Origin: Lysobacteraceae bacterium SCN 69-320
Lineage (GTDB): Bacteria; Pseudomonadota; Gammaproteobacteria; Xanthomonadales; Rhodanobacteraceae
Direction: 5' to 3'
DNA length: 64,000 nucleotides
Assembly (NCBI GenBank): GCA_001725155.1
Contig: MEFP01000018.1
Location: 1 to 64,000, forward strand
Both the position numbers and the translations under genes were made by a program. Of this stretch, positions 1 to 64,000 are shown one piece after another (positions within the stretch are counted from its first letter, which is position 1; each line of letters opens with the position of its first letter). The notes below the pieces were generated by a model. That model was not told the origin of the DNA. It made no database searches and saw nothing but the letters and a program-made list of their open reading frames with translations.

Positions 1-1206
1 ACGTTGACGAAGACGGCGAGCGCGAGCCCGTGGACCGTGGGCGTGGCGGCGAGCTACACCCTGCAGCTGACCAACAGCGGCAATGCGGCGACGACGGCAT
101 CGGCGACGATCAGCGACACGATCCCGACCGGGCTGACGCTCGGCACCCTGCCGGCCGGCTGTACGGCCGCAGGCCAGACCGTGACCTGCACGGTCGCGAC
201 GGGGTTGGCCGCCGGCGCCAGCACCAGCTTCGTGATTCCGGTGACGCCGACGGCGGCCGCAACGCCGGGCGTGACGAACACGGCGACGGCCTCCGGTGGC
301 GGGGACTCCACCTGCCCTGCCGCGGCGCACTGCTCGAGCAGCGTGTCGACCAGTATCGGCGCCCCCGAAGTTTCGGTGGCCAAGTCGTCCGTGCCGCCGA
401 GTGGGTCGCCGGTCGCTCCGGGCGACACGATTGCGTACAGCGTGCAGGTCGACGTGACCGGCGCGGCGCTGACGCAGACGTTCGAGCTGACCGACACGCT
501 GGATGCGCAACTGACGCTCATCTCGGTGACGAACGGGGCCTTTACCTGCAGCGCGGGCGCTCCGCTGGTGTGCAGCCTGCCTGCTGCTACGCCGCCCGGC
601 AGCTATACGCTGTCGTACATGGCCCAGGTCGCCGCATCGGCGGTGGGGGCGGTCGGCAACGTCGTCGCGGTGAGCGGCAGCGGCGGCGACCCGGCGCCAG
701 TGTGCCTGCCGTGCTCCACCAGCCATCCGATGGGCGCTGCCGATCTGCAGATCGCCAAGTCCGTCGATGTCATCAGTCCGGTCGCCGGTTCCGTCGTCAC
801 GTTCACGCTGGCGCTGCGCAACAACGGTCCGGATGCCGCCACCGGCGTCGTCGTGACGGACGCGCTGCCATCGGGCTTCACCTTCGTCGCGGCGACGGCC
901 ACTCAGGGGGCCTATGCGCCGCCGCTCTGGAGCGTGGGAACGCTCGCTTCGGGAGCGACGGCCTCGCTGCAGATCCAGGCGCGCGTCAACCCGGCGGGCG
1001 ACTACCGCAACGTCGCGAACGTGACCGCGCATCAGACCGACCCGGTTCCCGGCAACAACCTGGATCAGGTGACGCTGACCCCGCGCGGCGAGTTGAGAGT
1101 GGCGCCGGTGCCGGGGACCAGTGTCTGGTCGCTGGCCTGGCTGTTGCTGTTGCTGTCGCTGCTGGCCTGCGGCCATCTGCGGCGGCGCGGGAGCGCCGGG
1201 TCATGA
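1..1206 (+). CDS. DUF11-repeat surface protein with IPTL-like C-terminal anchor (5' end cut off)
   Basis: The reading frame is open from the first base, so the N-terminus lies outside the window. About 400 residues remain. They hold three successive beta-sandwich repeats of the DUF11 type (roughly residues 1-118, 120-240 and 245-350), recognisable by phrases such as LTNSGNAAT, LRNNGPDAATGVVVTDALP and VTAHQTDPVPGNN. The C-terminus has a VPGTSVWS stretch, a Leu/Ala-rich membrane segment and then an RRR cluster. This is the layout of the IPTL-CTERM sorting signal, handled by an exosortase in other bacteria. A cell-surface or adhesive role is likely for the family, but no ligand can be inferred. 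A 414-bp non-coding stretch follows. Confidence 0.75.
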   Translation, partial: TLTKTASASPWTVGVAASYTLQLTNSGNAATTASATISDTIPTGLTLGTLPAGCTAAGQTVTCTVATGLAAGASTSFVIPVTPTAAATPGVTNTATASGGGDSTCPAAAHCSSSVSTSIGAPEVSVAKSSVPPSGSPVAPGDTIAYSVQVDVTGAALTQTFELTDTLDAQLTLISVTNGAFTCSAGAPLVCSLPAATPPGSYTLSYMAQVAASAVGAVGNVVAVSGSGGDPAPVCLPCSTSHPMGAADLQIAKSVDVISPVAGSVVTFTLALRNNGPDAATGVVVTDALPSGFTFVAATATQGAYAPPLWSVGTLASGATASLQIQARVNPAGDYRNVANVTAHQTDPVPGNNLDQVTLTPRGELRVAPVPGTSVWSLAWLLLLLSLLACGHLRRRGSAGS

Positions 1207-1620
1207 AACGGCCAGGAAATTCCGGGGCATTCGCTCGGAGATGATGAGAAGCGCCGCGAGGAGACGCTGTGGCGCTATGAGGTGACGTACCGACGCCCTG
1301 GCAAGCTGTCGAGAAACAGCCTGCCAGGGCGATCCCGACAGGGACCGCACGGGAGCCGATCGCGTCCCGATGGATTCTCCGCAAACCTGCGCGAACTCGG
1401 CTTGCGCCGTTCGAACGGGAAACGGGCCAGGGTCCGTTTCCCGACCTCCTGCCGGAGGGGACGAAAGCTCGTCGGGTAGCCCGTGCCGTCTGGCCACGGC
1501 AAGCGGTTGGCCGAGCACAGCCTCGTGTCTGCTGCTGCGGGCCCCGCGGCCGATGCGTCTGCCGCACGGCCGCCTTCGGATTGCCTGTGGCCGGGTCTGC
1601 CGGAGCCCCGGACCAACCCC
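1207..1620. other. Non-coding interval with a long hairpin
   Basis: These 414 bases between the convergent DUF11 gene and the gene at 1621-2202 contain no credible gene. Short open frames exist on both strands but have no ribosome site and no recognisable protein character. The only clear structure is the hairpin at 1295-1330. A smaller inverted repeat, ACGA/TCGT, lies near 1460. Confidence 0.6.
1295..1330. terminator. 15-bp stem hairpin, possible bidirectional terminator or REP-like element
   Basis: The left arm GCCCTGGCAAGCTGT (1295-1309) and right arm ACAGCCTGCCAGGGC (1316-1330) pair at 14 of 15 positions around a 6-nt CGAGAA loop. It sits between convergent genes, as expected for a shared terminator. 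No T-run follows on either strand, so a factor-independent terminator of the standard kind is not proven and a REP-like repeat is possible. Confidence 0.45.
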
Positions 1621-2202
1621 TCAGGCCGTGCGATAGGCCGCATGGCGGTAGTACTTGGGCCGCCGGTCCAACCGGATATGCAGCCACGCCACGCCGAGGC
1701 CGGCCGTGCTGATCCAGAGCGGATGTTCGCCGCGATACGTGGCGGCGGTTTCGCCGAGGGCTTTCCAGAGCGCGTCGATCTGCGCGTCTTCGGCCGTGGC
1801 CAGGAAACGCGCGAGATGCGAATAGTCGGTATAGGCCGCTGTCGGGCAGGGCGCGATCAGTGCGGCGTCGCGGCCGGGATTGTCGAACACGACGACGGGC
1901 TTGCGTAGACGGAAATGGGCCGCGAACGGCATCGGGTCGGCGGCAGAGTCGATCAGCCCGGGACTGTCCACGAAGACGCATTCGAACGGACGCCGCACCG
2001 TTCGCGGCATCAGCGGCGGACATTCCCAGCAATAGGCGGCGAAGCCCGCTTCGCGCAGGCAGTGTGTCCAGAACGCGCGGAACGCCGCGTCGTTGCGCCA
2101 GAGCGCGATGACGTCGGCGAAGGTCAGCGCGTTCCGGTTCGCGCGTGCAAGCGAGCAGCGCACGATGCCGCGGTCGGACGCGGTCTTCTGGCAAACGAAC
2201 AT
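1621..2202 (-). CDS. Conserved hypothetical protein (possibly DUF6940-like)
   Basis: A 193-residue soluble protein starting with ATG behind a good GGAG site 6 nt upstream. It has no signal peptide or membrane segment. It is rich in aromatic residues, with Trp/Cys motifs such as AFWTHCLREAGFAAYCWECPP, FVDSPGLID and YRHAAY. This resembles a small uncharacterised bacterial family I recall as DUF6940, but that assignment is from memory and weak. It lies downstream of rsmA on the same strand with a 119-bp gap, so it may be read with LysR and rsmA. No function can be given. Confidence 0.6.
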   Translation of the reverse strand: MFVCQKTASDRGIVRCSLARANRNALTFADVIALWRNDAAFRAFWTHCLREAGFAAYCWECPPLMPRTVRRPFECVFVDSPGLIDSAADPMPFAAHFRLRKPVVVFDNPGRDAALIAPCPTAAYTDYSHLARFLATAEDAQIDALWKALGETAATYRGEHPLWISTAGLGVAWLHIRLDRRPKYYRHAAYRTA

Positions 2203-2321
2203 CGTCGGCTCCTGCAGTTGTCCGGTCCGTGCATCGGCGCGCAGGCCGGCGGCGAGGGTCTGAGAACCCGGCCGGCCGGTTGCAGTTCCGCCGATGGGGT
2301 GCCCGGTTGCCGGCTGCCGCG

Positions 2322-3173
2322 TCAGCCGGCTCCGCCGTCGGCGGCTTCCGCGGCGATGACCTTCGCGATCGCGACGAACTGCAGTGGTTCCAGCTGCTCG
2401 GCGCGCGCGCGCGGGTCGACGCCGGCCGTTTCGATCTGCGCCGCGGTCGCCACGCCGTGCAGCGCATTGGACAGGGTCTTGCGGCGCTGGCCGAAGGCGT
2501 GCCGCACGACGCGCTCGACGAGCGCCCGGTCGGCATCGTGGCGGCGCGCGGCCGGCAGCGGCGTCAGGCGCACGACCGCAGAGTCGACCTTCGGCGGCGG
2601 GTTGAATGCGCCCGGCGGCACCTTGATGAGCGGCTCGACCGTGCAGTACAGCTGCAGCATCACGCTCAGCCGGCCGTAGACCTTGCTGCCCGGTGCCGCG
2701 GCCATGCGGTCGACGACTTCCTTCTGCAGCATGAAGTGCATGTCGACGATGGACTCGGCATGGTCCAGGCAGTGGAACAGGATCGGGCTGGAAATGTTGT
2801 ACGGCAGATTGCCGACGAGGCGCAGCGTCGTGCCGGCAGCCAGCGCCGTGAAGTCCACGGTCAGCACGTCGGCATGGACGACATCGAGTTCGCCGATGCC
2901 TTCGGCCGCGGCGCGGATGCGCGGAATCAGATCGCGGTCGAGCTCGATCACGGTCAGACGGCCATGTTCGCGCAGCAGCGGCAGGGTGATCGCGCCTTCG
3001 CCGGGACCGATCTCGACGAGACGGTCGCCGGGCTTCGGCGCGATCGCCTGCACGATGCGCCGGATCAGGCCCGGGTCGTGCAGGAAGTGTTGTCCAAATT
3101 GTTTTTTGTGTACATGGCGGTCCGGCGTCGCGACAGCGGCGTCGGTGGCATTGGCAGGCGGGTAGCGCTTCAA
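2322..3173 (-). CDS. rsmA: 16S rRNA dimethyladenosine transferase RsmA (KsgA)
   Basis: RsmA adds two methyl groups to each of two adjacent adenines (A1518 and A1519 in E. coli numbering) in the 3' hairpin of 16S rRNA, using S-adenosylmethionine, late in 30S assembly. The 283-residue product has the family start KKQFGQHFL (residues 23-31), SAM motif I VEIGPGEG (53-60) and the catalytic motif NLPYN (122-126), followed by the small C-terminal helical domain. The ATG at 3173 overlaps the stop of the upstream LysR gene by 4 nt (ATGA), so translation is probably coupled. A later GTG in front of the HKKQ stretch would give the more usual length of about 263. In relatives rsmA usually follows pdxA directly; here a LysR gene and a divergent transporter gene lie between. 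Confidence 0.93.
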   Translation of the reverse strand: MKRYPPANATDAAVATPDRHVHKKQFGQHFLHDPGLIRRIVQAIAPKPGDRLVEIGPGEGAITLPLLREHGRLTVIELDRDLIPRIRAAAEGIGELDVVHADVLTVDFTALAAGTTLRLVGNLPYNISSPILFHCLDHAESIVDMHFMLQKEVVDRMAAAPGSKVYGRLSVMLQLYCTVEPLIKVPPGAFNPPPKVDSAVVRLTPLPAARRHDADRALVERVVRHAFGQRRKTLSNALHGVATAAQIETAGVDPRARAEQLEPLQFVAIAKVIAAEAADGGAG

Positions 3174-4099
3174 GCGGGAGCCTCGGGCGGCGGTGCGAGC
3201 GGCGAGGAATTCGCCAGCTCTTCGATCAGCCAGGCGCGGAACTGCTGCACCGAGGGCTTCTCGACATGGGATTCGGGACAGACCAGATAGTACGCGTAGT
3301 GGGCCGGCACGCGCAGCGCGAACGGTGCGATCAGCTCACCGCTGGCCAGGCGGCCGCCGACCAGCGAACTGCGTGCGAGCACCACGCCCTGGCCCTGGGC
3401 TGCGGCGCGCAGGGCCAGTTCGGTGTCGTCGTAGACCGCGCCGCGGCGCGGCGGCGGTGCGTCCACGCCGGCGGCGGCGAACCAGCGCGTCCAGTCGTTC
3501 AGGCGCGTCTGCTGCTTGATCCGCACCAGCGGCAGCTCGAGCAGCTGTGAGGGATGCTTGAGCTTGCGCCGGGTCAGGCGCGGGCTCATGACCGGGAACA
3601 GCTCGTCGTCGAGCAGCTTCTCGCAGCGCAGTCCGGGCCAGGGACCGTTGCCCCAGCGGATCGCCACGTCGACGCCGTCGTTACGGAAATCGGCCAGGTT
3701 GATGCTGCTCTGCAGATTGAACTCGATGTCGGGATGGCGCGCGAGGAAACCGCCGAGCCGACCGACCAGCCAGGCCGCGGCGAACGAGGGCAGCACGCTC
3801 AGGGTCAGCACATTGCCGGCGGCACGTTCACGCACGCGCGTTACTGTCGAGGCGAGCTGGTCCAGCGTTTCGCGCACGCCGGCGGCGAGTTGCTGGCCGG
3901 CGTCGGTCAGCCAGGTCTTCCGGCCGCTGCGCTCGAACAGCTTGAGGCCGAGCTCGTCTTCGAGCGCCTTGATCTGCAGGCTCACGGCGCCGTGAGTCAG
4001 GTGCAGTTCCTCGGCCGCGCGTGTCCAGTTCAGGTGGCGTGCGGCGCATTCGAAGATGCGCAGGGTGCGCAGGGCGGGCAGGTGTTGCCAGGCGCGCAT
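3170..4099 (-). CDS. LysR-family transcriptional regulator, GcvA-like
   Basis: A 309-residue DNA-binding regulator. Residues 5-65 form the LysR winged helix-turn-helix (RAAEELHLTHGAVSLQIKAL, then LGLKLFERSGR). Residues 95-295 form the periplasmic-binding-protein-like effector domain. The AVSLQIKALE wording and the substrate-domain phrase WGNGPWPGLRCEKLL are typical of the GcvA/amino-acid-metabolism subgroup. The gene is divergent from the EamA transporter at 4227, and LysR regulators commonly control the divergent neighbour. Its stop overlaps the rsmA start, so readthrough into rsmA is likely. The effector is unknown. Confidence 0.88.
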   Translation of the reverse strand: MRAWQHLPALRTLRIFECAARHLNWTRAAEELHLTHGAVSLQIKALEDELGLKLFERSGRKTWLTDAGQQLAAGVRETLDQLASTVTRVRERAAGNVLTLSVLPSFAAAWLVGRLGGFLARHPDIEFNLQSSINLADFRNDGVDVAIRWGNGPWPGLRCEKLLDDELFPVMSPRLTRRKLKHPSQLLELPLVRIKQQTRLNDWTRWFAAAGVDAPPPRRGAVYDDTELALRAAAQGQGVVLARSSLVGGRLASGELIAPFALRVPAHYAYYLVCPESHVEKPSVQQFRAWLIEELANSSPLAPPPEAPA

Positions 4100-4226
4100 T
4101 GTGAGTTTTCCTGACGATACCGCGCAGAAACTATCGCTTTTTCGGTGTCGCTTCCAGGCCTAGCATCGGCGGCCTACGGTGTTTGCCCCGCCTTGTCGGT
4201 GCGGCGCTGCTGCGGAGGATTTCACG
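4100..4226 (+). promoter_or_regulatory. Divergent promoter/operator interval between LysR gene and EamA gene
   Basis: This 127-bp interval separates the two divergent starts and must hold both promoters. A possible plus-strand -10 is TAGCAT at 4161-4166 with a weak TTTTTC -35 at 4138-4143 (17-bp spacing). The region is more AT-rich than its surroundings, as expected for a LysR-bound control site. The ribosome site of the EamA gene, CGGAGG, lies at 4213-4218. The promoter call is tentative. Confidence 0.35.
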
Positions 4227-5147
4227 ATGACTGCGGGATTGCTGGTGCGGATGCTGGTCCTGGCGATGATCTGGGGCGGATCGTTCTTGTTCATGCGTAT
4301 CGCCGTGCCCGAATTCGGCACGGGTTTCACCGCTGCCGGGCGCATCGCGCTGTCGGCGCTGGTGCTGTTCGCGTTCGTGCGCCTGCAGGGGCTGTCGCTG
4401 GACTGGCGCCGGCACTGGCGCGGCTATGCCTGGATCGGCGCGCTGAGCGCCGGCGTGCCGTTCGTGCTGTTCGCCTACATGGCACACCACCTGCCGGCCG
4501 GCTATTCGGCCGTGCTCAATGCGACGGTACCGCTGTTCGCCGTGCTGCTGGGCTGGTATCTGCAGCGCAGGCGGCCGACGCTGTCCAAGCTCGCCGGCGT
4601 GGTCGTCGGCCTGGCCGGCGTCGTGACGATCGCGCGCTTCGGCACGGTCACCCTGACCGCGGCGACGATGTTCGCATTCGTTGCCGGCCTGCTCGCCGCG
4701 GCGCTGTATGCGCTGGGCGCGGCCGAGCTCAAGCGCCTGTTCGGCGGCACCGATCCGGTCGTCACGGCCACCGGCAGTCAGATCGGCGCGGCCCTGCTGC
4801 TGTCGCCGCTGCTGTTCGGCAATCTGCCGACGCACCTGCCGCCGGTCGCGCCGGGCCTGGCCCTGGTCGCGCTGGGCCTGGTCTGTACGGCGCTGGCCTT
4901 CGTCGTCTATTTCCGCCTGCTGCGCGACGCCGGCCCCGAGCGTGCGACCACGGTGACCTTCCTCGTGCCGGTGTTCGCCCAGGTCTGGGGGGCGCTGTTC
5001 CTGCATGAGGCGATCACAGCGGCCATCGTCGTCGGCCTCGGGCTCGTGCTGCTTGCGGTCCTGCTCGTGTTCGAGAAGCTGCGCTGGCCGCGGCGGCGTG
5101 CGGCGCTTGCGGCGGCATTGGCGCCGTGCGCGGGTGGAGACAAGTGA
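4227..5147 (+). CDS. EamA/DMT-superfamily inner-membrane transporter
   Basis: A 306-residue polytopic protein of the drug/metabolite transporter superfamily. It contains two EamA repeats with about ten hydrophobic segments in total. The family opening MIWGGSFLFMRIAVPEFG is present, followed by the characteristic LNATVPLFAVLLGWYL and, in the second half, LVPVFAQVWGALFLHEAIT. The start at 4227 is preferred over an upstream in-frame ATG at 4179 because a CGGAGG site precedes it by 8 nt and the membrane segments begin there. It probably exports a small metabolite or amino acid. The divergent LysR gene is its likely regulator. It interrupts the usual pdxA-rsmA adjacency. Confidence 0.85.
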   Translation: MTAGLLVRMLVLAMIWGGSFLFMRIAVPEFGTGFTAAGRIALSALVLFAFVRLQGLSLDWRRHWRGYAWIGALSAGVPFVLFAYMAHHLPAGYSAVLNATVPLFAVLLGWYLQRRRPTLSKLAGVVVGLAGVVTIARFGTVTLTAATMFAFVAGLLAAALYALGAAELKRLFGGTDPVVTATGSQIGAALLLSPLLFGNLPTHLPPVAPGLALVALGLVCTALAFVVYFRLLRDAGPERATTVTFLVPVFAQVWGALFLHEAITAAIVVGLGLVLLAVLLVFEKLRWPRRRAALAAALAPCAGGDK

Positions 5148-5252
5148 CGATGCCTATTCCGCAGTATCTTTCGTGGATTGTGTTGCGTCGGTAGTGTTGC
5201 CGCCGCGACGTCGCGGTGAGCGCAGCGAATCGCAACATCGCGCTGCCGGGCT

Positions 5253-6233
5253 TCAGCGCTTCAGCGCGAGTTCCAAGGCCAGCCGCGTCGCCGCAAGCAG
5301 GCTGCCGGCATCGGCGCGGTTGCGGCCAGCCAGGTCCAGCGCCGTGCCGTGATCGACCGAAGTGCGGATGAACGGCAGGCCCAGGGTCAGATTGACCGCC
5401 TGGCCGAAGCCCAGGGCCTTGAGCACCGGCAGGCCCTGGTCGTGGTACATCGCGAGCACCGCGTCGGCCTCGGCGAGCGGGCCGGGCAGGAAAGCCGTAT
5501 CGGCCGGCAGCGGGCCGGTCAGCGCAAAGCCTTCGTCGCGCAGATCCGCGAGCAGCGGCGCGATGACGTCGATCTCCTCGCGACCGAGATGGCCGCCTTC
5601 GCCTGCATGTGGATTGAGCCCGAGCACGAGTATGCGCGGCTGCGCCAGCGCGAACCTGCGCTGCAGGTCGGCATGCACGATGCGCAAGGTCGTCTCGAGC
5701 TTCTCGCGCGTGATCGCCGCGGGCACGGCGGCCAGCGGCAGGTGCGTGGTCGCCAGCGCGACGCGCAGGTTGCCGGCGGCGAGCATCATGACGACGTCGG
5801 CGTTGGCGCGCAGCGCGAAGTATTCGGTATGGCCGGAGAACGGAATTCCGGCGTCGTTGATGATGCTCTTCTGCACCGGCGCGGTGACCACGGCGTCGAA
5901 CTCGCCGGCCATGCAGCCGTCGGATGCGCGCGCCAGGGTCGACAGCACGTAGCCCGCGTTGGCCCGGTCCAGCCGGCCGGGAACTACTGCGGCGGCGACT
6001 TCTTCCGGAACCAGGCGCAGGCTGCCCGGCATGCGCCGCCGCAGCGGCTGTCCGTCGTCCTCGATGAGGTCAAGACGCAGTCCGCGCGAGGCCGCGGCGG
6101 ACTGCAGCAGGTTCGCATCGCCGATCGCGATCAGATCGGCGGCGATGTCGCTGTGGGCCAGTTCGGCGACGAGCTCCGGTCCGATGCCGGCCGGTTCGCC
6201 GAGGGTGATGGCCAGGCGCGGCAGGGCGCTCAT
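5253..6233 (-). CDS. pdxA: 4-hydroxythreonine-4-phosphate dehydrogenase PdxA
   Basis: PdxA oxidises 4-phosphohydroxy-L-threonine with NAD in the deoxyxylulose-5-phosphate-dependent route to pyridoxal phosphate; the unstable product is used by PdxJ. The 326-residue product has the family opening ITLGEPAGIGPELV. The three metal-binding histidines known from E. coli PdxA are conserved at about H164 (TTHLPL), H209 (GLNPHAGEGG) and H264 (MYHDQG), and SGHTEYFA is also present. It lies 25 bp downstream of surA on the same strand, so the surA-pdxA linkage is kept. The 105-bp gap after its stop faces the convergent EamA gene. Confidence 0.95.
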   Translation of the reverse strand: MSALPRLAITLGEPAGIGPELVAELAHSDIAADLIAIGDANLLQSAAASRGLRLDLIEDDGQPLRRRMPGSLRLVPEEVAAAVVPGRLDRANAGYVLSTLARASDGCMAGEFDAVVTAPVQKSIINDAGIPFSGHTEYFALRANADVVMMLAAGNLRVALATTHLPLAAVPAAITREKLETTLRIVHADLQRRFALAQPRILVLGLNPHAGEGGHLGREEIDVIAPLLADLRDEGFALTGPLPADTAFLPGPLAEADAVLAMYHDQGLPVLKALGFGQAVNLTLGLPFIRTSVDHGTALDLAGRNRADAGSLLAATRLALELALKR

Positions 6234-6258
6234 GGAGTCTGCTCGCGCCGGCCCCGGC

Positions 6259-7629
6259 TCAACTGCCGGAAGTGGGCTCGCCCTTGCTGTCGTAGCCGGC
6301 CAGGCGGTACTCGATATAGGCCTCCGCCTTGAGCTGGCGCAGCATGTTGTCGAATTCGTCCTCGGCCTTGCGCTGCTGGATCGCCTCGTGCGCCTGGGTG
6401 CGGCGCGCCTCTTCGGTGCGGTCGAGTTCGCGCATGCCCAGGCGCTTGACGAAATGCAGGCCGGCGTTGCTGCGGAAGGTCTGGCTGATCTCGCCGTCCT
6501 TGAGGTTGGAGATCACTTCGCCGACCTGCGCGCCGTAGGTGTCGATCGGGAACCAGCCCATGTCGCCGCCGGCATTCGCGCTGGTCGCGTCGTCGGAATT
6601 GGACTTGGCCAGCGTGGCGAAATCTTCGCCGGCCTCGATGCGGCGGCGCAGGTCGTCGATCTTCTTCTGCGCGTCGGCTTCGCTGACCAGTTCGTTGATC
6701 TTGACCATCATGTGCTGGGCATGGAACTCGGTGACGAGCTGCTTGCCCTGAGCGCGCTGCTCGACGAGCTTCAGGATGTGGAAGCCGCTCGGACCGCGCA
6801 CGGCCGGCGAGACCTGTCCCGGGCTCATGCCCTGCAGCAGGTCGGCGAACATTTCCGGCACCTGGTCGTAGCGGCGCCAGCCCAGGTCGCCGCCGTCGAG
6901 CGCTTCCTGGGCATCGGAGGAGCGGATGGCAACCGCGGCGAAGTCGGCGCCCGGTGCGGAGGCTTCACGCTGCACGCGGTCGGCCTTCTCGCGTGCGGCC
7001 TGGATCTGTTCGGCGCTGGCGCCGTCGGGCACACCGACGAGGATGTGAGCCAGATGCACTTCGCCGGATTTCAGGCTGTTGCCGGCCAGCATGATGTCGA
7101 CTTCGGCATCGCTGACCTGGGTCGACTGGGCGACGCGCTGGCGCAGACGCTGGGTGATCAGCTCATCATGCAGATTGCGGCGGAATTCCTCGTAGCTCAG
7201 GCCGTCGCGGGCGATCGCCGCGCGCAGCTGGTCCACGTCCATCTTGTTGGTGCGGGCGATGTTGGCGACGGCCTGGTCGATTTCCACGTCGCCGATGCGC
7301 ACGCCGCTCTGGCTGGCCTTGGCCACCTGCAGGCGGGTAATGATCAGGCGGTCGAGCACCTGACGTTCGAGCACCGGACGCGGCGGCAACTGCTGCGGGT
7401 TGCGCCGGTACTGGGCCAGGATCTGGCCGACCGCGCGGTTCAGCTCGCTCTTGAGCACGACGTCCTCGTCGACGATGGCGACGATGCGGTCGAGGGTGCC
7501 GTCATCCGGTGCGGCGGCCTGGGCGGCTTGCTGCTGCTCGGGCTGAGGGGTCAGGAACTGGGCCTGCGACGGCGCGGCGGCCGTGAACAGGGTGGTCAGC
7601 AGGACAAACGCAGGCGCAAGCTTGTTCAT
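6259..7629 (-). CDS. surA: Periplasmic chaperone / peptidyl-prolyl isomerase SurA
   Basis: SurA escorts unfolded outer-membrane proteins, LptD among them, across the periplasm to the BAM complex. The 456-residue product has a Sec signal peptide (about residues 1-24, ending in SQA), a SurA N-terminal chaperone domain starting with LDRIVAIVDEDVVLKSEL, and two parvulin (PPIC) domains recognised by HLAHILVGVPDG plus GGDLGWRR, and by FHAQHMMVKI plus GGDMGWFP. The frame stays open further upstream, but the ATG at 7629 followed directly by the signal peptide is the convincing start. Gene order lptD-surA-pdxA matches other Gammaproteobacteria. Confidence 0.95.
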   Translation of the reverse strand: MNKLAPAFVLLTTLFTAAAPSQAQFLTPQPEQQQAAQAAAPDDGTLDRIVAIVDEDVVLKSELNRAVGQILAQYRRNPQQLPPRPVLERQVLDRLIITRLQVAKASQSGVRIGDVEIDQAVANIARTNKMDVDQLRAAIARDGLSYEEFRRNLHDELITQRLRQRVAQSTQVSDAEVDIMLAGNSLKSGEVHLAHILVGVPDGASAEQIQAAREKADRVQREASAPGADFAAVAIRSSDAQEALDGGDLGWRRYDQVPEMFADLLQGMSPGQVSPAVRGPSGFHILKLVEQRAQGKQLVTEFHAQHMMVKINELVSEADAQKKIDDLRRRIEAGEDFATLAKSNSDDATSANAGGDMGWFPIDTYGAQVGEVISNLKDGEISQTFRSNAGLHFVKRLGMRELDRTEEARRTQAHEAIQQRKAEDEFDNMLRQLKAEAYIEYRLAGYDSKGEPTSGS

Positions 7630-7745
7630 CGCAGGTCCGTGTAGAGCTTGGAAATTTCCGCGGGCCGGGCCGGCCTGCGGACGGGGCGACGAGTGTGCAC
7701 GCCGCCCCGGACTGGTGCCTGAACGTGCAGGCACCGGTACGGTCG

Positions 7746-10046
7746 TTACTGTTGATAGCCGAGGATACCACGGCGCAGGAAATCGCCCGTTTTCTGGCCG
7801 ATCGCGCCGAGTCCCTTGAGCTCCATCTCGAAGTACAGGGCGTCGTTGGCCTTGCCGCCGGCCGTGCGCAGGTAATGGCGCGCGAGCAGGCGCCAGATCA
7901 CGCAGCAGGAATCGCGTTCCACGCCGATCAGATTTTCCAGCGGCTTGCCGTCTCGCAGCGAGTAGTTCCAGCGGCCGATCAGGCGCCAGCGCTCGTTCAG
8001 CGGGATCAGCGCCGACACGTTGGTCTGTTCGAGGAAATCGCGGCGGTAGCGGTAGGACAGGTTCAGCACGCCGTCGCCGAGGAAGCGCCGCTGCAGGCTG
8101 ATCGCCGACAGGTCGGTCTCGTCGCCGTTCGGATTCCACTGGTCGGCGACCTTCAGGCGCCACTTGTCCGACAGGTGCACGTCGACCTCGGCCACATAGG
8201 CCGAGCCCGAATAGCTCGTCGGCGCGCCGTAGAGCTGCACGCGCTGGTCGTCGAAATAGCGGATCTGGCCGAGGCTGGCCGACAGGCGCTCGGCGCCGGA
8301 CTCGGTTTCGAGCAGGCGCGTGGTGATGGCCGCGGTCAGGTTGTTCGCGTCCATCTGCCGGTCGGCGCCGGTGTAGCGGTTGGTCGAGAACAGCTGCGGG
8401 AAGTCGAAGGTCAGCAGCTGGGTGTCGAACACCGGCAGCGCGTCCTGGTTGCGATACGGCACGCGCAGGTAGAACAGGCGCGGCTCCAGGGTCTGCGTGT
8501 AGCCGCTGCCGAACAGGTTGGCGTCGCGCTCGAAGATCAGGCCCATGTCCAGGCTCGCGATCGGCACCGTGCGCTGCGGTGTCGCGCCGACCGTGTGCCG
8601 GTCGATCTCGGTCTCCACGTCGTAGCGCGTATGACGCACGCCGATTTCCGGACGCAGGAACCAGGACGAACCCTCCAGCGGCAGGCTCAGGTACGGATAC
8701 AGGTCCAGGCGCTGGCCCGTGGTCGGGCAGACGCGGTTGCCGGTGTCGTCGCGCCAGCAGTCCTTGTCGAAGGCGACGAACTCGGACTTGACCCCGCCGC
8801 GCAGGCGGCCGGCCAGGCTGACGTCGCCCTCGAAGGTGATGCGCGGCAGGCGCACGTAGGGCTCGAACTGGTCCGGCAGCGAGGGGTCGGTGATCTGGTA
8901 CTTGTCGCCGCCGGCGGCGAAGCTCCAGCCGCGGCCGCGGCCGTTCAGATAGGCGCTGGAGGGCAGCAGGCTCGTCGCGATCGAGGACAGGCTGTCGCCG
9001 AAATCCTCGAAGTAGCGCTTGTCGGTCACGCCGTTGACGTTGGCGGCGAAGTTCCAGTTCGACCCCAGGGTCGTGAAATTCTCGATGTGCCACTGGCCGC
9101 GTTCGCGTTCGGCGCGGCGGTCGTTGGGCATCCAGCTGCCGTCTATGCGGCCGCGGCTGCTGTCGGTCAGGTAGCGGAACTCGGCCCCGGCCATGAAGCC
9201 GCGCTGGGTGACCAGGCGCGGATACAGGGTCATGTCGTAGTTCTCGGCGAGGTTCAGGTAATACGGCAGCGTGAGATCCAGGCCGCTGTTGCCGTTGAAA
9301 CCGAAGCTCGGATAGAGGAAGCCGCTCTGGCGCCGGTTGTCGGTCGGGAAGCGCGCATACGGCAGCCAGAAGATCGGCACGTCGCCGACGCGCAGGGTCA
9401 CGTCGTGGCCGCGGCCCACGCCTTCGGCCTGGTCGATGGCCAGATCCCTGGCGCGGATCTCCCAGCTCGGCTGGTCGGGATCGCAGGTCGAATAGCGCAC
9501 GACGCTCATGCGCGCATGGTCGTCGTCGATCAGTTCGGCCTGCTGCGCGCGGCCGTTGCCGCGCGAGCTCAGCATCTGGAAGCGCACGCCGTCGAGCACG
9601 GCCGTGTTCGGCGTGGTCTTGCCCTGGGCCTTGTCCGCCGACAGCAGCATGCTGCGGTCCTGGTAGCGCACGTTGCCGCTGGCGATCCAGGCGGTGGTCT
9701 GCGTCCAGTAGGTCAGTTCGTCGGCGCGGATCAGCTGGTCCAGCCGCTGCACGCGCGCATTGCCCTGCAGCACGTACTTGCTGCTGTCGGCGGACTGGAA
9801 GCGGTCGGCGGCGAAATCGGTGTCGGCGTCCTCGCGCTTGCCGCCGGTCGGCAGGCCGGCCACGTAGAACGACAGCAGCGCATTGGGCTTGCACAGGCGG
9901 AAGTCGTCGGATTTGCGCGGACACTGGTCGCTGCCGGGCAGGCAGGCGGCCGGCTGGGCGGCATAGGCACCGGCGCCGTACAGGCACAGGACGGTGGCCT
10001 GCACCAGCTGGCGCAGGCGGAAGGGACGCGAAAGATTGCGCGGCAC
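7746..10046 (-). CDS. lptD: LPS-assembly protein LptD
   Basis: LptD is the outer-membrane beta-barrel that, with the lipoprotein LptE, places lipopolysaccharide in the outer leaflet. About 766 residues are encoded. A signal peptide ends near GAGAYAA, followed by an N-terminal OstA/LptA-like domain (ADRFQSADSSKYVLQGNARV, then DRSMLLSADKAQG) and the barrel with VGDVPIFWLPYARFP and SGFLYPSFGFN. Cysteines lie near the mature N-terminus, and an adjacent pair (DSCCVIW) near the C-terminus fits the disulfide arrangement known for E. coli LptD. The frame extends upstream into the divergent msrB, so I place the start at GTG 10046 in front of the signal peptide. That start has no strong ribosome site and is uncertain. 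Confidence 0.93.
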   Translation of the reverse strand: MPRNLSRPFRLRQLVQATVLCLYGAGAYAAQPAACLPGSDQCPRKSDDFRLCKPNALLSFYVAGLPTGGKREDADTDFAADRFQSADSSKYVLQGNARVQRLDQLIRADELTYWTQTTAWIASGNVRYQDRSMLLSADKAQGKTTPNTAVLDGVRFQMLSSRGNGRAQQAELIDDDHARMSVVRYSTCDPDQPSWEIRARDLAIDQAEGVGRGHDVTLRVGDVPIFWLPYARFPTDNRRQSGFLYPSFGFNGNSGLDLTLPYYLNLAENYDMTLYPRLVTQRGFMAGAEFRYLTDSSRGRIDGSWMPNDRRAERERGQWHIENFTTLGSNWNFAANVNGVTDKRYFEDFGDSLSSIATSLLPSSAYLNGRGRGWSFAAGGDKYQITDPSLPDQFEPYVRLPRITFEGDVSLAGRLRGGVKSEFVAFDKDCWRDDTGNRVCPTTGQRLDLYPYLSLPLEGSSWFLRPEIGVRHTRYDVETEIDRHTVGATPQRTVPIASLDMGLIFERDANLFGSGYTQTLEPRLFYLRVPYRNQDALPVFDTQLLTFDFPQLFSTNRYTGADRQMDANNLTAAITTRLLETESGAERLSASLGQIRYFDDQRVQLYGAPTSYSGSAYVAEVDVHLSDKWRLKVADQWNPNGDETDLSAISLQRRFLGDGVLNLSYRYRRDFLEQTNVSALIPLNERWRLIGRWNYSLRDGKPLENLIGVERDSCCVIWRLLARHYLRTAGGKANDALYFEMELKGLGAIGQKTGDFLRRGILGYQQ

Positions 10047-10223
10047 AGGCAGGTCTTTGGCAGACGGCGAGGCGCGTAAGATGCCCGAAAGCCGGTCGCG
10101 GCAGCAATCGGCGCAGCGCCAAGTGCTTGACAGTACAGCCCGGTCCGGGCGCGTCGCAGCGGCGCGAACGCGTCGCGGCCGGCGCTCTTGCGACGGCCGG
10201 CCCCGCCTCCACCTGAGACGATC

Positions 10224-10619
10224 ATGACGACCAGAATCGAAAAGACCGATGCCGAGTGGCGCGATGCGCTGACTCCGGACCAGTACGCCATCTGCCGCTG
10301 CTCGGCTACCGAGCGGGCGTTCACCGGCAAATACTGGGATCACCACGAGACCGGCACCTACCACTGCGTGGCCTGCCGCGCCGAGCTGTTCGGCTCGGAC
10401 GCCAAATACGACTCGGGCAGCGGCTGGCCGAGCTACTGGAAGCCGTTCGCCGCCGGCGCGGTCACCGAGCATATGGACGAGTCCCACGGCATGCGCCGGA
10501 TCGAAGTGCGCTGCGCGCGCTGCGACTCGCACCTCGGGCATCTGTTCCCCGACGGCCCGGCACCGACCGGACTGCGCTACTGCATCAATTCCGCGGCGCT
10601 GGATTTCAGCGCCGCCTGA
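10224..10619 (+). CDS. msrB: Peptide-methionine (R)-S-oxide reductase MsrB
   Basis: MsrB reduces the R epimer of methionine sulfoxide in proteins and is recycled by thioredoxin. The 131-residue product is a complete single-domain MsrB. The structural zinc is bound by two CxxC pairs (C48/C51 and C97/C100), the substrate pocket by [11 protein letters not shown] and [11 protein letters not shown], and the catalytic cysteine is C120 in LRYCINSA. E. coli has a cysteine in the GxGWPS loop; here it is serine, so the resolving cysteine may lie elsewhere. The start at 10224 (TCATGACGACC) fits family length better than an in-frame ATG 36 bases upstream. It is divergent from lptD. No MsrA is fused or adjacent. 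Confidence 0.95.
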
Positions 10620-10625
10620 GCGGGC

Positions 10626-11336
10626 TTACTGGCAGCCCTGCGGACGCGGAGTCAGCCCGCAGATGTCCAGCGACAGCACGTTGCCTTCGTCGGAAGTGCG
10701 GAACAGCACGTCGTTGTTGACGAACAGCAGCGCCTCGGGATAGCCGCTCACGGCGATGTCCGGATTCACCTTGAAGCGCAATGAGGTGCCGTTCTGCGGG
10801 CGGTCGGACACGACCGGAATCAGGAACTCGTGCCAGACGCCCTGCGCCGAGCGCCAGGCGCCGCCTTCGGCGGTGTTGCGCGGCGCGCGTATGGCCCAGC
10901 CTTCCAGTCCCTGGGTCAGCTGCTGCGGACAGCCGTAGCCGGTGTCGTTGGCGAGATTGATCAGGCGCGGGCCGTTCGGCACGACGGCAAAGCAGAACGC
11001 GGGGTTTTCCGCCGTGATCGCCGGCGTGACGCCCGGCGGCAGCAGCAGCTCGAGACCCATGACGCTGCCGCCGCAGGGATTGCCCGGGTGGCTGATGACC
11101 AGGTGCGCGTAAAACACTTCGCCGACCGCCGGCGTGCGGTTCGGCGGCAGCAGGCTGTAGCCCGCATAGGCCTGCACGCGGATCTGGAAGATCGGCGGAT
11201 CGCTGAGACAGGCGAAGTTGGTGCCGATGTTCTTGGCCACGCCCTCGTACCAGCGCAGATTCAGTGCCGAAGCCGGACGTACGGCGGCAAAACAGGTCAG
11301 GACCAGGATGGCCAGGCTCAGAAACAGGCGGCGCAT
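10626..11336 (-). CDS. Secreted hypothetical protein with conserved cysteines
   Basis: A 236-residue protein with a clear signal peptide (LFLSLAILVLTCFAAVRPASA, cleavage near residue 25). The mature part is beta-rich, with several cysteines (FACLSDPP, NPCGGSV, YGCPQQL, DICGLTPRPQGCQ) that could form disulfides in the periplasm or outside the cell. No catalytic motif or known domain is recognised. It ends 6 bp past the convergent msrB stop and so probably shares a termination region with it. It has neither the GFE-type tail nor an IPTL-like anchor. Confidence 0.7.
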   Translation of the reverse strand: MRRLFLSLAILVLTCFAAVRPASALNLRWYEGVAKNIGTNFACLSDPPIFQIRVQAYAGYSLLPPNRTPAVGEVFYAHLVISHPGNPCGGSVMGLELLLPPGVTPAITAENPAFCFAVVPNGPRLINLANDTGYGCPQQLTQGLEGWAIRAPRNTAEGGAWRSAQGVWHEFLIPVVSDRPQNGTSLRFKVNPDIAVSGYPEALLFVNNDVLFRTSDEGNVLSLDICGLTPRPQGCQ

Positions 11337-11504
11337 TGACGGTTTTCCTCGAACGGGCGACCCGCCGGGAGTGCGGGTTTCGCGGCCTAGGACGATGGGC
11401 CGGGAGGAAAACTGTCAGCGTGTTGCGGCAGTGCGCAGGTTCAGCCAGAGGCAGGGGGCGGGCCGGTAGAAACCGCCTGTTCGCCGAGGCTGCGGGGAGG
11501 CCGC

Positions 11505-11915
11505 ATGCGACTGCTCGTGATGTTGCTGACGCTGCCGATGCTGGCCGGTTGCCAGGCTGCACCTGTTCTGGCCCTGCGTGACGATGTTGCGCCCAAGGAC
11601 TATCGCGAGCCGACCGAGCGCCCGGTGGAGGCCGATCGGCAGGTCGTGTTGCAGTTCCGCAGCGGGATTTCACCCCTGGTGCGCATTCACCGCGTGCGGT
11701 CGTCCTCGGGTGTCGGGTTGATCATGACCGACGGCGGCTGGCTGGATCGGCCGGTCCATTTCCGGCCGGGCACTGCGACGTTCCGGTACACCTGCGCCGA
11801 CGGCAGGCGCGGCGAAAACGTGGTGCTCACGTTCCTGCGCGCCGGCAGCTACACGCTGGACTGCGCGCCGGACGGCAGCCTCGTGGCGATCGGGCCGCGC
11901 GCACCGGCGTTCTGA
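11505..11915 (+). CDS. Small putative lipoprotein
   Basis: A 136-residue protein with a lipoprotein signal: a hydrophobic stretch ends in LAGC (cysteine at residue 16), so the mature protein should be lipidated. The rest is a short beta-rich domain with two cysteines (FRYTCADGRR and YTLDCAPDG), likely disulfide-linked. Purine-rich GGGGAGG lies just ahead of the ATG. It is convergent with the deacetylase-like gene that ends at 11968. I do not recognise the family. Confidence 0.7.
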   Translation: MRLLVMLLTLPMLAGCQAAPVLALRDDVAPKDYREPTERPVEADRQVVLQFRSGISPLVRIHRVRSSSGVGLIMTDGGWLDRPVHFRPGTATFRYTCADGRRGENVVLTFLRAGSYTLDCAPDGSLVAIGPRAPAF

Positions 11916-11967
11916 TCGCGCCGGCAACGGGGCGCCGGCCATGGTGCCGCAACGCTGCCGGTCGAAC

Positions 11968-12891
11968 TCAGTCCAGCAGCGCCGTCACATGTGCCTGCAC
12001 CGACTGGCGCAGCGCGGTCAGGCTGTAGCCGCCTTCGAGGCTGGACACGACGCGGCCCCGGGCATGCTTGCGCGCGATCGCGACGAGTTCGTGGGTGACC
12101 CAGGCGTAGTCGGCGGCATCGAGGTTGAGGTCGGCCAGCGGGTCGAGCCGATGCGCGTCGAAGCCGGCCGAGATGAAGACCAGCTCCGGCGCGAACGCAT
12201 CCAGCGCCGGCAGCACGCGCTCGCGATAGGCCGCGCGGAATTCGCCGCTGCCGCCGCCGGACGGAAGCGGCTCGTTGACGATGTTGCCGACGCCGGTTTC
12301 GCGGCGCAGGCCGGTACCCGGGTACAGCGGCATTTCGTGGGTCGAGGCGTACATCACGCGCGCCTCGGTCGCGAAGATGTCCTGGCTGCCGTTGCCGTGG
12401 TGCACGTCGAAATCGACGATGGCCACGCGCTGCAATCCGCGTGCGAGCGCATGCCGCGCGCCGACGGCGACGTTGTTGAACAGGCAGAAGCCCATGGCTT
12501 CTGCCTGGGTCGCGTGATGTCCGGGCGGGCGCACCGCGCAGAACGCGCGCTGCATGCGCTCGTCGAGCAGGTCGTCGACCGCACGGCAGACCGCGCCGGC
12601 CGCGCGCAGGGCCGCGTCCAGCGAGCCTTCCGACATGGCCGTGTCCGCGTCGACGCGCCGGCTTTCGCCGGGCGCCGGCGCCAGCGCGAAGATGCGCGCG
12701 ACGTGTTCGGCGCTGTGCGCGCGTTCGAGCTGCTCGCGCGTGGCCGGCGGCGCCTCGATGCGGTCCAGCAGCGCGAAGCGATCGTTGTCCAGCGCTTCGA
12801 GCACGGCGCGCAGCCGCGCCGGCGATTCGGGATGGCCGGGACCGGGCTCGTGAGCCAGACAGCTCACGTGGGTATACAAGGCGACATGCAT
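11968..12891 (-). CDS. Histone deacetylase-like amidohydrolase (HDAC superfamily, class II-like)
   Basis: A 307-residue zinc amidohydrolase of the arginase/deacetylase fold. All signature elements are present in order: GHPESPARL near residue 21, the paired histidines in PPGHHATQAEAMGFCLFNN, the zinc ligands in DFDVHHGNG, the third ligand in SAGFDAHRLDPLADL, and the catalytic tyrosine in LEGGYS. Bacterial members deacetylate acetylpolyamines, acetoin-related or other small substrates, and sometimes proteins; the substrate cannot be told here. It starts at ATG 12891, 32 bp after the stop of the adenosyltransferase gene, and the two are probably cotranscribed. Confidence 0.9.
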   Translation of the reverse strand: MHVALYTHVSCLAHEPGPGHPESPARLRAVLEALDNDRFALLDRIEAPPATREQLERAHSAEHVARIFALAPAPGESRRVDADTAMSEGSLDAALRAAGAVCRAVDDLLDERMQRAFCAVRPPGHHATQAEAMGFCLFNNVAVGARHALARGLQRVAIVDFDVHHGNGSQDIFATEARVMYASTHEMPLYPGTGLRRETGVGNIVNEPLPSGGGSGEFRAAYRERVLPALDAFAPELVFISAGFDAHRLDPLADLNLDAADYAWVTHELVAIARKHARGRVVSSLEGGYSLTALRQSVQAHVTALLD

Positions 12892-12923
12892 GGGCGGGAC
12901 TCCGCGCGGCGCGCCGGCGGCGC

Positions 12924-13490
12924 TCAGGTCGCGGCCGGTTTCCGGCGCCGCTCGTGCTGCCACAGCACCTCGCCGTGGCCGCTGCGCCGGGCGAGCACGC
13001 GGGCCAGCACGAACAGCAGGTCGGACAGACGGTTGAGATAGCGCGTCGCCTCGGCTCGCACGTTCTCGTGCTCGGCCAGGGTGACGACTTCGCGTTCGGC
13101 ACGGCGGCAGACGGTGCGCGCGAGATGGCAGGCCGCCGCGGCCATGCCGCCGGCAGGCAGGATGAAATCCTTGAGCGGCGGCAGGTCGTCGTTGTACCGG
13201 TCGAGCACGTTCTCCAGCCGCTCTATGTCGGCGTCGAACACCATGGCCATGCCCGGGATGCACAGCTCGCCGCCGAGGTCGAACAGGTCGTGCTGGATCT
13301 GGGTCAGGTGTTCGGTGATGTCCTCGCCGACGTCCTGGGCCAGCAGCAGGCCGATCGTGCTGTTGAGTTCGTCCACGGTGCCGTAGGCGTTGACGCGGGC
13401 GGAATCCTTGCGCACGCGTGAGCCGTCGCCGAGGCCGGTGGTGCCGTCGTCGCCGGTGCGGGTGTAGATCTTGGAAAGTCGGTTGCCCAT
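12924..13490 (-). CDS. PduO-type ATP:cob(I)alamin adenosyltransferase
   Basis: The enzyme transfers the adenosyl group of ATP to cob(I)alamin to make coenzyme B12. The 188-residue product has the PduO/MMAB signature: IYTRTGDDGTTGLGDG at the N-terminus, YGTVDELNS, the helical-bundle sequence CRRAEREVV and the conserved C-terminal RYLNRLSDLLFVLAR. The ATG at 13490 begins directly before the conserved GNRLSKIYTRTGD. cobS and cobC lie 2-3 kb away, and together the three suggest cobalamin salvage or late assembly. CobU and CobT are not in the window. Confidence 0.93.
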   Translation of the reverse strand: MGNRLSKIYTRTGDDGTTGLGDGSRVRKDSARVNAYGTVDELNSTIGLLLAQDVGEDITEHLTQIQHDLFDLGGELCIPGMAMVFDADIERLENVLDRYNDDLPPLKDFILPAGGMAAAACHLARTVCRRAEREVVTLAEHENVRAEATRYLNRLSDLLFVLARVLARRSGHGEVLWQHERRRKPAAT

Positions 13491-13716
13491 GTACGCTCGC
13501 GCGACCCGCATGGGGCCGTCAGGTCGGAAGTATCGGAGGGAGGCCGCCGCAGCGGCAGATCGGCGCAGTCTACCCCAGTTGGCCGGGGACGAAATCGCCG
13601 GCCGCCGGCCCGCCGACGCGGTCGGCGTGCAGTTGTCGGCGCCGGGACCGCGGCTTGTTCTTCACCTCCCCTTCACGGGAAAATCGGCGCTTCGCCCCGG
13701 CTTCGAGTGCGCCCGC

Positions 13717-15570
13717 ATGCCTGCCGCCCTGCGTCTGGCCTTCTTCAAACTGCTCGGTTTCGCCGTGCTCGGTCTGTTCCTGCTGCCGGCGCTGACCGGG
13801 TGGGTCAGCGGCCACGGACTGGACCGGTTCACGACGGAACTGCGTGCCTCGCTGTCGGCGTCGCTTTCCGAGGCCAAGGACCTCTCGCCGGCCGGGCTCC
13901 AGGACGCGAAGGCTTTCGTCGCGACGGTCACCGCGCAGAGCGTCTGCGACGGCAGCCTGCCGCAGCTGCAGAGTCTCGCGCAGGAACTGTGCGGTGCCAC
14001 CGGCGATGTCGGCCAGTTCGTGCTGGCGCGACGCATTTCCACCGCGACCTTGTGGCTAGGCGCTTTCACGCTGCTGCTGATCGCCGGCCTGGCCGGGCTG
14101 GCCTACGCGCGTCCGCACCTGCAGCTCGCCGCGTTCAGCGCGGGCTGGTGGAGTCTGCGCGCGGTCAGCGCGCTCGAAGTGCTGGTCCAGGCCGCGATGC
14201 TGGTGTGGCTGTCGTTCTGGATCACGGCGCTGTTCTTCAACATCTACATCGTCAAGCTCATCCTGATCGCCGGCGCGCTCGCGGCGGTGGGCGCCTGGGT
14301 CGCGATCACGGCCATCTTCAAGCGCGCGGCGCGGGACAATGCGATCAGCGGCGTGCCGATTCCGCGCGAACAGGCGCCGGCGCTGTGGGCGCGCGTGCGG
14401 CAGTACGCCGCGAAGCTGGGCACCGAGCCGCCGCGCCAGATCATCGCCGGCATCGACGCGAGCTTCTTCGTGACCGAGGCGCCGCTGAAGCTGGCGCAGG
14501 GCGAGGTCAGCGGGCGCAGCCTGTTCGTCAGCCTGCCGCTGCTGCGCGTGCTGAGCCGGCAGGAAGCCGACGCGGTGCTCGCGCACGAGATGGCGCATTT
14601 CAGCGGCGGCGACACCGCGTTCGGCGCGGTGCTGGGGCCGCGGCTGGCGGCATACGCTCACTACATGGCCGCGCTGGGCCAGAACGCGATGACCCTGCTC
14701 GCGTTCTACGTGCTGAACCTGTTCCGCGCGGCGTTCGAACTGGCCCTGTCCAAGTCCAGCCGCGACCGCGAGTTCGCCGCCGACCGCGCCGCGGCCGGCC
14801 TGACCTCGGGCGATGCGATCGCGCGCTCGCTGATCAAGGTGTCGGCCTATTCGGCCTATCGCAATACGGTGGAACAGTCGCTGTTCGAGCACAACCAGCG
14901 CCACGAGGGGCCGCTGGGCCTGGCGCAGCGCGTCGCGAACGGACTGGCGGCATTCGCGCAGACGCCGGATTTCCAGGCCGCCGTGGCCGAATCGGCCATG
15001 CCGCATCCGTTCGACTCGCATCCGCCGCTGCGCCAGCGCCTGCAGCAGGTCGGCGCCGACTATCCCGCCGACGCGTTCGCCGGCATCGTCGAGCAGGCGC
15101 CGGCGGAAACCTGGGCCGATCTGATCCTCGATGTCGACGCGCTCGAAGCGCCGCTGTGGCGGCAGTACGAGGCGATGTTCGCCGATCAGCACGAGCAGCA
15201 TCTGGCGCTGCGTTACGAGCCGGCCAACGATGCCGAGCGCGCGATCGTTTTGCGGCATTTTCCCGATGTGGAAATTTCTCTGAAGAACGGCGGCGTGGTG
15301 CGCATCAGCTATCGCGGCATGGACACGCCCGAGGCGACCCTGCAGTGGGATCAGGTTTCTGCCGTGCGCTACGAGGACGGCAGCTTCGGTACCAGCGACA
15401 AGCTGACCGTCACGCATCCGGAGAAGGGCCGGCTCGGCATGGCCGCGACGACGACGTTCAAGCTTGCGCTGACCGCGCAGACGCGCGAGCCGTTCAAGCA
15501 GGCGTTCGGCCAGCACTGGCGGCGTCACCAGATCATGCGTCAGCTGCAGCGCAGGGCTGCCGCCGGCTGA
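13717..15570 (+). CDS. Membrane-anchored M48-family zinc metallopeptidase
   Basis: A 617-residue protein. It has an N-terminal membrane segment (residues 6-30), then further hydrophobic segments around residues 110-130 and 160-195, so the protease domain is tethered to the inner membrane. The zinc motif HEMAH is at residues 290-294 and the third ligand lies in the SRDREFAADR helix (Glu about 352), both typical of M48 (HtpX/Ste24-like) peptidases. After the peptidase domain (about 230-480) comes a beta-rich C-terminal region of unknown role. The start at 13717 was chosen because it directly precedes the first membrane helix. Likely role: membrane protein quality control or processing. It is convergent with cobC. 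Confidence 0.85.
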   Translation: MPAALRLAFFKLLGFAVLGLFLLPALTGWVSGHGLDRFTTELRASLSASLSEAKDLSPAGLQDAKAFVATVTAQSVCDGSLPQLQSLAQELCGATGDVGQFVLARRISTATLWLGAFTLLLIAGLAGLAYARPHLQLAAFSAGWWSLRAVSALEVLVQAAMLVWLSFWITALFFNIYIVKLILIAGALAAVGAWVAITAIFKRAARDNAISGVPIPREQAPALWARVRQYAAKLGTEPPRQIIAGIDASFFVTEAPLKLAQGEVSGRSLFVSLPLLRVLSRQEADAVLAHEMAHFSGGDTAFGAVLGPRLAAYAHYMAALGQNAMTLLAFYVLNLFRAAFELALSKSSRDREFAADRAAAGLTSGDAIARSLIKVSAYSAYRNTVEQSLFEHNQRHEGPLGLAQRVANGLAAFAQTPDFQAAVAESAMPHPFDSHPPLRQRLQQVGADYPADAFAGIVEQAPAETWADLILDVDALEAPLWRQYEAMFADQHEQHLALRYEPANDAERAIVLRHFPDVEISLKNGGVVRISYRGMDTPEATLQWDQVSAVRYEDGSFGTSDKLTVTHPEKGRLGMAATTTFKLALTAQTREPFKQAFGQHWRRHQIMRQLQRRAAAG

Positions 15571-15612
15571 GCGGCGAGCGGATCGCGCCGCCCGGGCCGG
15601 ACGGTCGCCGGC

Positions 15613-16218
15613 TCAGTCGTCCTCGAAGCGCGAGGCGTTGGTGTAGCTGATTTCGAACTGTCCGAGGCGGTAGCGGATGCGGCTTGCGCGGGCGTGGTCG
15701 ACCTTCAGCGCGAACGCGCGCGCCGGCGGCAGGCCCAGTGCATGGCACAGCAGCGCGCGTATCGAACCGGCATGAGCCATGGTCAGCACGCAGTCGTTGT
15801 CGCCGGTGGAACCCAGCAGCGCCGCGAGCCAGGCGCCGGTGCGGCGGATCACGTCGCTGAAGCTTTCGCCGCCGGGCGCTTCCTGGATCAGCCAGTTGTC
15901 GGCCCAGTGCCGGTAGCGCGCGGCGTCCTGCGTCGCGATCGCGTCCCAGCGCTGGCCGTCCCATTCGCCGAGGTCGATTTCGCGCAGGCGCGGATCGGCC
16001 AGCGGCTCGGTCGCGAAGCGCGCCGCGAACACCTGTGCCGATTGCTGCGCGCGGCGCAGGTCGCTCGTGAACAGAAAGCGCGGCGCCTCGCCCTGCCACT
16101 GCGCGGCCAGACGCTGTATCGCGAGGAAGCCGCTGCTCGACAGGGCCACGTCGGTATGGCCTATGCAAAGTCCGGCGGTGGCTTCGGAGTCGCCGTGCCG
16201 CACGAGGATCAGATCCAT
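15613..16218 (-). CDS. cobC: Histidine phosphatase family protein, probable alpha-ribazole phosphatase CobC
   Basis: A 201-residue phosphoglycerate-mutase-like phosphatase. The catalytic RHG is at residues 7-9 (LVRHGDSEA), with further active-site residues in TSDLRRAQQSA, REIDLGEWDGQ and the second histidine in MAHAGSIRAL. CobC removes the 5' phosphate from alpha-ribazole phosphate or adenosylcobalamin phosphate. The specific assignment rests on position: its ATG overlaps the end of cobS by 10 nt on the same strand, a common cobS-cobC pairing. On sequence alone it could be a general histidine phosphatase. Confidence 0.88.
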   Translation of the reverse strand: MDLILVRHGDSEATAGLCIGHTDVALSSSGFLAIQRLAAQWQGEAPRFLFTSDLRRAQQSAQVFAARFATEPLADPRLREIDLGEWDGQRWDAIATQDAARYRHWADNWLIQEAPGGESFSDVIRRTGAWLAALLGSTGDNDCVLTMAHAGSIRALLCHALGLPPARAFALKVDHARASRIRYRLGQFEISYTNASRFEDD

Positions 16219-16964
16219 CGCTGTGCTCCCGCGCAGGCCAGATAACAGGTCAGCTCGACGACCTGGTTGGCCGCACCCAGGGTGTCGCCGGTGATGCCGC
16301 CGAGCTGGGTGCGGAAATAGGCGCCGGCCAGCAGCGCGACGATCAGGCTTGCCGCCGCGGCGACCAGCGCCAGGCGGCCGAACGGCGCGACCAGCAGCAG
16401 CGCGAACAGGCTGCCGGCGGCGACCTGGGTGAGACCGATGCCGTCGGCCACCGGCTTGTTCGCGGCCTGGCCTTCGCGCGCGTAAGGCAGCCAGGCGGCC
16501 AGCGGCAGCACCGACCAGCGCGCCAGCACGTGGCCAAGCCACAGCGCGGCGAACAGCTGGGTCGGCGCGAGGCTCGCAAGCGCGAGGTACTTGCCGCCGA
16601 GCACGGCCGCCAATGCCAGTCCCGCATAACTGCCGATGCGGCTGTCGCGCATGATTTCGAGCTTGCGTTCGCGTGTGAACCCGCCGCCCAGTCCGTCGGC
16701 CGTGTCGGCCAGGCCGTCCTCGTGGAAGCCGCCGGTCGTGATCACGGCCGCGACGAGCGCAGCCCAGGGCGCCAGCGCCGGCGGCAGCCATTGCAGGCTG
16801 AGCCAGGCAGCCACGGCCGCGATGGCCGCGACGAGCGCGCCGACCGGCACGAAATACGGCGCCGCGGCGGCAAGATGCGCCGGTTCCGCGTAGCTCCAGC
16901 GCGCCAGCGGCAGGCGCGTCAGGAAAGTCGCGGCGGTGGCGAACAGGCGCAGCGGATTGTTCAT
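16209..16964 (-). CDS. cobS: Adenosylcobinamide-GDP ribazoletransferase CobS
   Basis: CobS joins adenosylcobinamide-GDP to alpha-ribazole (or its phosphate) to form adenosylcobalamin (phosphate), and is an inner-membrane enzyme. The 251-residue product is close to the usual 247. It carries the family signature TGGFHEDGLADTADGLGGG around residues 77-95, RDSRIGSYAG after it, and several hydrophobic helices. The start at ATG 16964 (NNPLRLFATAATFLTRLP) matches the conserved N-terminus; a longer frame upstream has no support. It overlaps cobC by 10 nt. Together with the PduO-type adenosyltransferase nearby it indicates nucleotide-loop assembly of B12. Confidence 0.95.
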   Translation of the reverse strand: MNNPLRLFATAATFLTRLPLARWSYAEPAHLAAAAPYFVPVGALVAAIAAVAAWLSLQWLPPALAPWAALVAAVITTGGFHEDGLADTADGLGGGFTRERKLEIMRDSRIGSYAGLALAAVLGGKYLALASLAPTQLFAALWLGHVLARWSVLPLAAWLPYAREGQAANKPVADGIGLTQVAAGSLFALLLVAPFGRLALVAAAASLIVALLAGAYFRTQLGGITGDTLGAANQVVELTCYLACAGAQRWI

Positions 16965-17089
16965 GAGCGGGACGAGGCGGCGAAGCGGCGAGCGTAGCCG
17001 ATGCCGCGCGCCGCGCAAATGCGCCGGCGCGACGCCGTGCCGCGGTCCGTCCGCGCCCGCCCGAACGGCCGCGCGCTTATCATTGCGCG

Positions 17090-18310
17090 ATGACTCCCCT
17101 ATTCGACGTCACCGTCATCGGCAGCGGCCTGGTCGGCAGCAGCCTCGCGATCGCGCTGCACGACAGCGGCCTGAACGTCGCGCTCGTCGAGGCCGCGGCG
17201 CCCGGCATCCAGGCCCAGCCGCGCGAGGACGAACGCAACCTCGCGCTGGCCCGTGCCAGCACGACGGCGCTGCAGACGCTCGGCGTCTGGCCGCGCCTGG
17301 CCGAGGCGGCCACGCCGATACGGCGCATCCACGTCAGCCGCGCCGGCGAGTTCGGCGCACTGCGTCTGGATGCAGCGCGTGCCGGTGTCGACAGCCTCGG
17401 TTCCGTGGTGCCGGCGCGCGCGCTGGCCGCGGCGCTGCAGCAGGAACTGGACCGGTGCACGCGCCTGCAGCGCTACGTACCGGCGCAGCTGCGCGACTTC
17501 CGCGTGTCGGCCGGCCAGGTCGACCTGACCCTGCAGACACCCGGCGGCGAGACCACGATCGCGACGCGCCTGCTCGTGGGCGCCGACGGCACGGCATCGC
17601 CGGTGCGTGCATTGGCCGGCATCGGCGCCGACATCATCGACTATGCCCAGACCCTGTTCGTCTGCAGCCTGCTGCCGCAGCAGCCGCTGGACGGCCAGGC
17701 CTACGAGCGCTTCAGCGATTCGGGCCCGGTCGCGCTGCTGCCGCTGGCCGAGCGCCGCGCCGGCTTCGTGCTCAGCGTGCCGGCGTCGGAAGCCGCCGCC
17801 GTCGCCGCGCTCGACGACGCCGGCTTTCTCGCCCATGCCCAGCAGCGTTTCGGCTGGCGCGCCGGCCGCTTCAGCCGGCCGGGCCGGCGCAGCGCGCACC
17901 CGATACGCCGCGTCGTCGCGCACAGTCTGACCGCGCCGCGCTGCGTGCTCGTCGGCAATGCGGCGCAGACCATCCATCCGATCGGCGCGCAGGGTTTCAA
18001 TCTCGGCCTGCGCGATGCGCTGACCCTGGCGGAGCTGCTGATCCTGCAGCAGCGCGGCGGCGGCGACGCCGGCAGCGCGTCGCTGCTGCAGACGTATGCC
18101 GCGCGCCGGCGCGAAGATCGCGAAGGCACCTTGGCGTTCAGCCACGGCCTCGTGCAGCTGGCCTGCAATCCGGCGCGCGCGCTGGCGCCGCTGCGCAGCC
18201 TCGGCCTGCTGCTGCTCGACAGCCTGCCCGACGCCGCCGGCGGCATCGCACGCCGCGGCATGGGATTCCGCAGCGCGACCAGCGCCTACGCATTCGGAGT
18301 ACGTCCATGA
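17090..18310 (+). CDS. ubiH: 2-octaprenyl-6-methoxyphenyl hydroxylase UbiH
   Basis: A flavin-dependent monooxygenase of ubiquinone biosynthesis. The 406-residue product has the N-terminal FAD-binding motif VIGSGLVGSSLAIAL (residues 9-23), the second FAD/NADPH motif LLVGADGTASPVR, and the C-terminal GNAAQTIHPIGAQGFNLGLRD. The variant GNAAQ, in place of GDAAH, is what I expect of UbiH rather than UbiI or UbiF. Its stop overlaps the ATG of the next hydroxylase gene by 4 nt, so both are made together, consistent with membership of the Ubi complex. Confidence 0.9.
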   Translation: MTPLFDVTVIGSGLVGSSLAIALHDSGLNVALVEAAAPGIQAQPREDERNLALARASTTALQTLGVWPRLAEAATPIRRIHVSRAGEFGALRLDAARAGVDSLGSVVPARALAAALQQELDRCTRLQRYVPAQLRDFRVSAGQVDLTLQTPGGETTIATRLLVGADGTASPVRALAGIGADIIDYAQTLFVCSLLPQQPLDGQAYERFSDSGPVALLPLAERRAGFVLSVPASEAAAVAALDDAGFLAHAQQRFGWRAGRFSRPGRRSAHPIRRVVAHSLTAPRCVLVGNAAQTIHPIGAQGFNLGLRDALTLAELLILQQRGGGDAGSASLLQTYAARRREDREGTLAFSHGLVQLACNPARALAPLRSLGLLLLDSLPDAAGGIARRGMGFRSATSAYAFGVRP

Positions 18311-19485
18311 AACCTCGCAATCTGTTCGATGTCGCCGTGGTCGGCGCCGGCATGGTCGGCAGCGCCTGCGCGCTCGCGCTGGCGCGCAGCGGCCTGCGCG
18401 TGGCCCTGGTCGAGGAACGCGCGCCGCCGGTCTGGAGCGCGGCCGACGAGGTCGACCTGCGCGTCGTCGCGATCGCGCCGTCCGGCGTCGCGCTGTTCGA
18501 GCGTCTGGGCGTCTGGACGGCCATACGCCAGGCACGCGCCGGCGTCTACCGCCACATGCACGTCTGGGACGGCGGCAACGGCGCGCAGATCGACTTCGAC
18601 GCGGCCGACAGCGGCAGCGCGGAACTCGGCTTCATCGTCGAGAACCGGCTGATCCAGTACGCACTGTGGCAGGCGCTGCAGGCCGAGCCCGGCGTCAGCC
18701 TGCGTTGCCCGGCGCGCGTGGTCGCGACCGACGACGACGGCGACACGCGCGTGCTGCGCCTGGACGACGACGGTCGCATCGTCGCGCGGCTGGTCGTCGC
18801 CGCCGACGGCGCGTCCTCGCCGCTGCGCCAGCTGCTCGGCATCGGCACCGGCGGCCATGTGTACGACCAGCATGCGCTCGTTGCTCATGTGCGCACCGAA
18901 CGGCCGCACGAACAGACCGCCTGGCAGCGCTTCCTGCCCGGCGGCACGCTGGCGTTCCTGCCGCTGGCCGACGGCCGCTGTTCCATCGTCTGGTCGCTGC
19001 CGCCGGCGGAATGCCGGCGCCTGCGCGAGATCGACGAGACCACGTTCCTGCAGGAGCTTGGCTGCGCCTTCGATTTCCGCCTCGGTCCGATACGCGCGAC
19101 TTCGGCGCGCGCCGAGTTCCCGCTGCGCCTGCTGCTGGCCGAGCGCTACATCGCGCCGCGCTTCGCATTGATCGGCGACGCCGCGCACCAGGTGCATCCG
19201 CTGGCCGGGCAGGGCGTCAACCTCGGCCTGCGCGACGTCGACGCGCTGGTCGAGGCGATCACCGGCGAGGCCGAACGCGATCCCGGTGCCGTCACGACCC
19301 TGCGCCGCTACGAACGCCGCCGGCGCAGCGACAACACGCTGTCGGCCTGGGGCATGGACGGCATCAACCGCCTGTTCCGCAGCGAGTTCGAGCCGCTGGT
19401 GTTCGCGCGCGGCCTCGGCCTGCGTGCGGTGAACGCGCTGGGGCCGCTCAAGCAGCTGATCGCGCGTCACGCGGCCGGGCGCTGA
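18307..19485 (+). CDS. Ubiquinone biosynthesis hydroxylase of the UbiI/UbiF/VisC type
   Basis: A second FAD monooxygenase of 392 residues, coupled to ubiH by an ATGA overlap. It shows VVGAGMVGSACALALARSG near the N-terminus, VVAADGASSPLRQL in the middle and GDAAHQVHPLAGQGVNLGLRD near residue 295. The canonical GDAAH plus PLAGQGVNLG pattern places it with UbiI (C5 hydroxylase), UbiF (C6 position) or the broader UbiL/UbiM enzymes. Which ring carbon it oxidises cannot be settled from sequence inspection. The two paralogues side by side probably arose by duplication. Confidence 0.88.
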   Translation: MKPRNLFDVAVVGAGMVGSACALALARSGLRVALVEERAPPVWSAADEVDLRVVAIAPSGVALFERLGVWTAIRQARAGVYRHMHVWDGGNGAQIDFDAADSGSAELGFIVENRLIQYALWQALQAEPGVSLRCPARVVATDDDGDTRVLRLDDDGRIVARLVVAADGASSPLRQLLGIGTGGHVYDQHALVAHVRTERPHEQTAWQRFLPGGTLAFLPLADGRCSIVWSLPPAECRRLREIDETTFLQELGCAFDFRLGPIRATSARAEFPLRLLLAERYIAPRFALIGDAAHQVHPLAGQGVNLGLRDVDALVEAITGEAERDPGAVTTLRRYERRRRSDNTLSAWGMDGINRLFRSEFEPLVFARGLGLRAVNALGPLKQLIARHAAGR

Positions 19486-19669
19486 GCATCGCAAGCGCGC
19501 AGCAGTTGCGGCGTTGTTCCTTACGCCGCCAGGTCCAAAGAATGATCCCTGAATCCGTCTCCCGCCGTAGGTGAGCACGAGGACGCGGCGCCATCCGCCG
19601 CGCGGCCTCTTCCCCTACCGGCAGCGGTCGGCCGCGCCGACCGGGCTGCCCGCAACGACGGAGTCAACT

Positions 19670-21955
19670 ATGAACATCGCAGGATCCGCGCTGAGCCGTG
19701 TTGCGGCCGGCTTGCTGCTTTGCACCGGTATCGCCCAGGCCGCCGAGGAGCGCGGCGCCGCCGACTCGAGCTGGGAGGACGAGCGCGACCACGACGAGCT
19801 TGCGAAGCGCGAGCGCTTCATGGGCGAGCGCCTGCGCCGCGACAACGACGCTGCGTATGCGCGCAGCCTCATGGCGGCGGCCGCGCGCGAGCGTGAAGCG
19901 AATGCGCGGCTGATGGCCGGCGCGAAGGCCGGCGACATCACGCTCGGCGAGGTCTGGACCAATCTCGGTCCGTCGCGCATGAGCAGCGGACCGATGGACA
20001 GCGGCCGCATCTCGGCGATCGTCACGCACCCGGACGATTCCAGCATCGTCTACGTCGCCTCCGCGGGCGGCGGCGTCTGGCGCTCGCTCGACGCCGGCGC
20101 GTCGTGGAAGGCGATGAGCGACACGCTCGGCAGCCTCGGCACCGGCGCGCTCGCGATCGACGCGAATCTGCCGAACCGCCTCTATCTCGGTCTTGGCGAC
20201 ACGCACAGGACCGGCTTTCTGTCGGGGCCGAGCACCTCGCTCGGCACCGCGCCCGGCCTCGGCGTGCTCAAGAGCAGCGACGGCGGCGTCAGCTGGTCCG
20301 CGCCGGTCCTGCTCGGCGACAGCACGAGCATCCGCAAGATCCTCGTGAGTCCGAACAACAGCAATCTGATCCTCGTCGCGACCGACCAGGGCCTGTACCG
20401 CTCGACCAATGCGGGCGCGTCCTATCAGCTGCAGCCGCTCGGCGCCGGCGACGGCAAGCCCGAGGTCTGGAGCATCGCCTGGTCCGGCAGCAACCGCTTC
20501 ACCGCGAGCACGAAGGACGGCAGCGGCGGCAGGATCTGGTTTTCCAGCGAACAGGCCGCCGGGTGGACGCCGTCCAACGGCGTGCCGGCCACGGTCGGCC
20601 GCATCACGATGGCCAGCGCGCCGAGCAGTCCGAACATCCAGTACGCGCTGACCTATCACAGCGTCACGGCGCTGACCGAGATCTACAAGAGCACCGACGG
20701 CGGCCAGGACTGGTCGTCGCTGAACGTCGGCCAGGAAAGCTACGTCAACCATGCCGAGCCCGTGCGCAAGCTGCTCGGCACGTCGGAGAGCTACAACCAG
20801 ATGGTCGTCGTCAATCCGACCACGCCGAACATCGCCTATTTCGGCGGCCAGCTGCGCCTGGCGCGCACCGGCGACGGCGGCGCGACCTTCAGTCTCGTCA
20901 ATTCGACGAGCACGAGCGCCGCGAACTACGTCCATCCGGATTTCCATGCGGCGGCCTACGACGCGGCGAACCGGCTCTACGTCGGCAACGACGGCGGCGT
21001 GTTCCGCAGCGGCGACGCGGGCCAGACCTGGACTCCGCGCAACGACGGCCTGATCACGCATCTCGTCTACGGCATCGCCTCGTCGGTCGACGATCTCGGC
21101 GAACTGCTCGTCGCGCTGCAGGACAACGGCATATTCCACAGCGGCAACAGCGGAACCAACTACTCGCGCATGGCCGGCGGCGACGGCTTCTGGGCGCTGC
21201 TGTCGCAGAACGACGCGCGGAAGCTGATCATCGCGACGAACGGCGGCACCTATCAGTCCGATGACGGCGGCCTGACCGGCGGCGTGCTCGAGTTCGACGG
21301 CATCCCGAACGGCGCGGCGAGCTTCATCGACCAGAGTCCCGCCGTGGCCAGCGGCGAAACGCTGTACGCGGTGTCGGGCGGCAAGATCTACCGCAGCACG
21401 GACTTCGGCAAGCACTGGCAGGCCGTCGCGCTGAACGGTCTCGTCGGCAACGTGCGCTGGGTGCGTGCGGGCCGCAACAGCGGCGTGCTCGTCGCGATCG
21501 TCGGCTACGCGCCGGGCCAGATCTGGTTCACGCTCGACAACGGCGCGCACTGGACCCAGGCGCCGACGCCGGCCAATGCGGACGGCAGCTTCCTCGACGC
21601 GGCGGTCGGCGACGACAACCAGTTCTACGTGATCAGCGACGGCTACCGCGAGGGCAAGAGCCGCATCTGGAGCTCGTTCGATCCGGCCGGCGGCTGGGCC
21701 TTGGCCGGCTGGGGCGGCCTGCCGGCCGGCGTGCGCCTGAACGCGCTGAAGGCCGATCCGGTGCGCAACGGCACGATCTATGTCGGCACCGATCTGGGCA
21801 TCTATCGCTCGACGAACAAGGGGCTGACCTTCACGCGCCTCGGCGCCGGCCTGCCGCTGGTCAGCGTGTCGGACATCTGGATCGCGCGCGACGGCAGCCG
21901 CCTGCGCGCGGGCACCTACGGTCGCGGCGTCTGGAATCTCGTGCTCGCCAACTGA
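19670..21955 (+). CDS. Secreted Asp-box (BNR/sortilin-like) beta-propeller protein
   Basis: A 761-residue exported protein with a signal peptide ending in GIAQA-AE near residue 24. A charged helical region follows (residues 30-85), and then a long series of Asp-box repeats of the pattern S-x-D-x-G-x-x-W. Clear copies are SLDAGASW, SSDGGVSW, STDGGQDW, SGDAGQTW, STDFGKHW and TLDNGAHW, with degenerate copies such as STNAGASY and STNKGLTF. This predicts one or two multi-bladed propellers as in sortilin/VPS10 and xyloglucanase-type proteins. Catalytic residues of a glycosidase were not identified. The C-terminus (RGVWNLVLAN) lacks a sorting tail. A GAACGCC-type intergenic stretch and a hairpin at 21979-22008 follow. 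Confidence 0.85.
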   Translation: MNIAGSALSRVAAGLLLCTGIAQAAEERGAADSSWEDERDHDELAKRERFMGERLRRDNDAAYARSLMAAAAREREANARLMAGAKAGDITLGEVWTNLGPSRMSSGPMDSGRISAIVTHPDDSSIVYVASAGGGVWRSLDAGASWKAMSDTLGSLGTGALAIDANLPNRLYLGLGDTHRTGFLSGPSTSLGTAPGLGVLKSSDGGVSWSAPVLLGDSTSIRKILVSPNNSNLILVATDQGLYRSTNAGASYQLQPLGAGDGKPEVWSIAWSGSNRFTASTKDGSGGRIWFSSEQAAGWTPSNGVPATVGRITMASAPSSPNIQYALTYHSVTALTEIYKSTDGGQDWSSLNVGQESYVNHAEPVRKLLGTSESYNQMVVVNPTTPNIAYFGGQLRLARTGDGGATFSLVNSTSTSAANYVHPDFHAAAYDAANRLYVGNDGGVFRSGDAGQTWTPRNDGLITHLVYGIASSVDDLGELLVALQDNGIFHSGNSGTNYSRMAGGDGFWALLSQNDARKLIIATNGGTYQSDDGGLTGGVLEFDGIPNGAASFIDQSPAVASGETLYAVSGGKIYRSTDFGKHWQAVALNGLVGNVRWVRAGRNSGVLVAIVGYAPGQIWFTLDNGAHWTQAPTPANADGSFLDAAVGDDNQFYVISDGYREGKSRIWSSFDPAGGWALAGWGGLPAGVRLNALKADPVRNGTIYVGTDLGIYRSTNKGLTFTRLGAGLPLVSVSDIWIARDGSRLRAGTYGRGVWNLVLAN

Positions 21956-21978
21956 ACGCGTTGCCGCGGCAGTGCGGA

Positions 21979-22008
21979 AATGCCGGGCCTTGCATCGGGC
22001 CCGGCGTT
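21979..22008. terminator. Hairpin between convergent genes, probable terminator
   Basis: GCCGGGCC (21982-21989) pairs perfectly with GGCCCGGC (21998-22005) around an 8-nt loop, and flanking A/T pairs extend the stem to 21979-22008. It lies 24 bp after the propeller gene stop and just before the end of the convergent NTF2-like gene. No long T-run follows. Confidence 0.5.
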
Positions 22009-22023
22009 CTGCGCATCGATCGC

Positions 22024-22467
22024 CTACGGTGCTGCGAGCCGCGTGATCTGCACCGAGACCACGCTCCAGCGGCCGTGCTCGCGCACGTAGGTGTCGATGT
22101 AGCGGTAGTTGCTCGTGAACGGCTTGCCGTCGTAACGGCCGGTCATGTGCGTGGTGCCGGTCAGCTGGGCCATGTCGCCATAGCGGTGCACTTCGAGGTC
22201 GGGCACGTCGTAGGGATCTATCTGGAGTTTCGGATCCAGCAGCATCGCGATGAATTCGGCGCGTGCATGGCGGCCGCCTTCGCCGTCGATCTGGAAGAAG
22301 CGCGCATGCAGGTTGCGTTCGACGCCGGCCCTGTCCTTGCGCACGATGTCGCGGTCCCAGGTCGTGGCCTGGGCGCGCAGCTGGGCGTCGTCGTCGGGTT
22401 TTTCCGCGGCGCTGACGGCGGAGCAGGCAAGCAGGGTCAGCACGACGGCAATCGCAGGGCGGCGCAT
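22024..22467 (-). CDS. Exported NTF2-like (SnoaL/DUF4440-type) protein
   Basis: A 147-residue protein with a signal peptide (AIAVVLTLLACSAVSA-AE). The mature part has the size and wording of the NTF2-like cone-shaped barrel used by DUF4440 and SnoaL proteins: an N-terminal helix with TTWDRDIVRKDRAGVERNLH, then HARAEFIAMLLDP, VHRYGDMAQLTGTTHMTG and the terminal strand GRWSVVSVQITRL. These folds bind small ligands or act as isomerase-like enzymes; no active site is assigned. It lies downstream of the GFE-tailed secreted protein on the same strand with a 133-bp gap. Confidence 0.75.
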   Translation of the reverse strand: MRRPAIAVVLTLLACSAVSAAEKPDDDAQLRAQATTWDRDIVRKDRAGVERNLHARFFQIDGEGGRHARAEFIAMLLDPKLQIDPYDVPDLEVHRYGDMAQLTGTTHMTGRYDGKPFTSNYRYIDTYVREHGRWSVVSVQITRLAAP

Positions 22468-22600
22468 GGCGTTCCTCGCAGCGGCAGGGCGGCGCGATTC
22501 TCCACCGCGCCGGCCGCGGCGGCCATGCGCCGCCGCAACAGCGCAGCGCCGGCAACATCGCGCCGCCGGCGCGGCCATCCGACGCCGCGGGCGAATGCGG

Positions 22601-23821
22601 CTATTCGAAGCCGCTGGCAAACACCGCATCGCCGCGTTCGGCGTAGACGTAGAGCTTCAGGTTGCGCGTGCCGGCCGCGGCCGATACCCAGGCCACCTTG
22701 CCGTCGGCCGTCGTGCGCAGCGAGTCGTCGCGATTGCCCCAGCTGATGCCGGACACGTTCTCCGGCGGCGCGAGGTATGCGCCATTGCCGTCGACGAGCG
22801 CGAGCTGGAACGTACTGCCGCTGCGCCAGCCGGCGAGAAAGCGTTCCGGCGCGCTGCTGCCGACGCGCGCAAGCACCGGATCGCGCTCGTTGATGCCGCC
22901 GGTCGTCGTGAGCCAGCTGACTGTCGGCGTGACCGCCGCGCTGGATGTGAAGCTCAGCAGGCCCACACCCTGGGCCGGATAGCTCGGCGTGCCCTGGGCG
23001 ACGAAGGCCAGTTTCCAGGCGGTGTCGCCGGCGGCGAGCTGGCCGAACTGGCCCCAGGCGGTGCCGTCGCAGCTGCCGTCGATGCCGAACAGGTTGCGGC
23101 TGTTGTTGTACAGGATGCCCTTGCTCGCATAGCAGTCCGACAGGCAGATCGCGCTGAACGCGTTCATGCCCGCGTGGAAGCCGACGAGCCCGGCGATCTG
23201 GTGCGAGCAGCCCCAGCTCCAGCCGCCGCTGAGCAGCGCGCCGCTGCTGCTGACATAGGCGAGCTGGTCGCCTTCGTGGCCGTCGTAGTTGCCGCTGGTG
23301 CCATGCACGGCGAAATATGCCGCGTAGCGCGAATTGCCGTAGGCCAGACGCGCGTCGCCGGTATTCATCTGTGCGATCGCGAGCGGGTTGCCGATCGCGG
23401 TCGAGAACAGCGTCGCGTTCGTCGCGCTGCGCCTGGTCAGGCGCAGGGTCGAGTCGGCCGCGCGGCGCAGCAGTACGGCAAAGCTGCCGTCATCGTGCGC
23501 GACCAGGCCGCGTGCTTCCTCGCCGGCATAGTCGAAGGTGCCCGCGATCGCGCCGCTGGCGAGCAGGCTGACATGGCCGTTGCCGCCGTCGTCGGTCCAG
23601 CCCAGCCAGTAGCTGCCGTCGCTGCGCGGTGCGAGATACAGGCGCGGGCCGATGCTGCAGTAGCCGCCGAGGCAGTAGCTCGGCGTCGTGCCGGCCACCG
23701 CGGTGGGCAGGGTCAGCGTGGCCGTCGTGATGCGATCGGCGATGGGACCGGCTGCGACGGCGCCGGCGGCGAACGCGAGGCCGAGGCCGGCCGCGACGAC
23801 AGAACACGAACGAAACCGCAA
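22601..23821 (-). CDS. Secreted protein of unknown function with C-terminal GFE-type tail
   Basis: About 406 residues with a signal peptide (VVAAGLGLAFAAGAVAA) and a repetitive beta-rich body: short blades such as SYWLGWTDDGGNGHVSLL, SFAVLLRRAADSTLRLTR and KVAWVSAAAGTRNLKLYVY suggest a propeller. Six cysteines are present, with the pairs YCLGGYC and CLSDCY. It ends in RGDAVFASGFE, the same type of tail as three other exported proteins in this window. I chose the TTG at 23821 because GGAG lies 8 nt ahead of it; the GTG at 23830 is the alternative. It is divergent from the lamin-tail protein at 24018. Confidence 0.75.
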   Translation of the reverse strand: MRFRSCSVVAAGLGLAFAAGAVAAGPIADRITTATLTLPTAVAGTTPSYCLGGYCSIGPRLYLAPRSDGSYWLGWTDDGGNGHVSLLASGAIAGTFDYAGEEARGLVAHDDGSFAVLLRRAADSTLRLTRRSATNATLFSTAIGNPLAIAQMNTGDARLAYGNSRYAAYFAVHGTSGNYDGHEGDQLAYVSSSGALLSGGWSWGCSHQIAGLVGFHAGMNAFSAICLSDCYASKGILYNNSRNLFGIDGSCDGTAWGQFGQLAAGDTAWKLAFVAQGTPSYPAQGVGLLSFTSSAAVTPTVSWLTTTGGINERDPVLARVGSSAPERFLAGWRSGSTFQLALVDGNGAYLAPPENVSGISWGNRDDSLRTTADGKVAWVSAAAGTRNLKLYVYAERGDAVFASGFE

Positions 23822-24017
23822 CGCGCACACTCCGCACGGACGCGGCCCAGGCCGCCGATCGCCCGATTCTTGCGCAGCCCCGCCGGCCGCGCGTAAGCCC
23901 GGCGTTAATCGCGCGCGCGGCGTGCGGCTTCTGCGGCCGCTGTCACGCTCGCGTCACTGCCCATGGCCAGACTGCGCGGCCGTCGCCGGGCGCCCCGGCT
24001 TGCTGTTGGGGAACTGC

Positions 24018-26597
24018 ATGAGAATCGCCATCGTGATCGCGCTTGCGGCCAGCCTGGCCGGCTGCGCCGATGCGGCCTTCGCCCAGGTGCGCATCACCGA
24101 ATTCATGTACAGCGGCGTCAACGGCGAGTTCGTCGAGATCACCAATACCGGCGCGGCTGCGGTGGATCTGAGCGGCTGGAGCTTCGACGACGACAGCAAT
24201 GTCGCCGGCAGTCTCCCCATCGGCGCGCTGGGCTCCCTCGCGCCGGGCGAGTCGGCTGTGATCACCGAAGCAGTCGCGAGTGATTTCCGCACGGCCTGGG
24301 GCCTGTGTCCGTCGGCCAAGGTCGTCGGTGGCAGCAGCCAGAATCTAGGCCGCAACGACGTGATCAATCTCTACGACGGCAGCGGTGCGCGCGTGGATAC
24401 CTTGCGCTTCGGCGACCAGACCTTCCCGGGCACGATACGCACGCAGAACGTCGCCGGCTGGGTCACGGCTGCGGGCCTCGGCAATGACGCGATCGCGCAG
24501 TGGGCGCTCGCGAGCGTCGGCGACGCGGAGGCCTCGCGCGCCTCGGCCGGCGGCGACATCGGCAGCCCCGGCATCAGCACGCGCAGCGCGCAGCCGTTCG
24601 ATCCCTGCGCGACTGTCGGTCCGCGCATGCGCATCACCGAATACCTCTACGACAGTGCCGACGGCGAGTTCGTCGAGTTCACCAACGTCGGCGATGCGCC
24701 GGCCGACATGAGCGGCTGGAGCTTCGACGACGACAGCAACGCATCGGGCACGATCGCGCTGGGCGCGCTGGGGATCGTGCAGCCCGGCGAATCCGTGCTG
24801 CTGACCGACCAGACGCCGGCCGCGTTCCGCACGGCCTGGGGCCTCTGCGCCGGCGTCAAGGTCGTCGGCGGCAATACGGCCGGCCTTGGCCGCGCCGATC
24901 AGATCAATCTCTACGATGCGGGCGGCGTGCGCGCCGACCGTCTGACCTACGACGACGTGACCATTGTCGGTTCGGTTCGCGCCAAGGACCGCAGCGCCTG
25001 GGTCAGCAGCGCCGGTCTCGGCGCCGATCAGGCGCTCGCGTGGACCCTGTCGGCAACCGGAGATGCGGAAAATTCCACGGCTTCGGCCGCCGGCGCGATC
25101 GGCAGTCCCGGCCGCAGCCGGCGCAGCCTGTTCGACTTCGATCCCTGCGCCGGCACCGCCGGCGCGCCGCAGGTGCAGGTCGACGTCGCGCAGACCACGC
25201 GGCGCCTGGACCTGGCGGTCAACGGCGGCGGCGCGGCCGCGGCGACGTTGAATGACCCGGCCGACCCGGCCGCCGTCGACGGCATCGTGCTCACGTTCGC
25301 CGATCCGGACGGCGATGCCGCGGCGCTGACGATCGCCGCGAGCAGCAGCAACGCCGCCGTCGTGCCCGACAGCGGCCTCGCACTCGGCGGCAGTGGTACC
25401 ACGCGCACCCTGCGCATCACGCCGGCCGGCGCGGGCTACAGCACGATCACCGTGCGTGCGACCGACGCGGACAACCTCGTCGGCAGCTACGTCATCAGCT
25501 ATGCCGCGTCGGCCGCGAACACGGCGGCGGGCGGCTGGTTCACCGGTGCGAGTGATGCCTCGGCCGCGATCGCCGCCGGCGACCACATGCTCGTCGCCGA
25601 CGACGAGAACCAGCGCCTGCGCCTGTATCCGCGCGACCGTTCGGGCCTGGCCGAGAACGGCTTCGACTTCACCGCCTCGCTCGCACTGACCGACATCGAC
25701 GGCGGCGTGCCGCGCGAGGTCGACATCGAGGCCGCCGCGCGCAGCGGCGATCTCGTCTACTGGACCGGCTCGCACTCCAACAAGAAGGACAACGGTGCGG
25801 CGCGGCCGAACCGCCAGCGCATCTTCTCCACGCGCATCGGCGGCAGCGGCGCTGCGACGACCCTGCAGTACGTCGCGCGCTACGACCACCTGCGCACCGA
25901 CCTCGTGAACTGGGACGCCGGCAACGGCCACGGTCTGGGCGCGAATGCGCTGGGTCTGGCCGCGAGCGCTGCGATCGGCGTCTGGCCCGAACGCGACGAC
26001 GGCTTCAACATCGAAGGTCTCGCGCTGGCACCGGCGGCCGATGGTCTCTACATCGCATTCCGCGCGCCGCTGCTGCCGACGACGCAGCGGCGCCAGGCCC
26101 TGCTGATTCACGCGACGAATCTGCGCAGCGTCATTGCCGCGGCGCCGGCCGGCGGTTCGGCCGAGGCCGGCAGCGTGACATTCGCCGCGCCGATCCTGCT
26201 CGATCTCGGCGGTCGCGGCATCCGCGACGTGGTGCGCGCGGCGGACGGTCGTTATCTGATCATTGCAGGACCGACGGCCGTCGCGACCGGCGTCGCGCCG
26301 TCGGATTTCCGCCTGTACCGCTGGAGCGGCGCCCCCGCCGATGCGCCGGTGCTGCTCAATGCCGATCTCGCCACCCTGGCCGCCGCCGGCAGCATCGAAA
26401 CCCTGCTCGACACGGATCTTGGCGGTACGGCGCCGCTGGAACTGCTGACCGACAGCGGCGACACGGTCTGGTATGCCGACGGCATCATCGCGAAGGATCT
26501 GGCCGAGCCGCGCTGGCGCAAGTTCGCCGGCGGCCGGGTCACGCTCGCGATGCCGCCGGACGACCGTCTGTTCGCCGACGGTTTCCAGTCGCCCTGA
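24018..26597 (+). CDS. Secreted protein with two lamin-tail domains, DUF3616-like domain and GFE-type tail
   Basis: An 859-residue exported protein. The signal region contains both LAGC (a possible lipobox, Cys 16) and AFA-Q (a possible ordinary cleavage site), so lipidation is uncertain. Two lamin-tail domains follow in tandem (about residues 24-150 and 205-335), each with RITE(F/Y)xY, GEFVE(I/F)TN, LSGWSFDDDSN-like wording and FRTAWGLC. An Ig-like stretch spans about 360-490. A DUF3616-like propeller region spans about 510-770, recognised by VYWTGSHSNKKD and FNIEGLALAP. The end is DDRLFADGFQSP, a variant of the GFE tail. Lamin-tail domains occur in exported nucleases and surface proteins, but no nuclease domain is present here. 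Confidence 0.82.
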   Translation: MRIAIVIALAASLAGCADAAFAQVRITEFMYSGVNGEFVEITNTGAAAVDLSGWSFDDDSNVAGSLPIGALGSLAPGESAVITEAVASDFRTAWGLCPSAKVVGGSSQNLGRNDVINLYDGSGARVDTLRFGDQTFPGTIRTQNVAGWVTAAGLGNDAIAQWALASVGDAEASRASAGGDIGSPGISTRSAQPFDPCATVGPRMRITEYLYDSADGEFVEFTNVGDAPADMSGWSFDDDSNASGTIALGALGIVQPGESVLLTDQTPAAFRTAWGLCAGVKVVGGNTAGLGRADQINLYDAGGVRADRLTYDDVTIVGSVRAKDRSAWVSSAGLGADQALAWTLSATGDAENSTASAAGAIGSPGRSRRSLFDFDPCAGTAGAPQVQVDVAQTTRRLDLAVNGGGAAAATLNDPADPAAVDGIVLTFADPDGDAAALTIAASSSNAAVVPDSGLALGGSGTTRTLRITPAGAGYSTITVRATDADNLVGSYVISYAASAANTAAGGWFTGASDASAAIAAGDHMLVADDENQRLRLYPRDRSGLAENGFDFTASLALTDIDGGVPREVDIEAAARSGDLVYWTGSHSNKKDNGAARPNRQRIFSTRIGGSGAATTLQYVARYDHLRTDLVNWDAGNGHGLGANALGLAASAAIGVWPERDDGFNIEGLALAPAADGLYIAFRAPLLPTTQRRQALLIHATNLRSVIAAAPAGGSAEAGSVTFAAPILLDLGGRGIRDVVRAADGRYLIIAGPTAVATGVAPSDFRLYRWSGAPADAPVLLNADLATLAAAGSIETLLDTDLGGTAPLELLTDSGDTVWYADGIIAKDLAEPRWRKFAGGRVTLAMPPDDRLFADGFQSP

Positions 26598-26607
26598 GGC
26601 ACCGGCT

Positions 26608-26634
26608 GCGCCGTGCCGTTCGTCGGCACGGCGC
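26608..26634. terminator. Perfect 10-bp hairpin between convergent genes
   Basis: GCGCCGTGCC (26608-26617) and GGCACGGCGC (26625-26634) form a perfect stem with a 7-nt loop. It lies 10 bp after the stop of the lamin-tail gene and 13 bp beyond the end of the convergent kinase gene, the right place for a two-way terminator. There is no T-run. Confidence 0.5.
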
Positions 26635-26647
26635 GGCGCGGGTCGCG

Positions 26648-28378
26648 TCAGCGCGGGATCGCCTCGCGGCAGATGCGCTCGATCTCGGCCGGGTCGGCCG
26701 GCTTGACGAGGTGATGATCGAAGCCTGCCGCGCGCGAGCGGCGGCGGTCGTCCTCCTGCCCCCAGCCAGTGAGTGCGACAAGGACGACCTGCGCGCCGTG
26801 CGGATCGGCGCGGATCATCGCCGCGAGTTCCAGGCCGTTGAGCTTGGGCATGCCGACGTCCAGGAAGGCGAGGTCCGGCGCGAATTCGACCAGGGCCTGC
26901 AGGGCGAGCTCGGGATCGTAGACGGCGCGCACCTCGTGGCCCGACATGAGCAGCAGCTGCGCGAGCATGTTGGCCGCGTCGCGGTTGTCGTCGACGATGA
27001 GGATGCGCCGCCCGGCGGCCGGCGCGTCTGCCGCAGACGGGTTCGCCGTTGTGTCGGCCGTCGCCGCGTCGGCGCCGGAGGACGCCGCGGCGGCGGCCAG
27101 CGGCAGGCGGATCTCGAAGCGGGAGCCGCGGCCCAGGCCGTCGCTGCAGGCGCGCACGCTGCCGCCGTGCATCTGCACGAGCCGGCGCACGAGGGTCAGG
27201 CCTATGCCGAGGCCGCCCTGGGCGCGCTCCAGGGAAGTGTCGACCTGCACGAACAGATCGAATATGTCATCGACGCGGTCGGGCGGTATGCCCACGCCGC
27301 TGTCGCTGACGCGTATCAGCGCCTCGTCGCCGTCGGCGCAGACCGACAGTGCGATGCTGCCGCCGGGCAGGGTGTACTTCGACGCGTTGTTGAGCAGGTT
27401 GCCGAACACCTGGGTCAGGCGCTGCGGGTCGCCGTCCACGCGCAGCGCCATCGCCGGCAGGTCCACCGACAAGGTGTGCCGCATGGCCTGGATGTGCGGC
27501 AGTGTGGTCTCGATCGCGGTGGACAGCAGCGGACCGAGCTCGGTGGTCTCGCGGCGCAGCTCGATGCGGCCGTGGGTGATGCGCGACACGTCGAGCAGAT
27601 CGTCGACCATGCGCACGAGCTGGCGCAGCTGGCGTTCGATCACGTCCAGCGACAGCTGCGCCGCGGCGCCGCTGCATTCGCCGTACAGCAGGCCGACGGC
27701 GCTGCGTATCGGCGCGAGCGGATTGCGCAGCTCGTGCGCGAGCGTGGCGAGGAACTCGTCCTTGCGCCGGTCGGCCTGGCGCAGTTTCTCGGCGAGCTGC
27801 TGCAGCTGCGCCTCGGCGCGGCGCCGCTCGGTGACCTCGGCCTCCAGCTGCGCATTGGCCAGCGCGAGCTCGGCATTGGCCAGCGCGAGCGTGCGCGACA
27901 GGGCCTCGAATTCCTGCGCGCGCTCGCTCTGCAGCTCGAGATTGACCCGCGCCAGGCTCGCGTTCTCGCCGGCCAGCGTGCGGCGCCGGCGGTACAGCTC
28001 GACGAGCACGGCGACCTTGCTGCGCAGGATGTCCGGTACCAGAGGTACCTGTACGTAGTCGATCGCGCCGAGGCGATAGCCCTGCAGGCGGTCCAGGTCG
28101 CCGACGTGCACGCCGGTCACGAAGATGATCGGCGTGTTCTCGAAGCGCGGGTGCTGATGGATCAGCTCGGCCGTCTCGAAGCCGTCCATGCCGGGCATGC
28201 TGACGTCGAGCAGGATCACGGCGAACTCGGTTTCCATCAGGCGCCGCAGCGCCTCCTCGCCGGAATGCGCCTTGACCAGCGTTTCGCCGAGCTGGGCCAG
28301 CACGGCCTCGTAGCTCAGCAGCCGTTCGGGCTTGTCGTCGACGAGCAGTATGTTGACCTTGCCGATATCGGCTTCCAC
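26648..28378 (-). CDS. Hybrid histidine kinase with REC-HK-REC layout
   Basis: A 576-residue cytoplasmic signalling protein. An N-terminal receiver (residues 8-125, phospho-acceptor Asp in LLDVSMPGMDGFE) is followed by a coiled coil (about 130-195), a HisKA domain with the phospho-histidine in LAHELRNPLAPI, an HATPase domain with NLLNNASKYT, VSDSGVGIP and GGLGIGLTLV, and a C-terminal receiver with FLDVGMPKLNGLE. No membrane segment or sensor domain is seen, so input probably arrives at the first receiver. It starts with GTG, 9 nt after the stop of the poly-HAMP kinase gene. The two form an operon, and the N-terminal receiver is a plausible target of the larger kinase. Confidence 0.92.
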   Translation of the reverse strand: MEADIGKVNILLVDDKPERLLSYEAVLAQLGETLVKAHSGEEALRRLMETEFAVILLDVSMPGMDGFETAELIHQHPRFENTPIIFVTGVHVGDLDRLQGYRLGAIDYVQVPLVPDILRSKVAVLVELYRRRRTLAGENASLARVNLELQSERAQEFEALSRTLALANAELALANAQLEAEVTERRRAEAQLQQLAEKLRQADRRKDEFLATLAHELRNPLAPIRSAVGLLYGECSGAAAQLSLDVIERQLRQLVRMVDDLLDVSRITHGRIELRRETTELGPLLSTAIETTLPHIQAMRHTLSVDLPAMALRVDGDPQRLTQVFGNLLNNASKYTLPGGSIALSVCADGDEALIRVSDSGVGIPPDRVDDIFDLFVQVDTSLERAQGGLGIGLTLVRRLVQMHGGSVRACSDGLGRGSRFEIRLPLAAAAASSGADAATADTTANPSAADAPAAGRRILIVDDNRDAANMLAQLLLMSGHEVRAVYDPELALQALVEFAPDLAFLDVGMPKLNGLELAAMIRADPHGAQVVLVALTGWGQEDDRRRSRAAGFDHHLVKPADPAEIERICREAIPR

Positions 28379-28387
28379 GGCGGCGCC

Positions 28388-34096
<5,709 letters not shown>

Positions 34097-34255
34097 TGCT
34101 GGCTACTCCCCCGTACGGCTAGACCGCCTCTTTAGCGCATCCGAGGTATGCGTAGCGTGCACAAGCGAACGCCGGCGTACGGCCGCCGACGTGCCGGGGA
34201 AGCTTGCTGCCCCGCAGCGAGCCGGGCCGGCCGCTGCGGCGCAGGTAGCCGGATT

Positions 34256-35368
34256 TCAGTGCTTCGCGGCCTCGGCGGTCTTGCCGCCGGCGGCAGCCGC
34301 GCCCAACAGCTGCCGCGCGATGGCCGCGGCGAATTCGTCGAGATCGACTGCATCGGTGTTGGCCAGGATCACGACGGTCGTGGCGTCGTCGACGAGGCGG
34401 AACAGCTGAGCCTGCGCGCCCATGATGCGGCCCGGGCGCTTGACCACGCGGTGCGGAGCGCCGGCGATCGTCATCGTGTAGGACCAGACGCCGTAGCCAT
34501 AGTCGTCCAGACCGGGCTTGGTCATCGCGGCCAGCGATTCGGCCTGCAGCAGCTTGCCGCCGAACAGCGCGTCGGAAAACGCGAGCAGGTCGGATGCTGT
34601 GGAATACAGGCTGCCGGCCGCGTACCAGTTCTCGGGATAGACCGGCAGGTCGTTGGCGAGCCCGCCCAGATCCTCGCGCTGCATGTAGGTATCGGCCAGG
34701 TTCCCGACGATGCGGCCCTGGCGCAGCAGGCCGGTGTGCCGCAGCCCGAGCGGCTGCAGCAGGCGTTCCTGCAACAGTGCCTCGTAGGTTTTGCCGCTGA
34801 CCTTTTCGAGGATCAGGCCGAGCACGATGTAGTCGCAGTTGTTGTAGTCGAAGGTGCTGCCGGGTGTCGTGACCGGCGAGCCGCTGCAGTGGCGCGACAC
34901 CAGCTGGGCCGGCGTGGCCGGCTTCTGGTAGGCCGGAACGCCTTCGCTGAGCGCGGTCTGCAGATCCTTGACCTGATCGAAATTCGGCAGGCCCGAGGTG
35001 TGGTTCAGCAGCTGCTGCACGGTGATTGCGTCGCCGCCGCTGCCGGCAAAGTCGGGCAGATAGCGGCGTATCGGCGCCTGCAGGTCCAGGCGCTGCTGCT
35101 CGACCAGCTGCAGCACGAGCACGGCCGTGAACGCCTTGGTGATCGAGGCGATGCGGTAGTGCGTCTGCGGCGTGTTGGCCACGCGAAAGTTCAGGCTGGC
35201 CATGCCGAAACTCTTTTCGTAGCCGATCTGGCCGTGCTGCTGCACGACGACGGTGCCGCTGAAATGATGTTCGGCCGCATAGCGGTCGATGAAATCGGCC
35301 GGGACGGCTGCGCCGGCCGGCGCGACCAGGCACAGCGAAACAAGAAGCACGTGCAGCAGGCGACGCAT
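34256..35368 (-). CDS. Exported serine hydrolase of the beta-lactamase/D-Ala-D-Ala carboxypeptidase fold
   Basis: A 370-residue protein with a signal peptide ([17 protein letters not shown]). The class C-type active site is present: the nucleophile motif SITK at residues 75-78 and the YNN tyrosine motif at 175-177. [10 protein letters not shown], typical of this family, is also present. Members include AmpC beta-lactamases, DD-carboxypeptidases and esterases; sequence inspection cannot separate them. The third KTG-like motif is not obvious, which argues against a true beta-lactamase. ATG 35368 is placed directly before the signal peptide; a longer frame exists upstream. Confidence 0.87.
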
Positions 35369-35489
35369 GGCAACCTCGCGGAGTTGGATGGTGCGCGTAT
35401 GGATACGCGCGCCGCCGGCGCGGTTGCAGCGGGCAGGGAATCGAGCGGCCGATGCCGGCGCGGATCGGTCCGCGCCGTCCCGGGTTGCG

Positions 35490-36002
35490 TCAGTCGACGC
35501 GGTAGACGCGCGCCTTGGGGTAGTCCTCGTCGACCTGCAGGAACCAGCGGCCGGCCAGGCCGGGCACGACGAGAATCTCCGGCGACTCCAGCGGCTTGCG
35601 CAGCGTGATCTCGCCCTTGAGCACCTTCCAGGTCTGGCCGTTGTCGAGACGGAACTCGGTGCCCGGCGCCCAGCCCTCGACCTTGCCCTTGAGACGCGCC
35701 TTGATCGTGCGGATCTCCAGGTCCGGCGGCAGCGCGCGCGGCGCTGCGGCCGTGCGCGCGGGCGCGCCGACATCGCCGTCGTCGGCTGCACCGTTCGCGG
35801 CGGCGGTCGCGGCCGATTCGGTCTTCTCGCGCAGCAGGCGGTTGAGCAGCTCCAGCTGCGCGGCACTCAGGGTATCCAGCCCGGTGGCGTGCTGCTGCTC
35901 GGGCGTGAGCTGTTCCTGCAGCGGTACGTAGGGCGAGGCGGGGTTGGCGGCGAACGCGGCCGACAGCAGCGCCAGGGCGACGACGAAGCGGATTGAAGGC
36001 AC
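35490..36002 (-). CDS. Exported hypothetical protein with SH3-like C-terminal part
   Basis: A 170-residue protein starting at GTG 36002, with GGAG about 10 nt upstream, followed by a signal peptide (FVVALALLSAAFAA). The mature N-terminal part is low in complexity, with a short helix (LSAAQLELLNRLLREKTES) and an Ala-rich linker. The C-terminal 80 residues form a compact beta-rich segment (IKARLKGKVEGWAPGTEFRLDNGQTWKV). The wording FRLDNGQTWKV resembles small SH3-like domains found in other proteobacterial exported proteins. No function is assigned. It lies upstream of the serine hydrolase on the same strand. Confidence 0.7.
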   Translation of the reverse strand: MPSIRFVVALALLSAAFAANPASPYVPLQEQLTPEQQHATGLDTLSAAQLELLNRLLREKTESAATAAANGAADDGDVGAPARTAAAPRALPPDLEIRTIKARLKGKVEGWAPGTEFRLDNGQTWKVLKGEITLRKPLESPEILVVPGLAGRWFLQVDEDYPKARVYRVD

Positions 36003-36136
36003 GACGGATCTCCGTGGCAGTCCTGCGCCGGCGCGGCAGGGCGGCACACGCTAGATCGCGCGCGTGTCAGAAATATGACGGACCGCCGCCTGCCGCGCTG
36101 ACGCGCCAATCAGCTGCCTGCCGATGCAGGGGCGAT

Positions 36137-36173
36137 GCCCTGAAGCCGCGTCGCCACGATACGGCTTCAGGGC
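36137..36173. terminator. Perfect 12-bp hairpin downstream of the 36198-37484 gene
   Basis: GCCCTGAAGCCG (36137-36148) pairs with CGGCTTCAGGGC (36162-36173) without mismatch around a 13-nt loop. It lies 25 bp beyond the stop of the minus-strand gene ending at 36198. It is a likely terminator, although no T-run follows. Confidence 0.55.
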
Positions 36174-36197
36174 GCAACGGCATCGCAATGCAATGCC

Positions 36198-37484
36198 TCA
36201 TTCCACGCTGGTGCCGGCGCGGCCCTTGGCGATGACGACCACATAGTCGTAGCTGAACACGACGCGCTCGAAATCCGGGCCGGCCGAGCGGCGTGCCTTG
36301 CGCTGGCGACGCAGCGGATCGAGATCGAACACGGCGGCGCCTTCGGCCGGCGCATGGTCGAGGAACGTGGCGACGCCGAAGTCCTCCATCTCGGCGCGCG
36401 CGTCGTATTTCTGCGTCTTCAGGCCGGCATCGGCGGTGAATGGCATCCAGCGGTTGGCCGTGCCGTCGGCGAACAGGATCAGCAGATGCAGCGAGCGCCG
36501 GTCGTTGCTCGCGGCGAGCTCGCTGACGAAGTTGCCGATGTCGTAGATGTTGGTCGGCGTGATGCCGCGCATCATGTGGTAGGCGCCGAAGCGCAGCAGC
36601 GCGCGCGGCAGCGGCTTGCCGGGTTTTTCGGCAGCGCGGTAGTAGTCCATGAAGTGGCGCTTCATGAGCCGGCCGCGCTGATCGTTGGATGCGTAGCCGT
36701 CGCCGCTCTGGCCGTGATAGATCTCGGCGCTTTCGGCCAGTTCGTCGATGAGCCGTGCCGCTTCGCTGCCGGCGGCCGGCTTGAGGGCGGTGCGCAGGGC
36801 GGCGAAGTCGGTGTCCTGCAACTGCAGCAGCAGCGCCGCCGGTACGTCGTGGTCCTGCATGGCCTTGCGCTCGCTCGCGACGGCGCGCGCGATCCAGGCA
36901 TCGACCAATGCCTGCTGCTCGCCGGGCTTGACCAAGGTACGCAGGCGTTCGAGCACGAGGCGCGCGCTGAACAGGAATTCCTGATCCAGCCCCCACAGCG
37001 CCGCATGCGGATTGCCCTGCAGCCAGGCCGCGGCCATCGCGCTGTCCTCGCGCAGGTTCAGGAACGGAATCGCCATCGGATAGTCGACGGCGAGTTCGCG
37101 CAGCTTGTCGCTGCGCACGGCCTGCGTGGTACGGCGGGCCGATTCGGGGCCGATCTCGAGCACGAGATTCTCGGGCGCATCCTTGCCGAGCGAGCGGCGC
37201 AGCGCGTCGACGAATTCGGGGATTTCGGCGAAGCCATGGTCTTCGCCGACGAGGATGAACTGGGCCGTGCGCGCCGGCGTCAGCAAGGTTGCCGCGCCGG
37301 GGCCGCCCAAGCCGTCGCGGCCGATCGTCAACGTCTGCCTGTTGGCATCGAGCAGACGCGACAACGCCTGTTCGGGCGTTTCGGTCGAAGCCGGCGGCGT
37401 ATCCGCGGCGCCGGCAGCGCCGGCCATGGCGATAGCGAGGAAAACGACGGCGCGGCGCGCCGCCTGCTGCAGAGGCATGGACAT
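36198..37484 (-). CDS. Exported protein with EreA/ChaN-like fold features
   Basis: A 428-residue protein with a signal peptide (AVVFLAIAMAGAAGA-AD). The body starts with the pattern FILVGEDHGFAEIPEFVDAL, where E-x-H followed by a helix resembles the first active-site element of the EreA/ChaN/TraB (Tiki-like) superfamily. A second element, VLEIGPESARR, comes next, and GAYHMMRGITPTN near residue 310 may be the late histidine element. Members of this superfamily are metal-dependent hydrolases or haem-binding proteins. The assignment is by motif resemblance only, and the true family may be an uncharacterised relative. It lies downstream of the acetamidase-like gene on the same strand. Confidence 0.65.
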   Translation of the reverse strand: MSMPLQQAARRAVVFLAIAMAGAAGAADTPPASTETPEQALSRLLDANRQTLTIGRDGLGGPGAATLLTPARTAQFILVGEDHGFAEIPEFVDALRRSLGKDAPENLVLEIGPESARRTTQAVRSDKLRELAVDYPMAIPFLNLREDSAMAAAWLQGNPHAALWGLDQEFLFSARLVLERLRTLVKPGEQQALVDAWIARAVASERKAMQDHDVPAALLLQLQDTDFAALRTALKPAAGSEAARLIDELAESAEIYHGQSGDGYASNDQRGRLMKRHFMDYYRAAEKPGKPLPRALLRFGAYHMMRGITPTNIYDIGNFVSELAASNDRRSLHLLILFADGTANRWMPFTADAGLKTQKYDARAEMEDFGVATFLDHAPAEGAAVFDLDPLRRQRKARRSAGPDFERVVFSYDYVVVIAKGRAGTSVE

Positions 37485-37761
37485 GGACTTCCCTGGTGGA
37501 TGCGCCGGTCACGGCGCCGGCGCCTTGCGTGCTCTGATGCACGCCGGCCGCTGCGGGTTTAACGGCACAGGTCGCCAGTGCGGAATCGCGACAGGCCAAC
37601 GGGGCTCGGCCCGGTTTCCGGGCGGCTCGTGCTGCCGGCGCTCGCGGCATACGGCACCGAAGCCGGCAGCAATCCACGTCATTGGGCGATTTCGCAGGCG
37701 CGACACCGCGGCCGCGGCGCAGGTTGCGCGCACCGACCCGGCGATGGCGCCTGCGGTGTGC

Positions 37762-39072
37762 TCAGGGCTTCGGCGCTTCGCCGCGCCGCAGCCGCAGCAG
37801 CAGCGACTTGTCGATGCCGGCGGCGAGGCCGACGCTGCGCCCGGCGAGATTGGCCACGCGGTACTGCGCGCTGCTGCCGAGTACCTGTGCCGCGGCGGCG
37901 ACGTCGAGGCCATAGTCCTGCTGCAGCCATTGGATCAGGCCTGCCGTCGCGTTGCGCAGGGCCTCGTCGAGCGAGCCGGCCTGGCCGAGCACGAGCAGCT
38001 GCTGCGCGGATTCGACGCGCGGCAGATTGATCGCCTTGCCGTGGACGAGCCCGATCTCGAACTCCACGTCGAGCGAGGTTTCCAGCGCGTACTGCGAGGT
38101 CTCGCCGTCGCCCTGGGCCGCATGGCCGTCGCCGAGATAGAGCAGGGCGCCGGGCTGGAACACCGGCAGATAGACTGTGGCGCCTTCGACGACGGCGTTG
38201 AAATCCATGTTGCCGCCGTTGCGCCCCGTATCGCCGGTGGACTGCGGCGCGGCGCCGAAGCCCGGCGCGACCGCGAGCCCGCCGAGCATCGGCCGCAGCG
38301 GCACTTCGAAGCCGGCCAGCGTTGTGTCGGTGCGTGCCGGATGGGCGACGCCGCGCTCGCGATCCAGGGTCCAGCGCACGGGCTTGCCGAGTCCTCCGGT
38401 CTGCGCGGCCAGCGCCGTGCTTTGCGCGCGGGCCACCAGCGCATCGAGGCTGTCGGCCCAGTCGCGATTCGCACGCAGGCGCCGCAGATGCACGACCAGC
38501 GTGTCGCCGGGTACGGCGCCGGCCACGTAGAACGGCCCGGTCTGCGGATTGCCGAACAGCGCGACGGTGCGGCCGTGTTCGTCGATGCCGCCGGAATCAA
38601 TCGTCTTCGTGCGCACGCGGTCGCCGGGCCAGATCGTCAGCACCGGCTGGCGATGCGGCGAGAATTCGTTGGCATAGTCGCCCGGTTCGAACTCGTGCAG
38701 TCGCGGCCCGCCGGGCGGGCGCCCGGGCAGCCGGCGCGCCGTGAACGCGTGCTGCACGCGCCGCGTCGCGTCGTTCGGATCGGGATAGTCGGCCTGGCCT
38801 TCGACGGAGTCGCCGCGCTGGCGGCCGTCGAAGTCGTACTGCGCACCGTCGGAACCGGCGATGCGGAAACGCAGGCGATTGCCGTCGCGACGGCCTTGCA
38901 GCCGGTCGCCGCCGAGCGTCCCCGTCAGCTGGCCGCCGTCACGCTGCAGTTCCAGCGCCTGGTACTCGCGATTGCCCCAGCGGTCGGTGACCAGCAGCCA
39001 GGACTCCCCGGCTGCGCCGGCCGCCGCGGCGAAGGTCGACAGGATCAGAAAGAGCGTGATTCGTCGGAACAT
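37762..39072 (-). CDS. Exported acetamidase/formamidase family protein
   Basis: A 436-residue protein with a signal peptide (ITLFLILSTFAAAAGA). An N-terminal beta domain of about 100 residues (LTGTLGGDRLQGRRDGNRL) precedes the acetamidase/formamidase domain. That domain is marked by GPFYVAGAVPGDTLVVHL, GGNMDF, VYLPVFQPGALLYLGDGHAAQGDGE and the late YGLD helix. Family members hydrolyse formamide, acetamide or related amides. Secretion is unusual for the better-known enzymes but occurs in a subgroup. An AAGGA site lies about 8 nt before ATG 39072. An in-frame ATG 15 codons upstream is less likely. Confidence 0.87.
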   Translation of the reverse strand: MFRRITLFLILSTFAAAAGAAGESWLLVTDRWGNREYQALELQRDGGQLTGTLGGDRLQGRRDGNRLRFRIAGSDGAQYDFDGRQRGDSVEGQADYPDPNDATRRVQHAFTARRLPGRPPGGPRLHEFEPGDYANEFSPHRQPVLTIWPGDRVRTKTIDSGGIDEHGRTVALFGNPQTGPFYVAGAVPGDTLVVHLRRLRANRDWADSLDALVARAQSTALAAQTGGLGKPVRWTLDRERGVAHPARTDTTLAGFEVPLRPMLGGLAVAPGFGAAPQSTGDTGRNGGNMDFNAVVEGATVYLPVFQPGALLYLGDGHAAQGDGETSQYALETSLDVEFEIGLVHGKAINLPRVESAQQLLVLGQAGSLDEALRNATAGLIQWLQQDYGLDVAAAAQVLGSSAQYRVANLAGRSVGLAAGIDKSLLLRLRRGEAPKP

Positions 39073-39222
39073 GCGGGTCGTCCTTGGTGGAGTCATGCGG
39101 AGATGCATCTGGGCGGGCGATGGTCGCAGCCCGGCTGGGAGGTGCGCCGCTCTGGCGCCAGAGCAGTCGGGCGAGGCCGTCAAATGCAGCCGACGGTTGC
39201 CGGCGCGCCGGGAGGAGCAAAC

Positions 39223-39630
39223 GTGGAAGAGCGGATTTTTCTCAGAGAATCGGGTGTCGTCGTCAGCAATGCGCGCTTCATCGTGCCGACGCAGACCTTC
39301 GCCATGGCCGGCATTACCTCGGTCAAGACGTTCCGCGAAGTGCCCAAGCGCGGCGGGCTGATCCTGCTGATGCTGTTCGGCATGCTCCTCCTGCTTGGCG
39401 GCATCGGCATTGCTGCCGGCAACGGCAGCGGGGCTGCCGGCGCAGTCGTCATTGCCTTCGGATTGCTGCTGACGGCCGCAGCGATCTTTGCCATGAGCCA
39501 GCAGCGTGACCGCTTCCATCTGCTGCTGAAGACCGCATCGGGCGAGGCCAAGGCGCTGACGAGCGTGGACCTCGCCTTCATCAAGCGCGTCGTCGCGGGA
39601 TTGAACGAAGCCATCGTCCATCGCGGCTGA
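39223..39630 (+). CDS. Small membrane protein, DUF6232-like
   Basis: A 135-residue protein that starts with GTG 39223 behind an excellent GGAGGAG site (39211-39217, spacing about 6). The N-terminal 45 residues (VVVSNARFIVPTQTFAMAGITSVK) are followed by two hydrophobic segments (about 46-65 and 70-90) and a short cytoplasmic tail. The pattern of a pleckstrin-like strand region plus two helices matches a small family I recall as DUF6232. The function is unknown. It is divergent from the acetamidase gene and convergent with the gene at 39648. Confidence 0.72.
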   Translation: MEERIFLRESGVVVSNARFIVPTQTFAMAGITSVKTFREVPKRGGLILLMLFGMLLLLGGIGIAAGNGSGAAGAVVIAFGLLLTAAAIFAMSQQRDRFHLLLKTASGEAKALTSVDLAFIKRVVAGLNEAIVHRG

Positions 39631-39647
39631 GCCGCCGACACGCGTTA

Positions 39648-40115
39648 TCAGTCGTCGGCCAGCGGCCGGTTCAGCTCGGTCTGCCAGGTGGCTGCATCGG
39701 CGCCGGACTCGGGGCCGCTGACATAGCGTTCCCAGAGGGTGCCCGCGCCGCGGTGGCCGTTCGCGTCGAGCCAGCGCATGAACTCGCCCCAGGCATCGCC
39801 GAGCCCTTCGTAAGGCCCGCGGTAGATCGTGCGTGCGACGGTCGCCGCCGGCAGCTGGCCGGGCTGCACGCGGCCGGCCGGCGCGACGGGCTTGCTGACC
39901 GGGAAGCCGACCTCGAAGTCGAAATTGTCGGTCGGGGTGCGATAGTGAAAGGTATACAGCGGGCCGGCCGGGCCGGCGCCCTGGGCAGCGATCGCGCCGG
40001 CGAGTTCTGCGATCGCGGCGCCCATGACCTGCGGCATTTCCGCTCGCGGAATCGTGAAGCGGATGACGGCGGTCTGCTGCGGCTGGCTGCGGACGATCTG
40101 CGGCGTGTCGATCAT
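39648..40115 (-). CDS. GyrI-like / effector-binding domain protein
   Basis: A 155-residue single-domain protein. The opening PQIVRSQPQQTAVIRFTIPRAEMPQVMG, the central LYTFHYRTPTDNFDFEVGFPV, and YRGPYEGLGDAWGEFMRWL are typical of the GyrI-like/AraC effector-binding fold (SOUL/GyrI superfamily). These proteins bind small hydrophobic molecules or, as in SbmC/GyrI, inhibit gyrase. It lies 115 bp downstream of the VOC gene and in the same direction as the AraC regulator, so it may be part of the same unit. Confidence 0.82.
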   Translation of the reverse strand: MIDTPQIVRSQPQQTAVIRFTIPRAEMPQVMGAAIAELAGAIAAQGAGPAGPLYTFHYRTPTDNFDFEVGFPVSKPVAPAGRVQPGQLPAATVARTIYRGPYEGLGDAWGEFMRWLDANGHRGAGTLWERYVSGPESGADAATWQTELNRPLADD

Positions 40116-40230
40116 GAGGCGGCTCCCGGTGCGTGTCGTGCCGATGCTAGTCGCAATTCGTACGGCGCGGCATGCGACCGACGGCGGCCGGATCGACGCG
40201 GCGTTCGCGGCGCAGGCCGCCGCTGCCGCT

Positions 40231-40674
40231 TCAGCCGGGCTGTTCCAGGCGCTCGTAGCGCCGCTGCATTTCCTCGGCGCCGACCTGCTCGATGCTGTGG
40301 CCGATGTTCCAGCGATGGCCGAACGGATCGCGGATAACGCCGGAGCGCTCGCCGTAGAACTGGTCCTGGGCCGGCATCAGCACGGTCGCGCCGCGTTCCA
40401 CGGCACGCGCGATCGTCGCATCGGCGTCGTCGACATGGACATGCAGGCTCACGCTCGTCGGTTCGCCGGGCTGCGGTTTGCGGATGTCGTACTCCGGGAA
40501 CTCCTCGCAGATCATCAGTACGCCGGCGCCGATGTCGACTTCGGCGTGGCCGATGCGGCCGCCGGGTTCGACGAGGCGCAGTTTCTCGGTGCCGCCGAAG
40601 ACGTCGCAATAGAACCTGACGGCCGCGTCGGCGTCGGCGACGCAGAGATAGGGAAACAACTCGTGTACGGTCAT
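40231..40674 (-). CDS. VOC-family (glyoxalase/PhnB-like) protein
   Basis: A 147-residue protein of two beta-alpha-beta-beta-beta units. Signs are the opening FPYLCVADADAAVRFYCDVFGG, the middle VSLHVHVDDADATIARAVERGATVL and the close GERSGVIRDPFGHRWNIG. The conserved DPFGHRW end and PhnB-like length suggest a metal-dependent or resistance-type VOC protein; the substrate is unknown. ATG 40674 has GGAG upstream. It starts 30 bp after the AraC-family gene on the same strand, and the two are very likely cotranscribed. Confidence 0.87.
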   Translation of the reverse strand: MTVHELFPYLCVADADAAVRFYCDVFGGTEKLRLVEPGGRIGHAEVDIGAGVLMICEEFPEYDIRKPQPGEPTSVSLHVHVDDADATIARAVERGATVLMPAQDQFYGERSGVIRDPFGHRWNIGHSIEQVGAEEMQRRYERLEQPG

Positions 40675-40704
40675 GGCGGGACTCCGCATGGGGAGGCGCT
40701 CAGG

Positions 40705-41544
40705 TTAGCGGCGCCGCCGTGCCGGGTCTTGAACGAAATTGACCGGTGCCGCTTCGGTCAGATGATGTGTCGACCCGGTCTGCGCACGGCGCCAGTGCTG
40801 CGGCGTGAGTCCGGTCAGTGCACGGAATTCGCGCTGCAGATGTGCCTGGTCGCTGTAGCCCGCATCGAGCGCGCGTTCGCTCCAGCCGTCGTCGGATTGC
40901 GATTGCAGTGCCCGCTGCAGTCGCAGCACACGCGCATAGCGCTTGGGCGGCAGGCCGACCGCGTCGCGGAACAGCGCGACGAAATGCTTGTGGCTGCAGC
41001 CGCCGGCGCGCACGAGCGCAGCGATGTCGCTGTCGGCGGTGACGGCCGCGAGGGCGGCGGCGATCGGCGCCGGTACGGCGCGGATCGGCCGCAGCCGGCG
41101 CAGCAGCGTCCCCTGCAGCAGCTCGATCTGTCGTTCCGTATCGGCGGCCTGCGCGAGGCGCTGCAGCAGCACGTCGGCTTCGCCGCCCCAGAGTTCGCCG
41201 AGCGCGACGTGGCGATCGGCCAGCATGGCGGCACTGCAGCCGAACAGCGCGCGCGCGGCGCCTGGGCGCAATACGGCACCGACCGAGCGCGAGGGTTCGC
41301 CGACCTCTTTGAAATACGGCCGCGTGCGTACGCCGGCGACGACGGCATTGGCGATCAGTTCTCCGTCGCGGTCGTACTCGTCCGCATACAGGCGCAGCCC
41401 GGCGCCGTCGAGCCGCAACGCCAGATGCGGCAGGCCGCTGGGCAGCACGCGTTCGCGCAGACCGCTGCGAGCCGGCTGCGCCGCGCGCGCCCAGAACAGC
41501 TCGACGAAGGGCTGCAGTGCGGCGGTGGTCGGTGTGCTGAGCAT
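40705..41544 (-). CDS. AraC-family transcriptional regulator
   Basis: A 279-residue regulator. The N-terminal 150 residues form a DUF6597-type sensory domain (FVELFWARAAQPARSGLRERVLPSG) and the C-terminal 100 residues the AraC double helix-turn-helix: IAALVRAGGCSHKHFVALFRDAVGLPPKRYARVLRLQ, then ALDAGYSDQAHLQREFRALTGLTPQHWR. The stop is 30 bp before the VOC gene. It probably controls its own operon with the VOC protein and perhaps the GyrI-like gene. The inducer is unknown. Confidence 0.88.
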   Translation of the reverse strand: MLSTPTTAALQPFVELFWARAAQPARSGLRERVLPSGLPHLALRLDGAGLRLYADEYDRDGELIANAVVAGVRTRPYFKEVGEPSRSVGAVLRPGAARALFGCSAAMLADRHVALGELWGGEADVLLQRLAQAADTERQIELLQGTLLRRLRPIRAVPAPIAAALAAVTADSDIAALVRAGGCSHKHFVALFRDAVGLPPKRYARVLRLQRALQSQSDDGWSERALDAGYSDQAHLQREFRALTGLTPQHWRRAQTGSTHHLTEAAPVNFVQDPARRRR

Positions 41545-41832
41545 GCGGGCTAGCTTAATCCGACCGCGAGGCCGGGCAAGCCGCGGCGCGGCAAGCGTGA
41601 TGAGGCGTGGCCGGCGGGTTCGCGTATCCCGGCGCGTCGGTCGACGATTCCGCGGCGTTTTTGTTCAGGCGCTGGTTGCAGCGCCGGAGTCGGCCGGCGT
41701 GACAGGCGGCGAACCGGGCGCTAGCGGAATTCGATGCCCGCAACTGTCACGCCGTCCGATTGAAAAATTCGCTTGGCCAGCGCTTCGCCGCGCTGCCTAG
41801 ACTGCGCCGTTTTCTGCCCGGGGGAGGGCGAT

Positions 41833-43985
<2,153 letters not shown>

Positions 43986-44196
43986 CGATACGAGGCTGAC
44001 ATCGGCGCACCGGCCGGCGCGGCTCCGCCGCGTCGGTGCCGGTGCCGCTTCATCGTGTCCGGCGCCGGGCCGTCTCATCGTCCGTCGCCGCGCGACCGGC
44101 GTCGCATCGCGACATCCACCGCGATCCGTGCCGATTCGATCCGCGCCTCGGCTGAGGCCGTCGCGGCGAGCCGGCCCGCAGCGCCGCGTACGGGGA

Positions 44197-45282
44197 TCAG
44201 CCGCCCTGCGTCAGCGCCTGCAGCAGATCCGCCTGGTTTTCCTGGGTCAGGCGCTGGATCAGATCGTCGAGATCGCCTTCGACGATTTCGGGCAGGCGGT
44301 ACAAGGTCAGGCCTTCGACGCGGTGGTCGGTGATGCGGCCTTGTGGAAAATTGTAGGTGCGTATGCGCTGGCTGCGGTCGCCGGAGCCAACCTGCAGACG
44401 GCGGGTTTCGGCCTGCTCGGCTGCCTGCTTGCTGCGTTCGGTGTCGAGCAGGCGCGCACGCAGCAGGGCGAATGCGCGCGCGCGGTTCTTGTGCTGGCTG
44501 CGCTCGTCCTGGCATTCGACGACGATGCCGCTGGGCAGGTGGGTCAGGCGTATGGCCGAGTCGGTCTTGTTGACGTGCTGACCGCCCGCGCCGGAGGCGC
44601 GGAACGTGTCGACCTTGACGTCGGCATCCTTGATCTCGATGTCGTCGACCTCGTCGAGCTCGGGCAGGATCGCGACGGTCGCGGCCGAGGTGTGGATGCG
44701 GCCCTGCGCCTCGGTCGCCGGCACGCGCTGCACGCGGTGCGTGCCGGATTCGAACTTGAGCCGCGCGAATGCGCCCTTGCCCTCGACGCGCGCGACGATT
44801 TCCTTGTAGCCGCCGTGCTCGCCGGGATTGGCCGAGATGACCTCGACGTTCCAGCGCTGGCGTTCGGCGTAGCGGCTGTACATGCGGAACAGGTCGCCGG
44901 CGAAGATCGCCGCCTCGTCGCCGCCGGTGCCGGCGCGGACTTCGAGGAACAGGTTGGCGTCGTCGCGCGGGTCCTTGGGAATCAGCAGCAACCGCAGTTC
45001 CTGGTCCAGCTTTTCGCGCGCGGCTTCGAGCTCGGGAATCTCGGCCTCGGCCAGTTCCTTCATCTCGGGATCCTTGAGCAGGCCGCGCGCCGAGGTCAGC
45101 GCGGTTTCGTTCGCGTCGTAGGCCTTCAGCGCCACAGCGACGGGTTCCAGCTGGGCGTATTCGCGGTTCAGCGCGCGGAAACGATTGGTGTCGGCGGCCG
45201 CGTCGGGCTGGGCGATCAGCGCGCCGACCTCCTCGAAGCGTTCGGCCAGCTGCTCCAGCTTGCGGCGGATGGTCGGGGTCAT
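44197..45282 (-). CDS. prfA: Peptide chain release factor 1 (RF1)
   Basis: RF1 recognises UAA and UAG and triggers release of the finished peptide. The 361-residue product contains the GGQ motif ([20 protein letters not shown], near residue 230), whose Gln is methylated in most bacteria. The stop-codon-reading domain and the C-terminal [16 protein letters not shown], typical of RF1 and RF2, are also present. The gene start overlaps the hemA stop by 4 nt (ATGA), the widespread hemA-prfA arrangement. A prmC gene is not seen downstream; the 210 bp up to the collagen-like gene hold nothing recognised. Confidence 0.97.
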
Positions 45283-46553
45283 ACGTCCTTGTCGTCGTTG
45301 GCGGCGGCGCGATCGAACAGCCGCGCCGCGGCCTGGATCAGTTCGCCGTCGCCGCGCAACGCGGCCGCGCGCAGGTTCGCGCTCGGCGCATGCAGCAGCT
45401 TGTTGGTCAGCGTGTTGGCGAGGAAGGCCAGCGCTTCTTCCGGCTTGCGCCCGCGCGCGAGCAGCGCGGTGGCGCGTGCGAGCACTTCGTCGCGCTCGGC
45501 TTCGGCCTGGCGGCGCAGGTCCTGCACCGGATTGCCGCGCTCCAGCGAGCGGCGCCAGCCCATGTAGCGCTCGACCTGCAGGTCGATGATGGCCTCGGCC
45601 TCGCGCGCGGCGGCCTCGCGCGAACGCAGGTTGTCGTCGATGACCTGTTTCAGATCGTCGATCGTGTACAGGTAGGCATCGTCGACCTGACCCACCGACG
45701 CTTCGATGTCGCGCGGCACGGCGATGTCGACGAGGAACATGGGTTTGCGCCGGCGCTGCTTGAGCGCGGCCTCGACCATGGCGCGGGTCAGCACGGGCTC
45801 GCGGCTCGCGGTCGAGGAAATCACGATGTCGGCCTCGGCCAGATGCGCGGGCAGATCGGTCAGCGCGATCGCGTAGCCGCCGCAGCGGTGCGCCAGGTTC
45901 TGCGCGTTGTCCAGCGTGCGGTTCGCGACGATCAGGCGGCGCACCTTGGCGTCGCTGAGGTGGCGCGCGGCGAGTTCTATGGTCTCGCCCGCGCCGATCA
46001 GCAGCACGCAGGCGCCGGCCAGGTCGGCGAAGCGCTGCTCGGCCAGACGCACGGCGGTATAGGCCACCGACACCGGGCTCGCGCCGATGCGCGTGTCGGT
46101 GCGCACGCGCTTGGCCACGGCGAAGGTGTGCTGCAGCATGCGCTCCATGGGCGCCTTCAGGGTCTGCGCCGTGCGCGCGAGCTGGTAGGCGTCCTTGACC
46201 TGGCCGAGGATCTGCGGCTCGCCGAGCACCAGCGAGTCCAGTCCGGTCGCGACACGGAACATGTGCCGGACGGCGGCCTCGTCGTCGTGGCGGTAGAGGA
46301 ACTCGTCGAGCCGGCCCAGGGTCAGCTCGTGATGGCGGTGCAGCCATTCGGCCGGCACGATCTCCGCGCCGGCGGCGACCGAACAGTAGAGCTCGGTGCG
46401 GTTGCAGGTGGACAGGATCAGCGCTTCTTCGACGCCGGCCTGGGCCGCGAGTTCTTCGAGTGCCGGCCGAGCCTGTTCGGGACCGAACGCGACTTTTTCG
46501 CGCAGGTCCAGCGGAGCGGTGATGTGATTGAGACCGAGGGCTAGCAATGCCAT
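45279..46553 (-). CDS. hemA: Glutamyl-tRNA reductase HemA
   Basis: HemA reduces glutamyl-tRNA to glutamate-1-semialdehyde with NADPH, the first committed step of C5-pathway haem and B12 precursor synthesis. The 424-residue product has the catalytic cysteine C50 in [30 protein letters not shown], the NADPH-binding [19 protein letters not shown] and the conserved [12 protein letters not shown]. Its C-terminal dimerisation helix is complete. The start at 46553 ([15 protein letters not shown]) matches the family N-terminus. It is divergent from the TPR lipoprotein gene. Confidence 0.97.
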
Positions 46554-46698
46554 GGATGACGGGGCCGCGCGGGCAACAATCGGCTAAGCTTGGACGCGAG
46601 TTAAGGTCGCCAGGGGCGCCCGGATCGCGGCAATCTGACCGCCGCGCCGCACGAAATCGCGACTAGTGTGCGGTCGCGCTCCGGCAAGATCAAGCAAG

Positions 46699-46716
46699 CC
46701 CGCCGTTGCCGGCGGG
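46699..46716 (+). other. Short GC hairpin in the leader of the TPR lipoprotein gene
   Basis: CCCGCCG and CGGCGGG form a perfect 7-bp stem with a TTGC loop, ending 21 nt before ATG 46738. It may affect translation or be a chance product of high GC content. Confidence 0.3.
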
Positions 46717-46737
46717 TATCGACGATGGTGGAAGTGA

Positions 46738-48462
46738 ATGAAATTTCGCGCTGACCGCGGCGGGACCGCAACCGGGTTCGTACTGGCCGCTGCGTTGCTG
46801 CTGGGGGGCTGCACTGCGACGCCGGTGCGTAAAGCTGCGGTGGCTGCGCAGCCGGGGCAGGCCGCCGTGGCGCCGACGCCGCTGGAGAAGGATCTGCTCG
46901 CCCGGATGCTGGTCGGCGAGTTCGCCCTCGGCAAGGCCGACCTGACCGCTTCGGCTCAGAGCTACGCGCACGCCGCGGCATTGAGCAGCGACCCCCAGGT
47001 CGCCGCGCACGCGACCCGCGTCGCGCTGGCGGCCAAGGACTGGAAACTCGCGCGCGAAGCGCTGGCGCGCTGGCGCACGCTCAAGCCCGACGATCCCGGT
47101 CAGACCCAGGTCGAGGCCAGCCTTGCGCTCAGCGACGGCGAGGTCGATCAGGCCTATCAGGCGCTGGCGCGGCTGATCAACCTGCCGGACCAGCAGGGCT
47201 GGCGGTTGCTCGGCCAGGTGCTGCTCAGTGCCGCCGACAAGGCCAGCGCGGCAGCCCTGCTGCGCCGGCTCGCCACGCCGTTGAGCCTGGCCAAGGCGCC
47301 CGAGGAAACCTGGATCGCGATGAGCCAGCTCGCGTTCAAGCTCGAGACCAAGCCGTATTCGCGCGAACTCGCCGATGCGGCACTGAAGAAATTCGCCAGC
47401 GCACCGGCCTACGGCTGGTCGGCTCAGCTTGCGGTCGACGAAGGCGACAAGGCGCGCGCCGGCCGCGACTACCAGCAGGCGATCCAGCGCGCACCGAAGG
47501 ACATACGCCTGCGCGCGGCCTATGCGCTGATGCTGGGCCAGCAGGGCGACAACCGCGCCGCGGCCAAGCTGCTCGCCGACGGTCCGCAGGACGACTACAG
47601 CTACGCGGCGCGCGCCGCCTACGTCGCGCGCGCCAACGACAAGAGCCTGATCCAGTCGCTGTACGACGAGCTCAAGGCGCGGCCTGCCGAGGAACGCGCC
47701 GCACGCGCGCATCTGCTCGGCCAGCTTGCCGAGATGCTGGAGCAGAAGGCGGTTGCGCTGAGCTGGTACGAGCAGGTGTCCACCGACGAGGAGGACTGGT
47801 TCGCGAGCCAGGTGCGCATCGCGGTGCTCGTCGACGATCAGGGCAAGCACGAGCAGGCGCTGACCCTGGCCCGGGAGCTGCAGCAGCGCGTCGGCGACCT
47901 GCCTGCCGCGCTCGGCGACGCATTCCTGCTCGAAGCCGAGCTGCTGGCCAAGCGCGATCAGCACGAGGCGGCCCAGGCGGTCTATACCCGTGCGCTCAAG
48001 CAGATGCCCGACGACACGCGCCTGCTGTATGCGCGGGCGCTGCATGCGGCGGCCAACGGCCTGCCCGACCGCGCCGAGGCCGACCTGCGTCGCGTGCTCG
48101 AACTCAAGCCCGGCGACGTGGACGCGACCAATGCGCTCGGCTACACCCTGGCCGATGCGAACCGCAAGCTCGACGAGGCCCTGGGCCTGATCGAGCGCGC
48201 GCTCAAGGTCAAGCCCGACGATGCCGCCGTGGTCGATTCCTACGGCTGGGTGCTGTACCGCCGCGGCGACCTGGCCGGCGCCGAGAAGGCGCTGCGCCGC
48301 GCATTCGAGAAACAGTCCGACGGCGAGATCGCCTCGCATCTGGGCGAAGTGCTCTGGATGCAGGGCAAGCACGAGGAGGCGCGCGCGATCTTCGAGCAGG
48401 CGCGCAAGAAGGACGCCAAGAACAAAGCCCTCGTCGAAGCCATGCGCAGGCTCGGCGTCTGA
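46738..48462 (+). CDS. TPR-repeat lipoprotein upstream of lolB
   Basis: A 574-residue protein with a lipoprotein signal ending in LLGGC (cysteine about residue 23). The body is a chain of tetratricopeptide repeats from residue 40 to the end. The C-terminal copies are clearest: AQAVYTRALKQMPDDTRLLY, ADLRRVLELKPGDVDATNALGYTLAD, and VDSYGWVLYRRGDLAGAEKALRRAF. This fits an outer-membrane TPR lipoprotein commonly encoded just before lolB-ispE in Xanthomonad and Pseudomonad relatives. Its precise partner is unknown. The stop overlaps the lolB ATG by one base (TGATG), implying coupling. Confidence 0.87.
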   Translation: MKFRADRGGTATGFVLAAALLLGGCTATPVRKAAVAAQPGQAAVAPTPLEKDLLARMLVGEFALGKADLTASAQSYAHAAALSSDPQVAAHATRVALAAKDWKLAREALARWRTLKPDDPGQTQVEASLALSDGEVDQAYQALARLINLPDQQGWRLLGQVLLSAADKASAAALLRRLATPLSLAKAPEETWIAMSQLAFKLETKPYSRELADAALKKFASAPAYGWSAQLAVDEGDKARAGRDYQQAIQRAPKDIRLRAAYALMLGQQGDNRAAAKLLADGPQDDYSYAARAAYVARANDKSLIQSLYDELKARPAEERAARAHLLGQLAEMLEQKAVALSWYEQVSTDEEDWFASQVRIAVLVDDQGKHEQALTLARELQQRVGDLPAALGDAFLLEAELLAKRDQHEAAQAVYTRALKQMPDDTRLLYARALHAAANGLPDRAEADLRRVLELKPGDVDATNALGYTLADANRKLDEALGLIERALKVKPDDAAVVDSYGWVLYRRGDLAGAEKALRRAFEKQSDGEIASHLGEVLWMQGKHEEARAIFEQARKKDAKNKALVEAMRRLGV

Positions 48463-49076
48463 TGGGCAAGCCTTCCGTGATGAGGGCGGCACGCCTGCTG
48501 CCGCTGCTGTGCGCGCTCGTGCTGGCGGCCTGCGCGCCGCTGCGCCTGCGCGAGGGCGATGCGACCCTGGCCGCGCAGCAGGCGCGCGAATCCGCCGTGC
48601 TCGCACAGACGCGCTGGCAGTTCAGCGGCCGTATCGCCGTCAGCAACGGCGATGACGGCGGCAATGCCGACGTCGAATGGCAGCAGAACGGCAGGGATTA
48701 CGACCTGCGCCTGCGCGCGCCGGTCACCGGCAAGAACTGGCGCCTGCACGGCGACGCGCATTCGGCCGTGCTCGAAGGCGTGCGCGAGCAGCCGCTACGC
48801 GGCGCCAATGCGGCCGAGCTGCTGGCGCGCGAGGCGAACTGGCAACTGCCGGTCAACGAGCTCGAATACTGGGTGCGCGGCCTGCGCGCGCCGGGCGGCC
48901 GCGCCGAGCTGACTTTCGACGAGGCGCAGCGGCCGGTCACCTTGCAGCAGTCGGGCTGGACCATCGAGTACCGCGACTATTTCGCCGGCACCGAGCCGGC
49001 CCTGCCGCGCAAGGTGTTCGCGGCCAAGGGCAAGCATCGCGTGCGCCTGTTCATCGAGAGCTGGCAGCCGCAATGA
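48462..49076 (+). CDS. lolB: Outer-membrane lipoprotein receptor LolB
   Basis: LolB takes lipoproteins from the periplasmic carrier LolA and inserts them in the outer membrane; it is itself a lipoprotein. The 204-residue product has the lipobox LAAC (about residue 23). The family sequence follows: WQFSGRIAVSNGDDGGNADVEWQ, DYDLRLRAPVTGKNWRLHG, and NWQLPVNELEYWVRGLRAP with the conserved tryptophans. The start overlaps the TPR gene and the stop overlaps ispE by 4 nt (ATGA). The order lolB-ispE-tRNA-Gln-prs is the usual one. Confidence 0.95.
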   Translation: MGKPSVMRAARLLPLLCALVLAACAPLRLREGDATLAAQQARESAVLAQTRWQFSGRIAVSNGDDGGNADVEWQQNGRDYDLRLRAPVTGKNWRLHGDAHSAVLEGVREQPLRGANAAELLAREANWQLPVNELEYWVRGLRAPGGRAELTFDEAQRPVTLQQSGWTIEYRDYFAGTEPALPRKVFAAKGKHRVRLFIESWQPQ

Positions 49077-49945
49077 CGCAGTGGAGCGCCTGGCCGGCGC
49101 CGGCCAAGCTCAACCTGTTCCTGCAGATCACCGGCCGCCGCGCCGACGGTTATCACCTGCTGCAGACGGTGTTCCAGCTGCTCGACCGCGGCGATACCGT
49201 ACGCCTGCGTCCGCGCGAGGACGGCCACATCACTCGCCTCAGCGAGCTGGCCGGCGTCGCCCCGGAGCAGGATCTCGTCGTGCGCGCGGCGCAGCGGCTC
49301 AAGCCGCATGCGCCGGCCTCGGCCGGGGTCGACATCCGGGTCGACAAGCGCATTCCGCTCGGCGGCGGTCTCGGTGGCGGCAGTTCCGACGCGGCCACGG
49401 TACTGGTCGCGCTGAACCGGCTCTGGGGCTGCGGCCTGACCTCGGCCGAGCTGGCCGAGCTCGGTCTGGGGCTGGGCGCCGACGTGCCGGTCTTCGTCCA
49501 CGGCCGATCGGCCTGGGCCGAAGGCATCGGCGAACAGCTGACTCCGCTGGATCTGCCCGAACGCTGGTTCGTCGTGGTCGACCCGCGCACCACGGTGCCT
49601 ACGGGGCCGTTATTCCAGGCCCCGGAATTGACACGCGATGCCCGCCCCACGACAATTCCGCGCTTCCTTGCTGGGGCCGAGACCTCGAATGCGTTCGAGC
49701 CGGTCGTCAGCGCGCGCTACCCGGCGGTAGCGGCGGCGCTGAACTGGCTGGCGCCTCACGGTCTTCCGCGTCTTTCCGGGTCCGGCGGCTGCGTCTTCAC
49801 CGACGTGGCGACCGAAGCCGAGGCGGAGGCACTGGCGGCGGCCTGTCCGCAGGGATGGTCGGCCTGGGCAGCGCGCGGCGTCAACCGTTCGCCGCTGCTC
49901 GCCGCGCTGGAATGTATTGCTGCTGGGGCGTCGCCAAGCTGGTAA
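49073..49945 (+). CDS. ispE: 4-diphosphocytidyl-2-C-methyl-D-erythritol kinase IspE
   Basis: IspE phosphorylates the 2-hydroxyl of CDP-methylerythritol in the MEP isoprenoid pathway. The 290-residue product is a GHMP kinase with PAPAKLNLFLQITGRRADGYH (catalytic Lys 12), the ATP-binding glycine loop PLGGGLGGGSSDAA (about residues 95-108), and the C-terminal RLSGSGGCVF motif. The start overlaps lolB by ATGA. Its last seven codons and stop lie within the tRNA-Gln gene that begins at 49924, so the two genes share 22 bases. The final residues AAGASPSW are therefore dictated by tRNA sequence. Confidence 0.96.
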   Translation: MTQWSAWPAPAKLNLFLQITGRRADGYHLLQTVFQLLDRGDTVRLRPREDGHITRLSELAGVAPEQDLVVRAAQRLKPHAPASAGVDIRVDKRIPLGGGLGGGSSDAATVLVALNRLWGCGLTSAELAELGLGLGADVPVFVHGRSAWAEGIGEQLTPLDLPERWFVVVDPRTTVPTGPLFQAPELTRDARPTTIPRFLAGAETSNAFEPVVSARYPAVAAALNWLAPHGLPRLSGSGGCVFTDVATEAEAEALAAACPQGWSAWAARGVNRSPLLAALECIAAGASPSW

Positions 49946-49999
49946 GGCACGGGATTTTGATTCCCGCATTCGTAGGTTCGAGTCCTACCGCCCCAGCCA
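49924..49999 (+). tRNA. tRNA-Gln (anticodon TTG)
   Basis: All cloverleaf parts are visible: acceptor stem TGGGGCG (49924-49930) pairing with CGCCCCA (49989-49995), D arm GCC-AAGCTGGTAA-GGC, anticodon stem CGGGA/TCCCG with loop TTTTGAT (anticodon TTG), T arm GTAGG-TTCGAGT-CCTAC, discriminator G and an encoded CCA (49997-49999). It reads CAA, and CAG by wobble. The first 22 bases overlap the 3' end of ispE, so it is probably cut out of a longer ispE-tRNA-prs transcript. Confidence 0.97.
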
Positions 50000-50057
50000 C
50001 TGAATCACCCAAGGCACCGGATTGCGGTCCGGTCACTGGCGGCTGGCGGAGATTCGC

Positions 50058-51014
50058 ATGAATACGCAAGGTTTGATGCTGTTCACCGGCAATGCGCACC
50101 GGCGACTGGCAGAGAACGTGTCGCACCGGCTCGGCGTGCCTCTGGGCAAGGCGCTGTGCGGACGCTTTTCCGACGGCGAAGTCCAGGTCGAGATCGAAGA
50201 GAACGTGCGTCGTCAGGACGTGTTCGTGATCCAGCCGACCTGCGCGCCGACCGCCGACAATTTCATGGAACTGCTGGTGCTGATCGACGCGCTCAAGCGC
50301 GCATCGGCGGCCACGGTGACGGCGGTGATCCCGTACTTCGGCTATGCACGCCAGGATCGCCGGCCGCGCTCGGCACGCGTGCCGATCACGGCCAAGGTGG
50401 CGGCCGACATGATCGGGGCGGTGCGTGCGGACCGCGTGCTGACGGTCGACATCCATGCCGACCAGATCCAGGGCTTCTTCGACATTCCGGTCGACAACGT
50501 CTATGCCTCGCCGGTGCTGCTGGCCGACATCTGGCGCAGCCAGGGCACCGACAACCTGATCGTCGTGAGCCCGGACGTCGGCGGCGTCGTGCGAGCCCGC
50601 GCGATCGCCAAGCGCCTCGACGATGCGGATCTCGCGATCATCGACAAGCGCCGTCCGCGGCCGAACGAGTCGACCGTCATGAACATCATCGGCGACGTGC
50701 GCGACAAGACCTGCGTGCTCGTCGACGACATCGTCGACACCGCCGGCACCCTGTGCGCCGCGGCCAATGCGCTGAAGAAGCAGGGCGCGCGCAAGGTCGT
50801 GGCCTACTGCACCCATCCGGTGCTGTCGGGCTCGGCGCTGAGCAACATCATGAATTCGCAGCTGGATGAACTCGTCGTCACCGACACCATCCCGCTGACG
50901 CCGGAAATCCAGGCCTGCAGCCGCATCCGCCAGCTGACCGTGGCGGAGCTGCTGGCCGAAACGATACGCCGCGTGGCTTTCGGCGAGTCGGTGAGTTCGC
51001 TCTACGTCGACTGA
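50058..51014 (+). CDS. prs: Ribose-phosphate pyrophosphokinase (PRPP synthetase)
   Basis: The enzyme makes 5-phosphoribosyl-1-pyrophosphate from ribose-5-phosphate and ATP, the precursor of nucleotides, histidine and tryptophan. The 318-residue product has the family elements [44 protein letters not shown], and the PRPP-binding loop [15 protein letters not shown] (residues 219-233). ATG 50058 follows GGCGGAG closely and matches the conserved N-terminus; an in-frame ATG 12 codons upstream lies in the spacer after the tRNA and is less likely. Confidence 0.97.
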
Positions 51015-51100
51015 TCCGTCGGTCGACGCTTTCGCTCTCCTGGTCGCGGGGGAGCACAACGGCCGCTGCGAGGCGGCTTCATCACTGAAGGTAGTTTGTC

Positions 51101-51817
51101 ATGGCAAAGATTCACGAAATCCCGGCCGAGTTGCGCAAGGACGAGGGGAAAGGTGCGAGCCGCCGCCTGCGTCACGCGGACGTCGTTCCGGCCATCCTCT
51201 ACGGCGGCAAGGAACAGCCGCAGAGCATCCAGTTCGTGCACAAGGACGTCTACATGGCTTCCCAGCACGAATGGTTCTACTCCTCGATCATCGACCTGAA
51301 GATCGACGGCAAGAACCAGAAGGCTCTGCTGCGTGACATGCAGCGCCATCCGTACAAGCAGCGCCTGCTGCACCTGGACTTCCAGCGCGTCAGCGAGAAC
51401 GAAGCGCTGAAGATCCGCGTGCCGCTGCACTTCCTGAATCAGGAAAAGTCGCCGGCCGGCAAGACCGCTGGCGTGCTCGTGACCCACGAGCTCAACGAAA
51501 TCCTGGTCTCGTGCCTGCCGAAGGATCTGCCGGAGTACATCGAAGTCGACCTCGGCAACCTCAACATCGGCGACATCGTCCACCTGTCGGATCTGAAGCT
51601 GCCGGCCGGTCTGGAAATTCCTGAACTGAAGCTCGGCAAGGAACACGACGTGGCCGTGGTGCTGGCCAAGGTCGCCAAGGAAGAAGTCGAAGCAGCGCCG
51701 GTGGTTGACGCGGCGGCGGCGGCTCCGGCGGCGCCGGCCAAGGGCGGCAAGGCGCCGGCCAAGGCCGCTCCGGCCAAGGCTCCGGCCGCGGCTCCGGCTC
51801 CGGCCAAGAAGAAGTAA
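51101..51817 (+). CDS. rplY: 50S ribosomal protein L25 (CTC-type) with Ala/Pro/Lys tail
   Basis: L25 binds 5S rRNA in the large subunit. The 238-residue product is the long general-stress (CTC/TL5) form: the L25 domain (IPAELRKDEGKGASRRLRH, VPAILYGGKEQP; about residues 1-95), then the TL5 C-terminal beta domain (VPLHFLNQEKSPAGKTAGV, DLGNLNIGDIVHLSDLKLP; to about 200). The last 38 residues are a low-complexity tail of Ala, Pro and Lys with repeated PAKA units, similar to tails seen in other Lysobacterales. GAAGG lies about 10 nt ahead of the ATG. Confidence 0.96.
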   Translation: MAKIHEIPAELRKDEGKGASRRLRHADVVPAILYGGKEQPQSIQFVHKDVYMASQHEWFYSSIIDLKIDGKNQKALLRDMQRHPYKQRLLHLDFQRVSENEALKIRVPLHFLNQEKSPAGKTAGVLVTHELNEILVSCLPKDLPEYIEVDLGNLNIGDIVHLSDLKLPAGLEIPELKLGKEHDVAVVLAKVAKEEVEAAPVVDAAAAAPAAPAKGGKAPAKAAPAKAPAAAPAPAKKK

Positions 51818-51821
51818 GGTT

Positions 51822-51839
51822 CCGCGTCCCACGACGCGG
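51822..51839 (+). terminator. Perfect 7-bp hairpin between rplY and pth
   Basis: CCGCGTC (51822-51828) and GACGCGG (51833-51839) pair around CCAC, five bases after the rplY stop and 11 bases before the pth ATG. There is no T-run. It may end part of the rplY transcripts or mask the pth start region, which has no obvious ribosome site. Confidence 0.4.
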
Positions 51840-51850
51840 CTCCGCTTCGC

Positions 51851-52441
51851 ATGGCACGTCTGCGCCTGCTCGTCGGCCTCGGCAATCCCGGGGCCGACTA
51901 TCTCAGAACCCGGCACAATGCCGGGTTCTGGTTTATTGACGCCCTCGCGCAGCAGCACGGCGTGCGCTTCGGCGTCGAATCGAAGCTTCATGCGGAAACG
52001 GCCAAGGCGACGATCGCCGGACAGCCGGTACTGCTGCTGAAGCCGACCACCTTCATGAACAAGAGCGGCATCGCCGTGGTTTCGGCGCTGCGCTACTACA
52101 AGATCGCGCCCGATGAGATGCTCGTCGCGCACGACGAACTGGATCTGCCGCCGGGCACGGCGCGGCTCAAGTTCGACGGCGGCCACGGCGGCCAGAACGG
52201 TCTACGCGACATCATCGCCCACCTCGGCGACGGCAAGTTCCATCGCCTGCGCGTCGGTATCGGTCATCCGGGCCACAAGGACAAGGTCACCGGCTGGGTG
52301 CTCGGCCGCGCCGGTGCCAAGGACGAAGACGCGATCATGGCCTCGATAGGCGCCGCCTTCGACGTGCTGCCGCTGGCGCTGTCGGGCGACTTCAACGAGG
52401 CGATGAAGCGCCTGCATACGGCGGCGCCGGCAGCGTCCTGA
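51851..52441 (+). CDS. pth: Peptidyl-tRNA hydrolase
   Basis: Pth frees tRNA from peptidyl-tRNA that drops off the ribosome. The 196-residue product has the active-site Asn12 in GLGNPG, catalytic His22 in [10 protein letters not shown] and Asp95 in [10 protein letters not shown], followed by [14 protein letters not shown]. The order rplY-pth-ychF is conserved in Gammaproteobacteria. Two hairpins sit at its 5' end: one just upstream and one of 12 perfect base pairs inside codons 18-27. The start has no strong Shine-Dalgarno site. Confidence 0.97.
51904..51930 (+). terminator. Perfect 12-bp hairpin in the early pth coding sequence, attenuator-like
   Basis: CAGAACCCGGCA (51904-51915) and TGCCGGGTTCTG (51919-51930) pair without mismatch around a CAA loop and are followed by GTTTATT. 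This is close to an intrinsic terminator, though the T-run is short and broken. It encodes the conserved RTRHNAGFW segment. It could serve as the rplY terminator or as a translation-dependent attenuator of pth. Confidence 0.5.
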
Positions 52442-52485
52442 ACGCCGCCGCTGCTTTCTCTTTTCCACTTTCAGCTGGATCTAGC

Positions 52486-53577
<1,092 letters not shown>

Positions 53578-53598
53578 GCCGTTCCGACGCAGTGGCAT

Positions 53599-53624
53599 GC
53601 ACGGACCGCCGAGCCGGTCCGTGC
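53599..53624. terminator. Perfect 9-bp hairpin between convergent ychF and AraC-family genes
   Basis: GCACGGACC (53599-53607) pairs with GGTCCGTGC (53616-53624) around an 8-nt loop, 22 bp after the ychF stop. It is a plausible terminator of the whole plus-strand run from the TPR gene to ychF, but no T-run follows. Confidence 0.5.
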
Positions 53625-53701
53625 GGTGCCGGGCACGCCGCGTTCGCGCGCTCGCCGTGGATGCCTTGCAGAGTCGCCGGCGTCGACCTGCGTTCCCGGC
53701 C

Positions 53702-54532
53702 TCAGTCGTGCGACCTTGCGTCCTCCGGTGCGGCGCGCGATTGCGCTTTCGCATAGTCGGCCGGCGTACGTCCGATCAGTTTCTTGAAATCGCGGATCAG
53801 ATGCGCCTGGTCGGCATAGCCCAGGTCGGACGCCAGTGCGGCCCAGTCGCAGACCGCCGCATCGTCGATGCGTGCCAGCGCCTCGTGCAGCCGGTAGCGC
53901 TGGATCACCCATTTCGGATGCACGCCGACGTAGTCGCGGAACTGGCGCTGCAAGGTGCGCAGTCCCAGGCCGGACTCGCGCACGAGCTGCTCGATGCGTG
54001 TGATGCCGCGGTCGTCGGCGATGCGTCGGGCGATGGCGGTCATCGAGGCGGCGGCCGCATCGGCGCGGGCGTTGCGCTCGCGCAGGAAGGCTTCGAGCAC
54101 GGCGATCGTCGCCTCGTGCTGCGGATGCGCGAGCGCACGCAGCGACAGATCTTGCGCGGCAGGGCCGAAGACCTCGCGCAAGGCGACCGTGCGGTCCGCA
54201 TAGGCGGAGACCGGCCCGTCGATGAACGGGCGGAACCCGCCCGGATGGAACTTGATGCCGAACACGCGACCGTTGCCGGCCAGGGTCGTCGTGAAGCGCT
54301 GCGTCGCCGGACCGGCCACCGTCGCCTCGATGCCTTCGAGCACGACATGCACGACCGGATGCGGCAGGGTCTCGCGCCGCAGCGGCGTGGCGAGATTCCA
54401 CTCGACCGTCCAGTAGTGCTCGACGAAGGTTGCCAGATCCGGCGACGGCCAATAGCGCGCATGCACCAGCCCGGCCCGGGTCTCGCCGGAATGCAGCATG
54501 CCGCGCGGCTTGTCGCGTTTCAGACTGACCAT
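53702..54532 (-). CDS. AraC-family transcriptional regulator with DUF6597-type sensor domain
   Basis: A 276-residue regulator. The N-terminal half (YWPSPDLATFVEHYWTVEWNL, HPVVHVVLEG, GNGRVFGIKFHPGGFRPF) is the sensory domain common in this subgroup. The C-terminal 110 residues form the two helix-turn-helix units (QLVRESGLGLRTLQRQFRDYVGVHPKWVIQRYRLHEAL, then ASDLGYADQAHLIRDFKKLIGRTPADYAK). The start is placed at ATG 54532; an ATG at 54574 would add 14 residues. It is divergent from the DUF3224 gene at 54626, the likely target. Confidence 0.87.
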   Translation of the reverse strand: MVSLKRDKPRGMLHSGETRAGLVHARYWPSPDLATFVEHYWTVEWNLATPLRRETLPHPVVHVVLEGIEATVAGPATQRFTTTLAGNGRVFGIKFHPGGFRPFIDGPVSAYADRTVALREVFGPAAQDLSLRALAHPQHEATIAVLEAFLRERNARADAAAASMTAIARRIADDRGITRIEQLVRESGLGLRTLQRQFRDYVGVHPKWVIQRYRLHEALARIDDAAVCDWAALASDLGYADQAHLIRDFKKLIGRTPADYAKAQSRAAPEDARSHD

Positions 54533-54625
54533 GTCGCGTTTCTTCAATTCCTTGCGCGGTCTGCGCGCTAGCATTCCGGGCGAGGCGGCGGCTCTGCCGC
54601 GATACGGACTGCAGGAGCGGACACG

Positions 54626-55024
54626 ATGAAGCAGCAGGTGAAAGGCGCATTCGAGGTGAAGCTGCAGCCACTTCAAGCGTACAACAGGAACGAAGATTCG
54701 GGCCTGGGCCGCATGTCCATCGACAAGCAGTTCCATGGCGAACTGGACGCGACGAGCCAGGGCGAAATGCTGTACGCCGGCAGCGCCAAGGACTCGGGCG
54801 GCTACGTCGCGGTCGAACGCGTGACCGGCAGCCTGCAGGGGCGGCAAGGCAGCTTCGCATTGCAGCACAACGCGACCATGACCCAGGGCGTGCCGTATCT
54901 CAACATCATCGTCGTGCCGGGCTCGGGCACGGGGGAACTCGCCGGCCTGAGCGGAACGATGAACATCGTCATCGCCGAGGGCGGCAAGCACTTCTACGAA
55001 TTCGCCTACGAACTCGCGCCCTGA
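54626..55024 (+). CDS. DUF3224 family protein (small beta-barrel)
   Basis: A 132-residue cytoplasmic protein. The wording KGAFEVKLQPL, KQFHGELDATSQGEMLYAG, GGYVAVERVTGSLQGRQGSF, VVPGSGTGELAGLSG and the close HFYEFAYEL matches the DUF3224 family, predicted to fold like allene oxide cyclase barrels. Its biochemical role is not known. GCAGGAG lies 8 nt before ATG 54626. The divergent AraC-family gene is 93 bp away and probably controls it; such pairs are frequent in proteobacteria. Confidence 0.87.
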   Translation: MKQQVKGAFEVKLQPLQAYNRNEDSGLGRMSIDKQFHGELDATSQGEMLYAGSAKDSGGYVAVERVTGSLQGRQGSFALQHNATMTQGVPYLNIIVVPGSGTGELAGLSGTMNIVIAEGGKHFYEFAYELAP

Positions 55025-55183
55025 TCGCCGCGTAAGACGGACACGGGCGTTGCGCCCGGCACGTCCGGGCCGCGGCGCATCCGTGGCGGCACGGCGGCTG
55101 TCGCCTGCCGCGTTGCCGTCATCGGATCGGCCGTTTTCCCGTCAGGAACGACGGCGCCGCGGCACAGCGGCGCCGGGCCGTCG

Positions 55184-55501
55184 TCAGCCGCAGAACGCGC
55201 GGTTGATCGTGCCGGTCTCGGGATCGGTTTCGATCGTGACGCGCTCGCGCCGGTAGTCCCTGGTCACGCCCTGGCCGGGCTGGATCTGCCGCACGATCGA
55301 GGCGCCGGTCAGCCGCTTCGCTTCGGCGTCGCTGATGCGGTCCTTGCCGGCCAGCGCTTCGGCCGCGGCGGGACGGCAGAGATCGGATTCGTCGCCATGC
55401 GGCATCGTTTCCGCCTTCGTTTCCGGCTTCGTCGCCTGGCAGGCCGCGACGAGCAGGGTCGCCAGCAGCATCGTGCCGGCCGCGAGTCGTTCCAGTTGCA
55501 T
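55184..55501 (-). CDS. I78-family peptidase-inhibitor-like lipoprotein
   Basis: A 105-residue protein with a lipoprotein signal (LLATLLVAAC, cysteine about residue 21). The mature domain has DLCRPAAAEALAGK, a helix with ISDAEAKRLTGASIVRQIQPG, and the close YRRERVTIETDPETGTINRAFCG. This fits the I78 family (potato inhibitor I-like, found in Aspergillus elastase inhibitor and many Lysobacterales), with two cysteines that probably form one disulfide. It likely protects the periplasm from secreted serine proteases. A strong GGAGGAA site precedes ATG 55501. Confidence 0.85.
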   Translation of the reverse strand: MQLERLAAGTMLLATLLVAACQATKPETKAETMPHGDESDLCRPAAAEALAGKDRISDAEAKRLTGASIVRQIQPGQGVTRDYRRERVTIETDPETGTINRAFCG

Positions 55502-55717
55502 GGCCGTTCCTCCGGGTGTACGACGCGAACCGCCGCGTCCGCTTGCGCCGCCGACAGGCCGTCGGCGCCGGAAAAAGTACCGCAAAGACGCCATACGCCC
55601 CTTCCGGGCAGTCGCCGGGAAGGAGAGGCCTTTACGCGGTATCGGCTGCAACGGCGCGGGCGGCCTGCACGGCGGTGCTGCAGTGGGCGCGGCAACGCCG
55701 TGTGCATGCGGCGGTGT

Positions 55718-56734
55718 TCAACCGCCGAAGGCGTCGCGGAAGATCAGGTCCGTGTTCGGCTGCAGGGTCAGGGTCGCGGTGTTGTTGTTCGTGTCCGGGT
55801 CGGTGATCGGCGAGCCGACGACCGCCGTCGCCGAGTTGCCGATGGCGCCGCTGGCGTTCAATGCGAATGTGCCGTTGACCGTATAGGTGGCCAGTCCGCC
55901 CGAGGCCAGCGTGATGGCGTGTGTGATGTTGCCGTTGCCGCTGGCCGGGCAGGTCGCGCCGCTGTTGCCGACGCAGGTCCAGTTCACACCGGTATAGCTG
56001 GCCGGAAACAGGTCGACGACGGTGACGGCGGCCGTAGCCGGGCCGCTGTTGCTGACCGTGACGGTGTAGGCCAGCGGCGCACCGGGTTGATAGGCGGTCG
56101 GGTTCGCACTCATGCCGACGACGACGTCGGCGCTTTGCGGTACGGCCGGGCAGTCGACCACGCCGCGGATGACCCAGTCGCCGGTCAGACCCAGGGTCGC
56201 GCTGTCGAACCAGACGAAGTTCGCGCCGATCTTCGCCAGCAGCGCGTTCCTGCCGGCCTGGATGCCGTTCGAGTCGCGTACGACGCTCGGCGTCGTGTTC
56301 GCGACCGGCGCGTCGAAGAACGTGAATGCGACGACGAACTGTTCGCTGGCCGCCAGCGATACCGCGAGCGGGATCGTGTTGTTCTCGTCGAGGTAGCGCC
56401 ACTCGTTGATGACCCCGTCGGTCAGCACCGGGCCGGCGATTTCCGCGGCGACGGCGCCGGGATTCGGGAAGGTGCCGGCGCGATGGATCGTGATCGAGTC
56501 TTCGATGGCCTGCGGGTTGGTGCTGGTCGGCGACAGCCAGAACACCTGGACGGCGCGCAGAGTGCCCGCGCAGGGCGAAGTCAGCCAGGACGCGGCCGCT
56601 TCGCCGGTCACGAAGCCGTAGACGATGATGCCGGTGCCGCCGTTGCCCAGCGAATCGTTCTGCACCGTCTGTTCTACTGCACCCGCGGTCATGCTGATCA
56701 GCGCCGTTGCCAGCGCAAACGCGCAACGCTTCAT
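55718..56734 (-). CDS. Secreted DUF11-domain protein with GFE-like tail
   Basis: A 338-residue exported protein: signal peptide CAFALATALISMTAGAV, then a beta-rich region of about 190 residues (WRYLDENNTIPLAVSLAASEQFVVAFTF) and one DUF11 domain at about 215-325 (PTAYQPGAPLAYTVTVSNSGPATAAVTVVDLFP, then DPDTNNNTATLTL). It ends in NTDLIFRDAFGG, a diverged form of the D-x-x-F-x-x-G-F-E tail seen in three other exported proteins here. GGGGAG lies ahead of ATG 56734. It is unlike the first gene of the window, which has DUF11 repeats with an IPTL-like membrane anchor. Confidence 0.8.
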   Translation of the reverse strand: MKRCAFALATALISMTAGAVEQTVQNDSLGNGGTGIIVYGFVTGEAAASWLTSPCAGTLRAVQVFWLSPTSTNPQAIEDSITIHRAGTFPNPGAVAAEIAGPVLTDGVINEWRYLDENNTIPLAVSLAASEQFVVAFTFFDAPVANTTPSVVRDSNGIQAGRNALLAKIGANFVWFDSATLGLTGDWVIRGVVDCPAVPQSADVVVGMSANPTAYQPGAPLAYTVTVSNSGPATAAVTVVDLFPASYTGVNWTCVGNSGATCPASGNGNITHAITLASGGLATYTVNGTFALNASGAIGNSATAVVGSPITDPDTNNNTATLTLQPNTDLIFRDAFGG

Positions 56735-57331
56735 GGTGGCTCCCCTTGGTCGGTGTCGAGAAACGGGCGCCGGCACGGCCGGCACGCGCTTTCCGGTGAC
56801 CGGCCGCCTGCGCGGCCGGTTTCCCCGGCGACTCACCCCTGGGTCGCCCCGGCAGCGGTTTTCTGCGATTTGCCGGCGGTTGCGACTGAACGTCGTTGTG
56901 AAAAAGTATTCTCCTGTCCGCCAGGGCTGCGTGACTCCGGTCACAATCCCGCAACACGCCGGCGGCGCGGTTCCGCCGTGTGCGTGCGACGCCTGCGCGG
57001 GTCCGGGCAGCAGGGGGCATTGCGCCCCGAGGAAGGTTTGAGCGAAGCAGTTGCCGAGCGCCGTCTCCGGGGCCTGAACGCGGTCGTGATTCCGCCGGGG
57101 ATTCGCGGTGCTGAGCCGGGCCGCAGGCCCGTCGGGACCGCGGAACAGGTTCCGACGGCTTTGAATGCCCGGCCAGCGGAGGGAGACGGGTTTCGCCGCG
57201 GCCACACGGCACCCGCGCCGGCGACCGCAATCCTCACCGCCGGCAGGGCCGACGACGGCTGCAGGACCGGCAACGCCGATATGGCTTGAGCCGATGTTCC
57301 ACCCGTGCTTAGGATGCGTGCTTCCCGTCGA
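56735..57331. other. Non-coding interval of about 600 bp
   Basis: This stretch separates the divergent DUF11 and thioesterase genes. Open frames on both strands lack ribosome sites and show no recognisable protein. The part next to the DUF11 gene must hold its promoter: an AT-richer segment around 56885-56915 (TTGTGAAAAAGTATTCTC) is the best candidate. The remainder contains a hairpin at 57129-57158. Confidence 0.5.
57129..57158. repeat. Imperfect 11-bp inverted repeat
   Basis: CCGTCGGGACC (57129-57139) and GGTTCCGACGG (57148-57158) pair at 10 of 11 positions around an 8-nt loop. It is about 170 bp ahead of the thioesterase gene. It may be an operator-like site or a REP-like element. Confidence 0.35.
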
Positions 57332-57841
57332 ATGAGCGGCGCCATGCCCGGCCAACAGCGCGAAACCACGTTCCGTTTTCTTGCCCAGCCCTCCGACGTC
57401 AACTTTGGCGGCAAGGTGCACGGCGGCATGGTCATGAAATGGATCGACCAGGCCGGTTATGCGGCTGCGGTGGGCTGGAGCGGCCAGTACTGCGTCACGG
57501 TCGCCGTCGGTGGCATCCAGTTCGTCAAGCCGATACTGATCGGCGATATCGTCGTCGTGCGCTGCAAGCTGATCCGCACCGGCAGCAGCAGCATGCATTT
57601 CGCGATCGACGTGATCGCGCGCGATCTCAAGAGCGGCCTGGAACGGCTGGCCACGCACTGCATGATCAGCTTCGTCGCGCTCGATGCCCCGGAGGGCCGC
57701 CCGGCGCCCGTGCCGCCCTGGGTGCCACAGAACGACGACGACCGCATACTCGCGTCGTATGCCGAAAGGATCATCGCGATGTCGCGCGAGCAGCAGGCCG
57801 AGCTCGAACGCGTGCGCCACGATATCGAGCGCGGCGGCTGA
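57332..57841 (+). CDS. Acyl-CoA thioesterase of the hotdog fold (YciA-like)
   Basis: A protein of about 169 residues. The hotdog signature is clear: FLAQPSDVNFGGKVHGGMVMKWIDQAGYAAAVGW, with the catalytic-region N-x-x-G-x-(V/I)-x-G-G, followed by VTVAVGGIQFVKPILIGDIV and the strand LATHCMISFVALD. Such enzymes hydrolyse short- to long-chain acyl-CoA. The start is uncertain: GTG 57305, ATG 57314, ATG 57332 and ATG 57344 are all in frame and none has a strong ribosome site. Confidence 0.88.
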   Translation: MSGAMPGQQRETTFRFLAQPSDVNFGGKVHGGMVMKWIDQAGYAAAVGWSGQYCVTVAVGGIQFVKPILIGDIVVVRCKLIRTGSSSMHFAIDVIARDLKSGLERLATHCMISFVALDAPEGRPAPVPPWVPQNDDDRILASYAERIIAMSREQQAELERVRHDIERGG

Positions 57842-58208
57842 GTGTGGCGTGCTGGTGGCGGAGCGACGCTGCCGAAGCGAGCGCTCTGCTTTCCTCTATG
57901 CTGCCAGGCCTGCGGGACGGTAGCTGACGCTTCCCCGGCTTTTCGTAGCGCTTGCGTTGTGCATCAGGCTCATAGCAAAAGCCCTTGCCGCATGCTTGGC
58001 GACGATCACGTACGAGCTGCACCTGCACGGCACCCCATCCCCATCCCCACCCATGCCCTTCCCTTCAAGGGGAGGGGGGTGGGGTTGTTCGTGCGGTGGG
58101 GCGCCGGGCCACGGCGCCGAGGCATCAGGGAGAAGATGCAGGGGCGAGGTCGGTTCGTTGTTGAAATTTCTTCTGAATATTCATCTGAATCGCTTTTTCA
58201 GTCCGCCC
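57842..58208. other. Non-coding interval with long hairpin and AT-rich patch
   Basis: This 367-bp gap lies between convergent genes. No gene was found. It contains the long bulged hairpin at 58045-58084 and, at about 58158-58203, a run that is strikingly AT-rich for this genome (GAAATTTCTTCTGAATATTC). The base composition suggests intergenic or repeat-derived DNA. Confidence 0.6.
58045..58084. repeat. Long REP/MITE-like hairpin
   Basis: A stem of about 16 base pairs forms between CCCCACC plus CCCTTCCC on the left and GGGGAGGG plus GGGTGGGG on the right, with a three-base bulge (58053-58055) and a TTCAA loop. C-rich and G-rich strands of this type flanking an A/T loop are common as dispersed intergenic repeats in Xanthomonad genomes. 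Between convergent genes it may also stop transcription. Confidence 0.55.
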
Positions 58209-59048
58209 CTAAGGCTCGAACCCGTTAGCGAACAGCCGATCGCTGAAATCCGGCGGCAGATGCGCCGGATCGAACAGGCAGATCGCCGACGCCGCGACCA
58301 GCGGGCGGGCCCCGTTGCAGCTCCAGTTCAGGCCGTCGACGGCGCCGTCGGCCTGGATGCCGATACAGGCCGAACTGCCGGCGCTGGCATCGAGCGCGGC
58401 GTACTGCAGCGCGATCGCGGCGCTGGAGTGGTAGAGGATGAGGGCCACATCCAGCGCGCCGCTGCTGCCGCTGCGCGACCAGTTCTTCCATTGCACGACG
58501 CTGCAGGCCTCGTCGCCGAGTCCCGACGGGCGCGGACAGCTGGCGAAATAGGCGCTGCGCAGGGTGGCGCCGGCGCCTTCGCCGTCGAGCTCGTCGTGAT
58601 AGGCGAGCACGCGCGCCGCCGCGGCGCGCGCGTTGTCGGGCAGGCTGGGTACATAGGGATCGTTGTTGAAATCGCCGCCGTCTTCCTGACCGGGATCGGC
58701 GGTGAAGGCGAGATAGCCATTGGTCGATACGGCGATGCGCTGCCAGCTTTCGCCGTAGAACGCGAACGGCTGGCTCAGGTCGAGCTCGGCCGCACCGTCG
58801 TCGAGCGCGGTGACCGTACCGCTGGCGGCGATCGGCGCAAGAGCCTGACCGCTGGCCGAGATGTCGATGGCCTGATACGCGCAGACATCCGGCGCCGCGC
58901 TGACGCGATGGCCGTAGGCATCGCCCTGCAGCAGATCGTCGCGGCCGTTGCCGCCGGTGCGCGCCGCCTGCGCCGCGGTCAGCATCGCCGCGGCAGCGGT
59001 CACGGCGAGCAGCGCCGCCCGTGCGAGGAATCCCCGGGACGCGTTCAT
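58209..59048 (-). CDS. Secreted protein with GFE-type tail, last gene of the usher-like operon
   Basis: A 279-residue exported protein (signal ALLAVTAAAAMLTAAQA). The body contains a short beta-rich domain with FAFYGESWQRIAVSTNGYLAFT, a wording seen in NIDO-like or surface lectin-type domains. Four to five cysteines (DVCAYQ, ASCPRP, EACSVVQW, SACIGIQ, WSCNG) may form disulfides. It ends in DRLFANGFEP. Its ATG overlaps the upstream gene stop by 4 nt, so it is translated as part of the operon. The function is unknown; a role as surface component or adhesin is possible given the usher-like gene upstream. Confidence 0.8.
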   Translation of the reverse strand: MNASRGFLARAALLAVTAAAAMLTAAQAARTGGNGRDDLLQGDAYGHRVSAAPDVCAYQAIDISASGQALAPIAASGTVTALDDGAAELDLSQPFAFYGESWQRIAVSTNGYLAFTADPGQEDGGDFNNDPYVPSLPDNARAAAARVLAYHDELDGEGAGATLRSAYFASCPRPSGLGDEACSVVQWKNWSRSGSSGALDVALILYHSSAAIALQYAALDASAGSSACIGIQADGAVDGLNWSCNGARPLVAASAICLFDPAHLPPDFSDRLFANGFEP

Positions 59049-60991
59049 TGCACTCTCCCTTGCCAGACTTCGGGATTGCCGTCGGCGTTGGTGTTGAGGA
59101 AGTTCTCGGGCGACAGGAAGCTGACGACCGGCACGAGGCCGTCCTTGCCGAGGCGTGCGTGGAAGACGAAGGGGCCGCTGGCCAGCAGGTTTTCGCTGTC
59201 GGCGCCGGCCGTCGCGACGCGGCGGCGCCCCACGCTGGTATTGCCGGTGGTGAGTTCAAGGCGCTCGAACGCGTAGTCGGCGCCGTCATAACTCACATCT
59301 ACGCCGAGGTAGTGGCTGTCGGAGCCGTTGGTGCGCTGGCTGAGCCGGGCCGACGCCGAGGCATTGCCGTCCCAGCGGAAGATCTCGTAGCTGTAGTCGG
59401 AGTTGAACACGGTGCCGCTCGGGGTCAGATTTCCGTTGGAAATGAAGAACACGTAGCGGCCGTCCGTGCTGCCGTCGAGCACGGCCATGGAGTTCTGCGT
59501 GATCTGTGCGGCGCTGCCGTTGTTCGTCGTCGTGGTGACCTGGGCGTAGGTGCCCGAACCGTTGCGGTCGTAGCGGAAGATCTCGTAGTTGCCGTCGGCG
59601 TTGCCGCCGGAGACGGGCTGGCAATTCGATTCGAATACGAGGAAACGGCCGTTCGCGTTCCTGGTCAGGCGCGGGCCGCGCGCCTCCCGGGGCGGCGTCG
59701 CCGTCGGGCACAAGCTATTGGCCGGGATCACGGTATTGGTCGTGCCGGAACGCACGATGATGCGCCGCGCGGTGCCGGCGCCGGTCAGCGCGTTGCAGTC
59801 GGACACCCAGGCCAGGACGCCGCCGTCGCCGTCCAGGGTCGGGTCGGTGTTGCTGCAGCCGCTGGTCGTCGTCACTGTGGTCAGCGCGCTGGTACTGCGG
59901 TCGTAGAGATAGATCTCGTAGTTGTCGGTTTCGGTCATGCGCGCCGAAAAGGCGATATAGCGGCCATACAGGCTGTTGGCGAGGTCGCCGGAGATCGCGA
60001 TGTTCTGCATCTGGCCGCCGAGGGTCATCTGTGTCGTGCCGGTCCAGGCGGCGCGCGTGAAGCTCAGGCCGTTCCAGATGTAGATCTGGTCGAGCAGGTT
60101 GGCATTGCCGCCGAGGTCGGCGCTGCTGATGAACGCGACCGTGCGGCCGTTGCTGTCCACGGCCAGCGCGCGCGCGGCGGCCGAGCGGGTGAAGAAGCCG
60201 CCGCCTTTGATGTCGACCGCGCGGCCGCTGGTGCTGGTCAACTGCACGATGGTGCCGACTTCGGTACAGGAGCTCTTGATCTCGACGTTGTCGACGAACA
60301 GGGTCGAGTCGACCTGGTGGTCGTTCTGGTCGGCCGCGGTGAAGCGCAGGGTGACCGAGCTGCCGGCGGTCAGCCCCGACGGTAGCGGCAGGCAGATGCG
60401 CTGGAAAGCCGGCGAGCCGAAACGCAGGTTGATGCCGCGCAGCGCGGTGGTCGCGGTGTTGTTGACCGTGTGGTCGACGACGGTCGCGTTCTGGCAGTTT
60501 GCGTTCGGGAACGGCGAATAGCTCGATCCGTTCAGCTTGCAGCTCGAACGCGTCATGATGCGTGTGCCGTTGACGGTCACGTCCATGAGGTCGTCGTACT
60601 GGTCGGCCTCGTTCTGCTCGCCGGAGGCGAAGCCCCAGTCGAAGGCGACGTAGGCGGCGTTGGCGGGCAGCGTGAATGTGCTCTGCAGCCAGCTCAGGTC
60701 GTAGTCGTTGTTGCCGCCGAGATTGTCGAAGTTGGTCGCGCCGGTGGTGCCGGTAGCCTGTTCGCCCGGGCCGGTGGAAATGGCGGCGGCCCAGGTGCCG
60801 TCGGGAATCGTCAGCGAGGTGTTCGGCGTGATGTTGCTCGCGCGGATCGCGCCGGCACGGTTGTAGCCGCCGGTGCTCCAGCCGGTCAGGTCGCCGGTCT
60901 CGAAACTGCCGTTCGTGGGCACCTGTGACCAGGTTGCGGCAGAAACTGCCGAGAGCAGCAGGAACAGCGTGGTGCGGCCGTAGCGCGTCAT
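59045..60991 (-). CDS. Secreted protein with N-terminal jelly-roll-like domain and PD40/TolB-like propeller
   Basis: A 648-residue exported protein. After the signal peptide (TTLFLLLSAVSAATWS) comes a domain opening with NGSFETGDLTGWSTGGYN (about residues 25-235), the wording of carbohydrate-binding-like jelly rolls in surface proteins. From residue 250 a propeller follows, with repeated units: NYEIYLYDRSTSALTTVT, NYEIFRYDRNGSGTYAQVT, SYEIFRWDGNASASARLS. These repeat strands resemble TolB-type PD40 blades. It ends NPEVWQGRVQ and has no GFE tail. The start and stop overlap both neighbours by ATGA, so it is fully coupled to the usher-like gene. Confidence 0.83.
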   Translation of the reverse strand: MTRYGRTTLFLLLSAVSAATWSQVPTNGSFETGDLTGWSTGGYNRAGAIRASNITPNTSLTIPDGTWAAAISTGPGEQATGTTGATNFDNLGGNNDYDLSWLQSTFTLPANAAYVAFDWGFASGEQNEADQYDDLMDVTVNGTRIMTRSSCKLNGSSYSPFPNANCQNATVVDHTVNNTATTALRGINLRFGSPAFQRICLPLPSGLTAGSSVTLRFTAADQNDHQVDSTLFVDNVEIKSSCTEVGTIVQLTSTSGRAVDIKGGGFFTRSAAARALAVDSNGRTVAFISSADLGGNANLLDQIYIWNGLSFTRAAWTGTTQMTLGGQMQNIAISGDLANSLYGRYIAFSARMTETDNYEIYLYDRSTSALTTVTTTSGCSNTDPTLDGDGGVLAWVSDCNALTGAGTARRIIVRSGTTNTVIPANSLCPTATPPREARGPRLTRNANGRFLVFESNCQPVSGGNADGNYEIFRYDRNGSGTYAQVTTTTNNGSAAQITQNSMAVLDGSTDGRYVFFISNGNLTPSGTVFNSDYSYEIFRWDGNASASARLSQRTNGSDSHYLGVDVSYDGADYAFERLELTTGNTSVGRRRVATAGADSENLLASGPFVFHARLGKDGLVPVVSFLSPENFLNTNADGNPEVWQGRVQ

Positions 60992-63597
60992 GGCGTGGAC
61001 TCCGGCGTCGGTGGGCGGGTCAGGTCTTGCTGGAACAGGAAGGCGCCTTCCAGGGACAGCGCACGCTCGGCGGCGACGTGGCCGTCGCCGGCGACGAGCT
61101 CCAGGCGATAGCGGCCGCGCGGCAGGCCGTCGAGGCGGTAGTAGCCGATGGCGTTGACCGGCGTGCGCGCGACTTCGCGTTCGCCGTCGATCGCGCGCAC
61201 GGTCCAGCCGGCGGCCTCGCGGCCGGCGAAGCCGGCGCAGCCCAGGCGCGCGTTGAGGCCGAATCCCAGCGGCGTGGTCGAGCCGGCGCGCACTTCGACG
61301 TTGCGTGTCGCGTCGGCGGGATTGAGTTCGATCGGCAGGTTCTCGGTGTCCAGCGCGACGCGGTGCACGCCGGGTGCAAGACGCGGCAGCAGCGCGCGGC
61401 CGTCGATGTCGAGTTCGCCGCGGACCTGGCCGTCGACGAGCACGCCGACGCCGCGCAGGCTGGCGACGGCGATGCCCGGCGGCAGCTTGCCGGCATCGAC
61501 ATGCGCCGCGATCGCGCCGACGCGGCGCTGTTCGGTGCTGAACGCGCCGCGGGTCAGGCCGCTGGGCGTGACGGCGAAGTCGGCGGTCAGCGACAGCGAG
61601 ATCACGCGCGTGTCGTTGCTGTTGCGGCCGTACAGCGGATCGTCCTGCATCTGCAGGCGCGCATTCAGGCCCGGACGCAGCTCCAGTCCCGCGTCGACGA
61701 TCGCGCCGAAGCGGCTTTGCGCGTGCAGCGCGCCGACGCCCCACCACCAGCCGTAGCGGTTTTCGGGGCGGCGATAGAGCACGGCGGATTCGCGCCGGCC
61801 GTAGGCGTCGTCGTCGACCACGGCCGCGGTCAGGTCGAAGCGCGTGCCGAGTTCCTGCTGCCAGTCGAGCTGGCGGCGGCCCGCGTAGCGCGAGGCGCTG
61901 AGCCGCGTGCCGCGCAGGGGCTGCCAGCTCGCCGCATAGGCATAGTCGCCGAGGTAGTCGGGCCGCGCCGAGATCCAGACGTTGTCGAACGGCTGCGCGC
62001 TGAGCGCCGGCTTGAGATAGCGTCCGTCGCCGAGATTGGCGTCGGTGAAGTCGCGCGCGACCAGGCTCAGGCGAAGGCGCGGCTGCTGCCAGCCGAATTC
62101 GAGCTGATGGTCGTGGCGCTCGGGGCTGGCGTTGCCGAAATAGTCGCGCTGGAAATCGCGCAGGCTGGCCAGCCAGAACACGTTGCCGCGGGCGCCTTCG
62201 CCGAGCAGTTCGGCCGCGCCGGCGTCGTTGCTGCGCGCGACATGGCCAGACCAGACGCCGGCACGGCCGAGATTGACCGCGGCGCCGGCGCTGGCGAAGT
62301 CCTGGCCCGATGCGCGCGCCAGCGCCGCATCGACGCTGAGGCGCGGACTGATGCCGGCGCGCACGCGCGCAAAACCGGCGCCGCCGCTCAAGGTGTCAGT
62401 GTCGTCCAGCGGGTTGTCCTGGCTGCCGGCGCCGGCATGGACCACGTAGGTGCCGCCGGCGAGCAGGTCGTCACTGGCGCGCAACGTCACTTGTTCGACG
62501 CGCACGGGAACATCGTTGCTGGCCGGTTTGTACAGCGCGATCTCCAGCACCGCGTCGGCGGGCAGGCCGGTGATCTCGGGAAACCGGTAGTGGCCGTCCA
62601 GGCGCACGATGGTGCGTGCGACGACGCTGCCGTTGGCGCGCAGTTCGGCAATGCCGCCGGGCGGACCGTCGCCCTGGATCTGGCGCCCGGTCGCGAGGCG
62701 GCCGGCGACGATCTCGTTGCCGACCACGTGATCGCCGAAGGCGAGTTCGGGGCGGTTGCTGTAGGCCCACTGCGCACCGCTCAGCGGAAACGACGGCAGC
62801 AGCGAGCTCAAGGTGACCTGTTGCTGGCCGAGGTACCAGCGCGAGCGGCCGCGGTCGATCAGCCAGCCCCATTCGTCGATGCGCCGGCTGCCGTCGAGAT
62901 CGTCGAAATAGCGCAGATGCCAGTTGCCGTCGCCGAGCGCGCCGCCGAGTTCGGTCAGGGTCGTCGCATCGGTGCGGCTGCCCGCATGCCGCAGCAGCGC
63001 CTCGCTGCGCCAGGCCGACAGGTTGGCGCGCGGTGCCGGCACGTCGACGGGCAGGGTCTCGCGCGTCGGCGGCGCGGCGCCGGACGCGCTCTGTTCCAGC
63101 CAGGCGCCGCTGGCGCGCAGTGCAAATTCGCCGCGGTCGAAGCTCAGTGCGAGGCCGAGCGCGGCGCCGACATCCTCGAGCGCGGCGTAGTCGATCTCGG
63201 CGATGCGCGTGACGGATGCGCGCGGGAGCACGGCCTCGCCGATCGGTGTGGCAATGCGCCAGGCATCGGCGTCGCGCCGCGCGTGCAGGCCCAGCGCGTC
63301 GCAGAACATGCCGACCGCTAGCTTGCTGCGCCCGTCCAGTTCGCCGTCGAGCACGGCGACTTCGCGTGCGCGTTCCTTGCCGTTGACGAGCAGGCCGACC
63401 AGCAGCGCCGCTGACGAGCTGCGGCCGTCGCTGCTGCGCAGGAACGGAAAATCCGGGCCGCTGGCTTCCGGCGACGGGCCGGGGGTTGGCGCCGGTGCCG
63501 GCGCCGCGGCCGCGGCGCCGGCCAGCGCCGCGCCGATCGCAGCGCAGAGCCAGCGGCTGCGCCGCTGCCGGCGTGGCGGTAGCGTCGGCGGCGTCAT
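60988..63597 (-). CDS. Usher-like outer-membrane protein (fimbrial usher family, divergent)
   Basis: An 869-residue exported protein, close to the usual usher length of 800-870. A signal region (WLCAAIGAALAGAAAAA) and a Pro/Ala linker precede an N-terminal domain (ALLVGLLVNGKERAREVAVLDGELDGRS) like the usher periplasmic domain. The centre has GPPGGIAELRANGSVVAR and DGHYRFPEITGLPADAVLEI, the wording of the usher plug. A barrel region with many aromatic beta strands follows (GNVFWLASLRDFQRDYFG). The C-terminus has GVGVLVDGQVRGELDIDGRALLP, as in usher C-terminal domains. Similarity is by pattern only, and specificity is unknown. It starts 2 bp before the stop of the chaperone-like gene. Confidence 0.72.
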   Translation of the reverse strand: MTPPTLPPRRQRRSRWLCAAIGAALAGAAAAAPAPAPTPGPSPEASGPDFPFLRSSDGRSSSAALLVGLLVNGKERAREVAVLDGELDGRSKLAVGMFCDALGLHARRDADAWRIATPIGEAVLPRASVTRIAEIDYAALEDVGAALGLALSFDRGEFALRASGAWLEQSASGAAPPTRETLPVDVPAPRANLSAWRSEALLRHAGSRTDATTLTELGGALGDGNWHLRYFDDLDGSRRIDEWGWLIDRGRSRWYLGQQQVTLSSLLPSFPLSGAQWAYSNRPELAFGDHVVGNEIVAGRLATGRQIQGDGPPGGIAELRANGSVVARTIVRLDGHYRFPEITGLPADAVLEIALYKPASNDVPVRVEQVTLRASDDLLAGGTYVVHAGAGSQDNPLDDTDTLSGGAGFARVRAGISPRLSVDAALARASGQDFASAGAAVNLGRAGVWSGHVARSNDAGAAELLGEGARGNVFWLASLRDFQRDYFGNASPERHDHQLEFGWQQPRLRLSLVARDFTDANLGDGRYLKPALSAQPFDNVWISARPDYLGDYAYAASWQPLRGTRLSASRYAGRRQLDWQQELGTRFDLTAAVVDDDAYGRRESAVLYRRPENRYGWWWGVGALHAQSRFGAIVDAGLELRPGLNARLQMQDDPLYGRNSNDTRVISLSLTADFAVTPSGLTRGAFSTEQRRVGAIAAHVDAGKLPPGIAVASLRGVGVLVDGQVRGELDIDGRALLPRLAPGVHRVALDTENLPIELNPADATRNVEVRAGSTTPLGFGLNARLGCAGFAGREAAGWTVRAIDGEREVARTPVNAIGYYRLDGLPRGRYRLELVAGDGHVAAERALSLEGAFLFQQDLTRPPTPESTP

Positions 63598-63599
63598 GC

Positions 63600-64000
63600 T
63601 CAGTGCGCGGCCGCGCTGACGTGGAAGGGCTGGCTGCGATCCAGCGGCGAATCGCCGAAGCTGCCGTTGAGATCGAGCACGTAGTCGCCGGGCGGCAACG
63701 CCTTGGCGGTCTCGAAGCTCACGCGGCGCGTCGCGCCGGGCAGCACGGCGTCGGTCGGCAGGCGCCCGGCCTGGACCACGCCGGGCGGCAGCTCGGCTTC
63801 GGCCGTGCCGACCTTGGCGATGGCCGCGGTCTTGGCATCGCCCGGAAAATCGGCCTTGCGCCAGATCGCGAACGAACCGCCGCAGCGGCTGGTCGCATTG
63901 CCGTCGTTGCGCAGCTGCATGACGGCGGAGCTGGTCGCGACCTCCAGGCCGACCAGCGCACCTTTGCGCTCGACCGGGCCGACATGGCCGTAGACCGCCG
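63600..64000 (-). CDS. Chaperone-like periplasmic protein, C-terminal part (cut by window edge)
   Basis: The frame is open to the right edge, so only the last 133 residues are seen. They include VGPVERKGALVGLEV, the stretch AVMQLRNDGNATSRCGGSFAIW, and LPTDAVLPGATRRVSFETAKALPPGDYVL. The last phrase, with a loop to the VLPG-x-x-R strand and a late PGxY, fits the C-terminal part of a fimbrial chaperone. Position directly upstream of an usher-like gene (2 bp apart) supports this reading. The decisive N-terminal domain is outside the window. Confidence 0.6.
   Translation of the reverse strand, partial: AVYGHVGPVERKGALVGLEVATSSAVMQLRNDGNATSRCGGSFAIWRKADFPGDAKTAAIAKVGTAEAELPPGVVQAGRLPTDAVLPGATRRVSFETAKALPPGDYVLDLNGSFGDSPLDRSQPFHVSAAAH

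Follow-up and report, generated by a model that had tools for sequence, protein, structure and literature searches.

PEP-CTERM, IPTL-CTERM and MYXO-CTERM signals include a transmembrane segment. Type IX secretion uses a soluble C-terminal signal that acts after inner-membrane export; this C-terminal domain (CTD), which belongs to Bacteroidota, is folded and about 80 residues long. The GlyGly-CTERM signal combines a glycine-rich motif with a hydrophobic region and an end that is basic, according to the available part of PMC6219818, and is known on cargo of the type II secretion system (T2SS) such as VesB (PMC12369372, in part). For T2SS cargo in general, the available parts of two reports name structural loops or Ig folds only, with no linear signal that the cargo has in common (PMC12369372, PMC7949064). 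In the NpdA S-layer/nanopod system of Comamonadaceae, as far as the available part of its description goes, an S-layer-type gene lies beside a gsp cluster, and each genome has two gsp clusters (PMC10765051). Rudaea cellulosilytica DSM 22992 was among the cultures that this study imaged by cryo-EM.

The nine-residue tail analyzed here, D-x-hydrophobic-F-x-x-G-F-[EQ], resembles each of these systems in part. Like PEP-CTERM, IPTL-CTERM and MYXO-CTERM, it is a single tag borne by many exported proteins, some of which have choice-of-anchor domains; however, it is soluble and can be N-terminal, and a C-terminal transmembrane segment with a signature motif was not found. Like GlyGly-CTERM, it is a C-terminal module that numerous unrelated exported enzymes have in common, and some tail bodies match a rhombosortase-dependent M36 model, but it lacks the Gly-rich motif, the hydrophobic helix and the basic end. 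It shares a soluble C-terminal signal with type IX secretion, whereas its nine residues in Lysobacterales are unlike the CTD in length. The tail proteins are exported and presumably folded cargo, as are T2SS substrates (VesB, PelI/Pel3; GspC-PDZ), and carriers have a GspC with HR and PDZ domains; the difference is a linear motif common to dozens of cargo candidates. As in the NpdA system, an S-layer-type gene adjoins a gsp cluster and there are two gsp clusters per genome, but the cluster here goes on into PPIase and Wzm/Wzt genes. The available part of the NpdA description (PMC10765051) holds no mention of the tail that we could find, and our literature search found no earlier description of it.

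The tail in the window and in its genome

The window is the whole 64,000-nucleotide stretch of contig MEFP01000018.1 of Lysobacteraceae bacterium SCN 69-320 (genome G000). The original prediction was that four unrelated exported proteins in it end alike. The tails and their proteins are as follows.

22604..22630, minus strand: tail DAVFASGFE, with the stop directly after it (22601-22603)
22601..23830, minus strand: exported protein of 409 aa with a GTG start, carrying this tail; no Pfam or NCBIfam match
26562..26588, plus strand: tail DRLFADGFQ, followed by SP and the stop
24018..26597, plus strand: exported protein of 859 aa with two Lamin Tail Domain (LTD) stretches and DUF3616, carrying this tail
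58215..58241, minus strand: tail DRLFANGFE, followed by P and the stop
58209..59048, minus strand: exported protein of 279 aa, carrying this tail; no Pfam match
55724..55750, minus strand: diverged tail DLIFRDAFG, followed by G and the stop; outside the strict motif
55718..56734, minus strand: exported protein of 338 aa with a DUF11 domain at the C-terminus, carrying the diverged tail

The window translations contained all four ends as quoted, and three of the four sets of coordinates held; the first protein starts with a GTG at 23830, not at 23821. All four starts are signal-peptide-like and none of the proteins ends in a hydrophobic segment, in line with the predicted signal peptides and lack of a C-terminal membrane anchor. 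No Pfam domain is shared among the four bodies (LTD twice and DUF3616 in one, DUF11 in another, two without a match at E 1). Only these four were returned when all six reading frames of the window (frames of at least 60 aa) were scanned for [IVLF]F..[GA]F within the final 25 residues. Single-sequence fold predictions of the proteins at 22601..23830 and 58209..59048 were uninformative (mean pLDDT 39.5 and 35.7). A homologue of the latter in a genome from a different family of the order (G005) has 39% identity and keeps the tail, with a longer proline-rich linker before it. One end similar to the diverged tail, ADLLFADAFGID, was noted elsewhere in the genome (L016); membership of this fourth tail is plausible, though weaker than that of the other three. 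The window had also been said to contain IPTL-CTERM: two weak IPTL-like ends are present (1-1206 and 41857-42600), but an exact IPTL near a stop was not found.

Across the genome, the strict motif D.hF..GF[EQ] (h, hydrophobic) matched 51 times against once for the reversed pattern, and the core F..GF[EQ] 110 times against 18. Position was assessed on genes predicted on the window and on 80 of the 83 merged stretches of this genome, which were centered on F..GF[EQ] matches whether near a stop or not; ten pattern matches lie outside this sample. The strict motif lay no more than 12 residues from the C-terminus in 39 of 40 cases in the sampled genes, against an expectation of 6% (binomial p 9e-47), and the 39 bodies fell into 30 clusters by single linkage. 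Equal frequency inside proteins, or homology of the last domain, had been named as what would overturn the prediction, and neither was the case. Chance resemblance, or shared ancestry of the last domain, is thus refuted here as an explanation, with next to no probability left to it; nothing in its favor was found.

The tail proteins stop 0-12 residues past the motif with no hydrophobic stretch, and inspection of the sequences revealed no membrane helix, membrane segment or basic cluster at the tail. The motif also lies 207 residues from the end of one protease of this genome, and in four proteins from four genomes the motif, or a variant of it, comes after the signal peptide. Some of the gene lists behind these N-terminal and internal copies, and behind the neighbor surveys below, are rough (untrained gene caller). 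Because of these copies, the tag is not strictly C-terminal. The tail reaches further than the four window proteins and looks like an address-tag-like peptide on dozens of exported proteins.

A permissive heuristic allowed a signal peptide in 36 of the 39 tail proteins compared with 195 of 428 others, a background from which 42 genes cut at a stretch end had been removed; stricter heuristics gave 24/39 versus 133/470 and 26/39 versus 179/470. Two signals appeared Tat-like by eye (L071 and L068). Under the permissive heuristic, most tail proteins thus can carry the Sec or Tat signal peptide of T2SS substrates. When 51 tail or tail-like proteins were compared with family models at E 0.01 without curated cut-offs, matches included choice-of-anchor Q (3), J (2) and D (1), rhombosortase-dependent M36 (3), myxosortase-dependent M36 (2) and a MYXO-CTERM family (1). 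No CTERM-signal model was among the 25 listed of the 59 NCBIfam families matched by these proteins. Many bodies belong to beta-rich families; proteases, nucleases and one glycosidase also occur. The prediction of a sorting, secretion or anchoring signal distinct from IPTL-CTERM is therefore supported in part: the end is common to unrelated exported proteins and some bodies match sorting-signal families, but strict C-terminal placement did not stand.

Distribution of the tail and of candidate machinery

At least 5 motif matches were found in 89 of 299 genomes of the order, hereafter called tail-rich. These counts are of pattern matches; tails were verified by reading loci for much of G000, for 13 matches of G063 and for 8 of G097. 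The tail is nearly all-or-none by genus. Among the matches listed (80 of at least 119 stretches) were Tahibacter, Pseudofulvimonas, Rudaea (as Rudaea sp. MAGs), Marinicella and numerous uncultured Lysobacterales. A few of these 80 stretches are labeled Acinetobacter, Desulfobacteraceae, Pelagibacteraceae or Pseudomonadales, as recorded. Among 389 genomes outside the order, none was found to be convincingly tail-rich. Six genomes of the phylum sample had at least 4 matches (G370, G342, G410, G304, G480 and G673); in the first four, only 1 of 22 matches (L320, 106-aa frame) ends at the stop of a frame of at least 100 aa, and occurrence of the tail outside the order was rejected on this sample.

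A co-occurring transporter or processing enzyme had been named as something to look for. A survey of the neighbors of tail genes in G000 and few-copy genomes, in which loci without a mapped source were counted together as one source, revealed recurring kinases and regulators and no recurrent protease or sortase. GspC and an npdA-like gene track the tail. Two loci of G000 are relevant.

G000:C1, about 138-158 kb: T2SS-B cluster, a T2SS in which the secretin gene precedes an npdA-like S-layer-type gene and the genes of a Wzm/Wzt polysaccharide exporter
G000:C3, about 168-172 kb: T2SS-A, a second T2SS, adjoining rho-trxA-rhlB, whose GspC has HR and PDZ domains

In 6/6 T2SS-B loci examined from tail-rich genomes, gspD precedes a lipoprotein gene, the npdA-like gene, a PPIase gene, wzm, wzt and a methyltransferase gene; 0/5 tail-poor loci have this order. 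The npdA-like gene probably corresponds to NpdA, judging from its neighborhood, size, lack of domains and organism list rather than from sequence. The only match in a plasmid collection was to a 'cell surface protein' of Comamonas, with 30.8% identity across 76%.

GspC (T2SSC, PF11356, E 1e-12 or better) was detected in 80/89 tail-rich genomes versus 38/210 others, and the npdA-like profile in 86/89 versus 52/210. The three tail-rich genomes without an npdA-like match are assemblies that are 67-84% complete, and none of the 147 genomes with neither gene reaches 5 motif matches. GspC was present in 10/10 tail-rich genomes of family f1 and absent from 63/66 others; the values were 2/2 and 75/76 for f2, and in f8 it was present in 2/6 tail-rich genomes and 4/33 others. 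Of the seeming exceptions in f1, G227 and G273 have secretins outside the 14-row T2SS-A clade, and the G255 secretin belongs to this clade. GspC was not found in nine of the 89 tail-rich genomes, namely six less complete assemblies and the f8 genomes G063, G097 and G122. These three have the npdA-like gene, and they contradict T2SS-A as the sole reader of the tail; G063 has the T2SS-B gene order, and T2SS-A was not found in it. Neither system is sufficient for the tail, because the npdA-like gene is present in 52 tail-poor genomes (f10, 24; f8, 23; f1, 2; f7, 2; f6, 1) and f10 g31 mostly has both genes yet only 0-4 motif matches. A long form, F..GFESG, considered as the missing signal of f10 g31, was not enriched. 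GspD above cut-off was found in 63/65 panel genomes, both with and without the tail.

An RpoB tree built from 40 of the 299 genomes shows nine changes of the tail state. Eight independent pairs gave agreement, opposition and no difference in 2.5, 0 and 5.5 for the npdA-like gene, 3.2, 0.3 and 4.5 for GspC, and 3.5, 0.3 and 4.2 for both together; none of the sign tests on these pairs was significant. The link on the tree is suggestive, short of significance. A gene that matches the tail distribution better may exist, because the profiling over genomes covered three candidate families and one control.

Competing explanations and proposed function

A sorting or docking tag of some kind is highly probable. 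The reading we favor, at somewhat short of even chances, is that D-x-[ILV]-F-x-[NDS]-G-F-[EQ] is a portable address tag read by the T2SS/S-layer pathway. Somewhat less probable, but still a serious contender, is an order-specific receptor or processing enzyme that reads a sorting or anchoring tag, with T2SS-A and the npdA-like cluster being ancestral content that was lost together with the tag in much of f1 and f2. The few independent events behind the T2SS/npdA link fit such a receptor, as do the near absence of matches in f10 g31 despite both systems and the lack of a convincing tail-rich genome outside the order, where npdA-bearing genera are reported (PMC10765051, in part). Against it, tail-rich genomes lack an npdA-like match only in the three incomplete assemblies, and G063, G097 and G122, in which GspC was not found, have this gene.

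The tail could instead be structural, as a short hairpin or edge strand capping beta-rich exported domains or as a shield of the C-terminus against periplasmic tail-specific proteases. An Asn-Gly or Asp-Gly turn between aromatic residues would suit a small hairpin, and the many beta-rich bodies agree with this; but the proteases, nucleases and glycosidase among the bodies, the distribution by genus, the linker that differs in length between homologues while the tag is kept, and the N-terminal copies make it unlikely. These N-terminal copies, and the absence of a membrane segment and basic cluster, also oppose recognition by a known sortase system (rhombosortase, exosortase or myxosortase), which we consider very improbable although some bodies match models of sortase-dependent families. 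Rhombosortase itself was rejected as the tail reader, since its distribution does not track the tail in the 65 panel genomes: it exceeded the curated cut-off in three, G000 not included, of which only G097 is tail-rich, and weaker rhomboid-type matches occurred in all 65.

Under the T2SS/S-layer reading, tagged proteins would cross the inner membrane via Sec or Tat before folding in the periplasm. A variable linker would expose the tag, in most cases at the C-terminus and now and then at the N-terminus of the mature protein. The tag would be bound as a linear peptide, and the protein would then be passed out by the T2SS and/or retained at an S-layered surface. Parts of the T2SS-B cluster, with its npdA-like gene, and T2SS-A of G000 would be the leading candidates for the reader. 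The sequence data themselves establish the tag, where it sits, the diversity of its bodies, their export context, its limits by lineage and the co-occurrence; we infer the function and localization of the tag, as well as binding, secretion or docking and the component that reads it, from co-occurrence.

Tentatively, and with the odds against it, the tag may be the first portable linear T2SS/S-layer signal, nine residues at either end that hand over cargo or dock it on an NpdA-type S-layer in Lysobacterales. Cargo selection by the T2SS is an open question, and a short, countable motif borne by about 50 proteins of a single genome offers a direct handle on it. If the tag reading is true, candidate surface proteins of Tahibacter, Pseudofulvimonas, Rudaea, Marinicella and uncultured Lysobacterales could be listed from sequence.

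The tag and where it sits

The original prediction held that four exported proteins of the window, different in fold, end alike in D-x-hydrophobic-F-x-x-G-F-E, diverged in one of them, a proposed sorting, secretion or anchoring signal distinct from IPTL-CTERM. All four ends were present, three of the four genes lying on the minus strand, and a six-frame scan near stops over the whole window gave these four and no others. In the whole genome (G000; 5.71 Mb, 30 contigs, the window being bases 1-64000 of contig C18), F..GF[EQ] had 110 matches compared with 18 for the reversed pattern, and D.hF..GF[EQ] had 51 compared with 1. We sampled 80 stretches of 6–14 kb around F..GF[EQ] matches, together with the window; in their frames, F..GF[EQ] lay at most 11 residues from a stop in 53 of 97 occurrences, a few of these 53 being in short, spurious frames. 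Once the gene caller had been retrained, 39 of 40 in-gene occurrences of the strict motif lay at most 12 residues from the C-terminus, so the pattern is commoner at C-termini than internally, as predicted. The 39 tail-bearing bodies formed 30 clusters, in agreement with a tail on unrelated proteins.

Within these 39 tags, R was the most frequent residue at position 2 (16/39) and A at position 5 (22/39). Position 3 was I, L or V, position 6 was N, D or S in 35, and position 9 was Q in 20 and E in 19. The protein stopped 0–2 residues past the tag in 33 of the 39. A protein of genome G104 (L088:8315-10066) carries a longer C-terminal form of the tail, DDIFTDGFESGDTSAWTTTVP, which resembles the start of a beta-sandwich domain.

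The description as a C-terminal tail holds for the 39 strict cases and fails for copies that follow signal-peptide-like starts. A scan of all fetched loci gave four N-terminal candidates: the strict motif directly past such a start in L242 (genome G063) and L312 (G097), the motif without its D at the same place in a DUF1800 protein (L082, G005), and L318, which was rejected as spurious. A separate reading added a variant with R for G, directly past the start of an FGE-sulfatase protein (L087, G099). In a G000 subtilase (L079), the motif lies 207 residues before the end. Proteins of four loci (L052 and L079 of G000, L118 and L165) have an extra C-terminal region of 70–207 residues past the motif, which looks like a domain appended to a tagged protein. 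The window protein at 58209-59048 and a 39% identical G005 protein both keep the tag on linkers of different length. Because of the N-terminal and internal copies and the variable linker, a flexible linear docking peptide would fit these sequences better than the site of a C-terminus-specific protease.

Tagged proteins and their neighbours

Pfam and NCBIfam scans were performed on 51 tail or tail-like proteins. Among the 25 of 82 Pfam families listed were BNR, sortilin, DUF11, DUF5122, fn3, beta-helix, RCC1, Endonuclease_1, reprolysin, LTD, GH44, and peptidases M14 and S8. NCBIfam matches, taken at E 0.01 with curated cut-offs not applied, included choice-of-anchor models Q (3/51), J (2/51) and D (1/51), rhombosortase-dependent (3/51) and myxosortase-dependent (2/51) M36 models, and a MYXO-CTERM family model (1/51); the tail thus partly occupies the place of other lineages' sorting signals. 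By a permissive heuristic, a signal-peptide start was possible in 36/39 strict-tail genes versus 195/428 others, the background leaving out 42 genes truncated at the edge of a stretch. Stricter heuristics gave 24/39 versus 133/470 and 26/39 versus 179/470. Two signals (L071, L068) were judged Tat-like by eye.

Near tail genes of G000 and other loci, genes for Ser/Thr kinases with TPR repeats recur (12 sources; e.g., L169:3790-6540, L217 and L089; Pfam-checked in L169 only), and so do genes for TPR regulators with a winged helix and for sigma factors of ECF-like type, both recognised by eye; these neighbours suggest a common regulatory style for tail genes. At 58209-63597 (minus strand) of the window, two genes for exported-looking proteins precede the tail gene on its strand, and a G005 locus (L083), from another family, has a similar trio including a tail protein, the BLAST comparison covering the tail protein only. 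Two window genes, at 1-1206 and 41857-42600 (both plus strand), have IPTL-CTERM-like ends (PVPGTSVW- or VPALSW-like, then a hydrophobic helix and arginines), so helix-type signals may exist alongside the tail.

Tail-rich genomes and two type II secretion systems

Across 299 genomes of the order, motif matches came close to all-or-none at the level of the genus. Of the genera in family f1, four (g1, g3, g12 and g14) had 22–64 matches, and the remaining ones had 0–2. Outside the order, each of 389 genomes in a 398-genome phylum sample had at most eight, and 1 of 22 matches inspected in four such genomes was tail-like. Among the matches listed, named genomes were mostly Lysobacterales (Tahibacter, Pseudofulvimonas, Rudaea, Marinicella), with MAGs named Alcanivoracaceae; one of the latter has its matches at exactly the same places as G008, from family f9 of the same order.

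GspD matches over a panel of 65 entries (L153 and G008 being the same genome) suggested two secretin types, and locus reading and a secretin tree separated T2SS-A from T2SS-B. T2SS-A is gspC-D-E and adjoins rho-trxA-rhlB in 9 of the 13 loci read; gspF is adjacent in some genomes and elsewhere in others, including G000. Five GspC-type proteins, one of them (G227) outside the T2SS-A clade, all had T2SSC and PDZ-type matches, the latter passing the cut-off in three. In G227, which belongs to family f1 and lacks the tail, a separate T2SS cluster (C47, L232) adjoins a rhombosortase scoring over its curated cut-off. T2SSC (E 1e-12 or better) was found in 80/89 tail-rich genomes (at least five motif matches) versus 38/210 others. 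Six of the nine tail-rich genomes without it are assemblies of 60–94% completeness. G063 (97% complete), G097 (98%) and G122 (88%), all of family f8, look like real exceptions, and the tails inspected in the first two were mostly C-terminal.

G063 led us to the T2SS-B locus; the T2SS-B secretin clade also includes the secretins of f2 genomes G101, G175 and G054. All six tail-rich T2SS-B loci (G000, G022, G063, G064, G091, G237) have the order gspD, small lipoprotein, npdA-like S-layer-type gene, tail-less exported protein, PPIC-type isomerase, Wzm, Wzt and methyltransferase; none of those genes that were looked for lay 3' of gspD in any of the five tail-poor loci over the 3.6–9 kb covered. In each of the six, an exported protein of about 330–450 residues is encoded between the npdA-like gene and the isomerase (L222:13157-14386; same position in L224, L226, L228, L230 and L235); the L222 copy had no Pfam or NCBIfam match. 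According to two papers (PMC10765051, PMC3110197), NpdA is the S-layer protein of Delftia and Paracidovorax and is described as lacking conserved domains, and npdA adjoins a gsp cluster, of which P. citrulli possesses two. Among its listed carriers are Tahibacter amnicola, Dokdonella and Rudaea, but also Rhodanobacter denitrificans and Lysobacter. On these parallels and a Comamonas hit, rather than on the NpdA sequence, we regard the npdA-like product as a putative NpdA.

A profile built from six such proteins matched 86/89 tail-rich genomes versus 52/210 others; the three without a match were G045, G076 and G133 (80, 67 and 84% complete). With at most five candidates scored per genome, some tail-rich genomes (G000, G289, several of f9 g44) had up to five npdA-like matches and most tail-poor ones one or two.

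Strength of the link and a possible mechanism

Tail-rich genomes made up 77/104 of those with both GspC and the npdA-like gene, 9/34 with the npdA-like gene only, 3/14 with GspC only, and 0/147 with neither. Fisher tests, which ignore kinship, gave p values of 1e-32 for GspC and 4e-34 for npdA-like. To allow for kinship, 40 genomes hand-chosen to cover families and exceptions were placed on an RpoB tree; eight independent pairs differed in tail, and no association was significant (Table). One tree member, G019, has rpoB split over two adjacent frames (C1:576375-580425) and a very long branch; it has 0 motif matches, no GspD match and no npdA-like match listed.

Table. Eight independent pairs differing in tail
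System; agrees; opposes; no difference
npdA-like; 2.5; 0; 5.5
GspC; 3.2; 0.3; 4.5
Both; 3.5; 0.3; 4.2

Neither system is sufficient for tails. Genus g31 of family f10 mostly has both, yet shows 0–4 motif matches; 23 tail-poor f8 genomes carry the npdA-like gene, as do G046 and G267 (f1) with one match each. From the class counts, the tree pairs and these tail-poor carriers, the npdA-like gene looks necessary and T2SS-A a usual companion, with another, lineage-bound factor probably also involved.

GlyGly-CTERM and similar C-terminal sorting systems include a membrane helix, whereas the tag has none, and the literature searched, with most subscription journals outside its coverage, yielded no earlier description of it. 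One study (PMC12369372) reports that the EpsC PDZ domain is required for VesB secretion in Vibrio cholerae and stresses the absence of a universal linear T2SS signal. Because the distance from tag to stop varies (0–12), recognition of a free C-terminus by a PDZ domain in the classical way is less likely. Binding of the tag, delivery and the identity of its reader are what we infer: most likely, the tagged protein would fold first, and the tag would then be read by a T2SS component or an S-layer/polysaccharide surface. Such reading would lead to the display or release of the tagged enzymes and beta-rich proteins.
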